DNA of 64,000 nucleotides from Halomonas sp. ML-15. Lineage in GTDB: Bacteria; Pseudomonadota; Gammaproteobacteria; Pseudomonadales; Halomonadaceae. Shown one piece after another: positions 1-64,000 of this stretch. Under the pieces are notes generated by a model. It was given only the letters and a program-made list of their open reading frames with translations, was not told where the DNA came from and did not search any database. How positions within the stretch are numbered: position 1 is the stretch's first letter; each line of letters starts with the position of its first letter. Position numbers and translations under genes: made by a program. Location of the stretch: positions 62,001 to 126,000 of the forward strand of contig NZ_JACXZT010000001.1 in NCBI RefSeq assembly GCF_014779595.1, in the 5' to 3' direction.

Positions 1-92
1 AGTGATCCGAAGGCAAGTCAACGGGTAGTTCGTCTTTATCGGCGGGCTGCCGGCCTTGGGTTTTCTGAAAAATATCGAGCGGAGTTTTCCTC
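1..92. other. Leader/intergenic stretch upstream of rpmI
   Basis: No gene is recognisable here. In related bacteria infC (IF3) lies just upstream of rpmI, but no frame ends like IF3, so its end lies outside the window or this is intergenic. The sequence GGAG at 81-84 is a plausible ribosome binding site for rpmI. In E. coli the rpmI leader carries the L20 autoregulatory site; nothing here proves that for this organism. Confidence 0.4.
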
Positions 93-287
93 ATGCCGAA
101 AATCAAGACCAACAGTGGCGCTGCCAAGCGCTTCAAGAAGACTGCCAATGGCTTCAAGCACAAGCAGTCGTTTCGTAGCCACATCCTGACCAAGAAGTCG
201 ACCAAGCGGAAGCGTCATCTGCGTGGGATGAAGCAGATTCACGACGCCGACAAGGCCCTCGTACAGCGCATGCTGCCGAACCTGTAA
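93..287 (+). CDS. rpmI: 50S ribosomal protein L35
   Basis: Encodes a 64-residue, strongly basic protein opening [17 protein letters not shown], the L35 signature, at the usual family length. L35 is a late-assembling large-subunit protein. The ATG at 93 has GGAG at 81-84. It is followed 35 nt later by rplT, the standard rpmI-rplT pair; in relatives both are co-transcribed with infC and repressed by free L20. Nothing unusual is seen. Confidence 0.98.
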
Positions 288-322
288 GCCGGTTGTTCCA
301 CTTTTAACGTCAGGAGAATGCT

Positions 323-676
323 ATGACTCGTGTCAAGCGTGGCGTCGTCGCTCGTCGCCGTCACAAGAAAGTACTGAAGCAGGCCAAGGGTTACTACGGT
401 GCTCGTTCGCGGGTGTTCCGCGTTGCCAAGCAGGCCGTGATCAAGGCGGGCCAGTATGCCTATCGCGACCGCCGTCAACGGAAGCGTCAGTTCCGTGCCC
501 TGTGGATTGCGCGTATCAACGCCGCGGCCCGCATCAATGGCATGTCCTACAGCCGCTTTATCGACGGCCTCAAGAAGGCCGAGATCGAGATCGACCGCAA
601 GGTCCTGGCCGATCTCGCCGTGCACGAGAAAGCTGCCTTTGCTGCCATCGTCGAGAAGGCCAAGGCTGCTCAGTAA
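323..676 (+). CDS. rplT: 50S ribosomal protein L20
   Basis: Encodes 117 residues beginning [16 protein letters not shown], with the long basic N-terminal tail that threads into 23S rRNA and the globular C-terminal half ([15 protein letters not shown]). The length is typical. AGGAG at 312-316 precedes the ATG. L20 starts 50S assembly and, in E. coli, represses its own operon translationally. A very strong hairpin and a U-tract terminator follow the stop codon before pheS. Confidence 0.98.
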
Positions 677-688
677 GTGACGCTGCAC

Positions 689-718
689 CGGTGGCGAAGC
701 GTATACGCCTCGCCACCG
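689..718 (+). promoter_or_regulatory. Long RNA hairpin in the rplT-pheS spacer
   Basis: The arms GGTGGCGA and TCGCCACC flank one a/c mismatch and then a fully self-complementary core, GCGTA/TACGC; an outer C-G pair adds to it. This gives about 14 pairs within 30 nt. It lies 13 nt after the rplT stop and 18 nt before the terminator hairpin. It could be an mRNA processing or stability element, or one partner in an attenuator. No Phe-rich leader peptide is seen. Confidence 0.6.
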
Positions 719-735
719 CGCATGTCGTAACGTCG

Positions 736-770
736 CAGGGGAAGAGCCGCCGCTCTTCCCCTGTTTTTTT
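736..770 (+). terminator. Rho-independent terminator/attenuator before pheS
   Basis: A perfect 12-bp stem (CAGGGGAAGAGC with GCTCTTCCCCTG), a 4-nt CGCC loop and a run of seven T at 764-770 form a textbook intrinsic terminator. It lies 59 nt after rplT and 52 nt before the pheS start, the position of the pheST attenuator in E. coli. It may simply end the ribosomal operon or may let regulated read-through into pheST. Confidence 0.9.
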
Positions 771-774
771 GTGA

Positions 775-1842
<1,068 letters not shown>

Positions 1843-1879
1843 CCCGCTCGACGCTCGCTTTGAGGAGACAGGACTTTCC

Positions 1880-4261
1880 ATGAAATTTTCCGAACAGTGG
1901 CTGCGTGACTGGGTGTCGCCGCAGCTGGCGACCCAGGCGCTGGCCGACCAGATCACCATGGCCGGCCTCGAGGTCGATGCCATTGAACGCGTGGCCGGCG
2001 AGTTCAGCGACGTGGTCATCGCCGAAGTGGTGGCCAAATCTCAGCATCCGGATGCCGACAAGCTCAGCCTATGCCAGGTAGACGACGGTAGCGGCGAGCC
2101 GGTGCAAGTGGTATGCGGCGCCCCTAATGTGGCGCCAGGACAGAAGGTGCCTTTTGCCCGGGTCGGGGCCGTGCTGCCAGGGGACTTCACTATCAAGCGT
2201 GCCAAGCTGCGCGGCGTCGAATCCAGCGGCATGATCTGTTCCGCCTCCGAGCTGGGACTCGAGGAGGAGGCGTCGGCAGGGATTCTGGTGCTGCCCGATA
2301 GTGCACCGGTGGGCGATGATCTGCGGCTATGGCTAGGGCTGGACGATAGCACCATCGAAGTCGATCTGACGCCCAACCGCGGCGACTGCCTGAGCGTGCA
2401 GGGCATGGCGCGGGAAGTCGGCGTGCTCAATCGCCTGCCGCTCGAAGGGCCCGAGCTTGCGCCGGTGGCGCCGACCCATGAGCAGCGTTTTGCCATTGAG
2501 GTGGCCGACCCCGAGCGCTGCCCGCGCTATCTGGGCCGGGTAATCACCGGGGTCGACGTGACCGCCGAGACGCCGCTATGGATGGTCGAGCGGCTGCGTC
2601 GCAGCGGCGTGCGCAGCATCGATCCGGTGGTCGATATCACCAACTACGTGATGCTCGAGCTTGGTCAGCCGCTGCACGCCTTCGATCTGGCCAATCTCGA
2701 CTCGCGCATCGAGGTGCGCCTGGCGCGGCCCGGCGAAAAGCTGGTGCTGCTCGATGGCCAGGAAATCGACCTGCGCGACGACACCCTGGTGATCGCCGAC
2801 GCCAAAGGAGCCCTGGCGATGGCGGGGGTGATGGGGGGCGAGCACTCCGGGGTCAGCGCCGAGACCCGCGATATCTTTCTCGAATCAGCGTTCTTCAGCC
2901 AGCTGGCGGTGGCCGGTCAGGCGCGCTCCTACGGTCTGCATACCGACGCCTCACACCGCTTCGAGCGCGGCGTCGATCCGCAGCTGGCGGTCAAGGCCGC
3001 AGAACGCGCCACTCAGCTGCTGCTGGAGATCGTCGGTGGCGAGGCGGGGCCAGTGGTGGAGGTTGCAAGCGTCGCGCACCTGCCCGCCGAGCGCCACGTT
3101 GCGCTACGTGCCGAACGGCTCGAGCAGGCGCTGAGCAAGCGGCTCGAAAGCGCCGAGGTAGTGGAAATCCTCGAGCGCCTGGGCATGTGCGTCGAGGTGC
3201 AGGTCGACGGATGGCTCGCGAAAGTACCAAGCTGGCGCTTCGATATCGAGATTGAAGAGGATCTGATCGAGGAGCTGGCGCGGATCCATGGCTACAATCG
3301 ATTGCCGGTGCGTCGCCCGGCAGCGCGACTCGGCCTGCGTGCCGACCATGAGGTTCGCCAGCCGTTGGCCAGGCTGCGTCGCCAACTGGTCGCTCGCGGC
3401 TATCAGGAGGCCATCAGCTATAGCTTCGTGGCTCCAGAGCTGCAGCAGACGCTGCACCCCGAGGCGCGTTCGCCGCGCCTGGCCAATCCGATCTCCAGCG
3501 ATATGGCGGTGATGCGCTACAGCCTGTTCCCGGGGCTGATCAAGGCGCTCCAGCACAACCTCAATCGTCAGCAGGGCCGGGTGCGGCTGTTCGAGACCGG
3601 GCTGGTGTTCCGCGGCGAGCTGGATGAGCTCGAGCAGATCCCCATGGTGGGGGCGCTGATATGTGGTTCCCGTGAGCCGGAGGGTTGGGCAGGCGGCCGC
3701 GACAAGGTCGATTTCTATGACCTCAAGGGCGACCTTGAGAGCTTGATTGCACTGGGCGGTGAAGCCGATGCCTGGCGTTTCGAGCCGGCCGAGCACAGTG
3801 CCCTGCATCCCGGCCAGACGGCCCGCGTTCTCTATCGCGGCGATGCGGTGGGCTGGATAGGTACGCTGCATCCCGCGGTGCGCGGCAGGCTGGGCCTCAA
3901 GGTCGATGCACTGCTGTTCGAAGTGCGCCAGGAGGCGCTGAGTAGCGGTGTGCTGCCGGCCTTCGTGCCGCTGTCGCGCTATCCGGAGGTGCGTCGCGAC
4001 CTGGCACTGCTGGTTGACGAGGATCTACCGCTCCAGGCGCTGCTCGATTGCCTGCGCGAGCAGGCCGGGGAGTGGCTCACTGAACTCAAGCTGTTCGATG
4101 TCTATCATGGTCAGGGGGTGCCGGAAGGGCGCAAGAGTCTCGCCTTGGGCTTGACCTGGCAGCATCCTTCGCGCACGCTGAATGACGATGAAATCAATCA
4201 GTTAGTCGATGCAATCGTCACCGAGTCCCAAGCGCGTCATGGCGCAGAGCTGAGAGGCTGA
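1880..4261 (+). CDS. pheT: Phenylalanyl-tRNA synthetase beta subunit
   Basis: A 793-residue protein starting [14 protein letters not shown], the usual PheT N-terminus; the frame is open further upstream, but that part would overlap pheS. Domains in order are the EMAP-II/OB-fold tRNA-binding domain (about 39-150), the B3/4 editing domain (about 210-380), the B5 domain, the degenerate catalytic core and a C-terminal ferredoxin-like anticodon-binding domain ([18 protein letters not shown] onward). It edits Tyr-tRNA-Phe and binds tRNA. AGGAG at about 1863 precedes the ATG. Confidence 0.97.
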
Positions 4262-4308
4262 GCGTGTCTAGCGCCAGGGACGGTGCCGCTATCCAGCGAG
4301 GGAATGAT

Positions 4309-4614
4309 ATGGGCGCGTTGACCAAGGCGGAACTCGCCGAACACCTGCACGTGGAATTGGGGCTCTCGAAACGCGAGGCCAAGAGCATGGTGGAGGCGTT
4401 CTTCGAGGAGATTCGTGGCTGTCTGCGCGAAAACGAGCAGGTCAAGCTGTCGGGGTTCGGCAACTTTGATCTACGCGACAAGCGTGAGCGACCGGGGCGC
4501 AACCCCAAGACCGGCGAAGAGATTCCGATCTCCGCGCGGCGGGTGGTCACTTTCCGTCCCGGCCAGAAACTCAAGAGTCGGGTCGAGGATTTCGACGGCG
4601 CGACGGTACTTTAA
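4309..4614 (+). CDS. ihfA: Integration host factor alpha subunit
   Basis: A 101-residue HU/IHF family protein with [20 protein letters not shown] at the start and the DNA-bending arm [14 protein letters not shown]. The start at 4309 fits the family length and has a purine-rich GAGGGA just before it; an in-frame GTG at 4264 would add 15 non-conserved residues. IHF bends DNA at specific sites for transcription, replication and recombination. It lies 47 nt after pheT, as in E. coli and Pseudomonas. Confidence 0.97.
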
Positions 4615-4633
4615 CCCGGCGATCAGCAGTCAA

Positions 4634-4654
4634 CGGCGCCCCCGGTGGGCGCCG
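4634..4654. terminator. Hairpin between convergent ihfA and DUF2788 genes
   Basis: CGGCGCCC and GGGCGCCG form an 8-bp GC stem with a 5-nt loop, 20 nt past the ihfA stop and 15 nt before the end of the convergent gene. There is no T run, so termination is inferred from position and stem strength. Confidence 0.5.
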
Positions 4655-4668
4655 AACTGCGTCATGGC

Positions 4669-4878
4669 TTAGCCCCCGGCGCCGCTTTCCATCAGGTAGG
4701 TAATCACCACCTTGATCACATAGCCGAGCATGCCGGCACCCAGCACGATGAACAGCATGATGGTGCCGAACTTGCCGGCCTGAGACTTGCGCGCCAGATC
4801 CCAGATGATGAAACTCATGAACAGGATCAGCCCGCCGATCATTACAGGTGTCACCCAGGCCTCGAAGATCTCCTGCAT
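4669..4878 (-). CDS. Small membrane protein, DUF2788 family
   Basis: A 69-residue protein with two predicted membrane segments (about residues 9-27 and 38-62) separated by a short basic loop (DLARKSQAGKFG). The pattern and length match the DUF2788 family, which is common in Pseudomonas and Halomonas and has no established function. It is transcribed from a good promoter (TTGGTC-N17-TATAAT) with a 14-bp palindrome over its -10/start region, divergent from the MioC-like flavodoxin gene. The family assignment is from memory. Confidence 0.65.
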   Translation of the reverse strand: MQEIFEAWVTPVMIGGLILFMSFIIWDLARKSQAGKFGTIMLFIVLGAGMLGYVIKVVITYLMESGAGG

Positions 4879-4896
4879 GCTCGCTCCATGTCATTG

Positions 4897-4936
4897 AATG
4901 GCATGCCATTATACGCCTGTGGTAATATCCGACCAA
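4897..4936 (-). promoter_or_regulatory. Promoter with operator-like palindrome for the DUF2788 gene
   Basis: Read on the minus strand, TTGGTC (4931-4936) and TATAAT (4908-4913) are 17 bp apart. The perfect 14-bp palindrome AATGGCATGCCATT (4897-4910) overlaps the -10 box and the expected start of transcription, the position of a repressor site. The divergent flavodoxin gene starts at 4959, so one site could affect both genes. Confidence 0.6.
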
Positions 4937-4958
4937 ATTTCTCAAGCAAAGAGCTCTC

Positions 4959-5423
4959 ATGGCTACATTGAAGATCTTTGTCGGCACCATGTATGGCGGG
5001 GCGCTGGATGTCGCCGAGCAGGTCAAACCGCTGTTCGAGGAGGCCGGCTATCGCGTCGATATTTTCGAGCAGCCGACCCTCGATGACCTGGTTGCCGAAC
5101 CGCCCACGCTGGCGCTGTTCTGTGTCTCTACCACCGGTAGCGGCGACTATCCCGGTAACCTTGTGCCCTTCACCCGGGCCCTGATCGACCAGAGCCCGTC
5201 GCTTGGTGAACTGCGCTATGGTCTGATTGCGCTGGGTGATAGCTCCTACGGGGACACCTTCTGCGGCGCTGGACGCGCGCTGGATGCGCTGCTTGCCGAC
5301 CTCGGTGCCCAGCGTGTTGGCGAACGGCTTGAGGTCGACGCCATGGAGACCTTCATGGCAGACGATGCCGCGCTTCCCTGGGCCGAGGCGTGGATCGCCG
5401 AACACAGCCTGCAGGTGGCGTGA
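4959..5423 (+). CDS. MioC-like flavodoxin
   Basis: A 154-residue flavodoxin-fold protein. The FMN phosphate loop (FVGTMYGGALDVAEQV, near the N-terminus), the STTGSGDYPGN loop and the LGDSSYGDTFCGAG loop are the three FMN contacts of short-chain flavodoxins. It resembles MioC/YqcA-type flavodoxins, low-potential one-electron carriers. The downstream membrane protein gene begins within its stop codon (TGATG), so translational coupling is likely. The physiological partner is unknown. Confidence 0.85.
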   Translation: MATLKIFVGTMYGGALDVAEQVKPLFEEAGYRVDIFEQPTLDDLVAEPPTLALFCVSTTGSGDYPGNLVPFTRALIDQSPSLGELRYGLIALGDSSYGDTFCGAGRALDALLADLGAQRVGERLEVDAMETFMADDAALPWAEAWIAEHSLQVA

Positions 5424-5797
5424 TGGGCGGACCGAGTGCAGAGCGTCTGACGGCCCTGCTGGGGCTGCTGGTGGTGATGCTGGCAACCTTGCCGCGCTAC
5501 CTTGACGGTGGCCACGAAACACGCCTGTCGCTGATGCTGATGGCCTCCGCGGTCGTGACAGTGGTGGTGCTGCTGCACTGGCGGTTGCTGGATGCGGCGG
5601 CGCGGCAGCGAGTGCCCGGCCTGCTGCGGCGGCTAGGCTTCTGTCTGCTGGCGGGCTTGGCCGTGATGGCCGCCTGGTACGCCCTGGCATCTACCCTGAC
5701 CGGCTGGCAAGTACTGCTCTCCCATGGCACTACGGCAGGACTGCTGATGCATGTGCTCAGTCTGTGGTGGCGCCAGGAGCGCTCCGAGCTCCGCTAA
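5423..5797 (+). CDS. Unknown four-helix membrane protein coupled to the flavodoxin gene
   Basis: A 124-residue protein, not recognised. It shows about four hydrophobic segments (starting near residues 9, 36, 67 and 97) with short basic connectors, so it is probably an inner-membrane protein. The ATG overlaps the flavodoxin stop (TGATG), making this start much more likely than upstream in-frame codons. The pairing with a flavodoxin could mean a membrane redox role, but no haem- or flavin-ligand motif is evident. Confidence 0.7.
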   Translation: MGGPSAERLTALLGLLVVMLATLPRYLDGGHETRLSLMLMASAVVTVVVLLHWRLLDAAARQRVPGLLRRLGFCLLAGLAVMAAWYALASTLTGWQVLLSHGTTAGLLMHVLSLWWRQERSELR

Positions 5798-5833
5798 GTC
5801 CGGCTGCCATGCCTGATTCGCCCAGCGCCATGC

Positions 5834-5860
5834 GACGCCCCCGGCTGTGCCGGGGGCGTC
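5834..5860. terminator. Bidirectional terminator hairpin
   Basis: GACGCCCCCGGC and GCCGGGGGCGTC form a perfect 12-bp stem with a 3-nt TGT loop, between the convergent membrane-protein gene and ppnN. T tracts are short, but the stem is strong and the location is typical. Confidence 0.75.
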
Positions 5861-5880
5861 GTCGGTTTGGGGCGGGCAGA

Positions 5881-7245
5881 TCAGGCGAGCTGGTAGCAGG
5901 GGACGTAGGCGGTGCCGGGAAGTTTCATGCGGCCCTGGGCCACGAAGGACGTCAGCAGGGCGTCGAGCTGGCGCATCAGCTCGGGCTCGGCGTGGAGGGT
6001 GAAGGGGCCGTGGGCCTCGATGGCCCTGATACCGGGCTCCTTGACGTTGCCGGCGACGATGCCGGAGAAGGCGCGGCGCAGGTTGGCGGCCAGCTCGTGG
6101 ACCGGCTGCTGCTGGTGCAGGGCCAGGCTCGCCATGGCCTCATGGTTGGGCTCGAACGGGGCCTGGAAGTCGCGGGCGATATTCAGGCGCCAGTTGTAGT
6201 AGAAGGCATCCTGCTGGTTGCGTCGGAAGTCGGCCACGTCATTGATCCCGTCGCGCATGGCGCGGGCGACCCCTGTCGGGTCGTCGATGATGATCTGATA
6301 GCGCTCGCGGGCCTCCTCGCCAAGGGTATAGGCGAGGAATTCATCGATGCGCTTGAAATAATCGGCGGCGCTAGCCGGGCCGGTGAAGATCACCGGGTAG
6401 GGCATGCCGCGGTTTTCCGGATGCAGCAGGATGCCGAGCAGGTAGAGAATCTCCTCGGCGGTGCCGACCCCGCCGGGGAACACGATAATGCCGTGGCCGA
6501 CCCGCACGAAGGCCTCGAGGCGCTTCTCGATATCCGGCATGATCACCAGCTCGTTGACGATCGGGTTGGGCGATTCTGCGGCGATGATGCCCGGCTCGGA
6601 GATGCCCAGATAGCGACCCTGAGTGCGGCGCTGCTTGGCATGCGCCACGTTGGCACCCTTCATGGGGCCTTTCATGGCCCCCGGCCCGCAGCCGGTGCAG
6701 ATGTCCATGTCGCGCAGGCCGAGGTGATAGCCGACGTCCTTGGTGTACTCGTACTCCTCGCGGGAGATCGAGTGGCCGCCCCAGCACACCACCAGCCCGG
6801 GATCGCGCCCTGGCTTGAGGGCGCCGGCCTTGCGCAGGATGTGGAAGACGGCGTTGGTAGTGCCCTCGCCGGTGGAGAGATCAAAGCGCTGCTGGGTTTG
6901 AATTTCGTTGTAGACATAGACGATATCGCGCAGCACCGAAGAGAGCAGCTCGCGGATACCGCGGATCATCCTGCCGTCGACGAAGGCGTCGATGGGAGCA
7001 TTGGTCAGTTTGAGGCGAATGCCGCGATCCTGCTGTAGCACCTCGATATCGAAGTCGTGATAGGTCTCCATCACGGCCCGGCCATCGTCGGTGACATTGC
7101 CGCAGTTGAGCACCGCCAGTGCGCAGCAGCGCAGCAGGTCGTGCAGGCCGGCGCGGGAGGTGTCACGCAGGCGGTTGACCTCGTGCTGGGAGAGCACCTC
7201 GAGGCTGCCTTCCGGCGAGATGATGGTGGAAATGGTCTCGGGCAT
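5881..7245 (-). CDS. ppnN: Nucleotide 5'-monophosphate nucleosidase PpnN (YgdH)
   Basis: A 454-residue protein matching PpnN, which cleaves purine and pyrimidine nucleoside 5'-monophosphates to free base and ribose 5-phosphate and in E. coli is stimulated by (p)ppGpp. The central LOG-like Rossmann domain shows GGHS (156-159), CTGCGPGAMKGPMKGA (183-198) and the PGGVGTAEE motif (257-265). The N- and C-terminal extensions and total length match E. coli YgdH. AAGGAT precedes the start. It is divergent from a LysR gene. Confidence 0.93.
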   Translation of the reverse strand: MPETISTIISPEGSLEVLSQHEVNRLRDTSRAGLHDLLRCCALAVLNCGNVTDDGRAVMETYHDFDIEVLQQDRGIRLKLTNAPIDAFVDGRMIRGIRELLSSVLRDIVYVYNEIQTQQRFDLSTGEGTTNAVFHILRKAGALKPGRDPGLVVCWGGHSISREEYEYTKDVGYHLGLRDMDICTGCGPGAMKGPMKGANVAHAKQRRTQGRYLGISEPGIIAAESPNPIVNELVIMPDIEKRLEAFVRVGHGIIVFPGGVGTAEEILYLLGILLHPENRGMPYPVIFTGPASAADYFKRIDEFLAYTLGEEARERYQIIIDDPTGVARAMRDGINDVADFRRNQQDAFYYNWRLNIARDFQAPFEPNHEAMASLALHQQQPVHELAANLRRAFSGIVAGNVKEPGIRAIEAHGPFTLHAEPELMRQLDALLTSFVAQGRMKLPGTAYVPCYQLA

Positions 7246-7430
7246 AGCGGCAATCCTTGTCTTGCTGTCAGGCAGCCCCGCTGCAGGCAGACGGCCTCGG
7301 CGGGTCGTCGTGAAATGCTACCACGGGCTGCGCACGAGCCGCAGCGCTGCGGTGATCAACGCAATCTGATAATATTGACGGTCAGTGGCCGTTTCAATTC
7401 TCCCTCTGCCAGTGAGTGCTGCGCCGCCCC

Positions 7431-8345
7431 ATGTTCAACGCCCAATATTTTCGCACCTTTATCATGCTGGTGGAGACCGGTAGCTTCACGCAGACGGCGC
7501 GGCGCCTGGACATGACCCAGCCCGGGGTCAGCCAGCATATCCGCAAGCTCGAGCAGTACCTCGACAAGTCGTTGCTCAGCCGTCACGGCCGCCGCTTCAC
7601 GCTGACCGACAGCGGTCGCCGTGCATACGAGTACGCGATCAAGCTGTTTGCCGAACATGAGCACTTTCGTCATTCGCTGGACAACGACTCGCTGGATTCC
7701 GGCGAGTGCCGGCTGGCCTCGCCGGGCAGCGTCGGATTGATGCTGTACCCTTTCCTGCTTGGCTACCAGCAGATGCACCCCGGTCTCACCGTCAGCTACA
7801 GCTTTGCCTTCAATGACGCGATCGTGCAGGGCGTGCTGGCGGGTCGCTATGACCTGGGAATCGTCACCGATCTGGTCAAGCACACCGATATGCTTGTCGA
7901 GCCCTGGCATCAGGAGCCGCTGTGTCTGGTGGTGCCGGCGGACTTCATCGGCATCACCCTCAACGATCTGACCGGGCTCGGCTTCATCAATTACTCCGAT
8001 GGCGTTCAGCACGCCGCCCAGCTGCTCAAGGCCAACTTCCCCGGCGAATTTCGCAGTATGAAGCGTTTTCCGGAGCAGGGCTTCACCAACGAGGTGTCGA
8101 TGGTGCTCGACGCTGTGGCGCGGGGGCTGGGCTTCACGGTGGTGCCGCGGCTGGTGCTCGAGACTTCGCCCTGGCAGCGCCAGGTCAAGGAGTTGACGCT
8201 GGCTCAGCCGGTTCACGAAACGCTCTATGTGGTCACCTCCAGCGGCTCCGAGATGCCGCGGCGCTATGCGCGGCTGCTGGAGGATTTTCGCGAGCAGCGG
8301 CGCCAGTCGCTGTATGGCTACGCCGAGGAGCCGAGTTTCGGCTGA
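7431..8345 (+). CDS. LysR-type transcriptional regulator
   Basis: A 304-residue LysR protein with an N-terminal winged helix-turn-helix (FRTFIMLVETGSFTQTARRLDMTQPGVSQHIRKLE) and a periplasmic-binding-protein-like effector domain from about residue 90. A GTG at 7416 would add five residues; the ATG at 7431 fits the family better. It is divergent from ppnN across 185 bp, but LysR regulation of that neighbour is only a possibility. The inducer cannot be told from sequence. Confidence 0.9.
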   Translation: MFNAQYFRTFIMLVETGSFTQTARRLDMTQPGVSQHIRKLEQYLDKSLLSRHGRRFTLTDSGRRAYEYAIKLFAEHEHFRHSLDNDSLDSGECRLASPGSVGLMLYPFLLGYQQMHPGLTVSYSFAFNDAIVQGVLAGRYDLGIVTDLVKHTDMLVEPWHQEPLCLVVPADFIGITLNDLTGLGFINYSDGVQHAAQLLKANFPGEFRSMKRFPEQGFTNEVSMVLDAVARGLGFTVVPRLVLETSPWQRQVKELTLAQPVHETLYVVTSSGSEMPRRYARLLEDFREQRRQSLYGYAEEPSFG

Positions 8346-8365
8346 TCTCGATTGGCACGCCATGA

Positions 8366-8401
8366 CGCATGCGCCCCGGCCAACTGGCCGGGGCGCATGC
8401 G
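8366..8401. terminator. Large inverted repeat between LysR gene and gcvP
   Basis: CGCATGCGCCCCGGCCA (8366-8382) and its exact complement (8385-8401) form a perfect 17-bp arm pair around a 2-nt centre. It lies between two convergent genes (stops at 8345 and 8424), so a bidirectional terminator is the natural reading. No T run is present. Confidence 0.65.
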
Positions 8402-8423
8402 TTGAGCGCTGCCGCGAGGGCGT

Positions 8424-11318
8424 CTAGTCGCGGTACTCGTCGATGCTTGGGCAGGAGCAGATCAGTTGGCGGTCGCCGTGGACGTTGTCGACACGATTGA
8501 CCGCCGGCCACACCTTGGCGGCCTTGACCGCCGGCGAGGGGAAGGCGCCCAGCTCGCGGGAGTAGGGCCGCGACCAGTCGGCATCGATCAGGTCGGCCAT
8601 GGTGTGGGGGGCATGCACCAGCGGATTGTCATCTGCTGGCCAGTCGCCACGCTCGACCCGGCCGATCTCTTCGCGAATGGCAATCATGGCATCGCAGAAG
8701 CGATCGATCTCGTAGCGCGACTCCGACTCGGTGGGCTCGACCATCAATGTGCCGGGTACCGGAAATGACATGGTCGGCGCGTGAAAGCCATAGTCCATCA
8801 GGCGCTTGGCGATATCCTCTTCGGTGATCCCGGAGCTGGCCTTGAGCGGGCGAATGTCGATGATGCATTCGTGTGCCACCGTGCCGTTGATGCCGCGATA
8901 CAGGACCGGATAGTGGCCGTCGAGTCGCTGGGCTACATAGTTGGCGTTGAGGATCGCCAGCTCGGTGGCCTCACGCAGGCCTCGTGCGCCCATCATCTTG
9001 ATGTAGGCCCATGAGATCGGCAGGATCGAGGCACTACCGAACGCCGCCGCGGATACCGCGCCGCACTCGGCCTTGACGCCGCTGATCGGCGTGACCACGT
9101 GATTGGAGACGAACGGCGCCAGGTGCGCCTTGACACCGATCGGGCCCATCCCCGGGCCGCCGCCGCCGTGGGGAATGCAGAATGTCTTGTGCAGGTTGAG
9201 GTGCGAGACATCGGCGCCAAAATCCCCGGGCCGAGTCAGGCCGACCTGGGCGTTCATGTTGGCACCGTCGACGTAGACCTGGCCGCCGTTGTCGTGAACG
9301 ATCTGGCAAGCCTCCTGGACGCCCTCTTCGAATACGCCGTGGGTCGAGGGGTAGGTGAGCATGATCGCCGACAGGGCGTCGCGATGCTGCTCCGCCTTGT
9401 TGCGCAGGTCGGCGAGGTCGATATTGCCGTCGCTGTCGCATTCGACCACTACGACCTTCATCTGCGCCATGGCGGCGGAGGCGGGGTTGGTGCCGTGTGC
9501 GGAGCTGGGAATCAGGCAGATGTCGCGGTGACCCTGGCCCTCCGCTGCCTGGTAGCGGCGGATCGCCACCAGGCCGGCATACTCACCCTGGGCGCCGGAA
9601 TTGGGCTGCATCGAGATATGGTCATAGCCGGTGATCTCGACCAGGAAGGCCGCCAGCTCGTCGATCATCTGCTTGTAGCCAACCACCTGTTCGTGGGGGG
9701 CGAACGGATGGATCTGGCCGAACTCCGGCCAGGTGATGGGAATCATCTCGCTGGTGGCATTGAGCTTCATGGTGCATGAGCCGAGGGGGATCATCGCGTG
9801 GGTCAGCGACAGGTCCTTGTTCTCCAAGCGCTTGAGGTAGCGCAGCATCTCGGTTTCGCTGCGGTAGCGTTGGAAAGTGGGGTGCTGGAGGAAGTCGGAG
9901 TCACGTTGGCAGGCGGCGGGAATGCCGCTGCTGCCGGCGCTGACGATGGCCTCGTCCAGGGCGCTGACCGACAGTCCATGCTCCTCGCCGATCAGCACGT
10001 CAAACAGCACGTCGAGGTCATGGGCGGTGGTGGTTTCGTCGAGGCTGACGCCGATATCACCACCCTCGAAATAGCGCAGATTGATCTCGTGGGTCATGGC
10101 GCGGCCGTGGATCTTGCCGGCATCGACGCCGGTCAGGCGCAGGGTATCGAACCAGCTGTCGTGGGCCAGCGAGATGCCCTTTTGATGCAGGCCTTCGGCA
10201 AGGATCGTGGTCAGGCGGTGAATGCGCATGGCGATGGTGCGTAACCCTTCGGCGCCATGGTAAACGGCATAGAACCCGGCGATATTGGCCAGCAGCGCCT
10301 GGGCGGTACAGATATTGGAGGTCGCCTTCTCGCGGCGAATATGCTGTTCGCGGGTCTGCATCGCCATGCGCAGGGCCTGCTGGCCGCGGGCGTCCTTGGA
10401 GACGCCGATGATGCGTCCCGGAATCGAGCGCTTGAGCTTGTCGGTGGTGGCGAAGAAGGCCGCGTGGGGGCCGCCGAAGCCCATGGGTACGCCGAAGCGC
10501 TGAGTATTGCCGACCACGATGTCAGCACCGAGTGCTCCGGGCTCCTTGAGCAGCACAAGGCTCATGATATCGGCAGCCACGCAGGTCATGACGCCGCGTC
10601 CGCGGGCCTCTTCGAGCAGCCCGCTGATATCGCGAACTTCGCCGCTCTGACCGGGATACTGCAGCAGCGCGCCAAAGACGTCATGCTGCGCCAGTTCGCC
10701 GGCCGGTGCCACGACCAGCTCGAAGCCGAAGTAGTGGGCGCGGGTGCGCACCACGTCGAGGGTCTGCGGCAGGACATCGTCGGCAACGAAGAAGGCCTTG
10801 CTCTTGGCCTTCTTGTTGGCGCGCTGGCATAGCGCCATGGCCTCGGCTGCTGCCGTGGCTTCGTCCAGCAACGAGGCATTGGCCAGTTCCATGCCGGTGA
10901 GGTCCATGACCATCTGCTGAAAGTTGAGCAGGCCCTCGAGGCGCCCCTGGGCGATCTCCGGCTGATAGGGGGTATAAGCGGTATACCAGCCGGGGTTCTC
11001 CAGTACATTGCGCTGGATGACCGCCGGGACATGAGTGTTGTGATACCCCTGGCCGATGTAGGTCTTGAAGACCTTGTTCTGGCGTGCCAGGCGCTTGAGA
11101 TAGTCGAGGGCCTCGGCTTCGGTGCGCGGACCCTCGAGGGAGAGTTCGCGTCCCAGCCGAATACCGGCGGGCACGGTCTGCTCGATTAGCGTGGCCACGC
11201 TGTCGACACCTAGGGTGGCGAGCATCTGAACGACATCGTCGGCGCTGGGCCCGTTATGACGATGAATGAAGGCATCGTGTCCGGCCAGGTCGGCCAGGCG
11301 TCGAGTCTCGTTAGCCAT
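8424..11318 (-). CDS. gcvP: Glycine dehydrogenase (decarboxylating), P protein
   Basis: A 964-residue single-chain P protein of the glycine cleavage system. It decarboxylates glycine on PLP and passes the aminomethyl group to the lipoyl arm of GcvH. It opens with the family pattern FIHRHNGPS and carries the PLP-lysine segment [16 protein letters not shown] followed by MGPIGV; the full length indicates the fused form, not GcvPA/PB. It is downstream of gcvH in a leftward unit (86-nt gap containing a hairpin). Confidence 0.97.
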
Positions 11319-11376
11319 GAAACACCTGTCAGGGTAGTCGGGCGGTCAGTCCCGGGGAGTAAGGATAGGGGCGAAG

Positions 11377-11398
11377 GCCGGGTCGCAGCGGACCCGGC
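11377..11398 (-). promoter_or_regulatory. Intercistronic hairpin between gcvH and gcvP
   Basis: GCCGGGTC and GACCCGGC form an 8-bp stem with a 6-nt loop just after the gcvH stop. There is no T run. It may stabilise the upstream gcvH message or partly terminate, so giving more GcvH than GcvP. That role is inferred. Confidence 0.45.
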
Positions 11399-11404
11399 GG
11401 ACTA

Positions 11405-11797
11405 TCAGTCTTCGGCGTCGACGACCTCGCCATAGCCGTCGGCATCGAGCAGGGCGGCCAGCGCATCGCTGTCGCTGAGCTTGAGTTTGGCGATCCAGCC
11501 GTCCTCGTAGGGCGATTCATTGACGGTCTCGGGGGCGTCCTCGAGGGCCTCGTTGACGGCGACCACTTCGCCACCCAGCGGGGCATAGAGATCGGACGCC
11601 GCCTTGACCGATTCGATGACCCCGAACTCTTCGCCGCTGGCCAGTTCCTGGCCGACCTCTGGCAGTTCGACGAAGACCACGTCACCGAGTGCCTGTTGGG
11701 CGTGGTCGGTAATGCCCAGGGTGACGGTGCCGTCACCGTTGTCGAGCACCCACTCATGACTCTTGGTGTAACGCAGGTTGGACGGAATAGCGCTCAT
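11405..11797 (-). CDS. gcvH: Glycine cleavage system H protein
   Basis: A 130-residue lipoyl carrier protein. The lipoylated lysine is K65 in [14 protein letters not shown], followed by the conserved NESPYEDGW segment. H protein shuttles the methylamine group between GcvP, GcvT and the L protein. The start at 11797 gives the usual length; the frame is open further upstream, but those residues are not family-like. A candidate operator shared with the symporter-gcvT unit lies directly upstream and overlaps the likely ribosome binding site. Confidence 0.96.
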
Positions 11798-11803
11798 AGT
11801 GGT

Positions 11804-11825
11804 TTTCCTATACGAAAAGGTTTTC
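11804..11825 (-). promoter_or_regulatory. Candidate operator in the gcvH leader (copy 1 of 2)
   Basis: Plus-strand TTTCC-TATAC-GAAAA-N3-TTTC, an inverted-repeat element with alternating TTTTC/GAAAA half-sites. It aligns without gaps to a second copy at 12136-12157. On the minus strand a possible promoter TCGCCA-N17-TACGAT (-10 at 11837-11842) would start transcription a few bases upstream of the element, so a bound protein would block gcvHP. The identity of the regulator is unknown. Confidence 0.5.
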
Positions 11826-12098
11826 TGAATCAGGGAATCGTACCGCCATTTGCATGCGATGGCGAGTCTCCAGCACATGCTCTGCCCCTGGCGAAAGGCT
11901 GACCGCCTACATAGGTTGGCCGCTGAGATGCCTCTCGTCCAGCCTCGCGCATATGGCCATGCGTCGTATCAAACTGTCTGTGTTCGCCGAGGTTACGTAC
12001 TCCACCTAAGCTCTACTACGCTGAAGGACAGGCAAACCACTGTGCTGACGTCACTCCCGGGTATCGCTCGGCAGCCCACTGGCGCGCTCCTGGAGCGG

Positions 12099-12157
12099 TT
12101 GCGATGGGGAATGAGGCGCAGTAAGCTAGCCTGTGTTTCCAATAGGAAAATAGTTTC
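12099..12157 (+). promoter_or_regulatory. Candidate promoter and operator for the symporter-gcvT unit (copy 2)
   Basis: TTGCGA (12099-12104) and TAAGCT (12122-12127) are 17 bp apart. TTTCC-AATAG-GAAAA-N3-TTTC (12136-12157) begins near the expected +1. Compared with the gcvH copy, the 22-bp elements agree at 17 positions. A repressor bound here would block transcription toward the symporter, about 238 bp downstream. Confidence 0.45.
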
Positions 12158-12394
12158 TCTTGTTGTTGGGCTGAATGGTCAATCAAGGGTAATGGCCGAG
12201 GAATTCTCCTTGACGTCGCATATCGATAACTCGATGGTCTGCAGCAGTAGAGCCTGGGCGGGTTTATTCGCTATTGTACGCCCATTCGACCGTCGCTATG
12301 GCCTTGTGCCACAGGCGGTTGAGGTCAGGTGTCCTGCGCTCGGGTCGGCGGCGTCGGGCACAACAATAATGAACCAGGATTGAAAGGAACAACC

Positions 12395-13780
12395 ATGGAA
12401 ACCTTGACCAGTCTCTTTACCGCCATCAACGGCGTGGTGTGGGGGCCGTTGATGCTGATACTGCTGCTGGGGGTGGGGCTCTACCTCCAGCTGGGGCTCA
12501 AGTTGATGCCGATTCGCAAGCTCGGCTTGGGTTTCAGTCTGCTGTGGCAGGGTCGCGACAAGCCCGGGGCCGACGCGTCCGACAAGCACGGTGAAATCTC
12601 GCCCTTCAATGCCTTGATGACGTCGCTGTCGGCGACCATCGGGACCGGCAATATCGCCGGTGTGGCGACGGCGATTGCCCTGGGGGGACCCGGTGCCGTG
12701 TTCTGGATGTGGATCACCGCACTGGTCGGCATGGCCACCAAGTTCGCTGAGGCGTTGCTGGCAGTGCGCTATCGTGAGACCGACAGTACCGGCAACCATG
12801 TCGGCGGGCCGATGTTCTATATCAAGAACGGCCTGGGCAAGAAGTGGATGTGGCTGGGCGGCGCCTTTGCCTTCTTCGGCGCGGTGGCGGCGTTCGGGAT
12901 CGGCAACACCGTGCAGTCCAACTCGGTGGCTGACGCCCTCGACTCGACCTTCGGCCTGCCGCACTGGATCACCGGGGTGGTGATCATGGTGCTGGCGGGG
13001 GCGGTGATCCTCGGTGGCATCAAGCGCATCGCCAAAGTGGCCGGCAAGCTGGTACCGATCATGGCCATTGCCTACATCTCTGCCGGCATCGTGGTGCTGA
13101 TCGTCAACGCCAGCGAGATCGGCAGCGCCTTCAGCATGATCTTCTACTACGCCTTCAACCCGCATGCGGCGATGGGCGGCTTCGCCGGGGCGGCCGTGAT
13201 GGCGGCGATCCGCTTCGGGGTGGCCCGCGGTATCTTCTCCAACGAGGCCGGCCTGGGCAGTGCGCCGATCGCCCACGCCGCCGCCAGGACCAAGAATCCG
13301 GTGCGCCAGGGCCTGATCGCCATGCTCGGTACCTTTATCGACACCATCATCGTCTGCACGATCACCGCGCTGGTGATCCTGACCTCTACAGTGTGGATCG
13401 ACGGCGAGGAAGGGGCATCGTTGACGGCACTGTCGTTCGAGGCGGCGCTGCCGGGCATCGGGAATCAGATCGTCTCCATCGCGCTGGCGGTCTTCGCGTT
13501 CACCACCATCCTCGGTTGGTCATTCTACGGTGAGAAGTGCTTCCAATTCCTGTTCGGAACGCGTTCGATCATGCTCTACCGCACCCTCTTCGTGCTGGCC
13601 ATTCCGCTCGGCGCCATGGCGCAGCTGGGCTTCATCTGGCTGATGGCCGATACCTTCAATGCCATGATGGCTATCCCCAACCTGATTGCGCTGGCGCTGC
13701 TGTCGCCGATGGTGTTCAAGCTGACCCGTGACTACTTCGACGGCAAGGAGGTGCTGCCGGGCGAAGATCTGCCGAAATGA
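12395..13780 (+). CDS. Sodium:alanine/glycine symporter (AGCS family)
   Basis: A 461-residue multi-pass membrane protein of the AGCS family, which imports alanine or glycine with Na+. The signatures are TSLSATIGTGNIAGVATAI (GTGNIAG at 83-89) and the re-entrant motif NEAGLGSAPIAHAAA. AAAGGAAC precedes the ATG at 12395. It is followed 70 nt later by gcvT on the same strand and shares a candidate operator with gcvHP, so glycine (or alanine feeding glycine metabolism) is a likely substrate by context. Confidence 0.92.
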   Translation: METLTSLFTAINGVVWGPLMLILLLGVGLYLQLGLKLMPIRKLGLGFSLLWQGRDKPGADASDKHGEISPFNALMTSLSATIGTGNIAGVATAIALGGPGAVFWMWITALVGMATKFAEALLAVRYRETDSTGNHVGGPMFYIKNGLGKKWMWLGGAFAFFGAVAAFGIGNTVQSNSVADALDSTFGLPHWITGVVIMVLAGAVILGGIKRIAKVAGKLVPIMAIAYISAGIVVLIVNASEIGSAFSMIFYYAFNPHAAMGGFAGAAVMAAIRFGVARGIFSNEAGLGSAPIAHAAARTKNPVRQGLIAMLGTFIDTIIVCTITALVILTSTVWIDGEEGASLTALSFEAALPGIGNQIVSIALAVFAFTTILGWSFYGEKCFQFLFGTRSIMLYRTLFVLAIPLGAMAQLGFIWLMADTFNAMMAIPNLIALALLSPMVFKLTRDYFDGKEVLPGEDLPK

Positions 13781-13850
13781 CCGATCGGCCACGGGGCGCT
13801 GTGTTGGCCTCGTGGCCATTCCACGATTCACCCGCCAATGGACCGATACC

Positions 13851-14963
13851 ATGACGCAACTCAACAAGACGCCGCTTCACGACCTCCATCGAGAACTGGG
13901 AGGCAAGATGGTGCCTTTCGCCGGTTTCGAGATGCCGGTGCAGTTTCCACTGGGGGTCAAGAAGGAGCATGAGCATACCCGCCAGGCGTGTGGCCTGTTC
14001 GACGTGTCACACATGGGGCAGGTGCTGATTCACGGCCCGGCGCCGGCCGAAGCGCTGGAAACACTGGTGTCGGCGGATATTGTCGGTTTGCCCGACGGAA
14101 TGCAGCGCTATGCACTGTTCACCTCGGAAGAGGGCGGCATCCTCGATGATCTGATGGTGGTCAATGCCGGCGACCACCTCTACCTGGTGGTCAACGCGGC
14201 CTGCAAGGAGCAGGACATCAGCCATCTGCGCACCGGGCTTGGCAGCGACTACCAGGTCGAGGTGGTGGAGCGTGGCTTGCTGGCGCTGCAGGGGCCCGAG
14301 GCGGCGACGGTCATGCAGCGGCTGTGTCCGACAGCCTGTGAGATGGTGTTCATGCAGCACGGCCGTTTCGAGATCGCGGGTATACCGGTGTGGATCAGCC
14401 GCAGCGGCTACACCGGTGAAGACGGTTTCGAAATCTCGGTGCCGGCAGAACACGGCGACGCGCTGGCGCGGCTGCTGCTGGCCGAACCCGAGGTCGAGGC
14501 GATTGGCCTGGGCGCCCGCGACTCCCTGCGTCTGGAGGCTGGCCTGTGCCTCTACGGGCACGATATCGATACCACCACGACACCGGTGGAGGCGGGTTTG
14601 ATCTGGGCGATCGGCAAGCCACGGCGCCGCGCTGGCGAGCGCGCGGCGGGCTTTCCCGGTGCCGACATCATCCTGCACCAGGTCGAGGCCAAGGACCACA
14701 CTCGCAAGCGGGTGGGGCTGCTCGGCGAGGGGCGGGCGCCGGTACGCGAGGGCGCTGAGCTGTTCAGCGCCGATGACATCAAGATCGGAGTAGTGACCTC
14801 GGGTGGCTTCGGTCCCAGCGTGGGGCAACCGGTGGCGATGGGCTATGTGGCCATCGATCAGGCCGAGGTCGGCACCCAGGTATATGCCGAGGTGCGCGGT
14901 AAGCGCTTGCCGATGACGGTGAGCAAGATGCCGTTTGTCACGCCGGGCTACCATCGCGGCTGA
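13851..14963 (+). CDS. gcvT: Aminomethyltransferase, glycine cleavage T protein
   Basis: A 370-residue T protein that transfers the methylene group from aminomethyl-GcvH to tetrahydrofolate, releasing ammonia. The start MTQLNKTPLHDLHRELGGKM, FDVSHMGQ, SRSGYTGEDGFEI and the C-terminal barrel region (SGGFGPSVGQPVAMGYV) are all family hallmarks. Its separation from gcvHP and its pairing with a symporter are noteworthy. A U-tract terminator follows at 15028-15058. Confidence 0.96.
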   Translation: MTQLNKTPLHDLHRELGGKMVPFAGFEMPVQFPLGVKKEHEHTRQACGLFDVSHMGQVLIHGPAPAEALETLVSADIVGLPDGMQRYALFTSEEGGILDDLMVVNAGDHLYLVVNAACKEQDISHLRTGLGSDYQVEVVERGLLALQGPEAATVMQRLCPTACEMVFMQHGRFEIAGIPVWISRSGYTGEDGFEISVPAEHGDALARLLLAEPEVEAIGLGARDSLRLEAGLCLYGHDIDTTTTPVEAGLIWAIGKPRRRAGERAAGFPGADIILHQVEAKDHTRKRVGLLGEGRAPVREGAELFSADDIKIGVVTSGGFGPSVGQPVAMGYVAIDQAEVGTQVYAEVRGKRLPMTVSKMPFVTPGYHRG

Positions 14964-14985
14964 TCGCGTCGCGATGGCCCTGCAT

Positions 14986-15000
14986 TTATACCGTTATCTT
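14986..15000 (+). repeat. Dispersed intergenic motif TTATACCGTTATCTT, copy 1
   Basis: This 15-mer lies 22 nt after the gcvT stop, before the terminator. An identical 15-mer is at 28862-28876 and a 14-nt match is at 31764-31777, all on the plus strand and all outside genes. The centre ATA-CCGT-TAT is nearly self-complementary. Function unknown. Confidence 0.7.
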
Positions 15001-15027
15001 CATTGTGCTGTTTGCAATGTCGACCTG

Positions 15028-15058
15028 GCCGCTCGCTGTTGCGAGCGGCTTTGTTTTT
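15028..15058 (+). terminator. Rho-independent terminator of gcvT
   Basis: GCCGCTCGC and GCGAGCGGC form a 9-bp stem with a TGTT loop, followed by TTTGTTTTT. It is correctly placed for the rightward unit and reaches the end of the convergent AlkB-like gene. Confidence 0.88.
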
Positions 15059-15687
15059 CAGCGTTGCTGAGGCCCGTCTGTGGTGACGATATGGCGAAAG
15101 GTCAGGCTGATTCTGAGGCCATGTCGGCGTCGCGGTAGCAGCGCGTGCTGCAGCTGGCGCTGCACGCCGCGGCCCATCACCAGCAGGCTGCCATGGGGCA
15201 GGTCGACGTTGAAGGCCGGGGCACGACGATCCTTCCAGCGAAAGCGCAGTGGTCGCGCGCTGCCCAGGCTGAGCGCGGCGATCAGCGGGTCTGTGCCCAG
15301 CTCCGGCTCATCGTCGCTGTGCCAACCCATGCGCTCCTCTCCGCTGGCATAGCGATTGAGCAGTGCGCTGTTGAAGGGCGGTATGACAGCCTGCGCTGAC
15401 ATGGCGCGGTTGATCCGCTCGGCGAGATGCGCGACCTCGGGATGCCACTCCTGGGGTGTGAAATCACGCCCGGAGTAGCGATAACGCGCATCCGGGTCGC
15501 CCATCCACACCTGGCGGCGGGGAATCGGGTGCTCTCGGCCGAATAGCGTCAAGGTGGGCTGCTGCCAGTCGAGTTCGCGGTCGAGGCATTCGAGCAGTCG
15601 ATTCGCGTCACCAGCGCCAAGCAGTGCGTCCTGACGCCACAGTGGCGGCGACTCGAGCAACGTTTGCCAGCCAGGGGAGTCATGCAT
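15058..15687 (-). CDS. AlkB-like Fe(II)/2-oxoglutarate-dependent dioxygenase
   Basis: A 209-residue AlkB-superfamily protein. The iron ligands are H123 and D125 (GWHSDDE) and probably H181; R192 and R198 in RISLTFR bind 2-oxoglutarate and substrate. FNSALLNRYASGEERMGWHSDDE resembles ALKBH2-type nucleic-acid demethylases, so oxidative removal of 1-methyladenine/3-methylcytosine is likely. It is not in an Ada operon, so no adaptive-response control is visible. Confidence 0.88.
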   Translation of the reverse strand: MHDSPGWQTLLESPPLWRQDALLGAGDANRLLECLDRELDWQQPTLTLFGREHPIPRRQVWMGDPDARYRYSGRDFTPQEWHPEVAHLAERINRAMSAQAVIPPFNSALLNRYASGEERMGWHSDDEPELGTDPLIAALSLGSARPLRFRWKDRRAPAFNVDLPHGSLLVMGRGVQRQLQHALLPRRRHGLRISLTFRHIVTTDGPQQR

Positions 15688-15718
15688 GGGCCGAGCATGC
15701 CAGCCCTTCGTGCCCCTG

Positions 15719-16270
15719 TCACCCCATCACCGGTAGCCACCACCAGCCGAGCAGGCCAAACGCGGCACCGAGCAGGGCACCGCCTATCACATCGCTGATG
15801 TAGTGCAGTCCCAGCCCGACCCGCGATGCAGCAATCAACACCGCGAGGGGCAGCACCAGTGGCAGCAGTGCTGGAGTAGTGGCGGCGGTCAGCAGGCTGA
15901 ACATGACCGCGTGCAGGGTGTGCCCGCTGGGAAAGCTGTAGCGGTCACGGGCTGGCTGAGCGCAGTGAATGGTGCAGAAAGTGATCGAAGGGCGCTCTCG
16001 GCATAGCCGTGTCTTGACCAGCCGATAGACGCCAATCGCCAGTAGCGACAGCACTAGGTGGTGCCACATCAGCAGCCATCCCGTGGCGCCGTGCATCAAC
16101 GGCAGCGAGGCCACCAGCAGCACCCATGCCGGCCAGTCGCCTAGTCGGCTGGCCAGGCGTAGCAGGCGCAGGGTGCTACGACGGCTTCCATGCTGAGCGA
16201 GTCGCCGACATAGCTGCGATTCCAGCAGGTCGAGGCGGTCAAAGACGGGCAGGGTGCGTGGTGCGGTCAT
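15719..16270 (-). CDS. PAP2-family membrane phosphatase
   Basis: A 183-residue integral membrane protein with the three acid-phosphatase motifs: K-x6-RP (86-94), PSGH (114-117) and SR-x5-H-x3-D (149-160). Such enzymes dephosphorylate lipid phosphates (phosphatidic acid, PGP or undecaprenyl-PP) at the outer face of the inner membrane. Its 5' end overlaps the upstream glycosyltransferase gene by 32 bp, implying coupled expression and perhaps a joint role in glycolipid synthesis. The substrate is not determinable. Confidence 0.9.
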   Translation of the reverse strand: MTAPRTLPVFDRLDLLESQLCRRLAQHGSRRSTLRLLRLASRLGDWPAWVLLVASLPLMHGATGWLLMWHHLVLSLLAIGVYRLVKTRLCRERPSITFCTIHCAQPARDRYSFPSGHTLHAVMFSLLTAATTPALLPLVLPLAVLIAASRVGLGLHYISDVIGGALLGAAFGLLGWWWLPVMG

Positions 16271-17396
16271 CAGCGTGCTCCATAGCCGTTGTCAGGACTT
16301 GCAGGAAACGGTCGGCGATCTGCGACCAGTGGCAATCGGCGACCCGTGACCGCGCCGCGCGGCCCAGCTGGCTGTAACTTGCCGGTGCACGCGCCAGCTG
16401 CGCGGCCTGGTCGACAAAGCTGTGGGGGCTATCGAGCGGCACTATACGACCGTGCTGGTCGGGAACAATCCACTCCGCGGCGGCGGCATAGTCGAACGCC
16501 ACGACGGCCAGTCCGCTTGCCATCGCCTCGAGCACCACGTTGCCGTAGGTCTCCGAGCGCGACGGAAAGATGAACAGGTCGGCACTGGCGTAGTGACGTG
16601 CAAGCTGATCGCTATCGATGAACCCGGTGAAGTGGGTTGTCGGCAGCCGCTGTTGCAGAGACTGGCGCTGGGGGCCGTCGCCGACCACCACGCTGACCAG
16701 GTCGGGCTGGGCTAGATGCATGGCCTGGAAGCTCTCCACCAGCAGCCCGAGGTTCTTCTCGCTCGCCAGCCGGCCGACGTGCAGCGCCACCGGTTGGTGG
16801 TCGCCGACCCCCCAACGCTGCCGCAAGAGGCGATCTCGCTTGTCGGGCGTGAAGTGCTGAGCATCGATGCCGCGCCCCATGACGACGATGCGCTCGATAC
16901 CCTGGCGACCAAGCAGATCAGCCTGGCGCTGGGTGGGTACCAGGGTGGCGCCGGTACGGTTGTGGAAGCGCCGCAGCAGGCGGGCTACGCTGCCGCGCAG
17001 CCAGCCTAGTCCATAGTCGCTGGCATAGTGATCGAAATTGGTGTGGAAACCGCTGACAGTGGGGATGCCAAGGCGCTCGGCCGTGCGCAGGGCCGACCAG
17101 CCCAGTGGTCCTTCGGTCGCCAGGTAGATGACATCGGGACGCTGGTGGTGCCAGGCGGCATGGAGCTGCCCTGCACACGGCCAGCCAAACTGCACGTCTG
17201 GATAGCGTGGCAGATGAAAACCTCGCACCTGCAGCTCATCGGCCATGCGTGTGTCTCGACACATGCTGGCAGGGCGTGGCCTGACCAGCTGTAGCGTGAT
17301 ACCGCGTCGCTGCAGCTCGTCGGCCAGTTGGCCAAGGGTGTGGGCGACACCGTTGATGTCTGGCGCCCAGGTTTCGCTGACCAGGCATAACCGCAT
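16239..17396 (-). CDS. GT4-family glycosyltransferase
   Basis: A 385-residue GT-B fold glycosyltransferase. The N-terminal acceptor domain starts MRLCLVSETWAPDINGVAHTL; the C-terminal nucleotide-sugar domain has HVGRLASEKNL and the EX7E-type SRSETYGNVVLEAMASG. It resembles bacterial mannosyl/glucosyltransferases that act on membrane lipids. It overlaps the PAP2 phosphatase gene, which suggests glycolipid synthesis. Donor and acceptor cannot be told from sequence. Confidence 0.9.
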   Translation of the reverse strand: MRLCLVSETWAPDINGVAHTLGQLADELQRRGITLQLVRPRPASMCRDTRMADELQVRGFHLPRYPDVQFGWPCAGQLHAAWHHQRPDVIYLATEGPLGWSALRTAERLGIPTVSGFHTNFDHYASDYGLGWLRGSVARLLRRFHNRTGATLVPTQRQADLLGRQGIERIVVMGRGIDAQHFTPDKRDRLLRQRWGVGDHQPVALHVGRLASEKNLGLLVESFQAMHLAQPDLVSVVVGDGPQRQSLQQRLPTTHFTGFIDSDQLARHYASADLFIFPSRSETYGNVVLEAMASGLAVVAFDYAAAAEWIVPDQHGRIVPLDSPHSFVDQAAQLARAPASYSQLGRAARSRVADCHWSQIADRFLQVLTTAMEHADDRTTHPARL

Positions 17397-17488
17397 GAGG
17401 AGCTCCCGCGTGGTGAACTCCCTCTAGGGTCAGGGATCAGCATGACAGAGCGTCGACACGGCCATGACAGATCGATGAAGATCGATGC

Positions 17489-18439
17489 TTAACGCAGTAC
17501 CTTGGTCGGGTCGACGGGTTTGCCACCATGGCGCAGGTCGAACAGCAGGTCGTGGCGCTCGGTGCTGTTGCTGTAGTCGACCTGGCACACAGGTGTCCCC
17601 TGGCTCACCGACTGGCCATCGGCAACCTTGAGCTCTCCACACAGCGCATAAACGCTCTGCAGGTTGCCGTCATGATGGACGATGACCACCCGACCGAGCT
17701 GGCGCATGCTGCCGGCAAAACGCACCTGGCCGTCGGCCACCGCCTTGGCCTCGCTGCCATTCTGAGTGGCGAGCAGCATTGGCTGGAGGGTGCCGCGGTC
17801 GTCGGGGCCAAAGCGGCGCACTATGCGGTAGTCGTCCAGTGGCCACGGCCAGTTGCGGGCGCTGCTGGGCAGGTTGCCTGGGTCAGGCCGCTGGGCTGGC
17901 GGCTGGCTAGTGCTGGCACTGCTTGCAGCTGTGCCGCTGCTCCCCGAGCTGGCGGTGCCACCGTTACCCGAACTGGTGCTGGAGGTGCCGCCGCTAAGCG
18001 GCACCTGGATAAGTTGGCCGACCTGCAGGCGGTTGGCGGGTATGCTGCTGTTGGCGGACTGGACCCGGGCAGGGTTGGTGCCGAAACGTCGCGCAATGCC
18101 CGAATAGGTATCGCCGGGCCGAACTTGATAGCGGTAGGGGCCGCCAGAGGGCGCTCGCTCCCGCTGCGTCGGGACCAGCAATCGCTGGCCGACCGCCAGG
18201 CGCCGGGCATCGACGCCGGGATTAAAACGGGTCAGGCGCTCTAGCGGCACCTCGGCGCGCGCCGCGATGGCGCCCAGGGTATCGCCCCGCTGCACGGTGA
18301 TCCATTGACCATTGATGCTGTCGTGCCTCTGGGGCGACGACGAGGTGCTGGCGCAACCGGCCAGCAACCATGCCAGCAGCAGCATCAGGACGAGATGTCG
18401 AGAGTGTGGTCCTTGTCCTGCCACAGCGCGTTGATCCAT
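17489..18439 (-). CDS. LysM lipoprotein with degenerate LytM/M23 domain
   Basis: A 316-residue lipoprotein. The signal peptide ends at lipobox LLAG-C29. Two LysM repeats (about 46-90 and 103-147) bind peptidoglycan; a Ser/Gly/Thr-rich linker follows; the C-terminal domain has the LytM fold pattern but lacks the HxxxD and HxH zinc ligands, as in NlpD and EnvC. It is therefore likely an amidase activator or scaffold rather than a hydrolase. The start overlaps the acyltransferase gene by 55 bp; an internal ATG at 18385 would leave no charged n-region. Confidence 0.85.
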   Translation of the reverse strand: MDQRAVAGQGPHSRHLVLMLLLAWLLAGCASTSSSPQRHDSINGQWITVQRGDTLGAIAARAEVPLERLTRFNPGVDARRLAVGQRLLVPTQRERAPSGGPYRYQVRPGDTYSGIARRFGTNPARVQSANSSIPANRLQVGQLIQVPLSGGTSSTSSGNGGTASSGSSGTAASSASTSQPPAQRPDPGNLPSSARNWPWPLDDYRIVRRFGPDDRGTLQPMLLATQNGSEAKAVADGQVRFAGSMRQLGRVVIVHHDGNLQSVYALCGELKVADGQSVSQGTPVCQVDYSNSTERHDLLFDLRHGGKPVDPTKVLR

Positions 18440-19257
18440 GAATGGAAGCGTTCCTTGTAGTCCGGATCCTGGTGATAGTCGCCACCGGGCATCCAGTTGG
18501 GTACCTCGAGGCGCCGGATATGGCAGTGAATCAGTCCCTCGCGACCGCAGAGAAATCCCCAGAAGGTCGGGTTGGGCTTGGCATAGCTCAGGGTCGCATC
18601 GAGAATGCCGCTGAGATCGTCACCCAGGAGGCTGGCAACTTGAGCGATGCCGCCAGCCTTGGGGCGCAGCAGGTGGCGGTAGGGGCTATCTTGCGCGTCG
18701 CGCTTGGCCACTGTGAAGCGTGTTCCTTCAACGAAGTTGTAAATGGCCAGGGGCATCTGGCGGGCCCGCTCGCACATGCGCTGAGTAGCTCGGCGGTCAC
18801 GCTCGGCGAGGCCCGGGTTGCGCGCCAGCTTTGCACGGCTGTAGCGGCGCATGAACGGAAACTCCAGCGCCCACCACGCCTGGCCGACGATCGGAATCCA
18901 GATCAACTGCTGCTTGAGGAAGAAGCGCGGCATGGGGATGCGCCGGTGCAGGGCGAACTGCAGTACAAAGATATCGGTCCAGCTGCGGTGATTGGAGAGC
19001 ACCAGCCACCAGCGCTGCGGTGACAGGTCATCGGGACTGCGTATATCCAGTTGAGGCTTCAGCCAGCGCCGCATCCACCACAGGTTGGCGCCGATCCAGT
19101 TGAGTGCCACGCCGTTGAGACCTGAAAGCACCCGCAGCTTGGCCTGACGGCCAGGTGCGATCAGCTTGAGCAGGATCAGCACGAATAACGGGATGCCCCA
19201 GAATAGCGTGGTCACGATCAGCAGGAGGGCACTGACGAGTCCCTTGAGGGTCGACAT
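18385..19257 (-). CDS. Lysophospholipid acyltransferase family protein (PlsC-like)
   Basis: A 290-residue membrane acyltransferase. One N-terminal hydrophobic segment precedes the HX4D motif NHRSWTD, the PMPRFFLKQQL segment and FVEGTRFT. It resembles the E. coli YihG type, which acylates lysophosphatidic acid. GGAGG lies 9 nt before the ATG at 19257, which favours this start over one 12 codons upstream. It heads a leftward set with the LysM lipoprotein gene. Confidence 0.88.
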   Translation of the reverse strand: MSTLKGLVSALLLIVTTLFWGIPLFVLILLKLIAPGRQAKLRVLSGLNGVALNWIGANLWWMRRWLKPQLDIRSPDDLSPQRWWLVLSNHRSWTDIFVLQFALHRRIPMPRFFLKQQLIWIPIVGQAWWALEFPFMRRYSRAKLARNPGLAERDRRATQRMCERARQMPLAIYNFVEGTRFTVAKRDAQDSPYRHLLRPKAGGIAQVASLLGDDLSGILDATLSYAKPNPTFWGFLCGREGLIHCHIRRLEVPNWMPGGDYHQDPDYKERFHSWINALWQDKDHTLDISS

Positions 19258-19524
19258 GTACGGCCTCCATCCTGAACAGTGGTAAAACGCCAATCCTACT
19301 TCAAGATCAACGAGATGCCCAGCACCGGTGGCGGATGGTACAGGCCTTGGCGTCGGCGGCCTGATGGACCCAAGGCGAGTCCGCTAGTGAAAAGGTATGA
19401 CGCTTTGATGTCGAAAAACTGACCATTCTAAGAAAAGTGTCAGCGTCGTCGCACTCGTCGGCGATTGTGCAAGGACTTTGCACAGCGTTATCCACAGGAA
19501 ATGTGCATAACCTGGTGGCAGCGA
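19258..19524. other. 267-bp gap with DnaA-box cluster
   Basis: No gene is seen. The part nearest the DUF1338-like gene holds two consensus DnaA boxes and two near-matches (annotated separately). The inner part includes CTGAC and GTCAG flanking a 15-nt A-rich segment near 19420-19442. Confidence 0.5.
19466..19510. promoter_or_regulatory. DnaA-box cluster
   Basis: TTATCCACA (19488-19496, plus strand) and TTATGCACA (19502-19510, minus strand) both fit the TTATNCACA consensus and face each other across 5 bp. Immediately left, the inverted pair TGTGCAA-N5-TTGCACA (19466-19484) gives two weaker boxes. Four sites in 45 bp resemble non-origin DnaA loci such as datA or DARS. The flanking genes are not those of an origin. 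Confidence 0.6.
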
Positions 19525-20292
19525 TCAGGCGATCTCGCAGCGGGTATGCTGGGGCAGCAGCAGCTCGGCGGCGCGCTCGTGATGGCTCGGCAAGCATTTC
19601 TGGACCAGCGCCAGTCCACCAAGAGCGATGCGATGCTCATCCCCTGCGGCGAAGGCCAGGCGTCGGGAGCAGGTCGGATAGAACCGATAGTTGAGCAGTG
19701 GTGAAATCGGGAATACCCCGTGATGCCGATCGCTGCTGCCGATCAGGCCTGTCTGGCGCAGCGCCTGGTCGAGTTCACCGAGTTCATGCCCCAGACGTTC
19801 ACTGTCGAAGCCTGCATGGTGCATGCGTGGGCCCATCACCGCCAGCCAAGCCGCCAGGGGGTGTGCCGTTTCCAGCTGTTGAAATGTCTGCCAGTCGGGC
19901 ATCGGCCAGGGGCGGCCTCGGCACAGCAGATTCTGGCCTCGGCTGTCGTCGGGGTGGGCGGTTGCCACCAGCGCTTTCAGTGAGTCCGATGCGCTACGCG
20001 GCAGAGTGTTGAGCTGCAGTTCGCCGAGCACCAGCCAGGCGCCATCGTCTGGGGCGGCGAGCAGGGTGGCCAGCAAGCCGCGATCGGCCATGGCGTAGCG
20101 TTCCATCGGACGATAGCCAAAGTGCTGCAGGGTGGGCAGTAGTGAACTGGCCGCATAGCGTCCGTGATTGAGCGTGAGTAGTGCCAGATACTCGGGGGGC
20201 GCATCGATCGGCCACACCCGTAGAGCGCCAAGCTCGGGGTGGAGATGGATGTAGTCCAGCCACAGTTGTTGAAGAAATTCCTGGCGCTGCAT
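19525..20292 (-). CDS. Putative DUF1338 / HglS-related protein
   Basis: A 255-residue soluble protein. TLNHGRYAASSLLPTLQHFGYRPMERYAMADRGLLATLLAAP and AAWLAVMGPRMHHAGF resemble the vicinal-oxygen-chelate-like DUF1338 family, whose longer member HglS converts 2-oxoadipate to 2-hydroxyglutarate. The metal-ligand histidines are only partly recognisable, and the length is that of the short subgroup. The assignment is tentative and the function unknown. It stands alone on the minus strand. Confidence 0.5.
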   Translation of the reverse strand: MQRQEFLQQLWLDYIHLHPELGALRVWPIDAPPEYLALLTLNHGRYAASSLLPTLQHFGYRPMERYAMADRGLLATLLAAPDDGAWLVLGELQLNTLPRSASDSLKALVATAHPDDSRGQNLLCRGRPWPMPDWQTFQQLETAHPLAAWLAVMGPRMHHAGFDSERLGHELGELDQALRQTGLIGSSDRHHGVFPISPLLNYRFYPTCSRRLAFAAGDEHRIALGGLALVQKCLPSHHERAAELLLPQHTRCEIA

Positions 20293-20380
20293 GGTGTCCT
20301 TGGCCTCCCGCCTCGAGCATGCTTTGCAGCTGAGTATAGGCAGGTGGGCGGGGAGGCATTCAACGCGGCAAAGACGCTAA

Positions 20381-20399
20381 CGCCCGGACGTGCCGGGCG
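20381..20399 (-). terminator. Hairpin downstream of grxA
   Basis: CGCCCGG and CCGGGCG form a 7-bp stem with a 5-nt loop, 33 nt past the grxA stop; on the minus strand a T-containing stretch follows. It is a moderate terminator candidate. Confidence 0.45.
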
Positions 20400-20431
20400 C
20401 TGTGTCGCAATCGATAGGCGAAGCTGAAGCG

Positions 20432-20707
20432 TTACTGAGCCGCGGTTTCCGGCATCAGCTCGTTGTCCTTGGCGTACTGGTCGAACTCGGTAAAGCCGCC
20501 AATATGGGTCTGGTCGATAAAGATCTGCGGCACGGTATCCACCGGCTTGCCGATGGTCTTTTCCATATCGGCCTTGGTGATGCCTTCTTCATGGATATCG
20601 ACGTAGCGATAGCCGCCAATGGCACCGATATCGCTGAGCTTGTCAGCCAGCTCTTTGGCGCGTACGCAGAACGGGCAGCCGGGACGACCGAAGATCACGA
20701 CGAACAT
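20432..20707 (-). CDS. grxA: Glutaredoxin 1 (GrxA type)
   Basis: A 91-residue dithiol glutaredoxin beginning MFVVIFGRPGCPFCVRAKEL, with active-site CPFC (C11, C14), TVPQIFID and GGFTEF glutathione-binding segments. It closely resembles E. coli GrxA, including YVDIxxEGITKxD. It reduces disulfides such as ribonucleotide reductase and mixed glutathione disulfides. AAGGAG lies 7 nt before the ATG at 20707; an ATG five codons upstream would contain that ribosome binding site and is rejected. Confidence 0.93.
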   Translation of the reverse strand: MFVVIFGRPGCPFCVRAKELADKLSDIGAIGGYRYVDIHEEGITKADMEKTIGKPVDTVPQIFIDQTHIGGFTEFDQYAKDNELMPETAAQ

Positions 20708-20840
20708 AGCAACTCCTTGCAATGCAATATGAGAGATTTCTTACCTGATGATTAACTGGGCACCATTGTTTCGCAACTCGGCGCCAGATGCCAATAGCGA
20801 GTCGCTACGCTGATGATGTCGGGCCGCTATAGCGGCGAGA

Positions 20841-21647
20841 CTACTCTCCGTCAGCGCGTTTGAGCAGGTCGCACAGGGGGCGGTGAATGGCCCGACTGGC
20901 GACGACGATATGCTCGCCGTAGAGGTCGGCCGGTATGCCCCCAGGCGGAGAGTAGAGGTGCCCGGTACGCGCTCCGGCCTCGCGGGCGATCAGTACCCCG
21001 GCGGCAAAGTCCCAGGGCGATACGCTCTCGTAGTAGGCGTCGAGCCGTCCGCAGGCGACGTCGCACAGGTCGAGGGCGGCGGAGCCGTTGCGGCGGATGT
21101 CCTGACACTCGCCGAGCACGGCCTGCAGGCGGCGCATTAGTGGCGGCCGCGACTCACGGCGATAGGGGAAGCCGGTGGCCACCAGCGCCTTGTCGAGGCT
21201 GGCGCAGCGACTGGCACGGATCGGCTCGGCGTTGCACCAGGCGCCTTCGCCGCGGATGGCGCTGAAGGTCTCTCCGAGGAAGGGCGCATGTACTACGCCG
21301 AGCTGGGTCTGGCCATCCTGGCACCAGGCGATCGACACCGCGACGTGGGCCAGCCCATGGGCGAAGTTGACGGTGCCGTCGATGGGATCGACGACCCACA
21401 GCGGTCCCTTCTGCTCGATTGCGTCACGTTCAGGGGAGAGCTCTTCGGTAAGCCGCGCTTCCCCGGGAAAGGTGTTCTCGAGCCGCTCGGCAATGTGTCG
21501 ATCGACGGCCAGGTCGGTGTCGGTCACCAGCTCATGGCCCTCTTTGTAGCGCTGCTCGAAATCCTGATGACGTCGCGCGTCGCGGATCATGCGACCGGCT
21601 TCGTGAGCGATCTCGATGGCAGTATCGAGGCGGGGGGCATGGCGCAT
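20841..21647 (-). CDS. Inositol monophosphatase family protein
   Basis: A 268-residue Mg-dependent phosphatase of the IMPase/SuhB/CysQ superfamily. The metal-binding motifs are TEELSPE, WVVDPIDGTVNF and SPWDFAAGVLIAREAG. The order and length match the family. The substrate (inositol phosphate, fructose bisphosphate or another sugar phosphate) cannot be assigned. The palindrome GCCGCTATAGCGGC (20823-20836) directly after the stop may act in termination. It is divergent from the HybE-like gene. Confidence 0.88.
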   Translation of the reverse strand: MRHAPRLDTAIEIAHEAGRMIRDARRHQDFEQRYKEGHELVTDTDLAVDRHIAERLENTFPGEARLTEELSPERDAIEQKGPLWVVDPIDGTVNFAHGLAHVAVSIAWCQDGQTQLGVVHAPFLGETFSAIRGEGAWCNAEPIRASRCASLDKALVATGFPYRRESRPPLMRRLQAVLGECQDIRRNGSAALDLCDVACGRLDAYYESVSPWDFAAGVLIAREAGARTGHLYSPPGGIPADLYGEHIVVASRAIHRPLCDLLKRADGE

Positions 21648-21734
21648 GATATCTCCTTGTGCGTTGCCGGGACGAGGTGATCAGTCTACGCTGCGCGCCG
21701 GTGACGTCGCCATGATCAACAGAGGAGAGACGCC

Positions 21735-22154
21735 GTGCAGGCCTTGTCCGTGGAGCAGTACGCGCGCTTGCAACAGCTGGCGCGGGCCTATCAGCATCGC
21801 TGCGCTGCGACCATCAAGCGCCATCCAGCGCGCAACCCGCACCTGGGGGTGGATCTGCTGTGTTTTCAGCCGCTGCCCGATACTCCCGATGTGCAGGAGC
21901 TGGTGGGAGCGTTGATCACGCCGATTTCGCTGTCGCTGGCGGTGGTCAGCGTCACCCCGCTGGCACTGCGCGACGATATGCCGAGACGCTGGCTGGCGCT
22001 GCCGGGCGGCGAGTATCCCCTGGAACCGCTGGCGCTGGGTGAGAACGACGGCTTGTGGCAGTGTCCGCTGCTCGATGACCTGTCTGACCTTGCGTCCGTG
22101 CACGAGGCCAACAGGCTGGCGCAGCATCTTCTCGAACGGGTGCTGAGCGCCTGA
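21735..22154 (+). CDS. HybE-like [NiFe]-hydrogenase assembly chaperone family protein
   Basis: A 139-residue protein. The central LVGALITPISLSLAVVSVTP stretch is the core pattern of the HybE/HupJ family, chaperones that check hydrogenase small subunits before Tat export. No hydrogenase structural or maturation gene is visible anywhere in the window, so this is an orphan; it may have another client. GGAGAG precedes the ATG. It is convergent with the response-regulator gene. Confidence 0.65.
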   Translation: MQALSVEQYARLQQLARAYQHRCAATIKRHPARNPHLGVDLLCFQPLPDTPDVQELVGALITPISLSLAVVSVTPLALRDDMPRRWLALPGGEYPLEPLALGENDGLWQCPLLDDLSDLASVHEANRLAQHLLERVLSA

Positions 22155-22167
22155 TGTGGTTACGCGG

Positions 22168-22707
22168 TTAGCGGCGCACCGGGCGTTTCTGAAGCTTGCG
22201 CTGCAGGGTGCGGCGGTGCATGCCCAGGGCCCGGGCAGTGGCCGAGATATTGCCGTCATGCTCCTGGAGGACTTTCTGTATGTGCTCCCAGGTGACCCGA
22301 TTGATCGACGGTGGGTTGTCGGCCAGTTCGGTATTGGGATCGCCGCTCTGCTTGTCGAGGGCCGTCAGGATCTCGTCGGCATCGGCCGGTTTGCACAGAT
22401 AATTGACGGCTCCGAGCTTGATCGCCTCGACGGCGGTGGCGATGCTCGAATAGCCGGTCAGCACCACGACGCGGCACTCTGGCACCACATCGAGCAGTTC
22501 GGGCAGCAGCTTGAGGCCGGAGCTGTGCTCGAGCTTGAGATCCAGGGTGGCAATATCGGGCTGCTGGCGATGGGCCAGCATCAGCGCTTGCTCGGCATCG
22601 TTGGCCACCTCGACCTCGAAGCCGCGGCGCGTCATGGCACGCTGCATGACATGGCAGAACATTTCATCATCGTCGATGATCAGCAGGCGTTGCGGTTGGT
22701 CTTGCAT
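22168..22707 (-). CDS. Response regulator, RegA/RoxR/ActR type
   Basis: A 179-residue regulator with an N-terminal receiver domain (acidic pocket IDDDE, phospho-acceptor Asp in IATLDLKL, Lys in YLCKPAD) and a short C-terminal Fis-type helix-turn-helix (NISATARALGMHRRTLQRKLQKR). There is no AAA+ domain. This is the RegA/PrrA/ActR/RoxR architecture controlling redox and respiratory genes. It lies 34 nt downstream of its likely cognate kinase. Confidence 0.92.
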   Translation of the reverse strand: MQDQPQRLLIIDDDEMFCHVMQRAMTRRGFEVEVANDAEQALMLAHRQQPDIATLDLKLEHSSGLKLLPELLDVVPECRVVVLTGYSSIATAVEAIKLGAVNYLCKPADADEILTALDKQSGDPNTELADNPPSINRVTWEHIQKVLQEHDGNISATARALGMHRRTLQRKLQKRPVRR

Positions 22708-22741
22708 GCGCTTCCCTCGTCACTCGTGGTGCGGTGGTCCC

Positions 22742-24016
22742 CTAGCCCTGGCTGGTGTCCGGGCGCGGGAGTTTTACTTCGGTGAGGGTGCCGCCCTCTT
22801 CATGGTTATAGAGGCTCACGCCACCGCCGAAGCGGTTGATGGTGGCGTGGGTCAGGAATAGCCCGATGCCCATGCCTTTACTCTTGGTCGAGATGAAGGT
22901 GTCGCCGAGCTGATCGGCAATCGACATCGCCACGCCGGGGCCGTGGTCGCGAATGTCGATGATGATCTCGTCACTGTTCCAGTCGAGGCTCACGGCAATC
23001 TTCTCGGGATTGGCGTCGGCGGCGTTGTTGAGCAGGTTCGTCAGCGCCTGCTCGAGGGTGGCATCCACCGCCAGTGTTGGCATGCCGCGGCGCTCGGCGA
23101 TATCCAGCTGATGGCTGACATCGGGGCGCAGCACCAACCAGCGCTGTACCACCTGGGCCAGCCACTCGCCGGCGGGTCGCAGTTCGGGTTCGGCCAGGCG
23201 TCGTCGGTCGGCATTGGCTACCAGGTGCTGCAGTCGCGATTTGCAGGTATCGACCTGCTGGCGAAGCAGGTCGATGTCGGCGCTCAGTTGAGGATTGTCG
23301 TGAGCATCCTCCCGCATCTCGTTGAGCAGCACTGCCATGGTCGACAGCGGCGTGCCGAGCTCATGGGCGGTGCCGGCGGCCTGAGTGGCCACGGCCAGCA
23401 CCTGCTCGTTGCGCAGTGCGGCCTCACGGGTGCGCGACAGGGCCTGGTCGCGCCCTCGCAGTGCGTGGGCCATCTTGTAGATGAAGAAGGTCACCAGCCC
23501 CGCCGAAAGACCAAAGTTAAGCCACATGCCGAGTACGTGAAGGCTGATCGAGCCGGCGATGATACCGTGACTGAGTTGCGGCACCGGCTCGAAGAACAGC
23601 ATCAGGAAGGTGTAGCCGGCCATGGCAGCGCTGGCAATCAACCAGGCAAAGCGCCACGGCAGCGTCGCCGCGGCAATGGTGATCGGCACCAGGTAGTAGG
23701 TGATGAAGGGGTTGGTCGAGCCGCCGGTAAAATAGAATAGCAGCGTCAAGCCGGCCACATCGGCCAACAGGTGGAGCAGATATTCGGTGTCGGTCACCGC
23801 TCTGGGGCGGCCCAGGCGCCACCAGGTGGCGACGTTGATCAAGCCCATGGCGACAATCACGCAGATCACCGGTACCACGCGCAGCTGAAAGCCGATCACC
23901 TCGATGCCGAAGATGATGGCCGCCAGGAAGCCTGTCCAGGTGATGCCGCGGACGATGGTCAGGCGTACCAGGTTGCGATTGGGCGTCGACAGCGGAAGTG
24001 GCAGGGCGGGGTGCAT
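22742..24016 (-). CDS. Redox sensor histidine kinase, RegB/RoxS type
   Basis: A 424-residue kinase with about six N-terminal membrane segments, the RegB quinone-site motif GGSTNPF (98-104), the H-box AAGTAHELGTPLSTM with phospho-histidine H218, and HATPase N and G boxes (NLLNNAADA, KGMGIGLFL). C258 lies exactly 40 residues after H218, matching the redox-active cysteine of Rhodobacter RegB (H225/C265). It probably senses quinone-pool or thiol redox state and phosphorylates the downstream regulator. Confidence 0.92.
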   Translation of the reverse strand: MHPALPLPLSTPNRNLVRLTIVRGITWTGFLAAIIFGIEVIGFQLRVVPVICVIVAMGLINVATWWRLGRPRAVTDTEYLLHLLADVAGLTLLFYFTGGSTNPFITYYLVPITIAAATLPWRFAWLIASAAMAGYTFLMLFFEPVPQLSHGIIAGSISLHVLGMWLNFGLSAGLVTFFIYKMAHALRGRDQALSRTREAALRNEQVLAVATQAAGTAHELGTPLSTMAVLLNEMREDAHDNPQLSADIDLLRQQVDTCKSRLQHLVANADRRRLAEPELRPAGEWLAQVVQRWLVLRPDVSHQLDIAERRGMPTLAVDATLEQALTNLLNNAADANPEKIAVSLDWNSDEIIIDIRDHGPGVAMSIADQLGDTFISTKSKGMGIGLFLTHATINRFGGGVSLYNHEEGGTLTEVKLPRPDTSQG

Positions 24017-24145
24017 GGGCGCTCCGGAGATGTTCTGCTGCCATGATACCGCATCGACGCGGCCGGCTCAGCCGCTTTGGCGGCTTGTGGCCCTACTTTC
24101 AACGGCCTAGACTCAACAGCAAATGGACGACACAGGAGTGATGAG

Positions 24146-24409
24146 ATGCGCGAGGAACGGATTTCCGACGCCGAGCTGGTCGAGAGGCTCCACGAGTGTC
24201 TGGCCGGTGAGCGTGTGGTGGTGGCGAGTGAATCGGCGCGCTATCCGGCGCGGATTCAGCATGTCGGCGCCACTGGTCTCAAGGTGATTCCCGAACCGGC
24301 GCTCGAGGGTAGCCATGGGGCACCGGGGGATATCGAGGGTCACATGGTGTCATTCGGCGATATCGAGTCACTGGAACTGGGCGAAGTGCGCTTCCTGCGC
24401 GACCACTAG
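24146..24409 (+). CDS. Small conserved-looking protein of unknown function
   Basis: An 87-residue acidic soluble protein that I do not recognise. It has a helical N-terminus ([22 protein letters not shown]) followed by alternating hydrophobic residues suggesting a small beta domain ([17 protein letters not shown]). CAGGAG lies 8 nt before the ATG at 24146. It is divergent from the RegB-like kinase gene and 94 nt upstream of prfC. Codon usage matches its neighbours, so it is probably real. Confidence 0.6.
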
Positions 24410-24503
24410 CAGCGGATGCGAGGCGCAGGCGGTATGCGTTATCATGCGCGCCACTAATGCCGCTTGCCAGATAGGCGGCCGCTCATTCGTCACAGGGCCA
24501 ATC

Positions 24504-26093
24504 ATGCCAGACACCGCCATTGCTCGCGAAGCCGAGCTGCGCCGTACCTTCGCCATTATTTCGCACCCCGACGCGGGCAAGACCACCATTACCGAGAAGC
24601 TGCTGCTGTTCGGCAATGCCATTCAGTTGGCAGGCTCGGTCAAGAGCAAGCGCGCCGAGCGCCACGCCACCTCCGACTGGATGAAGATGGAGCAGGAGCG
24701 TGGCATCTCGGTGACCACGTCGGTGATGCAGTTTCCCTATGGCGGGCGCATCGTCAATCTGCTCGATACGCCGGGCCACGAGGACTTTTCCGAGGACACC
24801 TACCGCACCCTCACTGCGGTGGACTCGGCGCTGATGGTGATCGATGGCGCCAAGGGCGTCGAGGATCGCACCATCAAGCTGATGGAGGTGTGTCGCCTGC
24901 GCACCACCCCGATCCTGACCTTTATCAACAAGATGGACCGCGACATTCGTGACCCCATCGAGGTGATGGATGAAGTGGAGACGGTACTCAATATCCAGTG
25001 TGCGCCAATGACCTGGCCGATCGGCATGGGGCGCCACTTCAAGGGCGTCTACCACCTTTATAACGATGTCATCCATCTCTACACCCAGGGCCAGGGCAGC
25101 CGTATCCCCGATGACAAGCGTATCGAGGGGCTCGACAACCCCGAGGTGGAGGCGGTACTCGGTGCCGACCAGGCCGAGGAACTGCGCATGGAAGTTGAAT
25201 TGGTGCGCGGCGCCTCCCACGAGTTCGATCTGGAGGCGTATCGCCGCGGTGAGCTGACGCCGGTCTATTTCGGCACTGCCATGGGCAATTTCGGTGTGCG
25301 CGAGATGCTCGACGGCTTCGTCGAGTTCGCCCCCGCACCGCAGCCGCGGGAGACCGATACCCGCGATGTGACGGCCCACGACGAGCGCTTCAGCGGTTTC
25401 GTTTTCAAGATCCAGGCCAATATGGACCCCAAGCATCGCGACCGGGTGGCGTTTCTGCGGGTCTGCTCCGGCAAGTATGAGAAAAACATGAAGATGCGCC
25501 ACGTGCGGATCGGCAAGGACGTCAAGATCGCCGACGCCCTGACCTTCATGGCCTCGGATAGATCGCAGGTCGAAGAGGCGTGGCCCGGCGACATCATCGG
25601 ACTGCACAACCACGGCACCATCCAGATCGGCGATACCTTTACCGTTGGCGAGAACATGCGCTTCACCGGGATCCCGCACTTTGCGCCGGAGCTATTCAAG
25701 CGCGTGCAGCTCAAGGACCCCTTGAAGATGAAGGCGCTGCAGAAGGGCCTGCAGCAGCTTTCGGAGGAGGGCGCGACCCAGGTCTTCATGCCGCTGGACA
25801 ACAACGACCAGATCGTTGGTGCGGTGGGTTCACTGCAGTTCGATGTGGTCGCCCACCGTCTCAAGGAGGAGTACAAGGTCGACTGCGTCTACGAGGCGGT
25901 CAATGTGCAGACCGCGCGCTGGATCTACTGCGACGATGCCAAGATGCTCGACGAGTTCAAGCGCAAGGCGAGCGCCAATCTGGCTCTGGACGGCGGCGGC
26001 TACCTGACCTATATCGCCCCTACGCGGGTCAATCTGCAGATGACCCAGGAGCGCTGGCCGGATATTCGCTTTGCCGCTACGCGGGAGCATTAA
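24504..26093 (+). CDS. prfC: Peptide chain release factor 3
   Basis: A 529-residue translational GTPase. The G motifs are HPDAGKTT (G1), RGISVTTS (G2), [14 protein letters not shown] (G3) and NKMDRD (G4), followed by domains II and III typical of RF3. RF3 recycles RF1/RF2 from the ribosome after peptide release. The start [20 protein letters not shown] at 24504 fits RF3 length; the open frame further upstream overlaps the preceding gene. Confidence 0.97.
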
Positions 26094-26096
26094 GCG

Positions 26097-26115
26097 CTCG
26101 GCGCCCAGCGCCGAG
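26097..26115 (+). terminator. Short hairpin after prfC
   Basis: CTCGGCGC and GCGCCGAG form an 8-bp stem with a 3-nt loop, 3 nt past the prfC stop. There is no T run, so termination is only suggested. Confidence 0.4.
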
Positions 26116-26210
26116 TAGAAGTGAGCCGTGCCAGCCTGTGCGCGCGATAGGGCCGGCTAACCTTGCCGCGTACAACGCTCACACGCTGTGAACCCTTCCC
26201 TGGGCGCTCC

Positions 26211-26230
26211 ATTTGTCATCCATGACAAAT
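26211..26230. promoter_or_regulatory. Operator-like perfect palindrome upstream of the TatD-family gene
   Basis: ATTTGTCAT-CC-ATGACAAAT has 9-bp perfect arms and a 2-bp centre, in the 209-bp gap between prfC and the TatD-family gene (start 26303). It is AT-rich in a GC-rich region and has the size of a dimeric repressor site. No second copy was seen in the window. Confidence 0.5.
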
Positions 26231-26302
26231 GAGGTTCGCTTTTGTACGCGCCAAGCGCCGGCCCGTTCCGGCGTTGGCGATCTCTCCAGCACGGTACAAT
26301 CT

Positions 26303-27088
26303 ATGCTAATCGACGCCCACTGCCATCTCGATTTCCCCGACTTCGATAGCGACCGCGAGGCGGTCATCGCCCGGGCCAAGGCTGCGGGCATTGGCGGCTT
26401 CGTGGTGCCGGGCACCACCCGCGCCCGCTGGCCGGACGTGCTGGCGCTGGGGCGTCGCGATGACGTCGCGGTGTGCCTGGGGTTGCACCCCTACTTTATG
26501 GATGAGCACGCCGAAGAGGACCTGGAGGCGCTGGACGCTGAGCTGGTGGCTAACCCTCAGGTGATCGCCGTGGGCGAGTGCGGCATCGACGCGCGCTTCA
26601 GCGATACCTGGGAGGCGCAGTGGCGGCTGTTCGATGCCCAGGTGCGCCTGGCCAAGCGCCATACGCTGCCGCTGGTAATTCACTGCGTACGGGCCAATGA
26701 CCAGTTGGCCAAGCGGCTGCGCCAGCTGGCACCGCCTGCCGGGGGGCTGATCCATGGCTTTGCCGGCTCGCCCGAACAGGCCAAGGCCTTCATTGAGCTC
26801 GGCTTCGTGGTGGGACTAGGCGGTGCGCTCACCCACCTTCGGGCAAAGCGGCTGCAGCGTGCCGTCGCCGCGCTGCCGGATGACGGTTATGTGCTGGAGA
26901 CCGACAGCCCCGACATGCCGCTGGCCGGCCATCAGGGAGAGCGTAACGAGCCGGCACGGGTGGCCGAGGTGTGCCGCCAAGTGGCGGCGCTGCGCGGCCA
27001 GCCCGAGGAGGACGTCGCAGCGGCCAGCACTGCCACCGCACAGCGCTTGTTTGGCGTCGGCATTATCGCCTCAGGCGTCAGCGAATAG
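26303..27088 (+). CDS. TatD-family metal-dependent hydrolase, YjjV type
   Basis: A 261-residue TIM-barrel hydrolase. The metal ligands are in DAHCHLD, GLHP, GECGID, VIHC, GFAGS and ETDSPDMPL. The ending of the barrel (SPDMPLAGHQGERNEPARV) matches E. coli YjjV better than TatD itself. Family members are Mg-dependent deoxyribonucleases or D-aminoacyl-tRNA hydrolases; the YjjV role is unsettled. Its 3' end overlaps the convergent ygfZ gene by 18 bp. Confidence 0.9.
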   Translation: MLIDAHCHLDFPDFDSDREAVIARAKAAGIGGFVVPGTTRARWPDVLALGRRDDVAVCLGLHPYFMDEHAEEDLEALDAELVANPQVIAVGECGIDARFSDTWEAQWRLFDAQVRLAKRHTLPLVIHCVRANDQLAKRLRQLAPPAGGLIHGFAGSPEQAKAFIELGFVVGLGGALTHLRAKRLQRAVAALPDDGYVLETDSPDMPLAGHQGERNEPARVAEVCRQVAALRGQPEEDVAAASTATAQRLFGVGIIASGVSE

Positions 27089-28108
27089 CGCTTCGGGATC
27101 GAGGCGCTCCAGCGGGTAGGGCAGCGGGATGCGGGTACAGGGGTGTCCCGCCACGCTCAGGGGCTCCGCCAGCTCGCGAGTGCTGAGTACCGCCAGCAGC
27201 TCGATATGGCCCTCGCCGTCGTATTCGGCGGCAATCACATCGCCCTGGCGCTTGCCCGCCGCGTCATTCACGGCGTCACCCGCTGGCGGCGGCGTATCGC
27301 CGTCGAATTGCAGGTGCACCAGACGCTTCTTCACCTGGCCACGGAAGTGCGCCCGCGCCACCACTTCCTGACCGGTGTAGCAGCCCTTCTTGAAGCTGAT
27401 ACCGCCCAGCGCTTCCCAGTTGAACATCTGTGGCAGGTAAGCGTCCTGCTGGCCATCATCGACCCACGCCAGGCCTGACCGAATATCCTGCAGGCACCAC
27501 GCGGCGTTGCCTGTCGGTATGGCATTGGCAGCCAGCCGCGCCCAGCGTGGCGACATGGCGTCCTGGGAATCGATCAGCAGCAGCCTCGGGACTGGTCCCG
27601 GATGGCGCAGGACCTGTAGCGTCGATGAGGTCGCTTGCTGCCACGGTTTCGGCGTGGCCAGGCCGGTCTCTGCCTCGACCAGAGATAGGGCAGCGTCACC
27701 CATGACCCCTATCAGTGCCAGATCGTCACGAGCCTCGATGCCGACCTTGTAGAAGGGTGCAAACTTGGCGAGGTGCGCTTGCAGCGGGGCAATCCGCTCG
27801 CTGGGCATTAGCAGCCAAAGCCGCTCAGCGTCGACGCGCAGCAGCTGTGCAGTGGCGAGCATGCGACCCTTGGGGGTACAGAAGGCCGTGAGGGGCGCGA
27901 CCTGGCCGTCGGCGAGCTCCACCTGGGCGCTGGTTTGCCCCTGGAGAAATGTCACCCCGCCCTGGCCGTGAATTTCCAGCACCCCGAGATGCACGAGGGG
28001 CGTGATCATGGCCTGCCCGGGGGGCCGGGGGGGGCTGGTCTGCGCTGCGAACGTGACGCGATGTGAGCCTTGGGGGATAGCGCCTTGATGACGGCTCCAG
28101 TCAAGCAT
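27071..28108 (-). CDS. ygfZ: Folate-binding protein YgfZ (Fe-S cluster repair factor)
   Basis: A 345-residue GcvT-fold protein with the YgfZ signature K-G-C-Y-T-G-Q-E. YgfZ binds tetrahydrofolate and supports assembly or repair of certain Fe-S enzymes such as MiaB. GGAG five bases before the ATG at 28108 supports MLDWSRHQGA as the N-terminus; an upstream in-frame start would add 35 atypical residues. It is convergent with, and overlaps, the TatD-family gene. Confidence 0.92.
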   Translation of the reverse strand: MLDWSRHQGAIPQGSHRVTFAAQTSPPRPPGQAMITPLVHLGVLEIHGQGGVTFLQGQTSAQVELADGQVAPLTAFCTPKGRMLATAQLLRVDAERLWLLMPSERIAPLQAHLAKFAPFYKVGIEARDDLALIGVMGDAALSLVEAETGLATPKPWQQATSSTLQVLRHPGPVPRLLLIDSQDAMSPRWARLAANAIPTGNAAWCLQDIRSGLAWVDDGQQDAYLPQMFNWEALGGISFKKGCYTGQEVVARAHFRGQVKKRLVHLQFDGDTPPPAGDAVNDAAGKRQGDVIAAEYDGEGHIELLAVLSTRELAEPLSVAGHPCTRIPLPYPLERLDPEALFADA

Positions 28109-28261
28109 GACAACTCCGGGTGCGGTAGCGGAACGGGGGGTTTCGGGCATCGCCCATGGTACTCCAATGGGGGCGGTGCGTGGTGTTTCAAGCCAGGCGG
28201 TAGGGTGTGGCACAGCATGCTAGACTGGCAGGCTTATTGTGATGATCGTGGAGGGCGGAGC

Positions 28262-28453
28262 ATGGCGCAGATATCGCTGTCATTCGAGGGTGTCGACGAC
28301 GCCGAACTGATCAACCGCATTACCACCGCGCTGATGATGGTCGATGGGGTGGAGAGCGCCGAAGTCGGTCGCCATGGCGCCGAGGTCGATGGCCGTGTGC
28401 GGCGCGAGGCGTTGATCGAGGCGCTGGCGCCGCTCAAGGTCAAGGTGCGCTGA
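28262..28453 (+). CDS. Small HMA-like ferredoxin-fold protein without CxxC
   Basis: A 63-residue protein, MAQISLSFEGVDDAELINRIT onward, with the beta-alpha-beta-beta-alpha-beta pattern and VDGVESAEVG turn of heavy-metal-associated domains, but with no cysteine, so it cannot bind copper by the usual CxxC. GGAGG precedes the ATG. Its stop overlaps the ATG of the OsmC-family gene (TGATG), implying coupled translation and a joint role. Function unknown. Confidence 0.7.
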   Translation: MAQISLSFEGVDDAELINRITTALMMVDGVESAEVGRHGAEVDGRVRREALIEALAPLKVKVR

Positions 28454-28854
28454 TGGCCATTACCGTGATCAGCCAACAGGCCGGCACGCTTCGGCAGCGG
28501 GTGGAACTCGAGGGCTTCGAGGCCCTCTATGTAGACGCACCTCGGATCGTCGGTGGCGAAGAGAGTGCGCCTGATCCCCACGACTACTTTGATCTGTCAC
28601 TTGGGGCGTGCAAGGCGATCACCGCGCAGATGTATGCCCAGCGCAAGGGCTGGGCCCTGAGCGGCGTCACCGCAGTGGTCAGTCGCGACGAGCGGGATGA
28701 GCGGCGTGGCATCTACCGACTCGAGGTCGCCCTGACCTTTCATGGGGTCAACGACGCCGAGCGGGAGGCGCGGCTCACCGAGATCAGTGACCGCTGCCCC
28801 ATTCATCGTCTGATGACCAGCGCCACGGTCGAGATCACCACGCGCCAGGGCTGA
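28453..28854 (+). CDS. OsmC-family peroxidase-like protein
   Basis: A 133-residue OsmC/Ohr superfamily protein with the two redox cysteines C53 (SLGACKAITAQM) and C115 (ISDRCPIHRL). These proteins reduce organic hydroperoxides or bind related thiols. The catalytic region resembles the YhfA/OsmC branch more than Ohr. It is coupled to the HMA-like gene upstream. A copy of the TTATACCGTTATCTT motif lies 8 nt after the stop. Confidence 0.88.
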   Translation: MAITVISQQAGTLRQRVELEGFEALYVDAPRIVGGEESAPDPHDYFDLSLGACKAITAQMYAQRKGWALSGVTAVVSRDERDERRGIYRLEVALTFHGVNDAEREARLTEISDRCPIHRLMTSATVEITTRQG

Positions 28855-28861
28855 GTCGTAG

Positions 28862-28876
28862 TTATACCGTTATCTT
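28862..28876 (+). repeat. Dispersed intergenic motif TTATACCGTTATCTT, copy 2
   Basis: This copy is identical over 15 nt to that at 14986-15000. It lies between osmC and uvrB, 21-35 nt upstream of the uvrB start. No LexA-type CTG-N10-CAG site is evident there. Confidence 0.7.
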
Positions 28877-28896
28877 ACTGGCAAGAGACTCCGTCC

Positions 28897-30918
28897 ATGC
28901 AAAAACGCTTCGAGCTGCAGTCCAAGTTTCAGCCCGCCGGCGACCAGCCGGTGGCCATCGAGTCGTTGATCAAGGGATTGGACGCGGGACTGACGCACCA
29001 GACGCTGCTCGGCGTCACCGGGTCCGGCAAGACCTTTACCATGGCCAATGTGGTTCAGCGCCTGCAGCGCCCGACCATCGTCATGGCGCCCAACAAGACC
29101 CTGGCGGCCCAGCTCTACGGCGAATTCAAGGGGTTCTTCCCCGACAATGCCGTGGAGTACTTCGTTTCGTACTATGACTACTACCAGCCGGAAGCCTATG
29201 TGCCCTCCTCGGACACCTTTATCGAGAAGGACGCCTCGATCAATGACCACATCGAGCAGATGCGGCTGTCGGCGACCAAGGCATTGCTCGAGCGGCGCGA
29301 TGCGCTGATCGTGGTGTCGGTATCGGCGATCTACGGTCTTGGCGATCCCGAGCAGTATTTGAAGATGCGCTTGCACGTCAATCGTGGCGAGCTTATCGAC
29401 CAGCGCAAGATGCTGCGCCGCCTGGCGGAGCTGCAGTACACCCGCAATGACATGGACTTCCGCCGCGGCACCTATCGCGTGCGTGGTGACGTGATCGATA
29501 TCTTCCCGGCGGATTCAGAAGAGGAAGCGGTGCGCGTCGAGCTGTTCGATGACGAGATCGACTCGATCAGCCTGTTCGATCCGCTCACCGGCGAAGTCCG
29601 TGGCAAGGTGCCACGGATGACCATCTACCCCAAATCGCACTACGTCACGCCACGCCAGACGATTCTCGAGGCCGCCGAGAGCATCAAGGGTGAGCTGGTC
29701 GAGCGCCTCGACTGGCTGCGCAAGCACGATAGACTGGTGGAGGCGCAGCGCCTCGAGCAGCGCACCCTCTACGATATCGAGATGATGTTCGAACTGGGCT
29801 ACTGCAACGGCATCGAGAACTACTCGCGCTACCTCTCCGGGCGCGCTCCGGGCGAGCCGCCGCCGACCTTCTTCGACTACCTGCCGGCGGATGCGCTGCT
29901 GTTTATCGATGAGTCCCATGTCAGCGTTCCCCAGGTCGGCGGTATGTACAAGGGCGACCGCTCGCGCAAGGAGACCTTGGTGGAGTACGGCTTCCGCCTG
30001 CCGTCTGCGCTCGATAACCGTCCGATGAAGTTCGAGGAGTGGGAGCGGATCTCGCCGCAGACGATCTTCGTCTCCGCAACCCCCGGCCCCTACGAGGCCG
30101 AGCATGCCGGCCAGGTGGTGGAGCAGGTGGTGCGGCCCACTGGCCTGGTCGACCCCGAGATCGAGGTGCGTCCGGCCTCGACCCAGGTCGACGACCTGCT
30201 GTCGGAGATCCGCCTGCGCGCCGAGGTCGGCGAGCGCGTATTGGTGACGACCCTGACCAAACGCATGGCCGAAGACCTGACCGAGTATCTCGATGAGCAT
30301 GATGTGCGGGTGCGCTACCTGCACTCCGATATCGATACCGTGGAGCGGGTCGAAATCATCCGCGACCTGCGGCTGGGCAAGTTCGACGTCCTGGTGGGCA
30401 TCAACCTGCTCCGTGAAGGTCTGGATATCCCCGAGGTGTCGCTGGTGGCAATCCTCGATGCCGACAAGGAGGGGTTTCTGCGCAACGAGCGTTCGCTGAT
30501 ACAGACCATGGGACGTGCCGCGCGCAACGCCCACGGCAAGGCGATTCTCTACGGTGATCGGGTCACCGACTCGATGCGCCGCGCTATCGACGAGACCGAC
30601 CGCCGGCGTGCCAAGCAGGTGGCGCACAATCTGCAGCACGGCATCACCCCAACCACCGTGACGCGCTCGGTCGCCGATATTCTCGAGGCGGCCGCGGCGC
30701 CCGGCTCACGCAAGAGCAAAGGGCGCAAGAGCGAGCGCAAGGTGGCCGAGGGGCAGGGCGACTATAGTGTGCCACTCGACGCCGCTGGCCTGACCCGCGA
30801 AATCAGCCGGATCGAGGATGCCATGTTCGAAGCGGCCCAGAACCTGGAGTTCGAGGAGGCAGCCAGGCTGCGCGACCGCTTGCAGGACCACAAGGCGCGC
30901 CTGCTGGCGCTGGGCTGA
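28897..30918 (+). CDS. uvrB: Excinuclease ABC subunit B
   Basis: A 673-residue helicase-like damage-verification subunit of nucleotide excision repair. Visible motifs are Walker [15 protein letters not shown], the beta-hairpin region [20 protein letters not shown], motif II IDESHVS, motif [11 protein letters not shown], and the C-terminal UVR domain ([20 protein letters not shown]) that contacts UvrC. Full length. The nei gene starts 4 nt after the stop, an unusual and suggestive repair-gene pairing. Confidence 0.98.
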
Positions 30919-30922
30919 GTCG

Positions 30923-31741
30923 ATGCCGGAAGGTCCCGAGATCCGGCGCGCCGCTGACCGCCTTGGCAAGTTGCTGATCGGTCGTCCGCTGGTGGCCGTG
31001 TGGTTCGCCTTTCCCGAGCTTGCGCGGCAGGCCGATACGCTGCTGGGGCTGCGTGTTACCGAGGTGGACAGCTGGGGCAAGGCGCTGCTGACGCGTTTTG
31101 AGGACGGCAGGGTGCTCTACTCGCATAACCAGCTCTATGGCCGCTGGATGCTGCATGCCTGGAACAAGCCTCCGTCGACGTCGCGCAGCCTGCGCGCACA
31201 GTTGGCAACCCAGACCCACGCGGCCAGCCTCTACAGTGCCTCGGATATCTCGCTGCATGATGGGCAGACGCTGTCGGAGCATCCTTTCCTGAGCAGGCTA
31301 GGACCTGACCTGCTGACGCATCAGGTGACCCCCGAGGATGTCATGCAGCGGCTGCTGCTGCCGCGTTTCAGACGGCGGGGGCTAGGCGGGCTGCTACTCG
31401 ATCAGCGCTGCTATGCCGGAATTGGTAACTACCTGCGCTCGGAGATGCTGTTTTTCGCTGGTCTACGGCCGCAGCGGCGGCCCGAAAGCCTGACTCCGGG
31501 CGAGCTAGAGCGCATGGCACAGGTCATGGTGGCAACCATGGCCCAGGCCTATCACGAGGCGGGAGTTACCAACCGTCGTGAGTGGCGCCTGACACTACAG
31601 GAGGCGGGACTGCCACGCCGTGTATGGCGACATGCGGTATTTGACCGCGCCGGAGCGCCCTGTCATTGCTGCGGCGCCTTTATAGAGAAAATCAGCGTGG
31701 CGTCGCGGCGGCTCTACCTGTGCCCGCGTTGTCAGCAGTAG
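30923..31741 (+). CDS. nei: Endonuclease VIII (Nei) DNA glycosylase/AP lyase
   Basis: A 272-residue Fpg/Nei protein. MPEGPEIRRAADRL carries the catalytic Pro2 and Glu3 of the Nei branch; the helix-two-turn-helix follows in the middle (CYAGIGNYLRSEMLF), and a C-terminal zinc finger (CHCCG, CPRC) ends it. It excises oxidised pyrimidines. The start 4 nt after uvrB implies co-transcription. Confidence 0.94.
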   Translation: MPEGPEIRRAADRLGKLLIGRPLVAVWFAFPELARQADTLLGLRVTEVDSWGKALLTRFEDGRVLYSHNQLYGRWMLHAWNKPPSTSRSLRAQLATQTHAASLYSASDISLHDGQTLSEHPFLSRLGPDLLTHQVTPEDVMQRLLLPRFRRRGLGGLLLDQRCYAGIGNYLRSEMLFFAGLRPQRRPESLTPGELERMAQVMVATMAQAYHEAGVTNRREWRLTLQEAGLPRRVWRHAVFDRAGAPCHCCGAFIEKISVASRRLYLCPRCQQ

Positions 31742-31763
31742 TAGGCGCTACTTCACTACGAAT

Positions 31764-31777
31764 TTATACCGTTATCT
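31764..31777 (+). repeat. Dispersed intergenic motif TTATACCGTTATCT, copy 3
   Basis: A 14-nt match to the copies at 14986 and 28862; like copy 1 it is preceded by a further T. It lies 22 nt after the nei stop and about 185 nt before the fumarase start. Confidence 0.7.
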
Positions 31778-31851
31778 ATGTTCGGCGTGATGGCGTAGCA
31801 CGGATATTCCGACCTTAGCGTTAGTCGCCTGATCAAGGTCACCAGATAGGG

Positions 31852-31857
31852 TATAAT
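31852..31857 (+). promoter_or_regulatory. -10 box of the fumarase gene promoter
   Basis: A consensus TATAAT about 92 nt upstream of the fumarase ATG. The best -35 at a 17-bp spacing is CTGATC (31829-31834), which is weak, so an activator may be needed. Confidence 0.5.
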
Positions 31858-31948
31858 CCGCGCCGCTTAGAACCGTTCGTCGCCACGGTAACCGTTCCCT
31901 GACCACAGTGCCGTGCGCCTTATGCCATAGCCAAGGAGCTAGCTGCTC

Positions 31949-33454
31949 ATGACCGTGATCCGCCAGGATGACCTTATCCAGAGCGTCGCAGACGCCCTAC
32001 AGTATATTTCCTACTATCATCCCAAGGACTTCATCGACGCCATGCACGGGGCGTATCAGCGTGAGGAGAATCCAGCGGCCAAGGATGCGATTGCCCAGAT
32101 CCTGATCAACTCGCGGATGTGTGCCATGGGGCACCGCCCGATCTGTCAGGATACCGGTATCGTCACGGTGTTTCTGCATGTGGGGATGAACGTGCGCTGG
32201 GAGGCCGATATGAGCCTCGACGACATGGTCAACGAGGGCGTGCGTCGCGCCTACAACCTGCCGGATAACGTCCTACGTGCTTCGGTACTCGCCGATCCGG
32301 ATGGCAAGCGCCAGAATACCGGCGACAATACCCCGGCGATCATTCATCACAAGATCGTGCCTGGCGACACCGTCGAGGTACACGTGGCGGCCAAGGGCGG
32401 CGGCAGTGAGGCAAAGTCGAAGTTTGCCATGCTCAACCCCTCCGACAGCGTGGTCGACTGGGTGATGGAGCAGTTGCCCAAGATGGGGGCCGGCTGGTGC
32501 CCGCCGGGAATGCTCGGCATCGGCATCGGTGGCACCGCCGAGAAGGCCATGGAGATCGCCAAGGAGGCGCTGCTCGATCCTATCGATATCCAGGAGCTGC
32601 AGGCTCGCGGTGCCAGCAACCGTGCCGAAGAGCTGCGCCTGGAGCTGTTCGACAAGGTCAACAAGAGCGGTATCGGCGCCCAGGGCCTAGGTGGCCTCAC
32701 CACGGTGCTGGATATCAAGGTCAAGGACTATCCGACCCATGCTGCCAACAAACCGGTGGCGATCATTCCCAACTGCGCCGCGACACGTCACGCACACTTC
32801 ACACTGGACGGCTCTGGCCCCTCGGCACTGCCCGCCCCCAAACTAGAGGACTGGCCGGAGATCACCCGTGAAGCCGGCGACAACGTCAAGCGTGTCGATC
32901 TCGACACCATCACCCCGGAAGATGTGCAGACCTGGCAGCCCGGTGACACCCTACTGCTCAATGGCAAGCTGCTGACCGGTCGTGATGCCGCTCACAAGCG
33001 TATGACCGACATGATCGCCAAGGGCGAACCACTGCCGGTCGATATGAAAGGTCGCTTTATCTACTACGTCGGCCCGGTAGATCCGGTGCGTGATGAAGTG
33101 GTGGGGCCTGCTGGACCGACGACTGCTACGCGCATGGACAAGTTCACGCGCACCATGCTCGAAGAGACCGGTCTGCTGGGCATGGTCGGCAAGGCCGAGC
33201 GCGGTCCGGCGGCAATCGAGGCGATCCGTGATAACAAGGCCTGCTACCTGATGGCCGTCGGCGGTTCCGCCTATCTGGTGGCTCAAGCCATCAAGGATTC
33301 GCGGGTGGTGGGTTTCGAGGATCTGGGCATGGAAGCCATCTATGAGTTCGAGGTCGAGGACATGCCGGTGACCGTGGCAGTCGATAGCCAGGGCACCTCG
33401 GTCCATCAGACCGGCCCCGCCAAATGGAAGGAGATTATCGCCGAACGCGCCTGA
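31949..33454 (+). CDS. Class I fumarate hydratase (Fe-S, single chain)
   Basis: A 501-residue iron-sulfur fumarase of the FumA/FumB type, interconverting fumarate and malate in the TCA cycle. Cluster cysteines are visible in MCAMGHRPICQDTG and IPNCAATRHAHF; the GCxxx-like alpha part and the C-terminal beta part (MAVGGSAYLVAQAIK) are fused in one chain. AAGGAG precedes the ATG. A perfect 11-bp hairpin follows the stop. Confidence 0.95.
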   Translation: MTVIRQDDLIQSVADALQYISYYHPKDFIDAMHGAYQREENPAAKDAIAQILINSRMCAMGHRPICQDTGIVTVFLHVGMNVRWEADMSLDDMVNEGVRRAYNLPDNVLRASVLADPDGKRQNTGDNTPAIIHHKIVPGDTVEVHVAAKGGGSEAKSKFAMLNPSDSVVDWVMEQLPKMGAGWCPPGMLGIGIGGTAEKAMEIAKEALLDPIDIQELQARGASNRAEELRLELFDKVNKSGIGAQGLGGLTTVLDIKVKDYPTHAANKPVAIIPNCAATRHAHFTLDGSGPSALPAPKLEDWPEITREAGDNVKRVDLDTITPEDVQTWQPGDTLLLNGKLLTGRDAAHKRMTDMIAKGEPLPVDMKGRFIYYVGPVDPVRDEVVGPAGPTTATRMDKFTRTMLEETGLLGMVGKAERGPAAIEAIRDNKACYLMAVGGSAYLVAQAIKDSRVVGFEDLGMEAIYEFEVEDMPVTVAVDSQGTSVHQTGPAKWKEIIAERA

Positions 33455-33464
33455 TTGGCTCGCC

Positions 33465-33489
33465 GCGGCCCCGCCTCTGGCGGGGCCGC
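33465..33489 (+). terminator. Terminator hairpin after the fumarase gene
   Basis: GCGGCCCCGCC and GGCGGGGCCGC form a perfect 11-bp stem with a 3-nt TCT loop, 10 nt after the stop. The T content downstream is low. Confidence 0.65.
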
Positions 33490-33538
33490 ATGGGTTACGG
33501 GTATGATGACAGCCCGATTCACGGATCAGGGAGCGTCC

Positions 33539-34957
33539 ATGACATCCTGGCTGATGGGCCTAGCCATCTTCATGGTGCACCTGCTGGGTGTTCTCTCCGC
33601 GGTGCTGGCACTGATGTCGAGCCGTACCTCCCAGGGCGCGATTGCCTGGATCATTTCTCTGATTACCTTCCCCTATGCCGCCTTGCCTGCCTACTGGATC
33701 TTCGGTCGGCCGCGTTTCTATGGCTATGTCTCTGCTCGCGGTGAGCGCGATACCGTGCTGCGCCGAGTGCTGGCTCGCTATCGAGAGCAGATAGAGCCCT
33801 ACCTGGCGGATGCCAAGATCGGAGAGGTGAGGGCCGTCGAGCAGTTGGCCATGATGCCACTCACCAGCGGTAACCGCGCCGAGCTGCTGATCGACGGGGA
33901 CGCCACCTTCGCTAGCCTGTTCGCCGGCATCGACGCTGCCGAGGAGTACCTGCTAGTCCAGTTCTTTATCGTTCGTAACGACGCCCTGGGCCTGCAGTTC
34001 AAGGATCACCTGGAGCGCGCCGCAGAGCGGGGGGTGCGTGTCTATTTCCTCTACGATGAGATCGGCAGCCGCAAGCTGGGGGAGGGCTACCTCAACGATC
34101 TGCACGATGCCGGCGTGGCGGTGAGTGCCTTCAACTCGTCGCGCGGTGTTCGCCATCGTTTCCAGCTCAATTTCCGCAACCATCGGAAAGTGCTGGTGGT
34201 AGACGGTCATGAAGGGTGGCTCGGCGGCTTCAACGTAGGCGTGGAGTACCTTGGCCAGCATCGCAAGCATGGGCCCTGGCGTGATACCCACCTCAAGCTG
34301 ACCGGCCCCAGCGTGCTGGGTCTCCAGGAGGCCTTCTGGGAAGACTGGCACTGGGCTACCGGCGAGGTCTTGAATCTAAGTTGGACGCCGCAGAGCACCT
34401 GCGACGACTGTCAGAACGTGGTGATCGTGCCGTCGGGCCCCGCCGACCGCCAGGAGACCGCCAGCCTGCTGGTTCAGCAGGCCATTCACAGTGCCAGCGA
34501 GCGGCTATGGGTCACCAGCCCCTATTTCGTGCCCGATCAGGGCGTGCAGGATGCCCTGCGCCTGGCGGCGATGCGCGGTGTGGATGTGCGGGTCATGATT
34601 CCCGAGCGCCCCGACCATTTGCTGGTGTATCTCTCGGCGTTCTCGTTCCTGCCCGACATGCTGCGCGCCGGGGTCAAGGTATACCGCTACCAGCCAGGCT
34701 TCCTGCATCAGAAAGTGATGTTGATCGATGGCCATAGCGCAACGGTAGGCACCATCAATCTCGATAATCGTTCCTTCAGACTCAATTTCGAGATCACTGC
34801 CTACGTGCCGGATCGCCACTTTGCCGCCGAGGTGCGTTTGATGCTCGAGAAGGATTTTGCCGACTGCCGTCGCATCACCTACGACGAACTCAGAGACCGT
34901 GCGCTATGGCGCAAGCTGTTATCGCGGGCGGCCTATCTGCTATCGCCGATTCAGTAG
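33539..34957 (+). CDS. cls: Cardiolipin synthase (ClsA-type, phospholipase D family)
   Basis: A 472-residue membrane enzyme. Two N-terminal transmembrane segments (about 1-23 and 31-50) precede two HKD motifs: HRKVLVVD with GGFNVG, and HQKVMLID with GTINLDNRSF. It condenses two phosphatidylglycerols to cardiolipin. AGGGAG just before the ATG at 33539 sets the start; the longer open frame would begin inside the fumarase terminator. Cardiolipin is a typical osmoadaptive lipid in halophiles. Confidence 0.93.
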   Translation: MTSWLMGLAIFMVHLLGVLSAVLALMSSRTSQGAIAWIISLITFPYAALPAYWIFGRPRFYGYVSARGERDTVLRRVLARYREQIEPYLADAKIGEVRAVEQLAMMPLTSGNRAELLIDGDATFASLFAGIDAAEEYLLVQFFIVRNDALGLQFKDHLERAAERGVRVYFLYDEIGSRKLGEGYLNDLHDAGVAVSAFNSSRGVRHRFQLNFRNHRKVLVVDGHEGWLGGFNVGVEYLGQHRKHGPWRDTHLKLTGPSVLGLQEAFWEDWHWATGEVLNLSWTPQSTCDDCQNVVIVPSGPADRQETASLLVQQAIHSASERLWVTSPYFVPDQGVQDALRLAAMRGVDVRVMIPERPDHLLVYLSAFSFLPDMLRAGVKVYRYQPGFLHQKVMLIDGHSATVGTINLDNRSFRLNFEITAYVPDRHFAAEVRLMLEKDFADCRRITYDELRDRALWRKLLSRAAYLLSPIQ

Positions 34958-34983
34958 GCGTTTGCGTCATCGGGTTACAGCGA

Positions 34984-35004
34984 TTCGACAGCGTATTTGT
35001 CGAA
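34984..35004. promoter_or_regulatory. Palindrome upstream of the HypT-like gene (site 1)
   Basis: TTCGACA-N7-TGTCGAA is a perfect inverted repeat in the 139-bp gap between cls and the LysR-type gene. It could be an autoregulatory LysR site or a weak cls terminator. Confidence 0.4.
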
Positions 35005-35037
35005 CTCCATCATCCACGCTAAAGTGCTGATTTTTCA

Positions 35038-35070
35038 GTTCCGCCTACCTTGCAGGTCGATGTGCGGAAC
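35038..35070. promoter_or_regulatory. Inverted repeat upstream of the HypT-like gene (site 2)
   Basis: GTTCCGC (35038-35044) and GCGGAAC (35064-35070) are exact complements 19 bp apart, ending 26 bp before the GTG start of the regulator gene. The position suits autoregulation or an RNA hairpin in the leader. Confidence 0.35.
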
Positions 35071-35096
35071 GCTGACTGACGAGCAGTGGAGTTGCG

Positions 35097-36014
35097 GTGA
35101 ACCTCGAAACGAAGTGGCTCGAAGATTTTGTCGCCTTGGCCAATACGCGCAGCTTCTCGGCCTCCGCACGCCAGCGCCATGTGACGCAGCCCGCCTTTAG
35201 TCGGCGGATCCGCTCGTTGGAGCAGGCGGTGGGGGTGACCCTGGTCGATCGCTCGACCACTCCGGTGGGGTTAACGCCGGAAGGACAGCTGTTTCTGGTC
35301 ACCGCGCGCAACCTGGTCGAGCAGCTCAGCGAGTGCCTGGGTCATCTGAGGGGGTTGTCGATGGCCAACGAGGCGCTGGATATCGTCGCTGCGCACTCCT
35401 TGGCGCTGACCTTCTATCCGCAGTGGATCTCACGCCTGCAGCAGGGCACCGGCGAGCTGCCGACGCGGCTGATCGCCATGAACATGGGGGAAGCGATCCA
35501 TGTGCTGCGCGAAGGCAACTGCGACCTGATGCTCGGTTACTACGACCCCTATGCCAGCATGCAGCTCGATGCCGAGGTATTCCCGTCTTTCTCGATTGGC
35601 CAGGTCAAGATGGTGCCGGTGTGCTTGCCCGATGCCAGTGGGGCGCCGCGCTACCCCCTGGAGGATAGCGAATCGATTCCCTTTCTCTCTTATACCCAGG
35701 GGGCTTTTCTTGGGCGCAGTGTGCGCATGTTGCTCAAGAACGATCCGCTGCGCATGCGCCTGCGTACCGTCTATGAAACCGCCATGGCCGAGGGGCTTAA
35801 GGGCATGATGCTGCAGGGGGCCGGGCTGGCCTGGATCCCCGATTTCTGCATCCGTGAGGAGCTGGCCAGCGGCCGCCTGGTGCGTGCCGGTGGCCATGAG
35901 TGGGATGTGCCGTTGGAAATCAGGCTCTATCGCTGTTCGCTGGTGCACAAGCCGGGCGTCGAGAAACTTTGGCGACAAATGCAGAAGCTGCCCCGCGACT
36001 TCCTGCAGGCCTGA
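35097..36014 (+). CDS. LysR-type regulator, HypT (YjiE)-like
   Basis: A 305-residue LysR protein. The N-terminus (LETKWLEDFVALANTRSFS, then VTQPAFSRRIRSLEQAVGV) and the GAGLAWIPDF segment align closely by eye with E. coli HypT, the hypochlorite-responsive regulator activated by methionine oxidation. The start is GTG at 35097 after GGAG. Two palindromes lie in the upstream gap. Whether it senses HOCl here is inference from resemblance. Confidence 0.85.
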   Translation: MNLETKWLEDFVALANTRSFSASARQRHVTQPAFSRRIRSLEQAVGVTLVDRSTTPVGLTPEGQLFLVTARNLVEQLSECLGHLRGLSMANEALDIVAAHSLALTFYPQWISRLQQGTGELPTRLIAMNMGEAIHVLREGNCDLMLGYYDPYASMQLDAEVFPSFSIGQVKMVPVCLPDASGAPRYPLEDSESIPFLSYTQGAFLGRSVRMLLKNDPLRMRLRTVYETAMAEGLKGMMLQGAGLAWIPDFCIREELASGRLVRAGGHEWDVPLEIRLYRCSLVHKPGVEKLWRQMQKLPRDFLQA

Positions 36015-36018
36015 CGGC

Positions 36019-37125
36019 TCAGGCCCCTCCAAAGTCGGCAGGCAGGCCGAGAAAATTCTGGATAATGAAGAAGTGGTCTTCGAACAGGCTTTCGGGCTCG
36101 AGGTCGGCCAGCGCCACCCAGCGCGCATGGTCGCCGCCCTTGGCCGGTTTGAGCTGAGGCAGCTGCTGCTCCGGGCGCAAGGCAAAATAGAAGGCTTCGG
36201 CCAGGGTTCGGCCACGCCAGCTGCGGTGGGGTTCGTCGAACAGTCGCTGGCCGCGCAGCGAGCCCTTGAGTACCGGCTCCGGGACCTTGAGGCGCAGCCG
36301 CTCCCGGAGTTCGCGAAGACAGGCATCCAGCAGTCGTTCATGGGGGTTGATGAAGCCGCCGGGGAGCGCCAGTAGCCCTTTGCCGGGCGCCGCCGTGCGC
36401 TTGACCAGTAGCACATGACCTGACTGCACCACCACGGCGTTAACGGTGACGAAGATCGGCGGGTAGGGCGCCTCGGCCCAGGCGCTGCGGTATTGATTGA
36501 GCAGCTGCTGCTCCTCGATCAGGCGTTGAAACGGCTCTGCGTCGGTGAACTCGCCGATCGCGGTGTGCACACTGGGAGGTAGGTCGTGAGCGGCGCCGGT
36601 AGAGAGGTAGTCCCCCGCTGAGGAGTGGGAGTGGAACAGCCGCTCGCGGATCTGGCTGGCCGAAATGCCTTCCACCAGCGGTACGCTGACCGACTCCCAC
36701 TGGGGGAACAGCGACAGGTAGTAGCTCGATTGGCCGCGACTGGCGCCGATCAGTGCAATACGCGGCAGGCGCCCGTGCTGCGGGCTGGCGATATCGCGCA
36801 CCTTGCGCTGCACGTCGCGCACCCAGACATCATCATTATAGAGCGCATCGAGTAGCGGCTCGATGTCGAGGCGCTGATTGTCCTCCTCATCGAAACAGCT
36901 GCGCAGCATCGCCTGGCGCTCATCGAAGCGCCACGGATTACGCAGCGAGCGAGCCTGCCATGCCGAGCCAACCAGCACGATTACCTGGCGGGCATGTTTT
37001 AGCGCCTCGTGGATGACCGCCAGATGGCCCAGGTGGGGGGGCTGGAAGCGCCCGATAAAGACCAGGCAGTCGAAGTCGGGGGCTGAATCATCGTGCGCGG
37101 ATGATGCTTGCGGGGTCGACGCCAT
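36019..37125 (-). CDS. Bifunctional NMN adenylyltransferase/Nudix protein
   Basis: A 368-residue two-domain protein. The N-terminal adenylyltransferase has GRFQPPHLGH (25-34) and ISASQIRER (154-162), which make NAD from NMN and ATP. The C-terminal Nudix domain has G257-x5-E263-x7-R271-E272 but reads RELRER where REUXEE is expected, so the last metal-binding glutamate is Arg276. The family (Synechocystis slr0787 type) normally hydrolyses ADP-ribose; that activity may be lost here. It is convergent with the HypT-like gene, 4 bp apart. Confidence 0.92.
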   Translation of the reverse strand: MASTPQASSAHDDSAPDFDCLVFIGRFQPPHLGHLAVIHEALKHARQVIVLVGSAWQARSLRNPWRFDERQAMLRSCFDEEDNQRLDIEPLLDALYNDDVWVRDVQRKVRDIASPQHGRLPRIALIGASRGQSSYYLSLFPQWESVSVPLVEGISASQIRERLFHSHSSAGDYLSTGAAHDLPPSVHTAIGEFTDAEPFQRLIEEQQLLNQYRSAWAEAPYPPIFVTVNAVVVQSGHVLLVKRTAAPGKGLLALPGGFINPHERLLDACLRELRERLRLKVPEPVLKGSLRGQRLFDEPHRSWRGRTLAEAFYFALRPEQQLPQLKPAKGGDHARWVALADLEPESLFEDHFFIIQNFLGLPADFGGA

Positions 37126-37263
37126 GCGGGCTCCGTGGGCAGTTGAGTGGAGCCATTATCAGAGCTCGCCCGGCTGGCTGCAATGCGGCGTTGACCCTGC
37201 GTCTGCAGAGGCAAACTCACTGACGTATGCTTTAGAGGAGCCTAATCACAGCCGGGAGTCCGC

Positions 37264-38166
37264 ATGATCAAGCATCACACCCTCTACTGGTGGCGAATCG
37301 TTCAAGGCGCTATTCAGCTGTGGCTGCGGCGCAACGCCTTCAGCTATGCAGGGTCGCTGGCGTTTTACACGCTGTTCTCACTGGCGCCGACAGTGATTAT
37401 CGCGGTGACGGTGATTGGCGTGGTGCTGGGAGAGGACGCCGCCCAGGGGCAGATCGTGGCTCAGTTGCAGGGCACCATGGGCGAAGATGCCGCCACTATG
37501 GTCGAGCAGGCGGTCGCTCAGTCGCGAATCGAGGAGTCGGGCCTGATGCCGACCTTGCTGGGGATTGGGGCGCTGCTGGTGGGGGCGACCACCGTATTTG
37601 CTCAGATGCAGTTCTCGCTGAATACCATCTGGGATGTGACGGCCAAGCCAAGCGGCAACAGTCTGCTGATCTTTATCAAGAATCGCGTACTCTCGCTGAC
37701 CGTGGTGCTGGCGATCGGTTTTATACTGCTGGTATCACTGGTGTTCGGGGTAGCGCTGCGCGCCGCCCTCAATCACACCGAAGATCTGCTGCCGATGTTT
37801 GGCGTGCTGGCAGGCAGTGCCGAATTCCTGATTTCACTCATGATGATTGCTGCGCTGTTTGCGACCATTTTCAAAGTGCTGCCGGATGTGGTGCTGGGCT
37901 GGAGGGACGTTATCGTCGGTGCCGCAGTGACCGCCGTGCTGTTTGCACTGGGGCGCTACGGTATCGCCGCCTATCTGGCCTATACCGCTACGGCATCGAC
38001 CTACGGGGCAGCCGGCTCGGTGGTCGTGATACTGCTGTGGGTCTACTACAGTTCGCTGATCCTGCTGTTCGGAGCGGCATTTACCAAGTGCCATCTACTG
38101 GCCCGAGGCAGAACCATCGTGCCGCGCAACTCAGCGGTAGTGGTCAGGCACGAACTCGATGTGTAA
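37264..38166 (+). CDS. YihY/BrkB-family membrane protein
   Basis: A 300-residue inner-membrane protein with about six transmembrane segments. AFSYAGSLAFYTLFSLAPTVII and YGAAGSVVVILLWVYYSSLILLFGAAFT are the family's N- and C-terminal hallmarks. YihY (once misnamed RNase BN) has no proven function. GGGAG precedes the ATG. The acylphosphatase gene follows 10 nt after the stop, with an AAGGAGG site overlapping the end. Confidence 0.9.
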   Translation: MIKHHTLYWWRIVQGAIQLWLRRNAFSYAGSLAFYTLFSLAPTVIIAVTVIGVVLGEDAAQGQIVAQLQGTMGEDAATMVEQAVAQSRIEESGLMPTLLGIGALLVGATTVFAQMQFSLNTIWDVTAKPSGNSLLIFIKNRVLSLTVVLAIGFILLVSLVFGVALRAALNHTEDLLPMFGVLAGSAEFLISLMMIAALFATIFKVLPDVVLGWRDVIVGAAVTAVLFALGRYGIAAYLAYTATASTYGAAGSVVVILLWVYYSSLILLFGAAFTKCHLLARGRTIVPRNSAVVVRHELDV

Positions 38167-38176
38167 GGAGGATGCC

Positions 38177-38449
38177 ATGAGCAAGTGCTCCGTCAAGGCC
38201 ACCGTTACCGGCAAGGTGCAGGGCGTGTGGTACCGCCGCTCGACTCAGGAGCAGGCGCTACGGCATGGGGTCACCGGTTATGCCAAGAACTTGCCCGACG
38301 GTCGTGTGGAAGTACTGCTGTGCGGCGAGAGCGGTGCGGTCAACACGGTTATCGAGTGGTTGTGGAAGGGGCCACCCGGCGCCCGGGTAACCCACGTCGA
38401 GCTCGAAGGCGTCGAATACCGCGACCGTGACGCCTTCGTGACGCTGTGA
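38177..38449 (+). CDS. Acylphosphatase
   Basis: A 90-residue acylphosphatase: GKVQGVWYRRSTQEQA holds catalytic Arg20 and YAKNLPDGRVEV holds Asn38. It hydrolyses acyl phosphates such as acetyl phosphate and carbamoyl phosphate. AAGGAGG (38165-38171) lies 5 nt before the ATG at 38177. It is coupled to yihY and ends 3 bp from the convergent nucleosidase gene. Confidence 0.93.
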   Translation: MSKCSVKATVTGKVQGVWYRRSTQEQALRHGVTGYAKNLPDGRVEVLLCGESGAVNTVIEWLWKGPPGARVTHVELEGVEYRDRDAFVTL

Positions 38450-38452
38450 TGC

Positions 38453-39394
38453 TCACTTGAGGGTATCGACGATCCATGTCACCACTGCCGGGCCGTCGGC
38501 GTTCAAGCATACCTCGACGAGTGGCGTACGCGACCAGCGCGTGTCGATAAAGTCGCGCCCCTCGGGAGCGAACAGGGTCTGGCCCTCGGCATCGCCGTCG
38601 GTCACCACGCTGAGGTGGCCGCGGGCGGTGGTGAACAGCTGCGGCGCCATCAGCCAGGCTAGCGCGCAGCTGTCGTGGGGGCAGCAGCCGTCGATGCCCA
38701 GCGCCTGTTGATAGAACTCGCGGTAGAAGGCGTAGCTGCCCTTGAGCACCTCGCCGAGCCGGCCTTGGCCCGCGGCAATGGCGTCCATATCCGCCGGCGA
38801 GAGCACGCAGCGGTGGGTGGCATCCAGCCCCACCATGACCAGCGGCCAGCCGGCGGTGAGTGCCCGCGATGCGGCGTGGGGATCATTGAAGATATTGGCC
38901 TCCGCCACCGGTGTGACGTTGCCCCCCTCCTTGATCGAGCCGCCCATGATGACTACCTGCTTGACCCGTTCGACGATGCTCGGATCGAGCTGCAGAGCCG
39001 CCGCCAGGTTGCCCAGCGGTCCCACGGCCACCAGCGTTACCTCACCGGGACGGGCGTTGACGGTATCGACGATAAACTGCGCCGCGCTGCGCGGATCGGC
39101 TTGGCCGTGCACCGCGGGCAGCTCGATATTGCCCAGGCCGTTGGCGCCGTGAATATGCGCCGGTGCCGGATACTTGGTCTTGACCAGCGGCGCTGCGGCG
39201 CCCTGGGCGACGGGAATCGACTGGTCGGCCAGCTCGCTGAGTAGCAGCGCGTTGTGAGTGGCAGTGGCGATATCGACGTTGCCATAGGTAGTGGTCAACC
39301 CCAGCAGCTCGATATCGGGGTGGGCAAGGGCAATGGCGATCGCCTGGGCGTCGTCGACGCCGGGGTCGGTATCGAAGATGATCGGAGTCGTCAT
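38453..39394 (-). CDS. Inosine/uridine-preferring nucleoside hydrolase (Rih type)
   Basis: A 313-residue N-ribohydrolase beginning MTTPIIFDTDPGVDDA, with the calcium-binding D8, D10, D14 and D15 cluster, VIMGGS and EANIFNDPHA. It splits ribonucleosides to base and ribose. GATHR and the ligand HDSC near the C-terminus resemble the RihA/RihB pyrimidine-type enzymes. The start at 39394 excludes 58 non-conserved upstream residues. It is downstream of ribokinase, a logical pathway pair. Confidence 0.93.
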   Translation of the reverse strand: MTTPIIFDTDPGVDDAQAIAIALAHPDIELLGLTTTYGNVDIATATHNALLLSELADQSIPVAQGAAAPLVKTKYPAPAHIHGANGLGNIELPAVHGQADPRSAAQFIVDTVNARPGEVTLVAVGPLGNLAAALQLDPSIVERVKQVVIMGGSIKEGGNVTPVAEANIFNDPHAASRALTAGWPLVMVGLDATHRCVLSPADMDAIAAGQGRLGEVLKGSYAFYREFYQQALGIDGCCPHDSCALAWLMAPQLFTTARGHLSVVTDGDAEGQTLFAPEGRDFIDTRWSRTPLVEVCLNADGPAVVTWIVDTLK

Positions 39395-39435
39395 GCGGTG
39401 TCCTTGTAGTGGATAAGGCGGTGGGTGGCGCAACG

Positions 39436-40365
39436 TCAGTATGCCGCAACTGCCAGCGATGGCCAGGCGTCGAGAGCCGTCTCGACCTCGGCGGCGAGCG
39501 GGATGCTGGGAGCCGCGCCCTCGCGCTGGACGCACAGGGCCGAGGCGGTACTGGCGCGCTGCAGGCACGCCAAGGCTTCTTCGCCGGCCTGGCGAGCGGC
39601 CATGAAATAGCCAATGAAGGTATCGCCGGCGGCGGTAGTATCGACGGCCTCGACGCGATGCGCAGGAAGCATCAGCTGCTGCCGCTCACTGTGGTAACAC
39701 ACACCATCGCCGCCAAGCGTCAGTACCAGTTCGGTCTTGGGCAGGCGCTGCGCCAGTGCCTCCAGCAGCTGACGCGGTGAGCTGCCTTCGGGCAGGTCAA
39801 CCAGCGCTGCGGCCTCGCCGCGGTTGACGAACAGTAGCCGACAGGCGCTGAGCGGTAGGCCGGCGGCAGTATCGTTCATCGGCGCAGGGTTGAAGGCGAT
39901 CTCCAGGCCGGCTTGCTGGGCGCTGACCAGCAGGTGCTCGAGACCATTGCACTCGTTCTGCAGCAGCAGGGTGTCGCCGGGCTGAGTCTGGCCCAGCAGG
40001 CCATCGAGCGCGGCAGTGCTGAAGCCGTGGTTGGCCCCGGGGTGCAGGATGATAGCGTTTTCGCCCTGGTCATCGACCTGAATCAGCGCATGGCCGCTGG
40101 GCTCGTCGTAAAGTTCGGTGCCGTCGAGGCCGACGCCGGCCTGGGACAGAATCTGCAGCGCCCAGGCATCGGCGCGTCCCAATCGCCCCCAGTGCTCGAC
40201 CTGGCCACCGGCACGGGCCAGAGCAAGCGACTGGTTGGCGCCCTTGCCGCCCAGCACTTGTTGATAGTGGCGGCTGGCCAGGGTTTCACCGGGGCGCACC
40301 AGATGGGGCACTCGGTAGACATGGTCGATATTGATCGAGCCGAAGTTGTACGTGGGGCGAGGCAT
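39436..40365 (-). CDS. rbsK: Ribokinase (PfkB family)
   Basis: A 309-residue sugar kinase with the N-terminal GGKGANQS motif (39-46) and the C-terminal anion hole/catalytic base DTTAAGDTF. It phosphorylates ribose released by the adjacent nucleoside hydrolase to ribose 5-phosphate. A start MPRPTYNFGSINID is typical. It sits in the leftward order dehydrogenase, ribokinase, nucleoside hydrolase with short gaps. Confidence 0.92.
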   Translation of the reverse strand: MPRPTYNFGSINIDHVYRVPHLVRPGETLASRHYQQVLGGKGANQSLALARAGGQVEHWGRLGRADAWALQILSQAGVGLDGTELYDEPSGHALIQVDDQGENAIILHPGANHGFSTAALDGLLGQTQPGDTLLLQNECNGLEHLLVSAQQAGLEIAFNPAPMNDTAAGLPLSACRLLFVNRGEAAALVDLPEGSSPRQLLEALAQRLPKTELVLTLGGDGVCYHSERQQLMLPAHRVEAVDTTAAGDTFIGYFMAARQAGEEALACLQRASTASALCVQREGAAPSIPLAAEVETALDAWPSLAVAAY

Positions 40366-40417
40366 GCGGCGTCTTCCTTGCTTGTGTGGCAGGGCGCGGG
40401 AGGCTAGCAGATTCGGC

Positions 40418-41362
40418 TCAGCCTGTCCTGGACGCCCGCCAGGCGCGCAGATTGTCCACCGTCAGGGCCACCACGTTGGCGCGGGACTCGGGGGTGATCC
40501 AGGCGTTGTGAGGTGTCACGATCAGATTGAGCGGTTCGCGGCTGGCGTCGATCAGCGGGTGGCCGTCGCGGGGTGGTTCTACCGGCAGAGAGTCGACGCC
40601 GAGACCGCCCAGGGTGCCGGCACGCAGAGCGGCAAGTGCCGCCGCTTCGTCGACGATACCGCCACGCGCGCAGTTGACCAGCAGGGCGTCGTCTTTCATC
40701 TGCGCGAGCATGCTGGCGTCAATCAGGCCGCGGGTGGCATCGGTCAGCGGGCAGTGCAGGCTGATGATGTCCGCCGTCGGGGCCAGCTCGGCGAGTCCAG
40801 GCCGCTTGTCGTTGGCCTCGTTGCCCGGGCGCGCGGCGAAGGTCACCTGCATGCCGAAGGCCTCGGCGAGCTGGGCGACTCGCGAGCCGAGCTCGCCCTG
40901 GCCGACGATCACCAGCCGCTTGTCGGCCAGTTGCAGGGTGCGGTGGTCCATCAGGCAGAAGAACGGGTTTTCGTCCCAGCGGCCGGCGGCGACATCCTGC
41001 TGATAGAGGGGCAGGCGATTGGCCAGCGCCAGCATCAGCATCAGGGTATGTTGGGCGACGCTGGCGGTTCCGTAGGCGGCGACGTTGCGTACCTCGATGC
41101 CGTGGCGCTCGGCGGCGGCCATGTCGATATTGTTGGTGCCGGTGGCGAGCACGCAGATCAGCTCCAGGGCCGGCAGCTGGTCGAGCAGCTCGGCATCGAG
41201 TACTACCTTGTTGACCAGGGCGATGCGCGCCCCGGCGAGGCGCTCCAGGCGCTGCTCGGGGAGGGTGATGGCATGCACGTCGAGGCTATCGACCTGCTCG
41301 CGTATCGGCGTCAGGTCGATGTCCTCACCCAGGGTGGCGGCGTCCAGAATCACGGCTTTCAT
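40418..41362 (-). CDS. D-2-hydroxyacid dehydrogenase (glycerate/hydroxypyruvate type)
   Basis: A 314-residue NAD(P)-dependent dehydrogenase. GQGELG (154-159) is the Rossmann glycine motif; NCARGG, VEPP and TPHNAW carry the Arg-Glu-His catalytic set. FATGTNNID-like CVLATGTNNID matches HprA-type glycerate dehydrogenases. The substrate is uncertain (hydroxypyruvate or glyoxylate are likely). It is the first gene of the leftward nucleoside/ribose operon, and its own link to ribose use is unclear. Confidence 0.88.
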   Translation of the reverse strand: MKAVILDAATLGEDIDLTPIREQVDSLDVHAITLPEQRLERLAGARIALVNKVVLDAELLDQLPALELICVLATGTNNIDMAAAERHGIEVRNVAAYGTASVAQHTLMLMLALANRLPLYQQDVAAGRWDENPFFCLMDHRTLQLADKRLVIVGQGELGSRVAQLAEAFGMQVTFAARPGNEANDKRPGLAELAPTADIISLHCPLTDATRGLIDASMLAQMKDDALLVNCARGGIVDEAAALAALRAGTLGGLGVDSLPVEPPRDGHPLIDASREPLNLIVTPHNAWITPESRANVVALTVDNLRAWRASRTG

Positions 41363-41401
41363 GGCAGTTCCTCGCTGGAATTGTCAGTGGGGCGGCTGGC
41401 C

Positions 41402-41432
41402 TTGCCCGTTGGGGGGCTCAACACGCTATACT
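41402..41432 (+). promoter_or_regulatory. Possible promoter of fmdB-aspS
   Basis: TTGCCC (41402-41407) and TATACT (41427-41432) are separated by 19 bp, longer than ideal, about 158 bp upstream of the FmdB-family start. No better pair was seen in this 227-bp divergent gap. Confidence 0.35.
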
Positions 41433-41589
41433 ATCCGGCTTTCGAGCCAGGCTTGGAAAGCGCGATCCCTTGGAATGGGCGCGGCTGACCCTATATTCCC
41501 TGTTCGGCCCCAGGCAGCACCGCCAACAGTTTGACTCAGCGGTTCGCCAAGGCCTTATCGCATTGTGGTCTTTCGGAGAGATATGAACC

Positions 41590-41853
41590 ATGCCCATCTA
41601 CGAATATGAGTGCAAGGCCTGCGGCCAACGTCTCGAAAAGCTTCAGAAGATCAGCGCCGCGCCGTTGACCGACTGCCCCAGCTGCAAGAGCCCGGCGCTG
41701 AGTCGTCTGGTCTCCGCGGCGGGTTTCCGTCTGGCCGGCGGCGGCTGGTATGAAACCGACTTCAAGTCCGGCAGCAAGAAGAATCTGGCAGGTGACGGCG
41801 GAGAGAGCAAATCGCCGAGCAAGACCCCAAGCAAGGATGGCGCCGCGGCCTGA
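41590..41853 (+). CDS. FmdB-family zinc-ribbon protein
   Basis: An 87-residue protein starting [20 protein letters not shown] with two CxxC knuckles (ECKACG, DCPSCK) and a Lys/Ser-rich, disordered tail. It is the FmdB/CxxC_CXXC_SSSS regulatory family, often upstream of aspS. GGAGAG lies 9 nt before the ATG; an earlier ATG at 41583 is out of frame. Function unknown. Confidence 0.9.
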
Positions 41854-41906
41854 GCCGGGCGCCGTGCCTGACCCTTTCGATCCATTGCAACAGAACAGGA
41901 TGTAAC

Positions 41907-43688
41907 ATGCGCAGCCATTATTGCGGCCAGCTCAACGAGACCCTGGTGGATGACCAGGTCACCCTGTGCGGCTGGGTACACCGTCGCCGTGACCACGGCG
42001 GGGTGATTTTCCTCGACATGCGCGACCGTGACGGCATCGCCCAGGTAGTGGTGGATCCCGATACCGAGGAGGCCTTTGCCACCGCCGATCGCGCCCGCAA
42101 TGAGTACGTGCTGCGCATTACCGGTCGCGTGCGCCCGCGCCCGCAAGGCACCGAGAATCCCAACATGCCCACCGGCATGATCGAGGTGCTGGCCAAGCAG
42201 GTCGAGGTGCTCAACAGTGCGGCCACGCCGCCGTTCCAGCTTGACGAACACGGCAAGGTGGGCGAGGAGGTGCGTCTCAAGCACCGCTATATCGACCTGC
42301 GCCGCCCGGAGATGATCGACAAGCTGCGCCTGCGCTCGCGGATTTCACATAACGTGCGCGCCTACCTCGAGAACCAGGGTTTCCTGGATATCGAGACGCC
42401 GATCCTGACCCGCGCCACCCCGGAAGGTGCCCGCGACTATCTGGTGCCGAGCCGTACCCACGCCGGCAGCTTCTTTGCCCTGCCGCAGTCACCACAGCTG
42501 TTCAAGCAGCTGCTGATGGTGTCGGGTTTCGACCGCTACTACCAGATCGCCAAGTGCTTCCGCGATGAAGATCTGCGCGCCGATCGTCAGCCGGAGTTTA
42601 CCCAGATCGATCTCGAGGCCTCGTTCGTCGAAGAAGACGACATCATGGGCATCACCGAGTCGATGATTCGTGGGCTGTTCCAGGAGGTGCTCGACGTCGA
42701 GCTGCCGAGCTTCCCGCGCATGCCCTACAGCGAGGCGATGTCGCGGTTTGGCTCCGACAAGCCGGACCTGCGCATCCCGCTGGAGCTGACCGACGTCGAC
42801 GACCTGATGGCCAAGGTCGACTTCAAGGTGTTTTCTGGCCCGGCCACCGCCGCCGATGGCCGCGTGGCGGCGCTCAAGGTGCCGGGGGGCGCCGAACTAT
42901 CGCGCAAGGCGATCGACGAGTACACCAAGTTCGTCGGTATCTATGGCGCCAAGGGGCTGGCCTGGATCAAGGTCAATGAGCGTGCCAAGGGGCTGGAAGG
43001 GCTGCAGTCGCCGATCGTCAAGTTCATGGAGAACGTGATCGACGACCTGCTCGAGCGCCTCGACGCTCAGGATGGCGATATCATCTTCTTCGGCGCCGAC
43101 AAGGCGCGAGTCGTCAACGAGGCGCTGGGCGCGCTGCGCGTCAAGCTGGGCGAGGATCTCGATCTCTACACCCAGGACTGGGCGCCGCTGTGGGTGGTCG
43201 ACTTCCCGATGTTCGAGGCCGACGACGCGGGGCGCCTGCATGCGCTGCACCATCCGTTCACTGCGCCGTCCTGCAGCCCCGATGCGCTCAAGGCGGAGCC
43301 GGCGTCTGCACTGTCACGGGCCTATGACATGGTGCTCAACGGTACCGAGCTGGGCGGTGGTTCGATCCGTATTCACGACCAGGCCATGCAGCGCACGGTC
43401 TTCGAGGTGCTGGGCATTGGCGAGGCCGAGGCCGAGGAGAAATTCGGCTTCCTGCTCGACGCCCTGAAGTACGGCGCGCCGCCCCACGGTGGCCTGGCCT
43501 TCGGTCTCGATCGACTGGTGATGCTGATGACCGGCGCCAAGACCATCCGCGAAGTGATTGCCTTCCCCAAGACCCAGAGCGCCAGCTGCCTGATGACCGA
43601 TGCCCCCGGCGAGGTCAGTCCCGAGCAGCTCAAGGAGCTCAATATCCGGCTGCGCCAGAAGGCCAAGCCGGAGACGGCTGGCGAGTGA
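41907..43688 (+). CDS. aspS: Aspartyl-tRNA synthetase
   Basis: A 593-residue bacterial-type class IIb synthetase. It has an N-terminal OB-fold anticodon domain ([26 protein letters not shown] in this region), motif 2 ([21 protein letters not shown]), the inserted GAD domain and motif 3 ([15 protein letters not shown]). It charges tRNA-Asp; whether it also misacylates tRNA-Asn cannot be judged here. It is downstream of the FmdB-family gene and upstream of ruvC. Confidence 0.98.
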
Positions 43689-43707
43689 TTCTCGCCATGC
43701 TCGCAGT

Positions 43708-43742
43708 ACAGTTTGTCGGCGCCCGCGTGGCGCCGATACTGT
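43708..43742 (+). terminator. Hairpin between aspS and ruvC
   Basis: TCGGCGCC and GGCGCCGA form an 8-bp stem with a 5-nt loop, extended by ACAGT/ACTGT after a small internal loop. The location fits termination of aspS; there is no long T run. Confidence 0.5.
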
Positions 43743-43776
43743 CTCTGCCTTGTATCCCTGGTGAGCGGAGGGCGGC

Positions 43777-44322
43777 ATGCTGATCCTCGGCATCGACCCC
43801 GGCTCACGGATCACCGGCTACGGCGTGCTCGATGTATCGCTGGCCACACCGCGCTACGTGGCCAGCGGCTGCATCCGTATCCAGGCCGACGAGCTGTCCC
43901 AGAAGCTGGCCCAGGTATACGCCGGTATCAGCGAACTGATCGCCGTGCACTGCCCCGGCGAATTCGCCATCGAGCAGGTATTCATGGCCAAGAATGCCGA
44001 CTCGGCGCTCAAGCTGGGGCAGGCCCGTGGCGCGGCGATCGTGTGTGCCGCCAACCACGGCCTGCCGGTCAGTGAATATGGGCCGCGCCAGATCAAGCAG
44101 GCCGTTACCGGAACCGGCGCTGCCGACAAGACTCAGGTGCAGCATATGGTCACCGCCATCCTGGGCCTCAGTGCCACGCCGCAGGCGGATGCCGCCGATG
44201 CGTTGGCCATCGCCTTGACCCATGCTCATGCGCGGCTGGGGCTCGTGCAGCGCGGCAGCTACGGCGGGCGCGGGACGGCCAAGGGCCGTGGCAAAGGGTG
44301 GCGCGACTACCGCCCCGGCTAG
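43777..44322 (+). CDS. ruvC: Holliday junction resolvase RuvC
   Basis: A 181-residue RNase-H-fold resolvase with the catalytic acidic residues in [14 protein letters not shown] and the C-terminal [14 protein letters not shown]. It cuts Holliday junctions brought by RuvAB. GGAG at about 43766 precedes the ATG. The yebC gene that separates aspS and ruvC in pseudomonads is missing here. Confidence 0.97.
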
Positions 44323-44426
44323 CGCCGAGGCACTTCCGGAGGATTATCAAACAGTGTTTGAAGACGCTGGTCAGCCGTCGCGGCGACCAGTATAGTGGCA
44401 AGCCAGTCAGCTCAAGGATGCGATGC

Positions 44427-45035
44427 ATGATTGGACGCCTGCGAGGCACCCTGCTCGAGAAACAGCCGCCCTGGCTGGTGCTCGATGTCGGCGGGGTCGG
44501 TTACGAGATTGAAGCTTCGATGAATACGTTGTTGGCGCTGCCCGCCGCCGGCGAGCAGGTCCAGCTGTATACCCATCTGATCGTTCGCGAGGATGCGCAT
44601 TTGCTGTTCGGGTTTGCCCGAGAGCAGGAGCGCGCCCTGTTTCGCGCGCTGATCAAGGTCAATGGCGTAGGGCCCAAGCTGGCCCTGGCGATCCTTTCCG
44701 GCATGGAAGAGTCGCAGTTCATCCGCTGTGTCATGGATGATGACGCCAAGGCGCTCACGCGCCTGCCCGGGGTCGGCAAGAAAACCGCCGAGCGGCTGAT
44801 CATCGAGATGCGCGATCGCTTTCCGCACTGGCAGCAGGGCGGTGAACTCGGCGACCTGGAGCGGGCCGCCAACCCAGTGGCGAACAGTGCCGACCCGCTG
44901 CTGGATGCCGAGGCGGCGCTGGTGTCGCTGGGCTACAAGCCCACCGAGGCCACCAAGATGCTCAGCGGTCTCGACAAGGGGCTCTCCACCGAGGCCTTGA
45001 TCAAGGCTGCCCTGACCCGCAAGCTGGCAGGTTAA
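44427..45035 (+). CDS. ruvA: Holliday junction DNA helicase subunit RuvA
   Basis: A 202-residue protein: MIGRLRGTLLEKQPPWLVLDVGGVGYE is the OB-fold start, followed by two helix-hairpin-helix motifs (VNGVGPKLALAIL, LPGVGKKTAERLIIEM) and a C-terminal domain that binds RuvB. It forms tetramers around junctions. The ATG at 44427 follows AAGGA; an ATG three codons earlier is also in frame. Confidence 0.97.
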   Translation: MIGRLRGTLLEKQPPWLVLDVGGVGYEIEASMNTLLALPAAGEQVQLYTHLIVREDAHLLFGFAREQERALFRALIKVNGVGPKLALAILSGMEESQFIRCVMDDDAKALTRLPGVGKKTAERLIIEMRDRFPHWQQGGELGDLERAANPVANSADPLLDAEAALVSLGYKPTEATKMLSGLDKGLSTEALIKAALTRKLAG

Positions 45036-45068
45036 AGGAGCGACGCATGACGCCCATGAGAGCGACGA

Positions 45069-46097
45069 ATGATTGACAGCGATCGTCTGATCGCGGCCGA
45101 CAGCCAGCCCGGCGAGAGCCGGGTCGATCATGCCATCCGCCCGCAGCGACTGGCCGACTATATCGGTCAGCCGGCGGTGCGTGAGCAGCTGGATATCTTT
45201 ATCAGCGCGGCTCGTGGCCGCGACGAGAGCCTCGATCACACCCTGGTGTTCGGTCCGCCGGGGCTGGGCAAGACCACCCTGGCGAATATCATCGCCGCCG
45301 AGATGGGCGTCGATATCAAGTCGACCTCCGGGCCGGTGCTCGAGCGCGCCGGTGACCTGGCCGCGATGCTGACCAATCTTCAGCCTGGCGACGTGCTGTT
45401 CATCGACGAGATTCACCGCCTGTCGCCAGTGGTGGAGGAGGTGCTGTATCCGGCGATGGAGGATTTTCAGCTGGATATCATGATCGGCGACGGCCCCGCG
45501 GCGCGCTCGATCAAGCTCGACCTGCCGCCCTTTACCCTGGTGGGGGCGACCACCCGCGCCGGTCTTCTGACCTCGCCGCTGCGTGATCGCTTCGGCATCG
45601 TGCAGCGACTGGAATTTTATGATGTGACGGAACTGACCGAAATCGTCACTCGCTCGGCACGGCTGCTGGGGGTGACGGCAGACCGGCCGGGGGCCACCGA
45701 GATCGCGCGCCGTGCCCGCGGTACGCCACGCATCGCCAACCGTCTGCTGAGGCGGGTGCGTGATTTCGCCGAGGTGCGCGGAGATGGCGCCGTCGATGCG
45801 GCTATCGCCGATAGCGCGCTGAACATGCTGCACGTCGACCGCCACGGCCTGGATCATATGGACCGTCGGCTGCTGTTGGCGATGATCGAGAAGTTCGACG
45901 GCGGGCCGGTGGGCGTCGACTCGCTGGCCGCGGCGATCGGCGAAGAGCGCGATACCATCGAGGATGTCATCGAGCCCTACTTGATTCAGCAGGGCTTCAT
46001 GATGCGCACCGCTCGTGGGCGCGTCGTCACTCGCCAGGCCTATCAGCATTTCGGGATTCCTGCGCCGGCGGAGCGCGATGCGGGGAGCGGGGCATGA
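45069..46097 (+). CDS. ruvB: Holliday junction branch-migration ATPase RuvB
   Basis: A 342-residue AAA+ motor with Walker [12 protein letters not shown], Walker [10 protein letters not shown], sensor 1 GATTRAG and arginine finger region PLRDRFG, plus the C-terminal winged helix. The final residues overlap the ATG of ybgC by 4 nt (ATGA). It drives branch migration with RuvA. Confidence 0.97.
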
Positions 46098-46504
46098 GTC
46101 GCTTCAGCTGGCCGGTGCGCGTCTACATCGAGGATACCGATGCCGGCGGCATCGTCTATTACGTCAACTATCTCAAATATATGGAGCGGGCACGCAGCGA
46201 GTGGTTGCGGCAGTACGAGGTCACCCAGCAGGGGTTGCTCGACGCCAATATCCAGTTGGTGGTACATCGTCTCGAGTGCCGCTATGCCAAGCCCGCCCGC
46301 CTCGATGATGCGCTGCAGGTCAGCGCCGAAATCGAACGTCACGGCGCCTGCCAGATGACCTTTCATCAACAGGTGACGTGCGGCGGGGAACCCTTGTGCG
46401 ACGCTCGGGTCGACATCGCCTGTATCGATGCGACCCGCCTCAAACCGACGCGATGGCCAGCGCCGCTGCGTGCCGCTCTGCGCGGTCAACACTTGCAAGA
46501 CTGA
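46094..46504 (+). CDS. ybgC: Acyl-CoA thioesterase YbgC
   Basis: A 136-residue hot-dog-fold thioesterase with the family catalytic segment [24 protein letters not shown]. It is the conserved first gene of the tol-pal cluster and binds acyl carrier protein/phospholipid synthesis enzymes in E. coli. It overlaps ruvB by 4 nt, tying the ruv and tol genes into one transcript. Confidence 0.95.
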
Positions 46505-46515
46505 CGAGGATAGCC

Positions 46516-47205
46516 GTGAACGACTCCATGTCCATTCCCCACCTGATCATGAGCGCCAGTACCGTGGTGCAGCTGGTCATGCTGCTGCTGACGGTGGGCT
46601 CGATCGCCTCCTGGATCGTGATCTTCCAGCGCACCTTCGTGATGCGACGCGCCAAGAAGACCCACCTGGCGTTCGAGGAGCGCTTCTGGTCCGGGGTCGA
46701 CCTCAACGAACTCTATCGTGAGACGCCCTCCGAGCAGGAAACCAACGGTGCCGAGCATGTGTTCCGTGCCGGATTCCGCGAGTTCAACCGTCTGCTACCC
46801 AAGACCCGCAGCCCCCAGGCGATTCTCGATGGTGTGCAGCGCTCGATGCGCGTGGCCTGGTCCCGGGAAGAGGAGCGCCTCAACCTGCATCTGGTGTTCC
46901 TTGCCACCGTGGCCTCGGCGAGCCCCTATATCGGCCTGTTCGGCACCGTGTGGGGCATCATGGGCTCGTTCCAGAGCCTGTCGATGACCGACCAAGCGAC
47001 CCTCTCCACGGTGGCGCCCTGGATCGCCGAGGCGCTGATCGCGACGGCCATGGGGCTGTTCGCGGCGATTCCTGCGGTGATTTTCTACAACCGGCTGTCA
47101 TCGGAGGCCGGCAAGCTTCTCGGCAAGTACGAAGGGTTCGCCGAAGAGTTCCACTCCATCCTGCATCGCAATCTGCAGGGACGTGGCGAAAGCGACGCCG
47201 GCTGA
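46516..47205 (+). CDS. tolQ: Tol-Pal system inner-membrane proton-channel protein TolQ
   Basis: A 229-residue ExbB/MotA-family protein with three transmembrane segments (about 16-38, 135-157 and 170-192). GAGGA at 46506-46510 points to a GTG start at 46516 (VNDSMSIPHL); E. coli tolQ also uses GTG. The alternative is ATG at 46528. With TolR it uses the proton gradient to energise TolA. Confidence 0.95.
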   Translation: MNDSMSIPHLIMSASTVVQLVMLLLTVGSIASWIVIFQRTFVMRRAKKTHLAFEERFWSGVDLNELYRETPSEQETNGAEHVFRAGFREFNRLLPKTRSPQAILDGVQRSMRVAWSREEERLNLHLVFLATVASASPYIGLFGTVWGIMGSFQSLSMTDQATLSTVAPWIAEALIATAMGLFAAIPAVIFYNRLSSEAGKLLGKYEGFAEEFHSILHRNLQGRGESDAG

Positions 47206-47217
47206 GGGAGAACCGCT

Positions 47218-47658
47218 ATGCATGGTCCGTTCAATCGTGGCGGCAACCGCAAGCCGATGGCTGAGATCAACGTCGTGCCGTTTATCGACGTCATGCTGGT
47301 GCTGCTGGTGATTTTCATGATCACTGCGCCGATGCTCACTCAGGGCGTGCGCGTCGATCTGCCCCAGGTCACCTCCGAGCCGATCGATGACGTCGACGAC
47401 AGCGAGCCGATCATCGTCTCGGTGGATCGTGAGGGGGAGTACTACATTTCGCTGGGCGACGAAGAGACCGCGGTATCGCTTGACGATATCGCCGACCAGA
47501 TCATCATCATTCTCGATCGCCGCCCCGATACCCCGGTAATGGTGCGGGGTGATCGCAACGTCAGCTACGGCCAGGTGGTCACCTTGATGAGCACCCTGCA
47601 GATTGCCGGCGTCAGAAACGTCGGGCTGATCTCAGAGCCGCCCTCGAGTGAGAATTGA
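47218..47658 (+). CDS. tolR: Tol-Pal system protein TolR
   Basis: A 146-residue ExbD/TolR protein with one transmembrane segment (about 20-41) containing the essential Asp in VPFIDVMLVLLVIFM and a periplasmic domain. It partners with TolQ in the stator/motor. It starts 12 nt after tolQ. Confidence 0.96.
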   Translation: MHGPFNRGGNRKPMAEINVVPFIDVMLVLLVIFMITAPMLTQGVRVDLPQVTSEPIDDVDDSEPIIVSVDREGEYYISLGDEETAVSLDDIADQIIIILDRRPDTPVMVRGDRNVSYGQVVTLMSTLQIAGVRNVGLISEPPSSEN

Positions 47659-47666
47659 GGAACGAC

Positions 47667-48839
47667 ATGGCCAGACACGATAGCCGTGTAGGCTATGGCC
47701 TGCCTACGCTGCTCGCCGTTGGCTTGCACGTGCTGGTAGTGGTGATGAGCGTGATTACGCTACCTAGCCGCGAGCCGGAAGCGACATCGTCGTCGGTGGT
47801 GCAAGCCACATTGGTGAGTACCGAAACTACCACCGACCAGGCGCTGCGCGCCGAAGAGGCGCGCGCCAGGGCAACCCAGCGGCAGGCCGAGGAAGAGGCG
47901 GCGGCCGCAGACGCCGACGCGGCCGCCGAGGCCGAGCGTCAGCAGGCCGAAGAGGAAGCTGCCCAGCGCCAGGCCGAGCAGCAGGCGGAGCGCGAAGCGC
48001 TGCAGCAGGCGCGTGAGCAGGAGCGACTCGAGGCGGAAGCCGATGCCCAGCGTCGCGCCGAGGAGGCCGAGCAGCAGGCACGACTGCGCGAAGAGCAGGA
48101 AGCCGCGGCTGAGGCCGAGCGCCAGCGTCAAGAGGAGCAGCGCCGCGAAGCCGAGCAGCAGCGTGAGGCCGAGGCCGCCGAGCGGCAGCGCCAGGAAGAG
48201 GAGGCGCGCCGTCAGGCCGAGCAAGAGGCCGAAGCCGAGCGCCAGCGTGAGGCGGAGCGCGAAGCTGAACGTCAGCGCCAGGAAGAGGAGGCGCGCCGCC
48301 AGGCCGAGCAGGAAGCGGAAGCGCAGCGCCAGCGTGAGGAGGAAGAGGCGCGCCGCCAGGCCGAGCAGGAAGCCGAAGCGCAGCGCCAGCGCCAGGAAGA
48401 AGAGGCGCGCCGCCAGGCTGAACAGGAAGCCGAAGCGGAGCGCCAGCGCCAGGAGGCGGCTCGCGCTGCGGCCGAGGCGGCCAGCGATATCGACAGCCTG
48501 ATCGCCGGCGAACAGGAGTCCATCGCTAACGCGCGGCAGGCCGAACAGGCGGCTAATAGCTTCCAGAATCTGGTGCGCAATGCGGTTGAGCAAGCCTGGA
48601 TCATTCCGTCTGGCGCGGCGTCGGGCCTCGAGGCGACGCTACGGCTCGATCTGTTGCCCACCGGCGAACTGATTGGGGCTACCATTGTAAGTAGTAGTGG
48701 GGATGGGGCCTTCGATCGTTCGGTGATCCAGGCCGTCGAGCGCGCCGCTCCCTTCCGTGAAATGCGCCAGCTGCCACCGGCTGCGCAGAGTCAATTCCGG
48801 CAGTTCAATCTGAGATTTCGACCCGGGGATGTACGCTGA
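47667..48839 (+). CDS. tolA: Tol-Pal system protein TolA with long coiled coil
   Basis: A 390-residue protein: transmembrane helix at about 14-31, a long Ala/Glu/Gln/Arg coiled coil (about 57-275) crossing the periplasm, and the C-terminal TolA III domain ([16 protein letters not shown] onward, TonB-like). Residues 173-258 contain four copies of a 19-residue unit ([19 protein letters not shown]) with one 10-residue interruption. GAGGA precedes the ATG at 47667. The stop overlaps the tolB start. Confidence 0.93.
48183..48440 (+). repeat. 57-bp in-frame tandem repeats in tolA
   Basis: Four 57-bp units (residues 173-191, 202-220, 221-239, 240-258), with a 30-bp spacer after the first. Units differ mostly at synonymous or E/Q positions. 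Being multiples of three, they can change copy number without a frameshift, altering coiled-coil length by about 2.8 nm per unit if helical. Confidence 0.85.
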
Positions 48840-50131
48840 TGAAACCCTTGCTGAACCTCTGGCTTATCGCCCTGTTGGCGCTGTTTGCCACCCAGGCCCA
48901 CGCCAATCTGACTATCGAAATCACGCGCGGTAGCGACCGCGCCATTCCGATTGCCATCGTGCCGTTCGCCGTGGAGGGTGGCGGCTCGCTGCCCGACGAC
49001 GTTGCACAGGTGATCAGCGATAATCTCGAGCGCAGTGGCCAGTTCGATCCGCTGTCGCGCAATTCGCTGATCGCACGGCCGAGTAGCAGCAGCGACGTCA
49101 ACTATCGCGATTGGCGTGCCGTCGACGCCGACTACCTGGTGGTTGGGCAAGCCCAGGAAGAGGGCAGCCAGTATCGGATGCAGTTCGAGCTGATGGATAT
49201 CTACGGTCAGCGGCGCATGATCGGCGAGGTGGTCACCAGTGATCGCAACGAACTGCGCAGCGCCGCCCACTACATGAGTGACCAGATCTTCGAGGCCATC
49301 ACCGGTCTGCGCGGCGCCTTCTCGACGCGTATCGCCTACGTCACCTCGGAAGGCGCCGGTGATGATATGCGCTTTGCCCTGTATATCGCCGATGCCGACG
49401 GCCGTAACAGCCAGGAAATTCTCACCTCCAGTGAGCCGATCCTGTCGCCGGCCTGGTCACCGGATGGCACCAAGCTGGCCTATGTCTCTTTCGAGACCGA
49501 GCGCCCGGCCATCTATATCCAGGATCTCAACACCAGCCAGCGCGTCCGCGCCACCTCGTTCCCGGGGATCAATGGGGCGCCGGCCTGGTCACCCGACGGC
49601 CGCCGGCTGGCCATGTCGCTGTCCAAGGACGGTCAGCCGGAGATCTACATCATGGACATCGCCGGCCGCAGCTTCGAGCGCATGACCGACAGCAGTTCCA
49701 TCGATACCGAGCCAAGCTGGTCGCCGGACGGTCGCAGTATCGTGTTCACCTCGGACCGCAGCGGTGGCCCGCAGCTCTATGAGATGGACGTCGCCAGCAA
49801 GCAGGTGGAACGCTTGACCTTTACCGGCAACTACAACGCCCGCGGTCGCTATTCACCCGACGGGGAGTCGCTATTTTTGATTCATCGTGGCAACGGCGGT
49901 TTTCAAGTGGCGCGCCAGGATCTCGGGTCCAATCGCCTCACTACGTTGACCGATAGCAGCGCGGATGAATCTCCTAGTGTTGCGCCGAATGGGAGCATGG
50001 TAATCTTCGCTACCCAACAGGGTAACAACGGTGTGCTGGGAGCAGTGTCGGCCGACGGACGAGCCGCGTTCCGCCTGCCCTCGGCACGAGGTGACGTTCG
50101 CGAACCCGCGTGGTCACCATTTCTGAACTGA
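48839..50131 (+). CDS. tolB: Tol-Pal system periplasmic protein TolB
   Basis: A 430-residue exported protein. The signal peptide [19 protein letters not shown] ends at AHA before NLTIEITRG. An N-terminal alpha/beta domain is followed by a six-bladed propeller with repeated WSPDG motifs (several visible: [38 protein letters not shown]). It binds Pal and TolA. Start overlaps tolA stop (TGATG). Confidence 0.97.
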
Positions 50132-50171
50132 TCGACCATTAGTGTCATTCAATTCTTGCAAGGAGTTGAGC

Positions 50172-50711
50172 ATGCAATTTTCATCTTACGCCAAAGGTCT
50201 GGCGTTGGCCGCTTCACTCGCTCTTGTGGCCGGCTGTTCCAGTAGCGGCGGCACCCAGGACGGGTCCATGGATGGCACCAGCGGCAGCGGTGCTGCCGGA
50301 CAGGGCGCGGGTAGCGGCCAGGTTAGCGGTACCGGCATGAACGGTGGCAACGGCAGCCGCCAGGCCAGCGACGACCAGGGCATTCCCAGCGTTCGTACCA
50401 TCTACTTCGACTTCGACCGCGATAGCATTCGCAGCGAGTTCGAATCGGTGCTCAACGCCCATGCCCAGTACCTGCGCTCCAATCCCAACGCCCGCGTGGT
50501 GCTCGAAGGCCACACCGACGAGCGCGGTACCCGCGAGTACAACATGGGCCTCGGCGAGCGGCGTGCCAACTCCGTTCAGCGCTTCATGAGCGTGCAGGGC
50601 GTCTCGCCGTCACAGCTCGAAGTGGTCAGCTACGGTGAAGAGCGCCCCGCGGTGCGCGGTAATAACGAAGACTCCTACGCCCAGAATCGTCGCGTGGTGT
50701 TCTCTTACTGA
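50172..50711 (+). CDS. pal: Peptidoglycan-associated lipoprotein Pal
   Basis: A 179-residue outer-membrane lipoprotein: signal peptide with lipobox LVAG-C22, a Gly/Ser-rich linker (about 23-75), and an OmpA-like peptidoglycan-binding domain (IYFDFDRDSIR, LEGHTDERGTREYNMGLGERRA). AAGGAG precedes the ATG at 50172; an upstream in-frame ATG would spoil the signal peptide. It anchors the outer membrane to peptidoglycan. Confidence 0.97.
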   Translation: MQFSSYAKGLALAASLALVAGCSSSGGTQDGSMDGTSGSGAAGQGAGSGQVSGTGMNGGNGSRQASDDQGIPSVRTIYFDFDRDSIRSEFESVLNAHAQYLRSNPNARVVLEGHTDERGTREYNMGLGERRANSVQRFMSVQGVSPSQLEVVSYGEERPAVRGNNEDSYAQNRRVVFSY

Positions 50712-50736
50712 GCCACACCCGCCAGTGGAGTAAAGC

Positions 50737-51489
50737 ATGAAACACAGCCTGAAAAGGCTGTGCGGCGCGGGAGCCCTGGTGCTCCCGCTGTCCGTTGGGG
50801 CCGCCCCGATCGTGGAGGACCTCTCGGCACAGCAGCAGCAGTCGCGCAGCTTTTATGAACAGACCGAAGTACGCGAGTCGGGGGGCGGCAGTCTGCTGCT
50901 GCTCAACCAGCTGGAAGAGAATCAGCGCCAGATACAGCAGCTGCGCGGCCAGATGGAGGAGTTGCGCCATCAGCTCGAGCAGATGCGCCAGCTGAACCAG
51001 GAGCGCTACATCGACCTCGAAGAGCGCTTGGCCGCGGTCGGCACCGTGGGGGGAAGCCCCAACGTCGACCCTGGCGCCGCGCAGGAGGTGGCTGCTGCCA
51101 GTGGTGATGGCAGTGGTGCTCAGGCGGCCTACCAGCAAGCCTTTCAGCAGGTGCAGGCACGGGATTTTCCGGCTGCGATTGCCGCCTTCGAAACCTTCGT
51201 CGGCGACTATCCTGATCACGATTTGACGGCCAATGGCTACTACTGGCTGGGTGAGCTGCACTCCGCCGAGTCGGATCTCGACCAGGCCGCCTCGGCATTC
51301 CAGACAGTGATCGACGACTATAGCGGCAGCAACAAGGTGCCGGATGCGCTGTACAAATTGGCCCTGCTGCACGCCCGCCAGGGCCAGCCAGACGCCAGTC
51401 GCGAGCTGCTCGATGAGCTGATGGAAAGCTACCCGGACAGCAATGCCGCGACCTTGGCCAGCGAGTTTCTCAATCAGTCCGGCCTTTGA
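50737..51489 (+). CDS. cpoB: Cell division coordinator CpoB (YbgF)
   Basis: A 250-residue periplasmic protein: signal peptide to about residue 23, an N-terminal coiled coil for trimerisation (LNQLEENQRQIQQLRGQMEELRHQLEQMRQ region, 50-95) and a C-terminal TPR domain (AYQQAFQQVQARDFPAAIAAF onward). It links peptidoglycan synthesis by PBP1B with Tol-driven constriction. It is the last gene of the tol-pal cluster. Confidence 0.94.
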   Translation: MKHSLKRLCGAGALVLPLSVGAAPIVEDLSAQQQQSRSFYEQTEVRESGGGSLLLLNQLEENQRQIQQLRGQMEELRHQLEQMRQLNQERYIDLEERLAAVGTVGGSPNVDPGAAQEVAAASGDGSGAQAAYQQAFQQVQARDFPAAIAAFETFVGDYPDHDLTANGYYWLGELHSAESDLDQAASAFQTVIDDYSGSNKVPDALYKLALLHARQGQPDASRELLDELMESYPDSNAATLASEFLNQSGL

Positions 51490-51512
51490 CAGCCGTTGCC
51501 AGAGGAGTCCAG

Positions 51513-52274
51513 ATGTCCTGCATGATCGACTATCACGCGCGCCCCGACCTGCTTGCCGGGCGCGTCATTCTCGTGACCGGTGCCGGCGACGGCATTGGTC
51601 GCGAAGCGGCCAAGGCCTACGCTGCTCACGGCGCCACGGTGATTCTGCTGGGTCGCACCGTGCCTAAACTGGAAGCGGTATACGACGAGATCGAGGCGGC
51701 CGGTGGACCACAACCGGCGATCTTTCCGCTCAACTTCGAAGGCGCGACCCTCAAGGATTTCCACGACATGGCCGAAACGCTCGACAAGGAGTTCGGTCGG
51801 CTGGATGGCGTTCTGCATAACGCCGGATTGCTGGGTCGTTTGACACCCTTCGAGCAGTACAACCCGGCGCTGTGGGAGCAGGTAATGCAGGTCAATGCCA
51901 ACGGCCCGATCTGGATGACTCAGGCATTGATGCCCTTATTGCTCAGCAGTGACGATGCGTCACTGGTGTTCACCTCGTCGAGCGTGGGGCGCAAAGGGCG
52001 TGCCTACTGGGGCGCTTATGCCGTCTCCAAGTTCGCTACCGAAGGGTTTATGCAGGTGTTGGCCGATGAGTTCGTCAATAATCCCGGCATTCGCATCAAC
52101 AGCCTCAATCCTGGCGCGACCCGCACCCAGATGCGCAAGACCGCCTATCCCGGTGAAAACCCCGATAGTTTGCGTCGTGCCAGCGAGATCATGCCCACCT
52201 ATCTATGGCTGATGGGGCCCGACAGCCGCGGTGTTACCGGCCAGCAGATCGACGCGCAGCCGCCGCGTAGCTGA
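51513..52274 (+). CDS. YciK-family short-chain dehydrogenase/reductase
   Basis: A 253-residue SDR with the NAD(P) motif TGAGDGIG, NAG (HNAGLLG), and the catalytic Ser/Tyr/Lys (TSSSVGRKG, YAVSK). The LLAGRVILVTGAGDGIG start and ALMPLLLSSDDASLVFTSSSVG are typical of YciK. GGAG before the ATG at 51513 sets the start. It neighbours mupP and ubiG as its homologue does in Pseudomonas. The substrate is unknown. Confidence 0.9.
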   Translation: MSCMIDYHARPDLLAGRVILVTGAGDGIGREAAKAYAAHGATVILLGRTVPKLEAVYDEIEAAGGPQPAIFPLNFEGATLKDFHDMAETLDKEFGRLDGVLHNAGLLGRLTPFEQYNPALWEQVMQVNANGPIWMTQALMPLLLSSDDASLVFTSSSVGRKGRAYWGAYAVSKFATEGFMQVLADEFVNNPGIRINSLNPGATRTQMRKTAYPGENPDSLRRASEIMPTYLWLMGPDSRGVTGQQIDAQPPRS

Positions 52275-52285
52275 GCGATCATTCG

Positions 52286-52305
52286 GCAGCCGGCCCCAGC
52301 GCCGG
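52286..52305. terminator. Weak hairpin between convergent SDR and mupP genes
   Basis: AGCCGGC and GCCGGTT pair (one G-T wobble) across a 6-nt loop. Position between convergent stops (52274 and 52321) suggests termination. Weak evidence. Confidence 0.3.
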
Positions 52306-52320
52306 TTGCGCGGATTGGTT

Positions 52321-53007
52321 TCATGGCTCTCCCATGTTTCTCAACAGCGCGCCGACCAGATCGGCCGGCGTCTCGAACCACAGGTCCGCCGGCCAGCTGC
52401 CGATGTCGTCTTCCTCCGCTATATAGCCATAGCCCACCGCCACAGCGATCATGCCGGCGCTGCGAGCGGCCTGCATATCGCGCAGGTGATCACCGATATA
52501 CCAGCACTCGTCGGGTGTCACCGAGAGGCGACGCGCAGCTTCCCAGAGTGGCTCCGGCGCTGGCTTCTTGAGCGGCAAGTCGTCGGCACATAGCAGGGCG
52601 CCTGGCATCAGTTGCAAGGCATCGATAAGCGGCGCGGCGTAGGCACGTGGCTTGTTGGTGACGATCCCCCACGCCCGCGGTTGCTGCGTCCAGTGCTCGA
52701 TCAGCCGGTCAAGCCCCTCGAAGAGGCGACTCTGACTGGCGACATCGCGTCCGTAGGCGTCAAGAAGAAAGCTGCGTGCGGCGCCGTGATCGGCATGCTC
52801 TCTATCCAGCCCCAGTGCCAGATTGACCAGCGCACTTCCGCCGTTTGAGACCTGGCTGCGAATCAGTGGGTAGGGCAGCGGGGCGAGGCCATGGTGGGCA
52901 CGCAGTTCGTTGGTGGCACGCGCCAGGTCGGGGGCGGTATCCACCAGGGTGCCGTCGAGGTCGAAGAGTAGACCGCGCGGTATGGCATCGAGGTTGGCTG
53001 TCTTCAT
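52321..53007 (-). CDS. mupP: HAD phosphatase, probable MurNAc-6-phosphate phosphatase MupP
   Basis: A 228-residue HAD-family phosphatase with [14 protein letters not shown] (catalytic Asp pair), [12 protein letters not shown] and [12 protein letters not shown]. It is annotated as Gph-like by general resemblance, but its position between the YciK-like SDR and ubiG is that of P. aeruginosa mupP, which dephosphorylates MurNAc-6-phosphate in the anhydro-MurNAc recycling route. Phosphoglycolate phosphatase remains the alternative. It overlaps ubiG by 4 nt. Confidence 0.8.
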
Positions 53008-53756
53008 GGCAGGTCGCGGCTGGCGTGCAAGAGGTAATTGACCGAGACATCCCGTGGCGCCAACCGGTAGTGGCGAGTCAGGGGGTTGTAGACCAGACCA
53101 CTCTGCTCACGCACCTTGAGCCCGGTGGCGCGGCACCAGCTGGATAGCTCGGCGGGACGAATCAGCTTGCGATAGTCGTGGGTGCCACGGGGCAGCAACC
53201 TGAGCAGGTACTCGGCGCCGAGAATGGCGAAGGCATAGGCCTTGGGATTGCGATTGATGGTCGAGAAAAACACCTGGCCCCCGGGCTTGACCAGCGTCGC
53301 GCAGGCGCGCACCACCGAGGCCGGATCGGGCACGTGTTCGAGCATCTCGAGGCATGTCACCACGTCGAATTCGCCGGGGTGATTGGCCGCCATCTGTTCG
53401 GCACTGGCCTGTCGATAGTCCACCGTCACACCGGACTCCTGCTGATGCAGGCGCGCCACGGCGAGCGGCGCCTCACCCATATCGATGCCGGTGACCCGGG
53501 CGCCACGATGGGCCATGGCCTCGGCAAGAATGCCGCCACCACAGCCGACATCGATGACCGTCTTGCCGGCCAGCCCTGCGCGGGCATCGATGAAATCGAG
53601 GCGCAGGGGGTTGATATCGTGGAGCGGCTTGAACTCGCTGTCTCGGTCCCACCAGCGGCTAGCCAACGCCTCGAACTTGGCGACCTCGGCGTGATCGACG
53701 TTGCCTTGGTGTTGGCTGTCGTCATGGTGCTGCGCCGAATCCTGTGTGGCTGTCAT
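53004..53756 (-). CDS. ubiG: Ubiquinone biosynthesis O-methyltransferase UbiG
   Basis: A 250-residue SAM methyltransferase with motif [17 protein letters not shown] and the UbiG-specific N-terminal [30 protein letters not shown]. It performs both O-methylations of ubiquinone synthesis. AGAGG lies 7 nt before the ATG at 53756, favoured over a start 11 codons upstream. The 4-nt overlap with mupP implies co-translation. Confidence 0.96.
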
Positions 53757-53921
53757 CTCGTGCCTCTTGCTGTGCATCGGGGTCGCCACATTCTACTCTG
53801 TCAAAGGCCGGGTTGTCCGTCTAGGCCGCAACGAAAGGGACGACTGTCGCCGACCCGCGTCATCCGCTGCGCGGATGGCTATGGCATAATCGACTGGCAT
53901 TCACGATCAGGAGGGATCCCG

Positions 53922-54812
53922 ATGATCCGCAAGGCCGTACTTCCGGTGGCTGGCCTCGGCACACGCTGCCTACCCGCCTCGAAAGCCATTCCCAAGGAGA
54001 TGATCACCATCGTCGACAAGCCGGTCATCCAGTACGTGGTGGAAGAGGCCGTAGCCGCTGGCATCAAGGAGATCGTGCTGGTCACCCACTCCAGCAAGGC
54101 GGCGATCGAGAACCACTTCGACAAGCATTTCGAGCTCGAAGCCAGCCTCGAGGCCAAGGGCAAGACCGAGCTCCTCGAGGAGCTGCGCAACATTATTCCC
54201 GACGACGTCAAGATCATCAGCGTCCGCCAGCCCGAGCCGCTGGGCCTTGGTCATGCCGTGCTCTGCGCGCGCCCGGTGATCGGCGACGACGAGCCTTTCG
54301 CGGTGCTGCTACCCGATGTGCTGGTCGACGATTACGGTCTCGACGGCAACGACCTGGCGGGGATGATCGACGCCTTCGCCGCCAGTGGTCAGTCTCAGAT
54401 CATGGTCGAGAACGTGCCCAGAGAGATGGTCTACAAGTACGGCATCGTGGCCATCGACGGCGAGTCGCCAGCGGCTGGCGAGTCTGCGCCGATGGCGCAG
54501 GTGGTCGAAAAGCCCAAGGTCGAGGAGGCGCCCTCGACCCTGGCGGTGATCGGCCGCTATCTGCTGCCCGGTGCGATCTTCCCCCTGCTCGCCGAGACAC
54601 CACCCGGCGCCGGCAACGAGATCCAGCTCACCGACGCCATCGATACCCTGCGCGGGCGTGAGGGGGTGGCAGCCTATCGCATGCGAGGTGCCACCTATGA
54701 CTGCGGTCACCAACTCGGCTATCTCGAGGCGATCCTGGCCTTTGCCAAGCGCCATCCCAAGTATGCCGAGGGGTTTTCCGAGCTGCTCGACAAGTACGCT
54801 GCCAAGGAGTGA
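53922..54812 (+). CDS. galU: UTP-glucose-1-phosphate uridylyltransferase
   Basis: A 296-residue nucleotidyltransferase with the N-terminal VAGLGTRCLPASKAIPKEM motif and VEKP, making UDP-glucose. AGGAGGG (53908-53914) strongly supports the ATG at 53922; the frame stays open far upstream across the antisense ubiG region, but that is a shadow. A possible -10 CATAAT (53885-53890) is close. The UDP-glucose-dehydrogenase homologue follows 6 nt later. Confidence 0.96.
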   Translation: MIRKAVLPVAGLGTRCLPASKAIPKEMITIVDKPVIQYVVEEAVAAGIKEIVLVTHSSKAAIENHFDKHFELEASLEAKGKTELLEELRNIIPDDVKIISVRQPEPLGLGHAVLCARPVIGDDEPFAVLLPDVLVDDYGLDGNDLAGMIDAFAASGQSQIMVENVPREMVYKYGIVAIDGESPAAGESAPMAQVVEKPKVEEAPSTLAVIGRYLLPGAIFPLLAETPPGAGNEIQLTDAIDTLRGREGVAAYRMRGATYDCGHQLGYLEAILAFAKRHPKYAEGFSELLDKYAAKE

Positions 54813-54818
54813 CCTACG

Positions 54819-56123
54819 ATGCGTGTCTTTGTACAGGGAAGTGAGCTGGCGGCGGCCACCGCCGCCGCGGCCCTCGCCAGCGTCGGCCATCGGGTGGTAT
54901 GGCTGACCCTGCCCCAGAACCCGTGGCGAGAGCTCGAGCAGGCCGACTGGCTTACCCGCGAACCAGAGCTGCTGCACCAGCTCAAGGAAGCCGAACGCGG
55001 CGGTGCACTGCAGATTTGTCAGGACGATATTGGCCTGGCCATGCAGGCCGGTGCCGAACCCGTCGATGTGCTGTGGTTGGCGCTCGCCCCCGACCAGCGC
55101 GAGCTGGCCACGCGCAGCGTCGATCAACTGGCCGGGGCGCAAACCACGCCGTTGGTGCTGGTCAACAATTCGACCTTTCCGGTGGGGGATACCGAACAGC
55201 TCGAGGCACTGCTCGGTCATGCCGGCCAGGTCGCCGTGGCGCTGCCTGACATGCTCGAGGAGGGGCGCGCCTGGCAGTCCTTCACGCGGCCCAGCCGCTG
55301 GCTGCTGGGTTGCGAGGACGATCACGCCGCCGCCCAGGTGCGCGAATTGCTGCGCGCCTTCAATCGTCGCAGCGATAGTTTCCAGCGCATGCCGCGGCGC
55401 GCTGCCGAACTCACCAAGCTGTCCATCAACGGCATGCTGGCGACGCGCATCAGTTACATGAACGAGGTGGCTGGGCTGGCCGACTCGCTGGGGGTCGATG
55501 TGGAGCATGTGCGTCAAGGCATGGGCGCCGATCCGCGTATCGGCTACCAGTATCTCTACCCGGGCTGCGGCTTCGGCGGCCCCAACTTCTCCCGTGACTT
55601 GATGCGTCTGGCCGACGTGCAGTCGGCCAGCGGTCGTGAGTCTGCTCTGCTCGAACAGGTACTGGATATCAATGAGCACAAGAAGGAGACGCTGTTCCGC
55701 AAACTATGGGGACACTTCCACGGCCAGCTGGAGGGGCTGACGGTCGCGATATGGGGGGCCGCCTTCAAGCCGGGAACGGCGCGCATCGACCACGCCCCGG
55801 TGTTGACCCTGCTGCGAGCGCTATGGGCCCAGGGCGTCCACGTGCGCCTTCACGATCCGGCGGCACTACCCGCGCTGCGCAAGGAGATCGGCGAGCATCC
55901 GCTGCTGACGCTGTGCCCGGCAGATCCCTACGAGGCGTGTGAGGGTGCCGATGCGCTGATGCTGGTCACCGAGTGGAAGTGCTATTGGAACCCGGACTGG
56001 CGGCGTCTCGGTGAGGCGTTGGGTAAGCGTCTGGTGCTCGACGGGCGCAATATCTATGATCCCGCCTACGTGGCCGCCCGCGGGCTGGTGTATCGCGGTA
56101 TCGGTAGACGCGCAGACCCCTGA
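54819..56123 (+). CDS. UDP-glucose 6-dehydrogenase homologue with altered active site
   Basis: A 434-residue, full-length member of the UDP-glucose/GDP-mannose dehydrogenase family, coupled to galU. NNSTFPVG, AELTKLSINGMLATRISYMNE (Lys200, Asn204) and AAFKPGT are recognisable. However, the N-terminal NAD motif reads VQGSELAAA instead of GxGxxG, the catalytic-cysteine loop GGSCFPKD reads GGPNFSRD (Asn256 in place of Cys), and TDDxR reads TARID. A cysteine is present six residues upstream (Cys250). It may be a pseudoenzyme, a binding protein or an enzyme with different chemistry. Confidence 0.85.
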   Translation: MRVFVQGSELAAATAAAALASVGHRVVWLTLPQNPWRELEQADWLTREPELLHQLKEAERGGALQICQDDIGLAMQAGAEPVDVLWLALAPDQRELATRSVDQLAGAQTTPLVLVNNSTFPVGDTEQLEALLGHAGQVAVALPDMLEEGRAWQSFTRPSRWLLGCEDDHAAAQVRELLRAFNRRSDSFQRMPRRAAELTKLSINGMLATRISYMNEVAGLADSLGVDVEHVRQGMGADPRIGYQYLYPGCGFGGPNFSRDLMRLADVQSASGRESALLEQVLDINEHKKETLFRKLWGHFHGQLEGLTVAIWGAAFKPGTARIDHAPVLTLLRALWAQGVHVRLHDPAALPALRKEIGEHPLLTLCPADPYEACEGADALMLVTEWKCYWNPDWRRLGEALGKRLVLDGRNIYDPAYVAARGLVYRGIGRRADP

Positions 56124-56142
56124 GTCAGGCAGTGCCTGCAGA

Positions 56143-56174
56143 CACAAGCCGCCTGCCATGCAGGACGGCTTGTG
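56143..56174. terminator. Bidirectional terminator between ugd-like and sodB genes
   Basis: CACAAGCCG with CGGCTTGTG (9 bp), extended inward by CCTGC/GCAGG after one unpaired A, around a 3-nt loop. It lies between convergent genes (stops at 56123 and 56193). Confidence 0.75.
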
Positions 56175-56192
56175 CTTGCCGTGGAGGAGGGC

Positions 56193-56771
56193 TCAGCTGG
56201 CATTCTGGTTGACGAATTCCCAGTTGATCAACTGCCAGATGCCTTCCAGATACTTGTGGCATGCGTTGCGATAATCGATGTAGTAGGCGTGTTCCCACAC
56301 ATCGACGGCAAGTAACGGCGTCTGCCCGTGGGCAATCGGGGTGTCGGCATTGTCGGTGTTGAGGATCTGGAGGCCGCCATCGGTAGCCTTTATCAGCCAG
56401 GTCCAGCCAGCGCCGACGTGGCCGAGGGCATGGGCGTTGAAGCGTTTCTTGAAGCCGTCGAAGGAGCCGAACTCGGCGACGATGGCCTCAGCCAGCGGAC
56501 CTTGCGGCTCACCGCCGCCGTTGGGCGACAGGCAGTGCCAGTAGAAGGTGTGATTCCATGCCTGGGCGGCTTGGTTGAATAGCCTCCCGGAGGTGGACTG
56601 GATGATCTCTTCGAGCGACTTGTGGTCGTGCTCGGTGTCTGCCACCAGTGCGTTCAGCTCGGTCACATAGGCGTGGTGATGCTTGCCATAGTGGTAGTCG
56701 AGGGTTTCAGCGGAAAGATACGGCTCGAGGGCATTCTTGTCGTACGGGAGTGCCGGTAATTCGAATGCCAT
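56193..56771 (-). CDS. sodB: Superoxide dismutase, iron type
   Basis: A 192-residue Fe/Mn-SOD. Metal ligands are H27, H74, D157 and H161 (DVWEHAYY). Gln70 in AAQAWNHTFYW is the second-shell residue position typical of the iron enzyme. It converts superoxide to peroxide and oxygen in the cytoplasm. It has a good promoter, TTGGCG-N17-TATGAT, and an AGGAG site. Confidence 0.96.
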   Translation of the reverse strand: MAFELPALPYDKNALEPYLSAETLDYHYGKHHHAYVTELNALVADTEHDHKSLEEIIQSTSGRLFNQAAQAWNHTFYWHCLSPNGGGEPQGPLAEAIVAEFGSFDGFKKRFNAHALGHVGAGWTWLIKATDGGLQILNTDNADTPIAHGQTPLLAVDVWEHAYYIDYRNACHKYLEGIWQLINWEFVNQNAS

Positions 56772-56834
56772 CGCCTGTTACTCCTGAAAAAAGCCCTTAC
56801 GATGCAACCATATATGCGTAAGCGGTGTCGCCAG

Positions 56835-56863
56835 ATCATAGCAGCCTAGGGTATGCTCGCCAA
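56835..56863 (-). promoter_or_regulatory. Promoter of sodB
   Basis: On the minus strand, -35 TTGGCG (56858-56863) and -10 TATGAT (56835-56840) are separated by 17 bp, giving a leader of about 57 nt. No clear Fur box is seen, though in E. coli sodB is controlled by the small RNA RyhB rather than directly. Confidence 0.6.
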
Positions 56864-56945
56864 TGACGAGGGTATCTTGCGATGGGCTACTGCCAGCCAT
56901 GACTGCTCCTCGTCACCTGACGCTCTCACGGCAAGGAGTTACCCA

Positions 56946-57839
56946 ATGGCCGAGCGCCCGGAGGATCAGCGCCTTTCGTCGCCGATAGTCCCCGATGTCA
57001 ATGCCAGTCTGACCGCCAACCACCTGCGCCAGCCTCGTAGCGCGCGGCTGTGGCCGTTGTGGCTGTCGGTGCTGATGCTGATCGTCGCCCTTGGCGGATT
57101 GGGCTTTGCCGCCTGGCAGGAACGGCAGCTGATGCAGCGTGAGCTGGATCGACTCGAAGGGCAGCTGTCCAACGTGCATGCCCGCTTCGACGGCTTCGAT
57201 GAAGAGCAGGACAGTGAGCTCGAGCCGATCACTGAGCGCCTGGGGTCGTTGGGTGATGGCCAGCAGGCGCTGCGTGATCGCCTCGAGGAGCAGGAGCAGC
57301 TGATCGAATCGATCCGCGTGGCCAGCGCGGAAGACGAAGCCGTCGATCGGCTCGCCACACGCCTGGAGGCTCTTGGCGAAGACGTGGAGGCCCTCGACGC
57401 CCTGGTGGGCGTGGTGCGCCAGTCGCTGGATGCGCTGGAGGAGGGCGGTGAGCAAGCCAGAGCCACCCTTGCAGCGCGCCTTGACCGGCTCGAGTCGCGC
57501 ACCGAGGAGCAGGCCCCCATCCTCGATACGCTGCGTGATGAATGGCGCGATCTCGAACCCCGGCTGGCGAGTCTCGAAGATCGGCAGCAGCAACTTGCCA
57601 CGCGTCTCGAGGAGGTCCCCGATGTCGATCCTCAGCGCCTCGACGCCTTGGCCGCAGATCTCGAGGCGCTCGACGTGGCCCTCGAGCAGTTCGACGAGGC
57701 ACGCGAGGACGACCGGCAGGAAGTGGCAGAATTGCGTGAGCGCCTGAGCTCGACCCGGTCAGAGCTCACCGAGATCCGGCAGTCGCAGCTCGCCACCAGC
57801 GCACAACTGGAAGCCCTGCAAAGCCAGCTGGGAAACTGA
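56946..57839 (+). CDS. Single-pass coiled-coil protein encoded with tamAB
   Basis: A 297-residue protein, not recognised. A short cytoplasmic N-terminus (1-38) is followed by one transmembrane helix (about 41-58) and an uninterrupted, very acidic coiled coil to the C-terminus, dense in LExLE-type heptads. The topology suggests a periplasmic rod. AAGGAG precedes the ATG at 56946. tamA begins 1 nt after its stop, so the two are surely co-expressed. Several functions (TamAB partner, scaffold, GAF-less sensor) are possible; none is shown. Confidence 0.75.
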   Translation: MAERPEDQRLSSPIVPDVNASLTANHLRQPRSARLWPLWLSVLMLIVALGGLGFAAWQERQLMQRELDRLEGQLSNVHARFDGFDEEQDSELEPITERLGSLGDGQQALRDRLEEQEQLIESIRVASAEDEAVDRLATRLEALGEDVEALDALVGVVRQSLDALEEGGEQARATLAARLDRLESRTEEQAPILDTLRDEWRDLEPRLASLEDRQQQLATRLEEVPDVDPQRLDALAADLEALDVALEQFDEAREDDRQEVAELRERLSSTRSELTEIRQSQLATSAQLEALQSQLGN

Positions 57840-57840
57840 T

Positions 57841-59715
57841 ATGGAATGTCGCGCCTTGATGCGCTTGGCGGCGCTAGCCGTCTGCCTGACAAGCCTTACG
57901 CCAGCCTGGGCGCTAGAGGCAGAAGTGGTGGGCATCGACGGGCGTCCTGCCGACAATATCGTGCTGTATCTCGAGGGCCTGGATGCTGCCGAGTACAGTC
58001 AGTCGCGTCTCGAATCGGTGGTGCGCCGGCGCAGCATGGAGGCGCTGCGGGTCTATGGCTACTATGAGCCCCAGCTGCAGCTGGGGTTTTCCGGTGATCC
58101 GGTCGAACGCGCCACGATCATGGTCGAGCCAGGTCCTCAGGTGCTGATCCAGACGCTGAATTTTGAGGTGCACGGTGAAGCGCGGCGCGACCAGCCGTTT
58201 ATCGACGCCCTCGAGGCCTTCCCTCTCAGCGAGGGCGACCCCCTTGAGCACGCCCCCTATGACCGACTGCGCAACCGCCTTTCGGCACTGTCGCTGGAGC
58301 GCGGCTACTTCGATTCGCGTTTTATCGACCGACGCATGGAAGTGCGCCCCTGGGAGCAGAGCGCACGTCTCTACCTGAACATGGAGAGTGGCCCCCGCTA
58401 CCGCTTTGGCGAGCCTCGCTTCCATGGCAGTCATATTGATGAGGATCGTCTGCGCCGCATGCTGCCATTCGAGCCTGGTGACCCCTATTTGGCCGGCGAC
58501 ATCGCCCGTTACAACCAGCGCCTGGGTCAGAGCAACTGGTTCAGTTCGATCAGCGTGCGTCCCCGAATCGGCGGCGATGCCAGCCTGGCGCTGGACGCAC
58601 CTGCCGGGCCTGGCTGGTGGCGGCAGGCCGAGCTGCAGGGCGATGGAGCCCCCGCAGCGCCTCCTGCGGAGACGCCCGTCGAGGGGCCGATCATCAGCGC
58701 CCAGGCACTCGCCGGGGTGAGAAGTGTGACGCCGCAGCCGCTGGATGTGCCTATCGATGTCAATCTGGTGCCCGCGGATCGCCACCAGTTCGAGGTCGGC
58801 GTAGGCTATGCCACCGATGTCGGGCCGCGACTGCGGTTTGGCTGGAACCAACCCTGGATCAACAGCCTCGGCCACAGCCTCAATCACGATCTGTTCCTAT
58901 CTGGTCCGGATCAGCGCTTCACCGGCGAGTATGCAATTCCACTGGAGGATCCGCTGCGCGACAGCTACCGCCTGCAGTATGGCTTCCGTCATCGCGACAG
59001 CGACGACACCCGCAGCCTCGAGGCCTCGATAGAGCTGGCCAGGCGCTGGGAGTTCGATAACGGCTGGGTGCAGAGTGCCTACCTGCGTAGCACCTTCGAA
59101 GACTTTACCCAGGGCGTCGACGATGATCAGACCTTCCTGCTCTATCCGGGGATCAGCTGGTCGCGCACCCGTACCCGCAATCCGCGCTTCCCGAGCTGGG
59201 GCGACCGTCAGCGCGTCGCCTTCGAATACTCCAACACCGCCTGGGGTTCGGATATCGAGTTCTTCCGCACTACGCTTGATTCGCAGTGGATACGCATGCT
59301 CGGGCGCGACAATCGCTTTATCGGCCGCCTTGGGCTGGGCAGCATCGAGACGTCGGAGTTCGAGCGCATGCCACCGTCGCTGCGTTTCTTCACCGGTGGC
59401 GATCGCTCGGTGCGCGGCTACGCCTACGAGACACTCGCGCCGCGTGACGAGGACGACGCCCTGCTGGGGGGGCAGCAGCTATTCACCGCCAGCCTCGAGT
59501 ACCAGCGCCGGGTCACCGGTGACTGGTGGGCGGCCACCTTCGTCGATACCGGCGACGCCTTCGATAACTGGGGGCCGAGTCAGCTCAATACCGGGGCAGG
59601 GCTCGGGGTGCGCTGGATATCCCCGGTGGGGCCGATCCGCTTCGATGTGGCTCACCCCTTCGATGATGACGATAACGACTGGCGAATCCATTTCGCGATA
59701 GGACCGGAGTTCTGA
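57841..59715 (+). CDS. tamA: Translocation and assembly module protein TamA
   Basis: A 624-residue Omp85-family outer-membrane protein: signal peptide to about residue 25 (PAWA), three POTRA domains, and a 16-strand barrel with the VGYATDVGPRLRFGW start, GGDRSVRGYAYE loop signature and C-terminal FAIGPEF. A Pro/Ala/Gly-rich insertion of about 58 residues (242-300) interrupts POTRA 3, making it longer than E. coli TamA. With TamB it supports outer-membrane assembly and phospholipid transport. Confidence 0.94.
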   Translation: MECRALMRLAALAVCLTSLTPAWALEAEVVGIDGRPADNIVLYLEGLDAAEYSQSRLESVVRRRSMEALRVYGYYEPQLQLGFSGDPVERATIMVEPGPQVLIQTLNFEVHGEARRDQPFIDALEAFPLSEGDPLEHAPYDRLRNRLSALSLERGYFDSRFIDRRMEVRPWEQSARLYLNMESGPRYRFGEPRFHGSHIDEDRLRRMLPFEPGDPYLAGDIARYNQRLGQSNWFSSISVRPRIGGDASLALDAPAGPGWWRQAELQGDGAPAAPPAETPVEGPIISAQALAGVRSVTPQPLDVPIDVNLVPADRHQFEVGVGYATDVGPRLRFGWNQPWINSLGHSLNHDLFLSGPDQRFTGEYAIPLEDPLRDSYRLQYGFRHRDSDDTRSLEASIELARRWEFDNGWVQSAYLRSTFEDFTQGVDDDQTFLLYPGISWSRTRTRNPRFPSWGDRQRVAFEYSNTAWGSDIEFFRTTLDSQWIRMLGRDNRFIGRLGLGSIETSEFERMPPSLRFFTGGDRSVRGYAYETLAPRDEDDALLGGQQLFTASLEYQRRVTGDWWAATFVDTGDAFDNWGPSQLNTGAGLGVRWISPVGPIRFDVAHPFDDDDNDWRIHFAIGPEF

Positions 59716-59726
59716 CCATTACTCGA

Positions 59727-62700
59727 TTGATCTGGGCGCTGATACGCGCCGCGCTGTGGCTGCCACTATGGCTAATGGGCCTGGTCATTTTCGCGCTTGG
59801 GCTTGCGCTGTCGCCCTGGGGCACCGGCGTGCTGCTGGAGCAGGGCCAGCAGCGCGGCTGGTACACCTATGATGCCGTTGAGGGGGCGCCGCTCGACCGC
59901 CTGCAACTGGAGGGTCTGCGTCTGGAAGCGGGACCTGCCAGCGTCAGTCTGGCGCAGTTGGAACTGGCCTGGGCCGACGACTGCCTGCTCAGTGGACGCC
60001 TGTGTATCGATCGCCTGGCGGTCAGCGGGCTCAGCGTCCGCTTGGCGGCGGGTGAGGCCGAGCCTGAGGCGGACGAGCCGGCCGCGACCGACACGCCCCG
60101 CGATCCCGCGCCGATTTCGCTGCCGTTTCCGATCGAGCTGCGGGCCCTGTCCCTCGACGATGTCGATATTCAGCTGGGTGACGGTACCCGCCTGCACTGG
60201 GACAGTTTCAGCAGCGGGGCAGGCGCCGAAGGCAGCGAACTCGAACTCTACGCCACTCAACTGGTGGGTCTGCGCGTCATGCTGCCGCTGTCCGCAGGTG
60301 CCAGGCTGGCGTTGCCCGCCGACGGCGCTTCACCACGTCTCAAGGCCGACGCCATCAATGCCGCGATTGCCGTGCAGTCGCCGCTGCCCGCCGTGGCGGC
60401 CGCAGAATTGGAGGGCGTGGCGAGCGTGCCGCTGGAGGAGCGTGAGCGCCTGACGCTGCCCGAGATCCATCTGCCGCTCAACGTCAGCGTGCCATCACTG
60501 GAGATTCTCGACAGCGAGCTGCACGGCCCCATGGAGTATCGCGTCGAGCGCGTGGCACTGGCGGTCAGCGCGGCGGGGCAGCAGATCGATCTGACCAGTC
60601 TCGACGTGGCCACCGCCGACGCTGAGCTGTCGCTGGCGGCAAGCATCATGCTGCGCGACGACTATCCGCTCGAGGCTCGGCTCGACGCTGAGCTGAGCCT
60701 GCCGGAGCTCATGCCGGAGCTTGCCGGTGAGAGGCTCAGTCTCACGCTGGCTGGCAGCCTGGCGGCACTCGATGCACAGCTGAGCATCGCCGGTCAGGCC
60801 AACAGCACGATCACCGCCCGTCTCGATGTGCTCGATCCGACGCTGCCGATGCGCGTCACCGCCCGCGCCGAGCGGCTCGAATGGCCACTCCCCGCCATGC
60901 AGGAGCAGCGCGGCGACGAAGCTCCCCCCCCCTATGTGCTCAACGACCTGGTGCTGCGGTTTGAGGGCAGCTTGCTCGACTATCAGGCGGCGCTGTCGGT
61001 GAACGCCGAAGGTCCCGAACTGCCGGCTACGCGGCTGGCCCTGGCCGGCGCCGGGGATCTCGAGCACTTCGCCTGGACGCCGCTGTCGGTCACCGTGGAT
61101 CAGGCCGGCTCACTGATCAGTCACGGCGAAGTGCGCTGGTCAGAGGGGCTGGATGTCAGCACCCGGCTGCAGCTCAACAACCTCGACCCCGGCGCCTTCA
61201 CCGATGCAGTGCAGGGCCGACTCAGCGGCAACGCTGCGCTGAGCTTTGCCCAGTCTTCTGAGGGTTGGGCACTGGACGTACCCACTCTAAGCATTCGCGG
61301 TGAACTGCAGGACCTGCCGCTGGCGTTGGATGCCGAACTCAGCGGCAACAGCGAGATGCAGTGGGATATCGCCGCTCTGGACCTGCGTCAGGGCGACAAT
61401 CGCCTCACCGCCCAAGGCCGAGTCGCCGAGCGGCTCGACCTGCGCGGGACTCTCCGCGCGCCCGAGCTTGCCACTCTGTCGCCGGAGCTCGGCGGCAGCC
61501 TGCAGGGCGACTTCGACGTGGCCGGCACGCTGGAGTCACCGCAGATTCGCCTGGACCTGGTCGGCGATTCACTCTCTGCTGCCGACAATCGCCTGGAGCA
61601 GCTATCGCTAAGCGCCCGGGTCAGCGGCCTTGACGATCCAAGCCTGGAAGCGGCCCTCCAAATCGATAGCTTGAACGCCGGGGGACAGCGTTTCTCGAGT
61701 GTCACCCTGGATCTGGATGGCCGCCTCTCGGCGCATCGCCTGGAACTCGAGGCCATTGCCGGACGCGGCATGCCGCTGTCGCGAGCCGCCCTGGCACTCG
61801 ACGGCAGCATGAATCAAGCTCGCGACCGCTATCAGGCGAGTCTCTCGCCGCTTGAGATCGACAGCGAGCATGGCGATATTCGCCTCGACCAGCCGATCGA
61901 ACTGGTCGCCAATCTCACGGCGGGCAGCGTACAGGTGCAACCCTTCTGCCTGGTCTACGAGCGTGGTGGGCGCCTGTGCGTCACCGACACACTGCGCGCC
62001 AGCGGCGAGCAGGGCAGTGCGGCCCTGGCGATTCGCGAGCTGCCGATGTCGCTGCTCGAGGAGTTCATGCCCGAGGGCTGGTCGGTGGAGGGCGAGACCC
62101 AGGCCGATCTGCTCGCCGAGTGGGCGGGTGGCGGCGCGCGCTGGTCGCTGGATCTCGGGCTGGGGAGCGACGTGGCGATAAGCGGTCTGGATGCCTATGG
62201 CCAACCCTGGGACCTACCGGTATCGCGGCTACGGCTCGATGTCGACGCTACCCAGGCCCGCGCCGAGGCCGAGCTCAGCCTGTCGCTGGCCGATGCCGGC
62301 GACCTGCGACTGATCGTCGATATCGACGACCCGGTCAATCAGGGGCCCATGAGTGGTCGCCTGGTGCTCGACAATATTCGCCTCTCCCCTTATCAAGCGC
62401 TGGTTGCCGATATGCAGACCCTCGAGGGGGCGGTAAGCGGCGACGTTGCCATTGCCGGTAGTCTGGCTTCGCCAAGCCTCGAGGGCGATATCCGTCTGAG
62501 CGGTCTGGAAGCGCGCGGTGGCGATGTGCCAGTGGAGGTGCGCGACGGCAACCTGGAGATTCTGTTGGCCGGCGATCGCGCCGATATCCGCGGTTTGATC
62601 GAGGCCGAGCAGGGCCAGCTGGCCATCGACGGCAATGCCCGTTGGCCGAGTGCCGACGCCTGGCAGGCCTCGATCAGCCTCGACGGGCGCAGCGACCCGC

Positions 62701-63707
62701 TACTCGCCGAGTTGCCCGATATCGGCCGTCTGCGCCTTGCCCCCCATTTGACCATCAACGTCGACCCTGAGCGTCTCGAGGTGCGTGGCCTGGTCGAAGT
62801 GCCCTGGGCGCGCCTGGAAATCGGCCAGATGCCCGCCTCGGCGGTTACCCCTAGCAGCGACGAGATCATTATCAGTGAGCGTGATGAGCGACGCGCGGAG
62901 CGTGAAGCGGCGCGTGCCGCAGAGCGCGCCGAGGAGGGGGCTGATGAGGCCACCTCACAGGCGTTGGCGGATGCCGGTATTCAGCTCGATGTGCAGGTTG
63001 ATCTCTCTCTGGGACCCGACATGCTACTCGAGGCTTACGGGCTGGAGAGCGGACTGCGCGGCAATCTACAGGTGCGTCAGCAGACCGGACCGGTGCAGCT
63101 GTTCGGTGAGGTCAATCTGGTCGACGGTCGTTTCCGTGCCTTTGGTCAGGACCTGCTGATTCGACGCGGCCAGCTGCTGTTCAGCGGCCCCGCAGACCAG
63201 CCGCTGCTCGACTTCGAGGCGATCCGCAACCCCAATGTCACCGAAGATGATGTGATTGCCGGGTTGCGCGTGACCGGCGCCGCTGAGGCCCCCGATCTGC
63301 AGGTGTTCTCGGAGCCGTCGATGGACGAGGGGCGAGCCCTGTCCTATCTGTTACGCGGTCGCGCACCGGGTGATGGCGATGCCGATGGCGCGCTCGCCTC
63401 GGCGCTGATTGGCCTCTCGCTATCCCAGACCGGCGGTGCGGTGGGGCAGATCGGCCAGGCGTTCGGTGTCGACGATCTGGCCCTCGAGACCGCCGGCACC
63501 GGTGACGAGAGCCAGGTGCTGGTCAGCGGGCAACTGACCGATGATCTGCGGATCAGCTACGGCGTCGGCATATTCTCGCCGATCGCCGAACTGACGCTGC
63601 GCTATACGCTGTGGCGTAATCTCTACCTGCAGGCTGTCTCAGGTACAGCACAGGCCGTTGATCTGGTCTATAGCTTCAGCCTGGGGCGGGCCGAGGAGGC
63701 CCGTTAA
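59727..63707 (+). CDS. tamB: Translocation and assembly module protein TamB
   Basis: A 1326-residue AsmA-like/DUF490 protein. An N-terminal membrane anchor (about 5-28) precedes a very long beta-rich bridge, ending in the conserved TamB C-terminal domain ([23 protein letters not shown] and [28 protein letters not shown]). It spans the periplasm from inner membrane to TamA. The start is not ATG: TTG at 59727 is used here, with ATT (59718) or CTG (59712) possible. An Arg/Glu-rich insertion lies near residues 1055-1080. Confidence 0.93.
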
Positions 63708-63736
63708 GGGGCACATTGACGAGCGAGGAGAAGCAC

Positions 63737-64000
63737 ATGCCGATGGCTGACAAGACATCCCTGGTCGAGCCCGAGCGCGCGCTGCCGGGTCGCGATACAC
63801 CGCTGCGTGTGAGTGGCCGGCATCTGGTCAATGGTGCCAATATGCTGCCACCGTTTCCGGCAGGCCTCGAGGAGGTGGTGCTGGGGCTTGGCTGTTTCTG
63901 GGGTGCCGAGCGGTTGTTCTGGGAACTGCCCGGCGTCTACGTTACCGCGGTGGGCTACGCTGGCGGCTATACGCCCAATCCCACCTATGAGGAGACCTGC
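63737..64000 (+). CDS. msrA: Peptide methionine sulfoxide reductase MsrA (5' part)
   Basis: The first 88 residues are present; the gene runs off the window. [13 protein letters not shown] carries the catalytic Cys53, followed by [21 protein letters not shown], both diagnostic of MsrA. It reduces methionine-S-sulfoxide. GAGGAG lies 6 nt before the ATG at 63737. It follows tamB by 29 nt on the same strand, whereas in E. coli msrA is divergent from tamA. Confidence 0.93.

Follow-up and report, generated by a model that had tools for sequence, protein, structure and literature searches.

Divergent gcvHP and symporter–gcvT units of Halomonas sp. ML-15 are probably controlled by an XRE–cupin repressor encoded in trans

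In Halomonas sp. ML-15 the gcvHP genes of the glycine cleavage system lie divergent from a unit that joins an amino acid:cation symporter to gcvT, and the same 22 bp element, TTTCCWATASGAAAANNNTTTC, stands in front of both. We may wonder which factor reads this element, and whether it is a protein or an RNA that controls the two units. The features discussed here are listed below; they belong to a 64 kb stretch of DNA, hereafter the window, which was analysed as a whole.

7416..8345, plus strand: LysR-type gene next to gcvP and the most evident candidate for a regulator at the locus
8424..11318, minus strand: gcvP (964 aa), downstream of gcvH (PF02347, TIGR00461)
11405..11797, minus strand: gcvH (130 aa; PF01597, TIGR00527)
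11804..11825, minus strand: putative operator copy 1, at gcvH; exact match
11837..11842, minus strand: TACGAT, probable −10 of the gcvHP promoter (predicted; best-scoring −10)
12099..12127, plus strand: TTGCGA-N17-TAAGCT, probable sigma-70 promoter of the symporter–gcvT unit (predicted)
12136..12157, plus strand: putative operator copy 2, at the symporter–gcvT unit, TTTCCAATAGGAAAATAGTTTC (TTTC-N6-GAAA-N4-TTTC); exact match
12136..12394, plus strand: predicted 5′ leader of the symporter mRNA, from a presumed transcription start; no Rfam match
12395..13780, plus strand: AGCS family amino acid:cation symporter (461 aa; PF01235, TIGR00835)
13851..14963, plus strand: gcvT (PF01571, TIGR00528), with the start codon taken from the translation

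The family of the symporter suggests glycine or alanine as its substrate. Its mRNA would carry a long leader (about 260 nt) that corresponds to no known RNA family.

The initial annotation described two copies of the element and no others. This was borne out both in the window, where the pattern has no further match at up to three mismatches (and none at all in 100 dinucleotide shuffles), and in the genome of 4,804,400 bases (20 contigs), where the two window copies are the only matches at up to two mismatches. The palindromic core, TTTCSNATNSGAAA, is likewise exact at these two copies only. With one mismatch it is found at seven other places, all of which are inside mechanically predicted open reading frames; the resulting nine core places, compared with 12 for a reversed control, are at noise level, and a wider regulon in this genome was rejected. 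On the gcvH strand, copy 1 reads GAAA-N4-TTTC-N6-GAAA within GAAAACCTTTTCGTATAGGAAA and ends 6 nt 5′ of the gcvH ATG. It overlaps the probable Shine–Dalgarno sequence of gcvH and may thus be conserved in part for the sake of translation, a confounding factor from which copy 2 is free.

Both copies had also been placed just downstream of promoters, which is plausible for this genome: a probable −10 element lies just 5′ of the site at all three of the promoters concerned (gcvH, symporter and that of the regulator gene described below), and copy 2 starts 8 nt after the TTGCGA-N17-TAAGCT promoter. On the other hand, a generic consensus scan found no promoter in the window region of the two units, and the relatives agree only in part. 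By a weighted −10 score, the best −10 of the symporter promoter precedes the site by 7–9 nt in 15 of 26 genomes; at gcvH its distance to the half-site is 10–11 nt in 12 of 25 genomes, and it lies elsewhere in the other 13. A −10 directly 5′ of the site would thus appear to be a tendency across relatives. Sites that lie directly 3′ of probable −10 elements would fit repression.

Rfam models at their gathering thresholds gave no match in the whole window, including the glycine riboswitch RF00504, and none was found at E ≤ 1 between 11700 and 12500; a glycine riboswitch at the gcv genes of this genome was rejected as no covariance model matches there. Tandem glycine riboswitches are present in eight of 58 genomes, including this one.

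C17:279532-279742 (L216, G000:C17:273000-285000), minus strand: tandem glycine riboswitch of the same genome, upstream of a DadA-like gene

This riboswitch precedes a gene for a DadA-like FAD enzyme (model PRK12409; D-amino acid dehydrogenase-like), not gcv genes. By eye, the riboswitch likewise stands before a DadA-like gene in genomes G026, G055 and G056 (G001, G002 and G036 were left out of this comparison). In G050, a genome that is free of the regulator described below, a glycine riboswitch precedes gcvT–gcvH–gcvP.

The proposal of a shared operator had been made to depend on conservation of the element upstream of gcv genes in related genomes, and it is indeed conserved there. A search of 58 genomes with the 22 bp pattern at two mismatches gave a match in 31, with 11 of the 58 matching the reversed control; 23 of the 30 loci fetched in this way lie at gcvH with a divergent symporter and seven lie elsewhere. 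This background at two mismatches is the reason why sites were counted using the 14 bp core. In the alignment of sites the core is TTTC-N6-GAAA, with the middle A and T fixed and the inner positions variable, as would be expected of a site read by a protein, and the palindrome GTTTCCNATNGGAAAC is clear among relatives. A third half-site, GAAA, lies 8–9 nt from the core; it is exact in 20 of 25 copies at gcvH, 16 of 25 at the symporter and 34 of 36 at the regulator, the background rate being 2%. Among the regulator-bearing genomes of the family (Halomonadaceae) that were scored, the core (at most two mismatches) is found on the gcvH-proximal side in 25 of 26, the miss being G018, and on the distal, symporter side in 26 of 26. 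In other genomes the element also stands between gcvH units and gcvT.

The candidate regulator emerges from genomes in which its gene adjoins gcv genes. In G043 (locus L039), which belongs to another family, the site lies between gcvH and a divergent XRE–cupin gene, with glyA beyond that gene and a one-mismatch site also before this glyA. Orthologues are divergent from a gcvHP-containing unit in G008 and G031 (from the family of the window) and in G037 and G041 (from other families); this unit is headed by sdaA in G008, G031 and G037 and by gcvH in G041, gcvT lies downstream of the regulator in G008, G031 and G041, and sites lie in the intergenes. Besides these five genomes, gcv genes accompany the regulator in 10 of the 80 named loci that its sequence retrieved (Marinobacterium, Zooshikella, Photobacterium, Vibrio and uncultured relatives). 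The site (at most one mismatch) is present in all 10 of these loci and in none of the other 70, that is, 16 sites in 124 kb compared with none in 867 kb; one of the 16, inside glyA, is probably due to chance. G043 has a second regulator copy (L090; G043:C57) in divergent arrangement with an AGCS symporter gene, and the intergene of this pair holds no core at up to two mismatches.

The genome of the window has a single orthologue of this protein at E ≤ 1e-12.

G000:C4:161830-162462, outside the window and 88 kb from gcvH: XRE–cupin regulator gene, found by orthologue search

The initial annotation was thus right that the regulator is not encoded beside the gcv genes of this genome. The protein carries HTH_3 (PF01381, 49.5 bits) and Cupin_2 (PF07883, 43.8 bits), both above cut-off, and its N-terminal XRE/HTH_3 and C-terminal Cupin_2 domains conform to the definition of an XRE–cupin protein. 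Its AlphaFold model reaches intermediate confidence (mean pLDDT 66, pTM 0.43, with an unreliable domain arrangement) and was used for the two-domain fold only.

If this protein reads the element, then the site and the gene should occur together. Of the 36 Halomonadaceae genomes with gcvH, 28 have the regulator and all 28 carry the site, compared with one of the eight that have no regulator (Fisher p = 9.6e-7, a value that overstates independence, as do the other Fisher values given here, because the genomes are related); the eight regulator-free genomes span six genera. For all 57 genomes with gcvH the counts are 31 of 31 and one of 26. For three of these 31 (G008, G031 and G037) the unit head was taken for scoring since gcvH is internal there, a choice made after the layout had been seen; scored at gcvH alone they show no site and would count as misses. 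The gcvH loci of the regulator-free genomes (170 kb) hold three one-mismatch matches and no exact one, although for 20 of these genomes only about 1.5–2 kb upstream was covered, so that an operon head further away might have escaped the scan. One of the three matches is in G016, a regulator-free genome that keeps CTTCGTATAGGAAA upstream of gcvH (L095), and this decayed copy is probably a relic of a site whose regulator has been lost.

A prediction that follows from action in trans was also run, namely that a genome whose fetched regulator copy is located away from gcv genes should still have sites at gcv. It held in 11 of 12 genomes, which represent 12 of the 14 such loci outside the Halomonadaceae (Balneatrichaceae, Marinomonas, Marinobacterium and Neptuniibacter). 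A first pass restricted to the stretches adjoining gcvH had found a site in only one of the 12, since most of these genomes have gcvH inside a glyA/sdaA unit; at the unit heads, each of the 11 has one or two sites (at most one mismatch) in the stretch that separates the gcvH unit from gcvT. A regulator copy is also present there in three of the 11 (L244, L245 and L251), which leaves eight true trans cases, four of them from Marinomonas, and L245 is not new evidence since it is apparently the same contig as L195, being equal in length. The single miss is L255, where the 7 kb covered around gcvH are free of sites; this genome has one gcvH only, and the GcvT paired with it is distant (35% identity). 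The site tracks one regulator protein, and no RNA family matches at the locus, in agreement with the initial proposal of protein control rather than a riboswitch.

The regulator gene itself has a degenerate copy of the element. In the genome of the window, GGAAATTAATTTTCCAATAGTGAA ends 7 nt before the ATG of the regulator, just after TGTGGTATGCT, which by eye is an extended −10. A TTTC..AT.GTG site occupies this position in 36 of the 58 related regulator loci examined. Of the 22 loci without it, 14 carry the label Vreelandella or Salinicola, and a genome assigned to each of these labels (G036 and G007) still has its gcv sites. The suggestion that the 22 bp pattern might mark glyA or sda genes failed in this genome, as neither the two copies of glyA nor sdaA have a site (at most two mismatches) within 1.5 kb flanks, so the regulon looks confined to gcvHP, symporter–gcvT and the regulator itself. 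In some relatives glyA or sdaA forms part of the gcv unit under the site.

We consider that the two elements are operators of a single XRE–cupin repressor, encoded in trans and released by a ligand of its cupin domain, a reading to which we give a probability of about 0.85. Computation gives the sites and their conservation, the domains and the self-site of the regulator, its association with gcv genes among relatives and its co-occurrence with the site, and from these results we infer binding, repression, subunit number and ligand as follows. A dimer of the XRE–cupin protein would occupy the core palindrome GTTTCCNATNGGAAAC, and the neighbouring GAAA half-site, 8–9 nt away, would probably hold a further subunit. 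Placed over the transcription start, the regulator would block RNA polymerase at gcvHP and at symporter–gcvT, and through the weaker self-site it would block its own gene. Binding of a ligand to the cupin domain would release the regulator from DNA, glycine or a closely related metabolite being the simplest candidate, and uptake and cleavage would then be switched on together.

Three other readings have to be weighed against this one. It is unlikely that the XRE–cupin protein acts on these sites as an activator or switches between activation and repression. The direction of control is not readable from sequence and the promoters are predicted, which leaves room for this reading, but the sites are just 3′ of probable −10 elements at gcvH, the symporter and the regulator in the genome of the window, and the characterized XRE–cupin proteins of Pseudomonas aeruginosa inhibit transcription (PMC7901475).

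We regard as less likely still that the sites belong to the LysR-type protein encoded beside gcvP (7416–8345), acting as a GcvA-like activator. GcvA of enterobacteria is a LysR protein, adjacency of the LysR gene to gcvP is kept in several relatives and the GcvA model is among the many LysR models that the neighbour matches, albeit well below the GcvA cut-off. Across families the presence of the LysR gene is correlated with the site (29 of 36 compared with three of 21 among 57 genomes, p = 1.2e-6), as would any gene of the family. Within the family, however, its presence does not track the site (27 of 33 with the gene and two of three without it, p = 0.49), and the neighbour was rejected as the regulator on this basis. 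Moreover, the LysR gene is present in G016, G011 and G034, which all are without the XRE–cupin gene and the site pair; it is absent (E ≤ 1e-60) from G008, G031 and G041 and lies far from gcv in G010, G033 and G019, all of which carry sites. A position downstream of a probable −10 would also be unusual for an activator.

Finally, there is hardly any likelihood that copy 1 is conserved for ribosome binding alone and that copy 2 resembles it by chance: copy 1 does include TAGGAAAA directly 5′ of the gcvH ATG, and the regulator-free G016 and G011 keep GGAAAA at that place, but copy 2 is far from gene starts and still has its core in all 26 regulator-bearing genomes scored, the upstream GAAA of copy 1 is outside the Shine–Dalgarno sequence and yet exact in 20 of 25 sites, and the element recurs between gcvH units and gcvT elsewhere.

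The XRE–cupin regulator can also be considered in terms of its history. In a midpoint-rooted tree of 38 regulators, those of the Halomonadaceae fall on one side of a branch (98/92) together with Balneatrichaceae, Marinomonas and Zooshikella. The order in Zooshikella (gcvPH, regulator, symporter, gcvT) would give the layout of the window if the regulator gene left the intergene. The history within the family is not simple, since the gcv-linked regulators of G008 and G031 group in another part of the tree than that of the window. In the named Halomonadaceae loci the regulator is mostly next to a CoA-ligase-like gene and often next to fdhD and formate dehydrogenase genes (for example L085:5435-17629). 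This proximity to formate dehydrogenase genes is a possible link between one-carbon oxidation and glycine cleavage. We put forward only tentatively the broader idea of a dedicated glycine/one-carbon sensor of marine gammaproteobacteria, a protein counterpart of the tandem riboswitches with a cooperative operator of three half-sites. On this idea the regulator gene of the Halomonadaceae would have left the gcv intergene, and given its frequent place beside formate dehydrogenase genes the protein may also sense or control a one-carbon product.

A regulator, its operator and a small regulon are thus proposed for the glycine cleavage system, and the regulator/site pair extends to loci from Halomonadaceae, Marinomonas, Marinobacterium, Balneatrichaceae, Zooshikella, Photobacterium and Vibrio. 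Halophiles of the Halomonadaceae group are in industrial use, and glycine is an end product of betaine breakdown. With regard to regulators of other families, we presume that the HexR motif is unlike this element. HexR and PUR* are predicted to control gcv genes in Shewanella together with GcvA (PMC3223726; HexR also in PMC5343134); GcvA resembles the present regulator in controlling glycine cleavage genes, but it belongs to another protein family. By structure, 1y9q (an HTH_3 family regulator from Vibrio cholerae) and HppE are among the best Foldseek matches and share the combination of HTH and cupin, at 17–20% identity and TM-scores of about 0.3 with a model whose domain arrangement is unreliable (pTM 0.43). 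They have an unrelated function or none assigned; 1y9q also shows sequence similarity to one relative (P0001), confined to the HTH.

The closest parallel is offered by the XRE–cupin repressors of Pseudomonas (PsdR, PauR, ErfA, PA1884 and others), described as inhibitors acting at palindromic core-promoter sites (PMC7901475). Both systems combine an HTH with a cupin domain, and few targets with target genes for enzymes and transporters. Palindromic promoter sites and a site adjoining the gene of the regulator would also be common to both, with the promoters predicted and the self-site degenerate in the present case. The main text of PMC7901475 makes no mention of glycine or gcv, no operator with three half-sites such as the present one is described in its sections 7 and 10, and no XRE–cupin regulator of gcv was found among the literature titles and abstract openings listed, a scope outside which most subscription journals fall. 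XRE–cupin repressors are a known kind, and it is the pathway and the operator that appear new. The glycine riboswitch RF00504 serves the same pathway, but as an RNA and not a protein, which provides a natural comparison between protein and riboswitch control of one pathway. In Pseudomonas the targets adjoin the regulator gene, except for PauR, whose targets are scattered (PMC7901475); in the present genome 88 kb separate the gene from its main proposed targets, and adjacency is retained in no more than a subset of the relatives. PauR offers one precedent for a regulator far from its targets, and after it the present protein would be a further XRE–cupin factor with its main targets far from its own gene.
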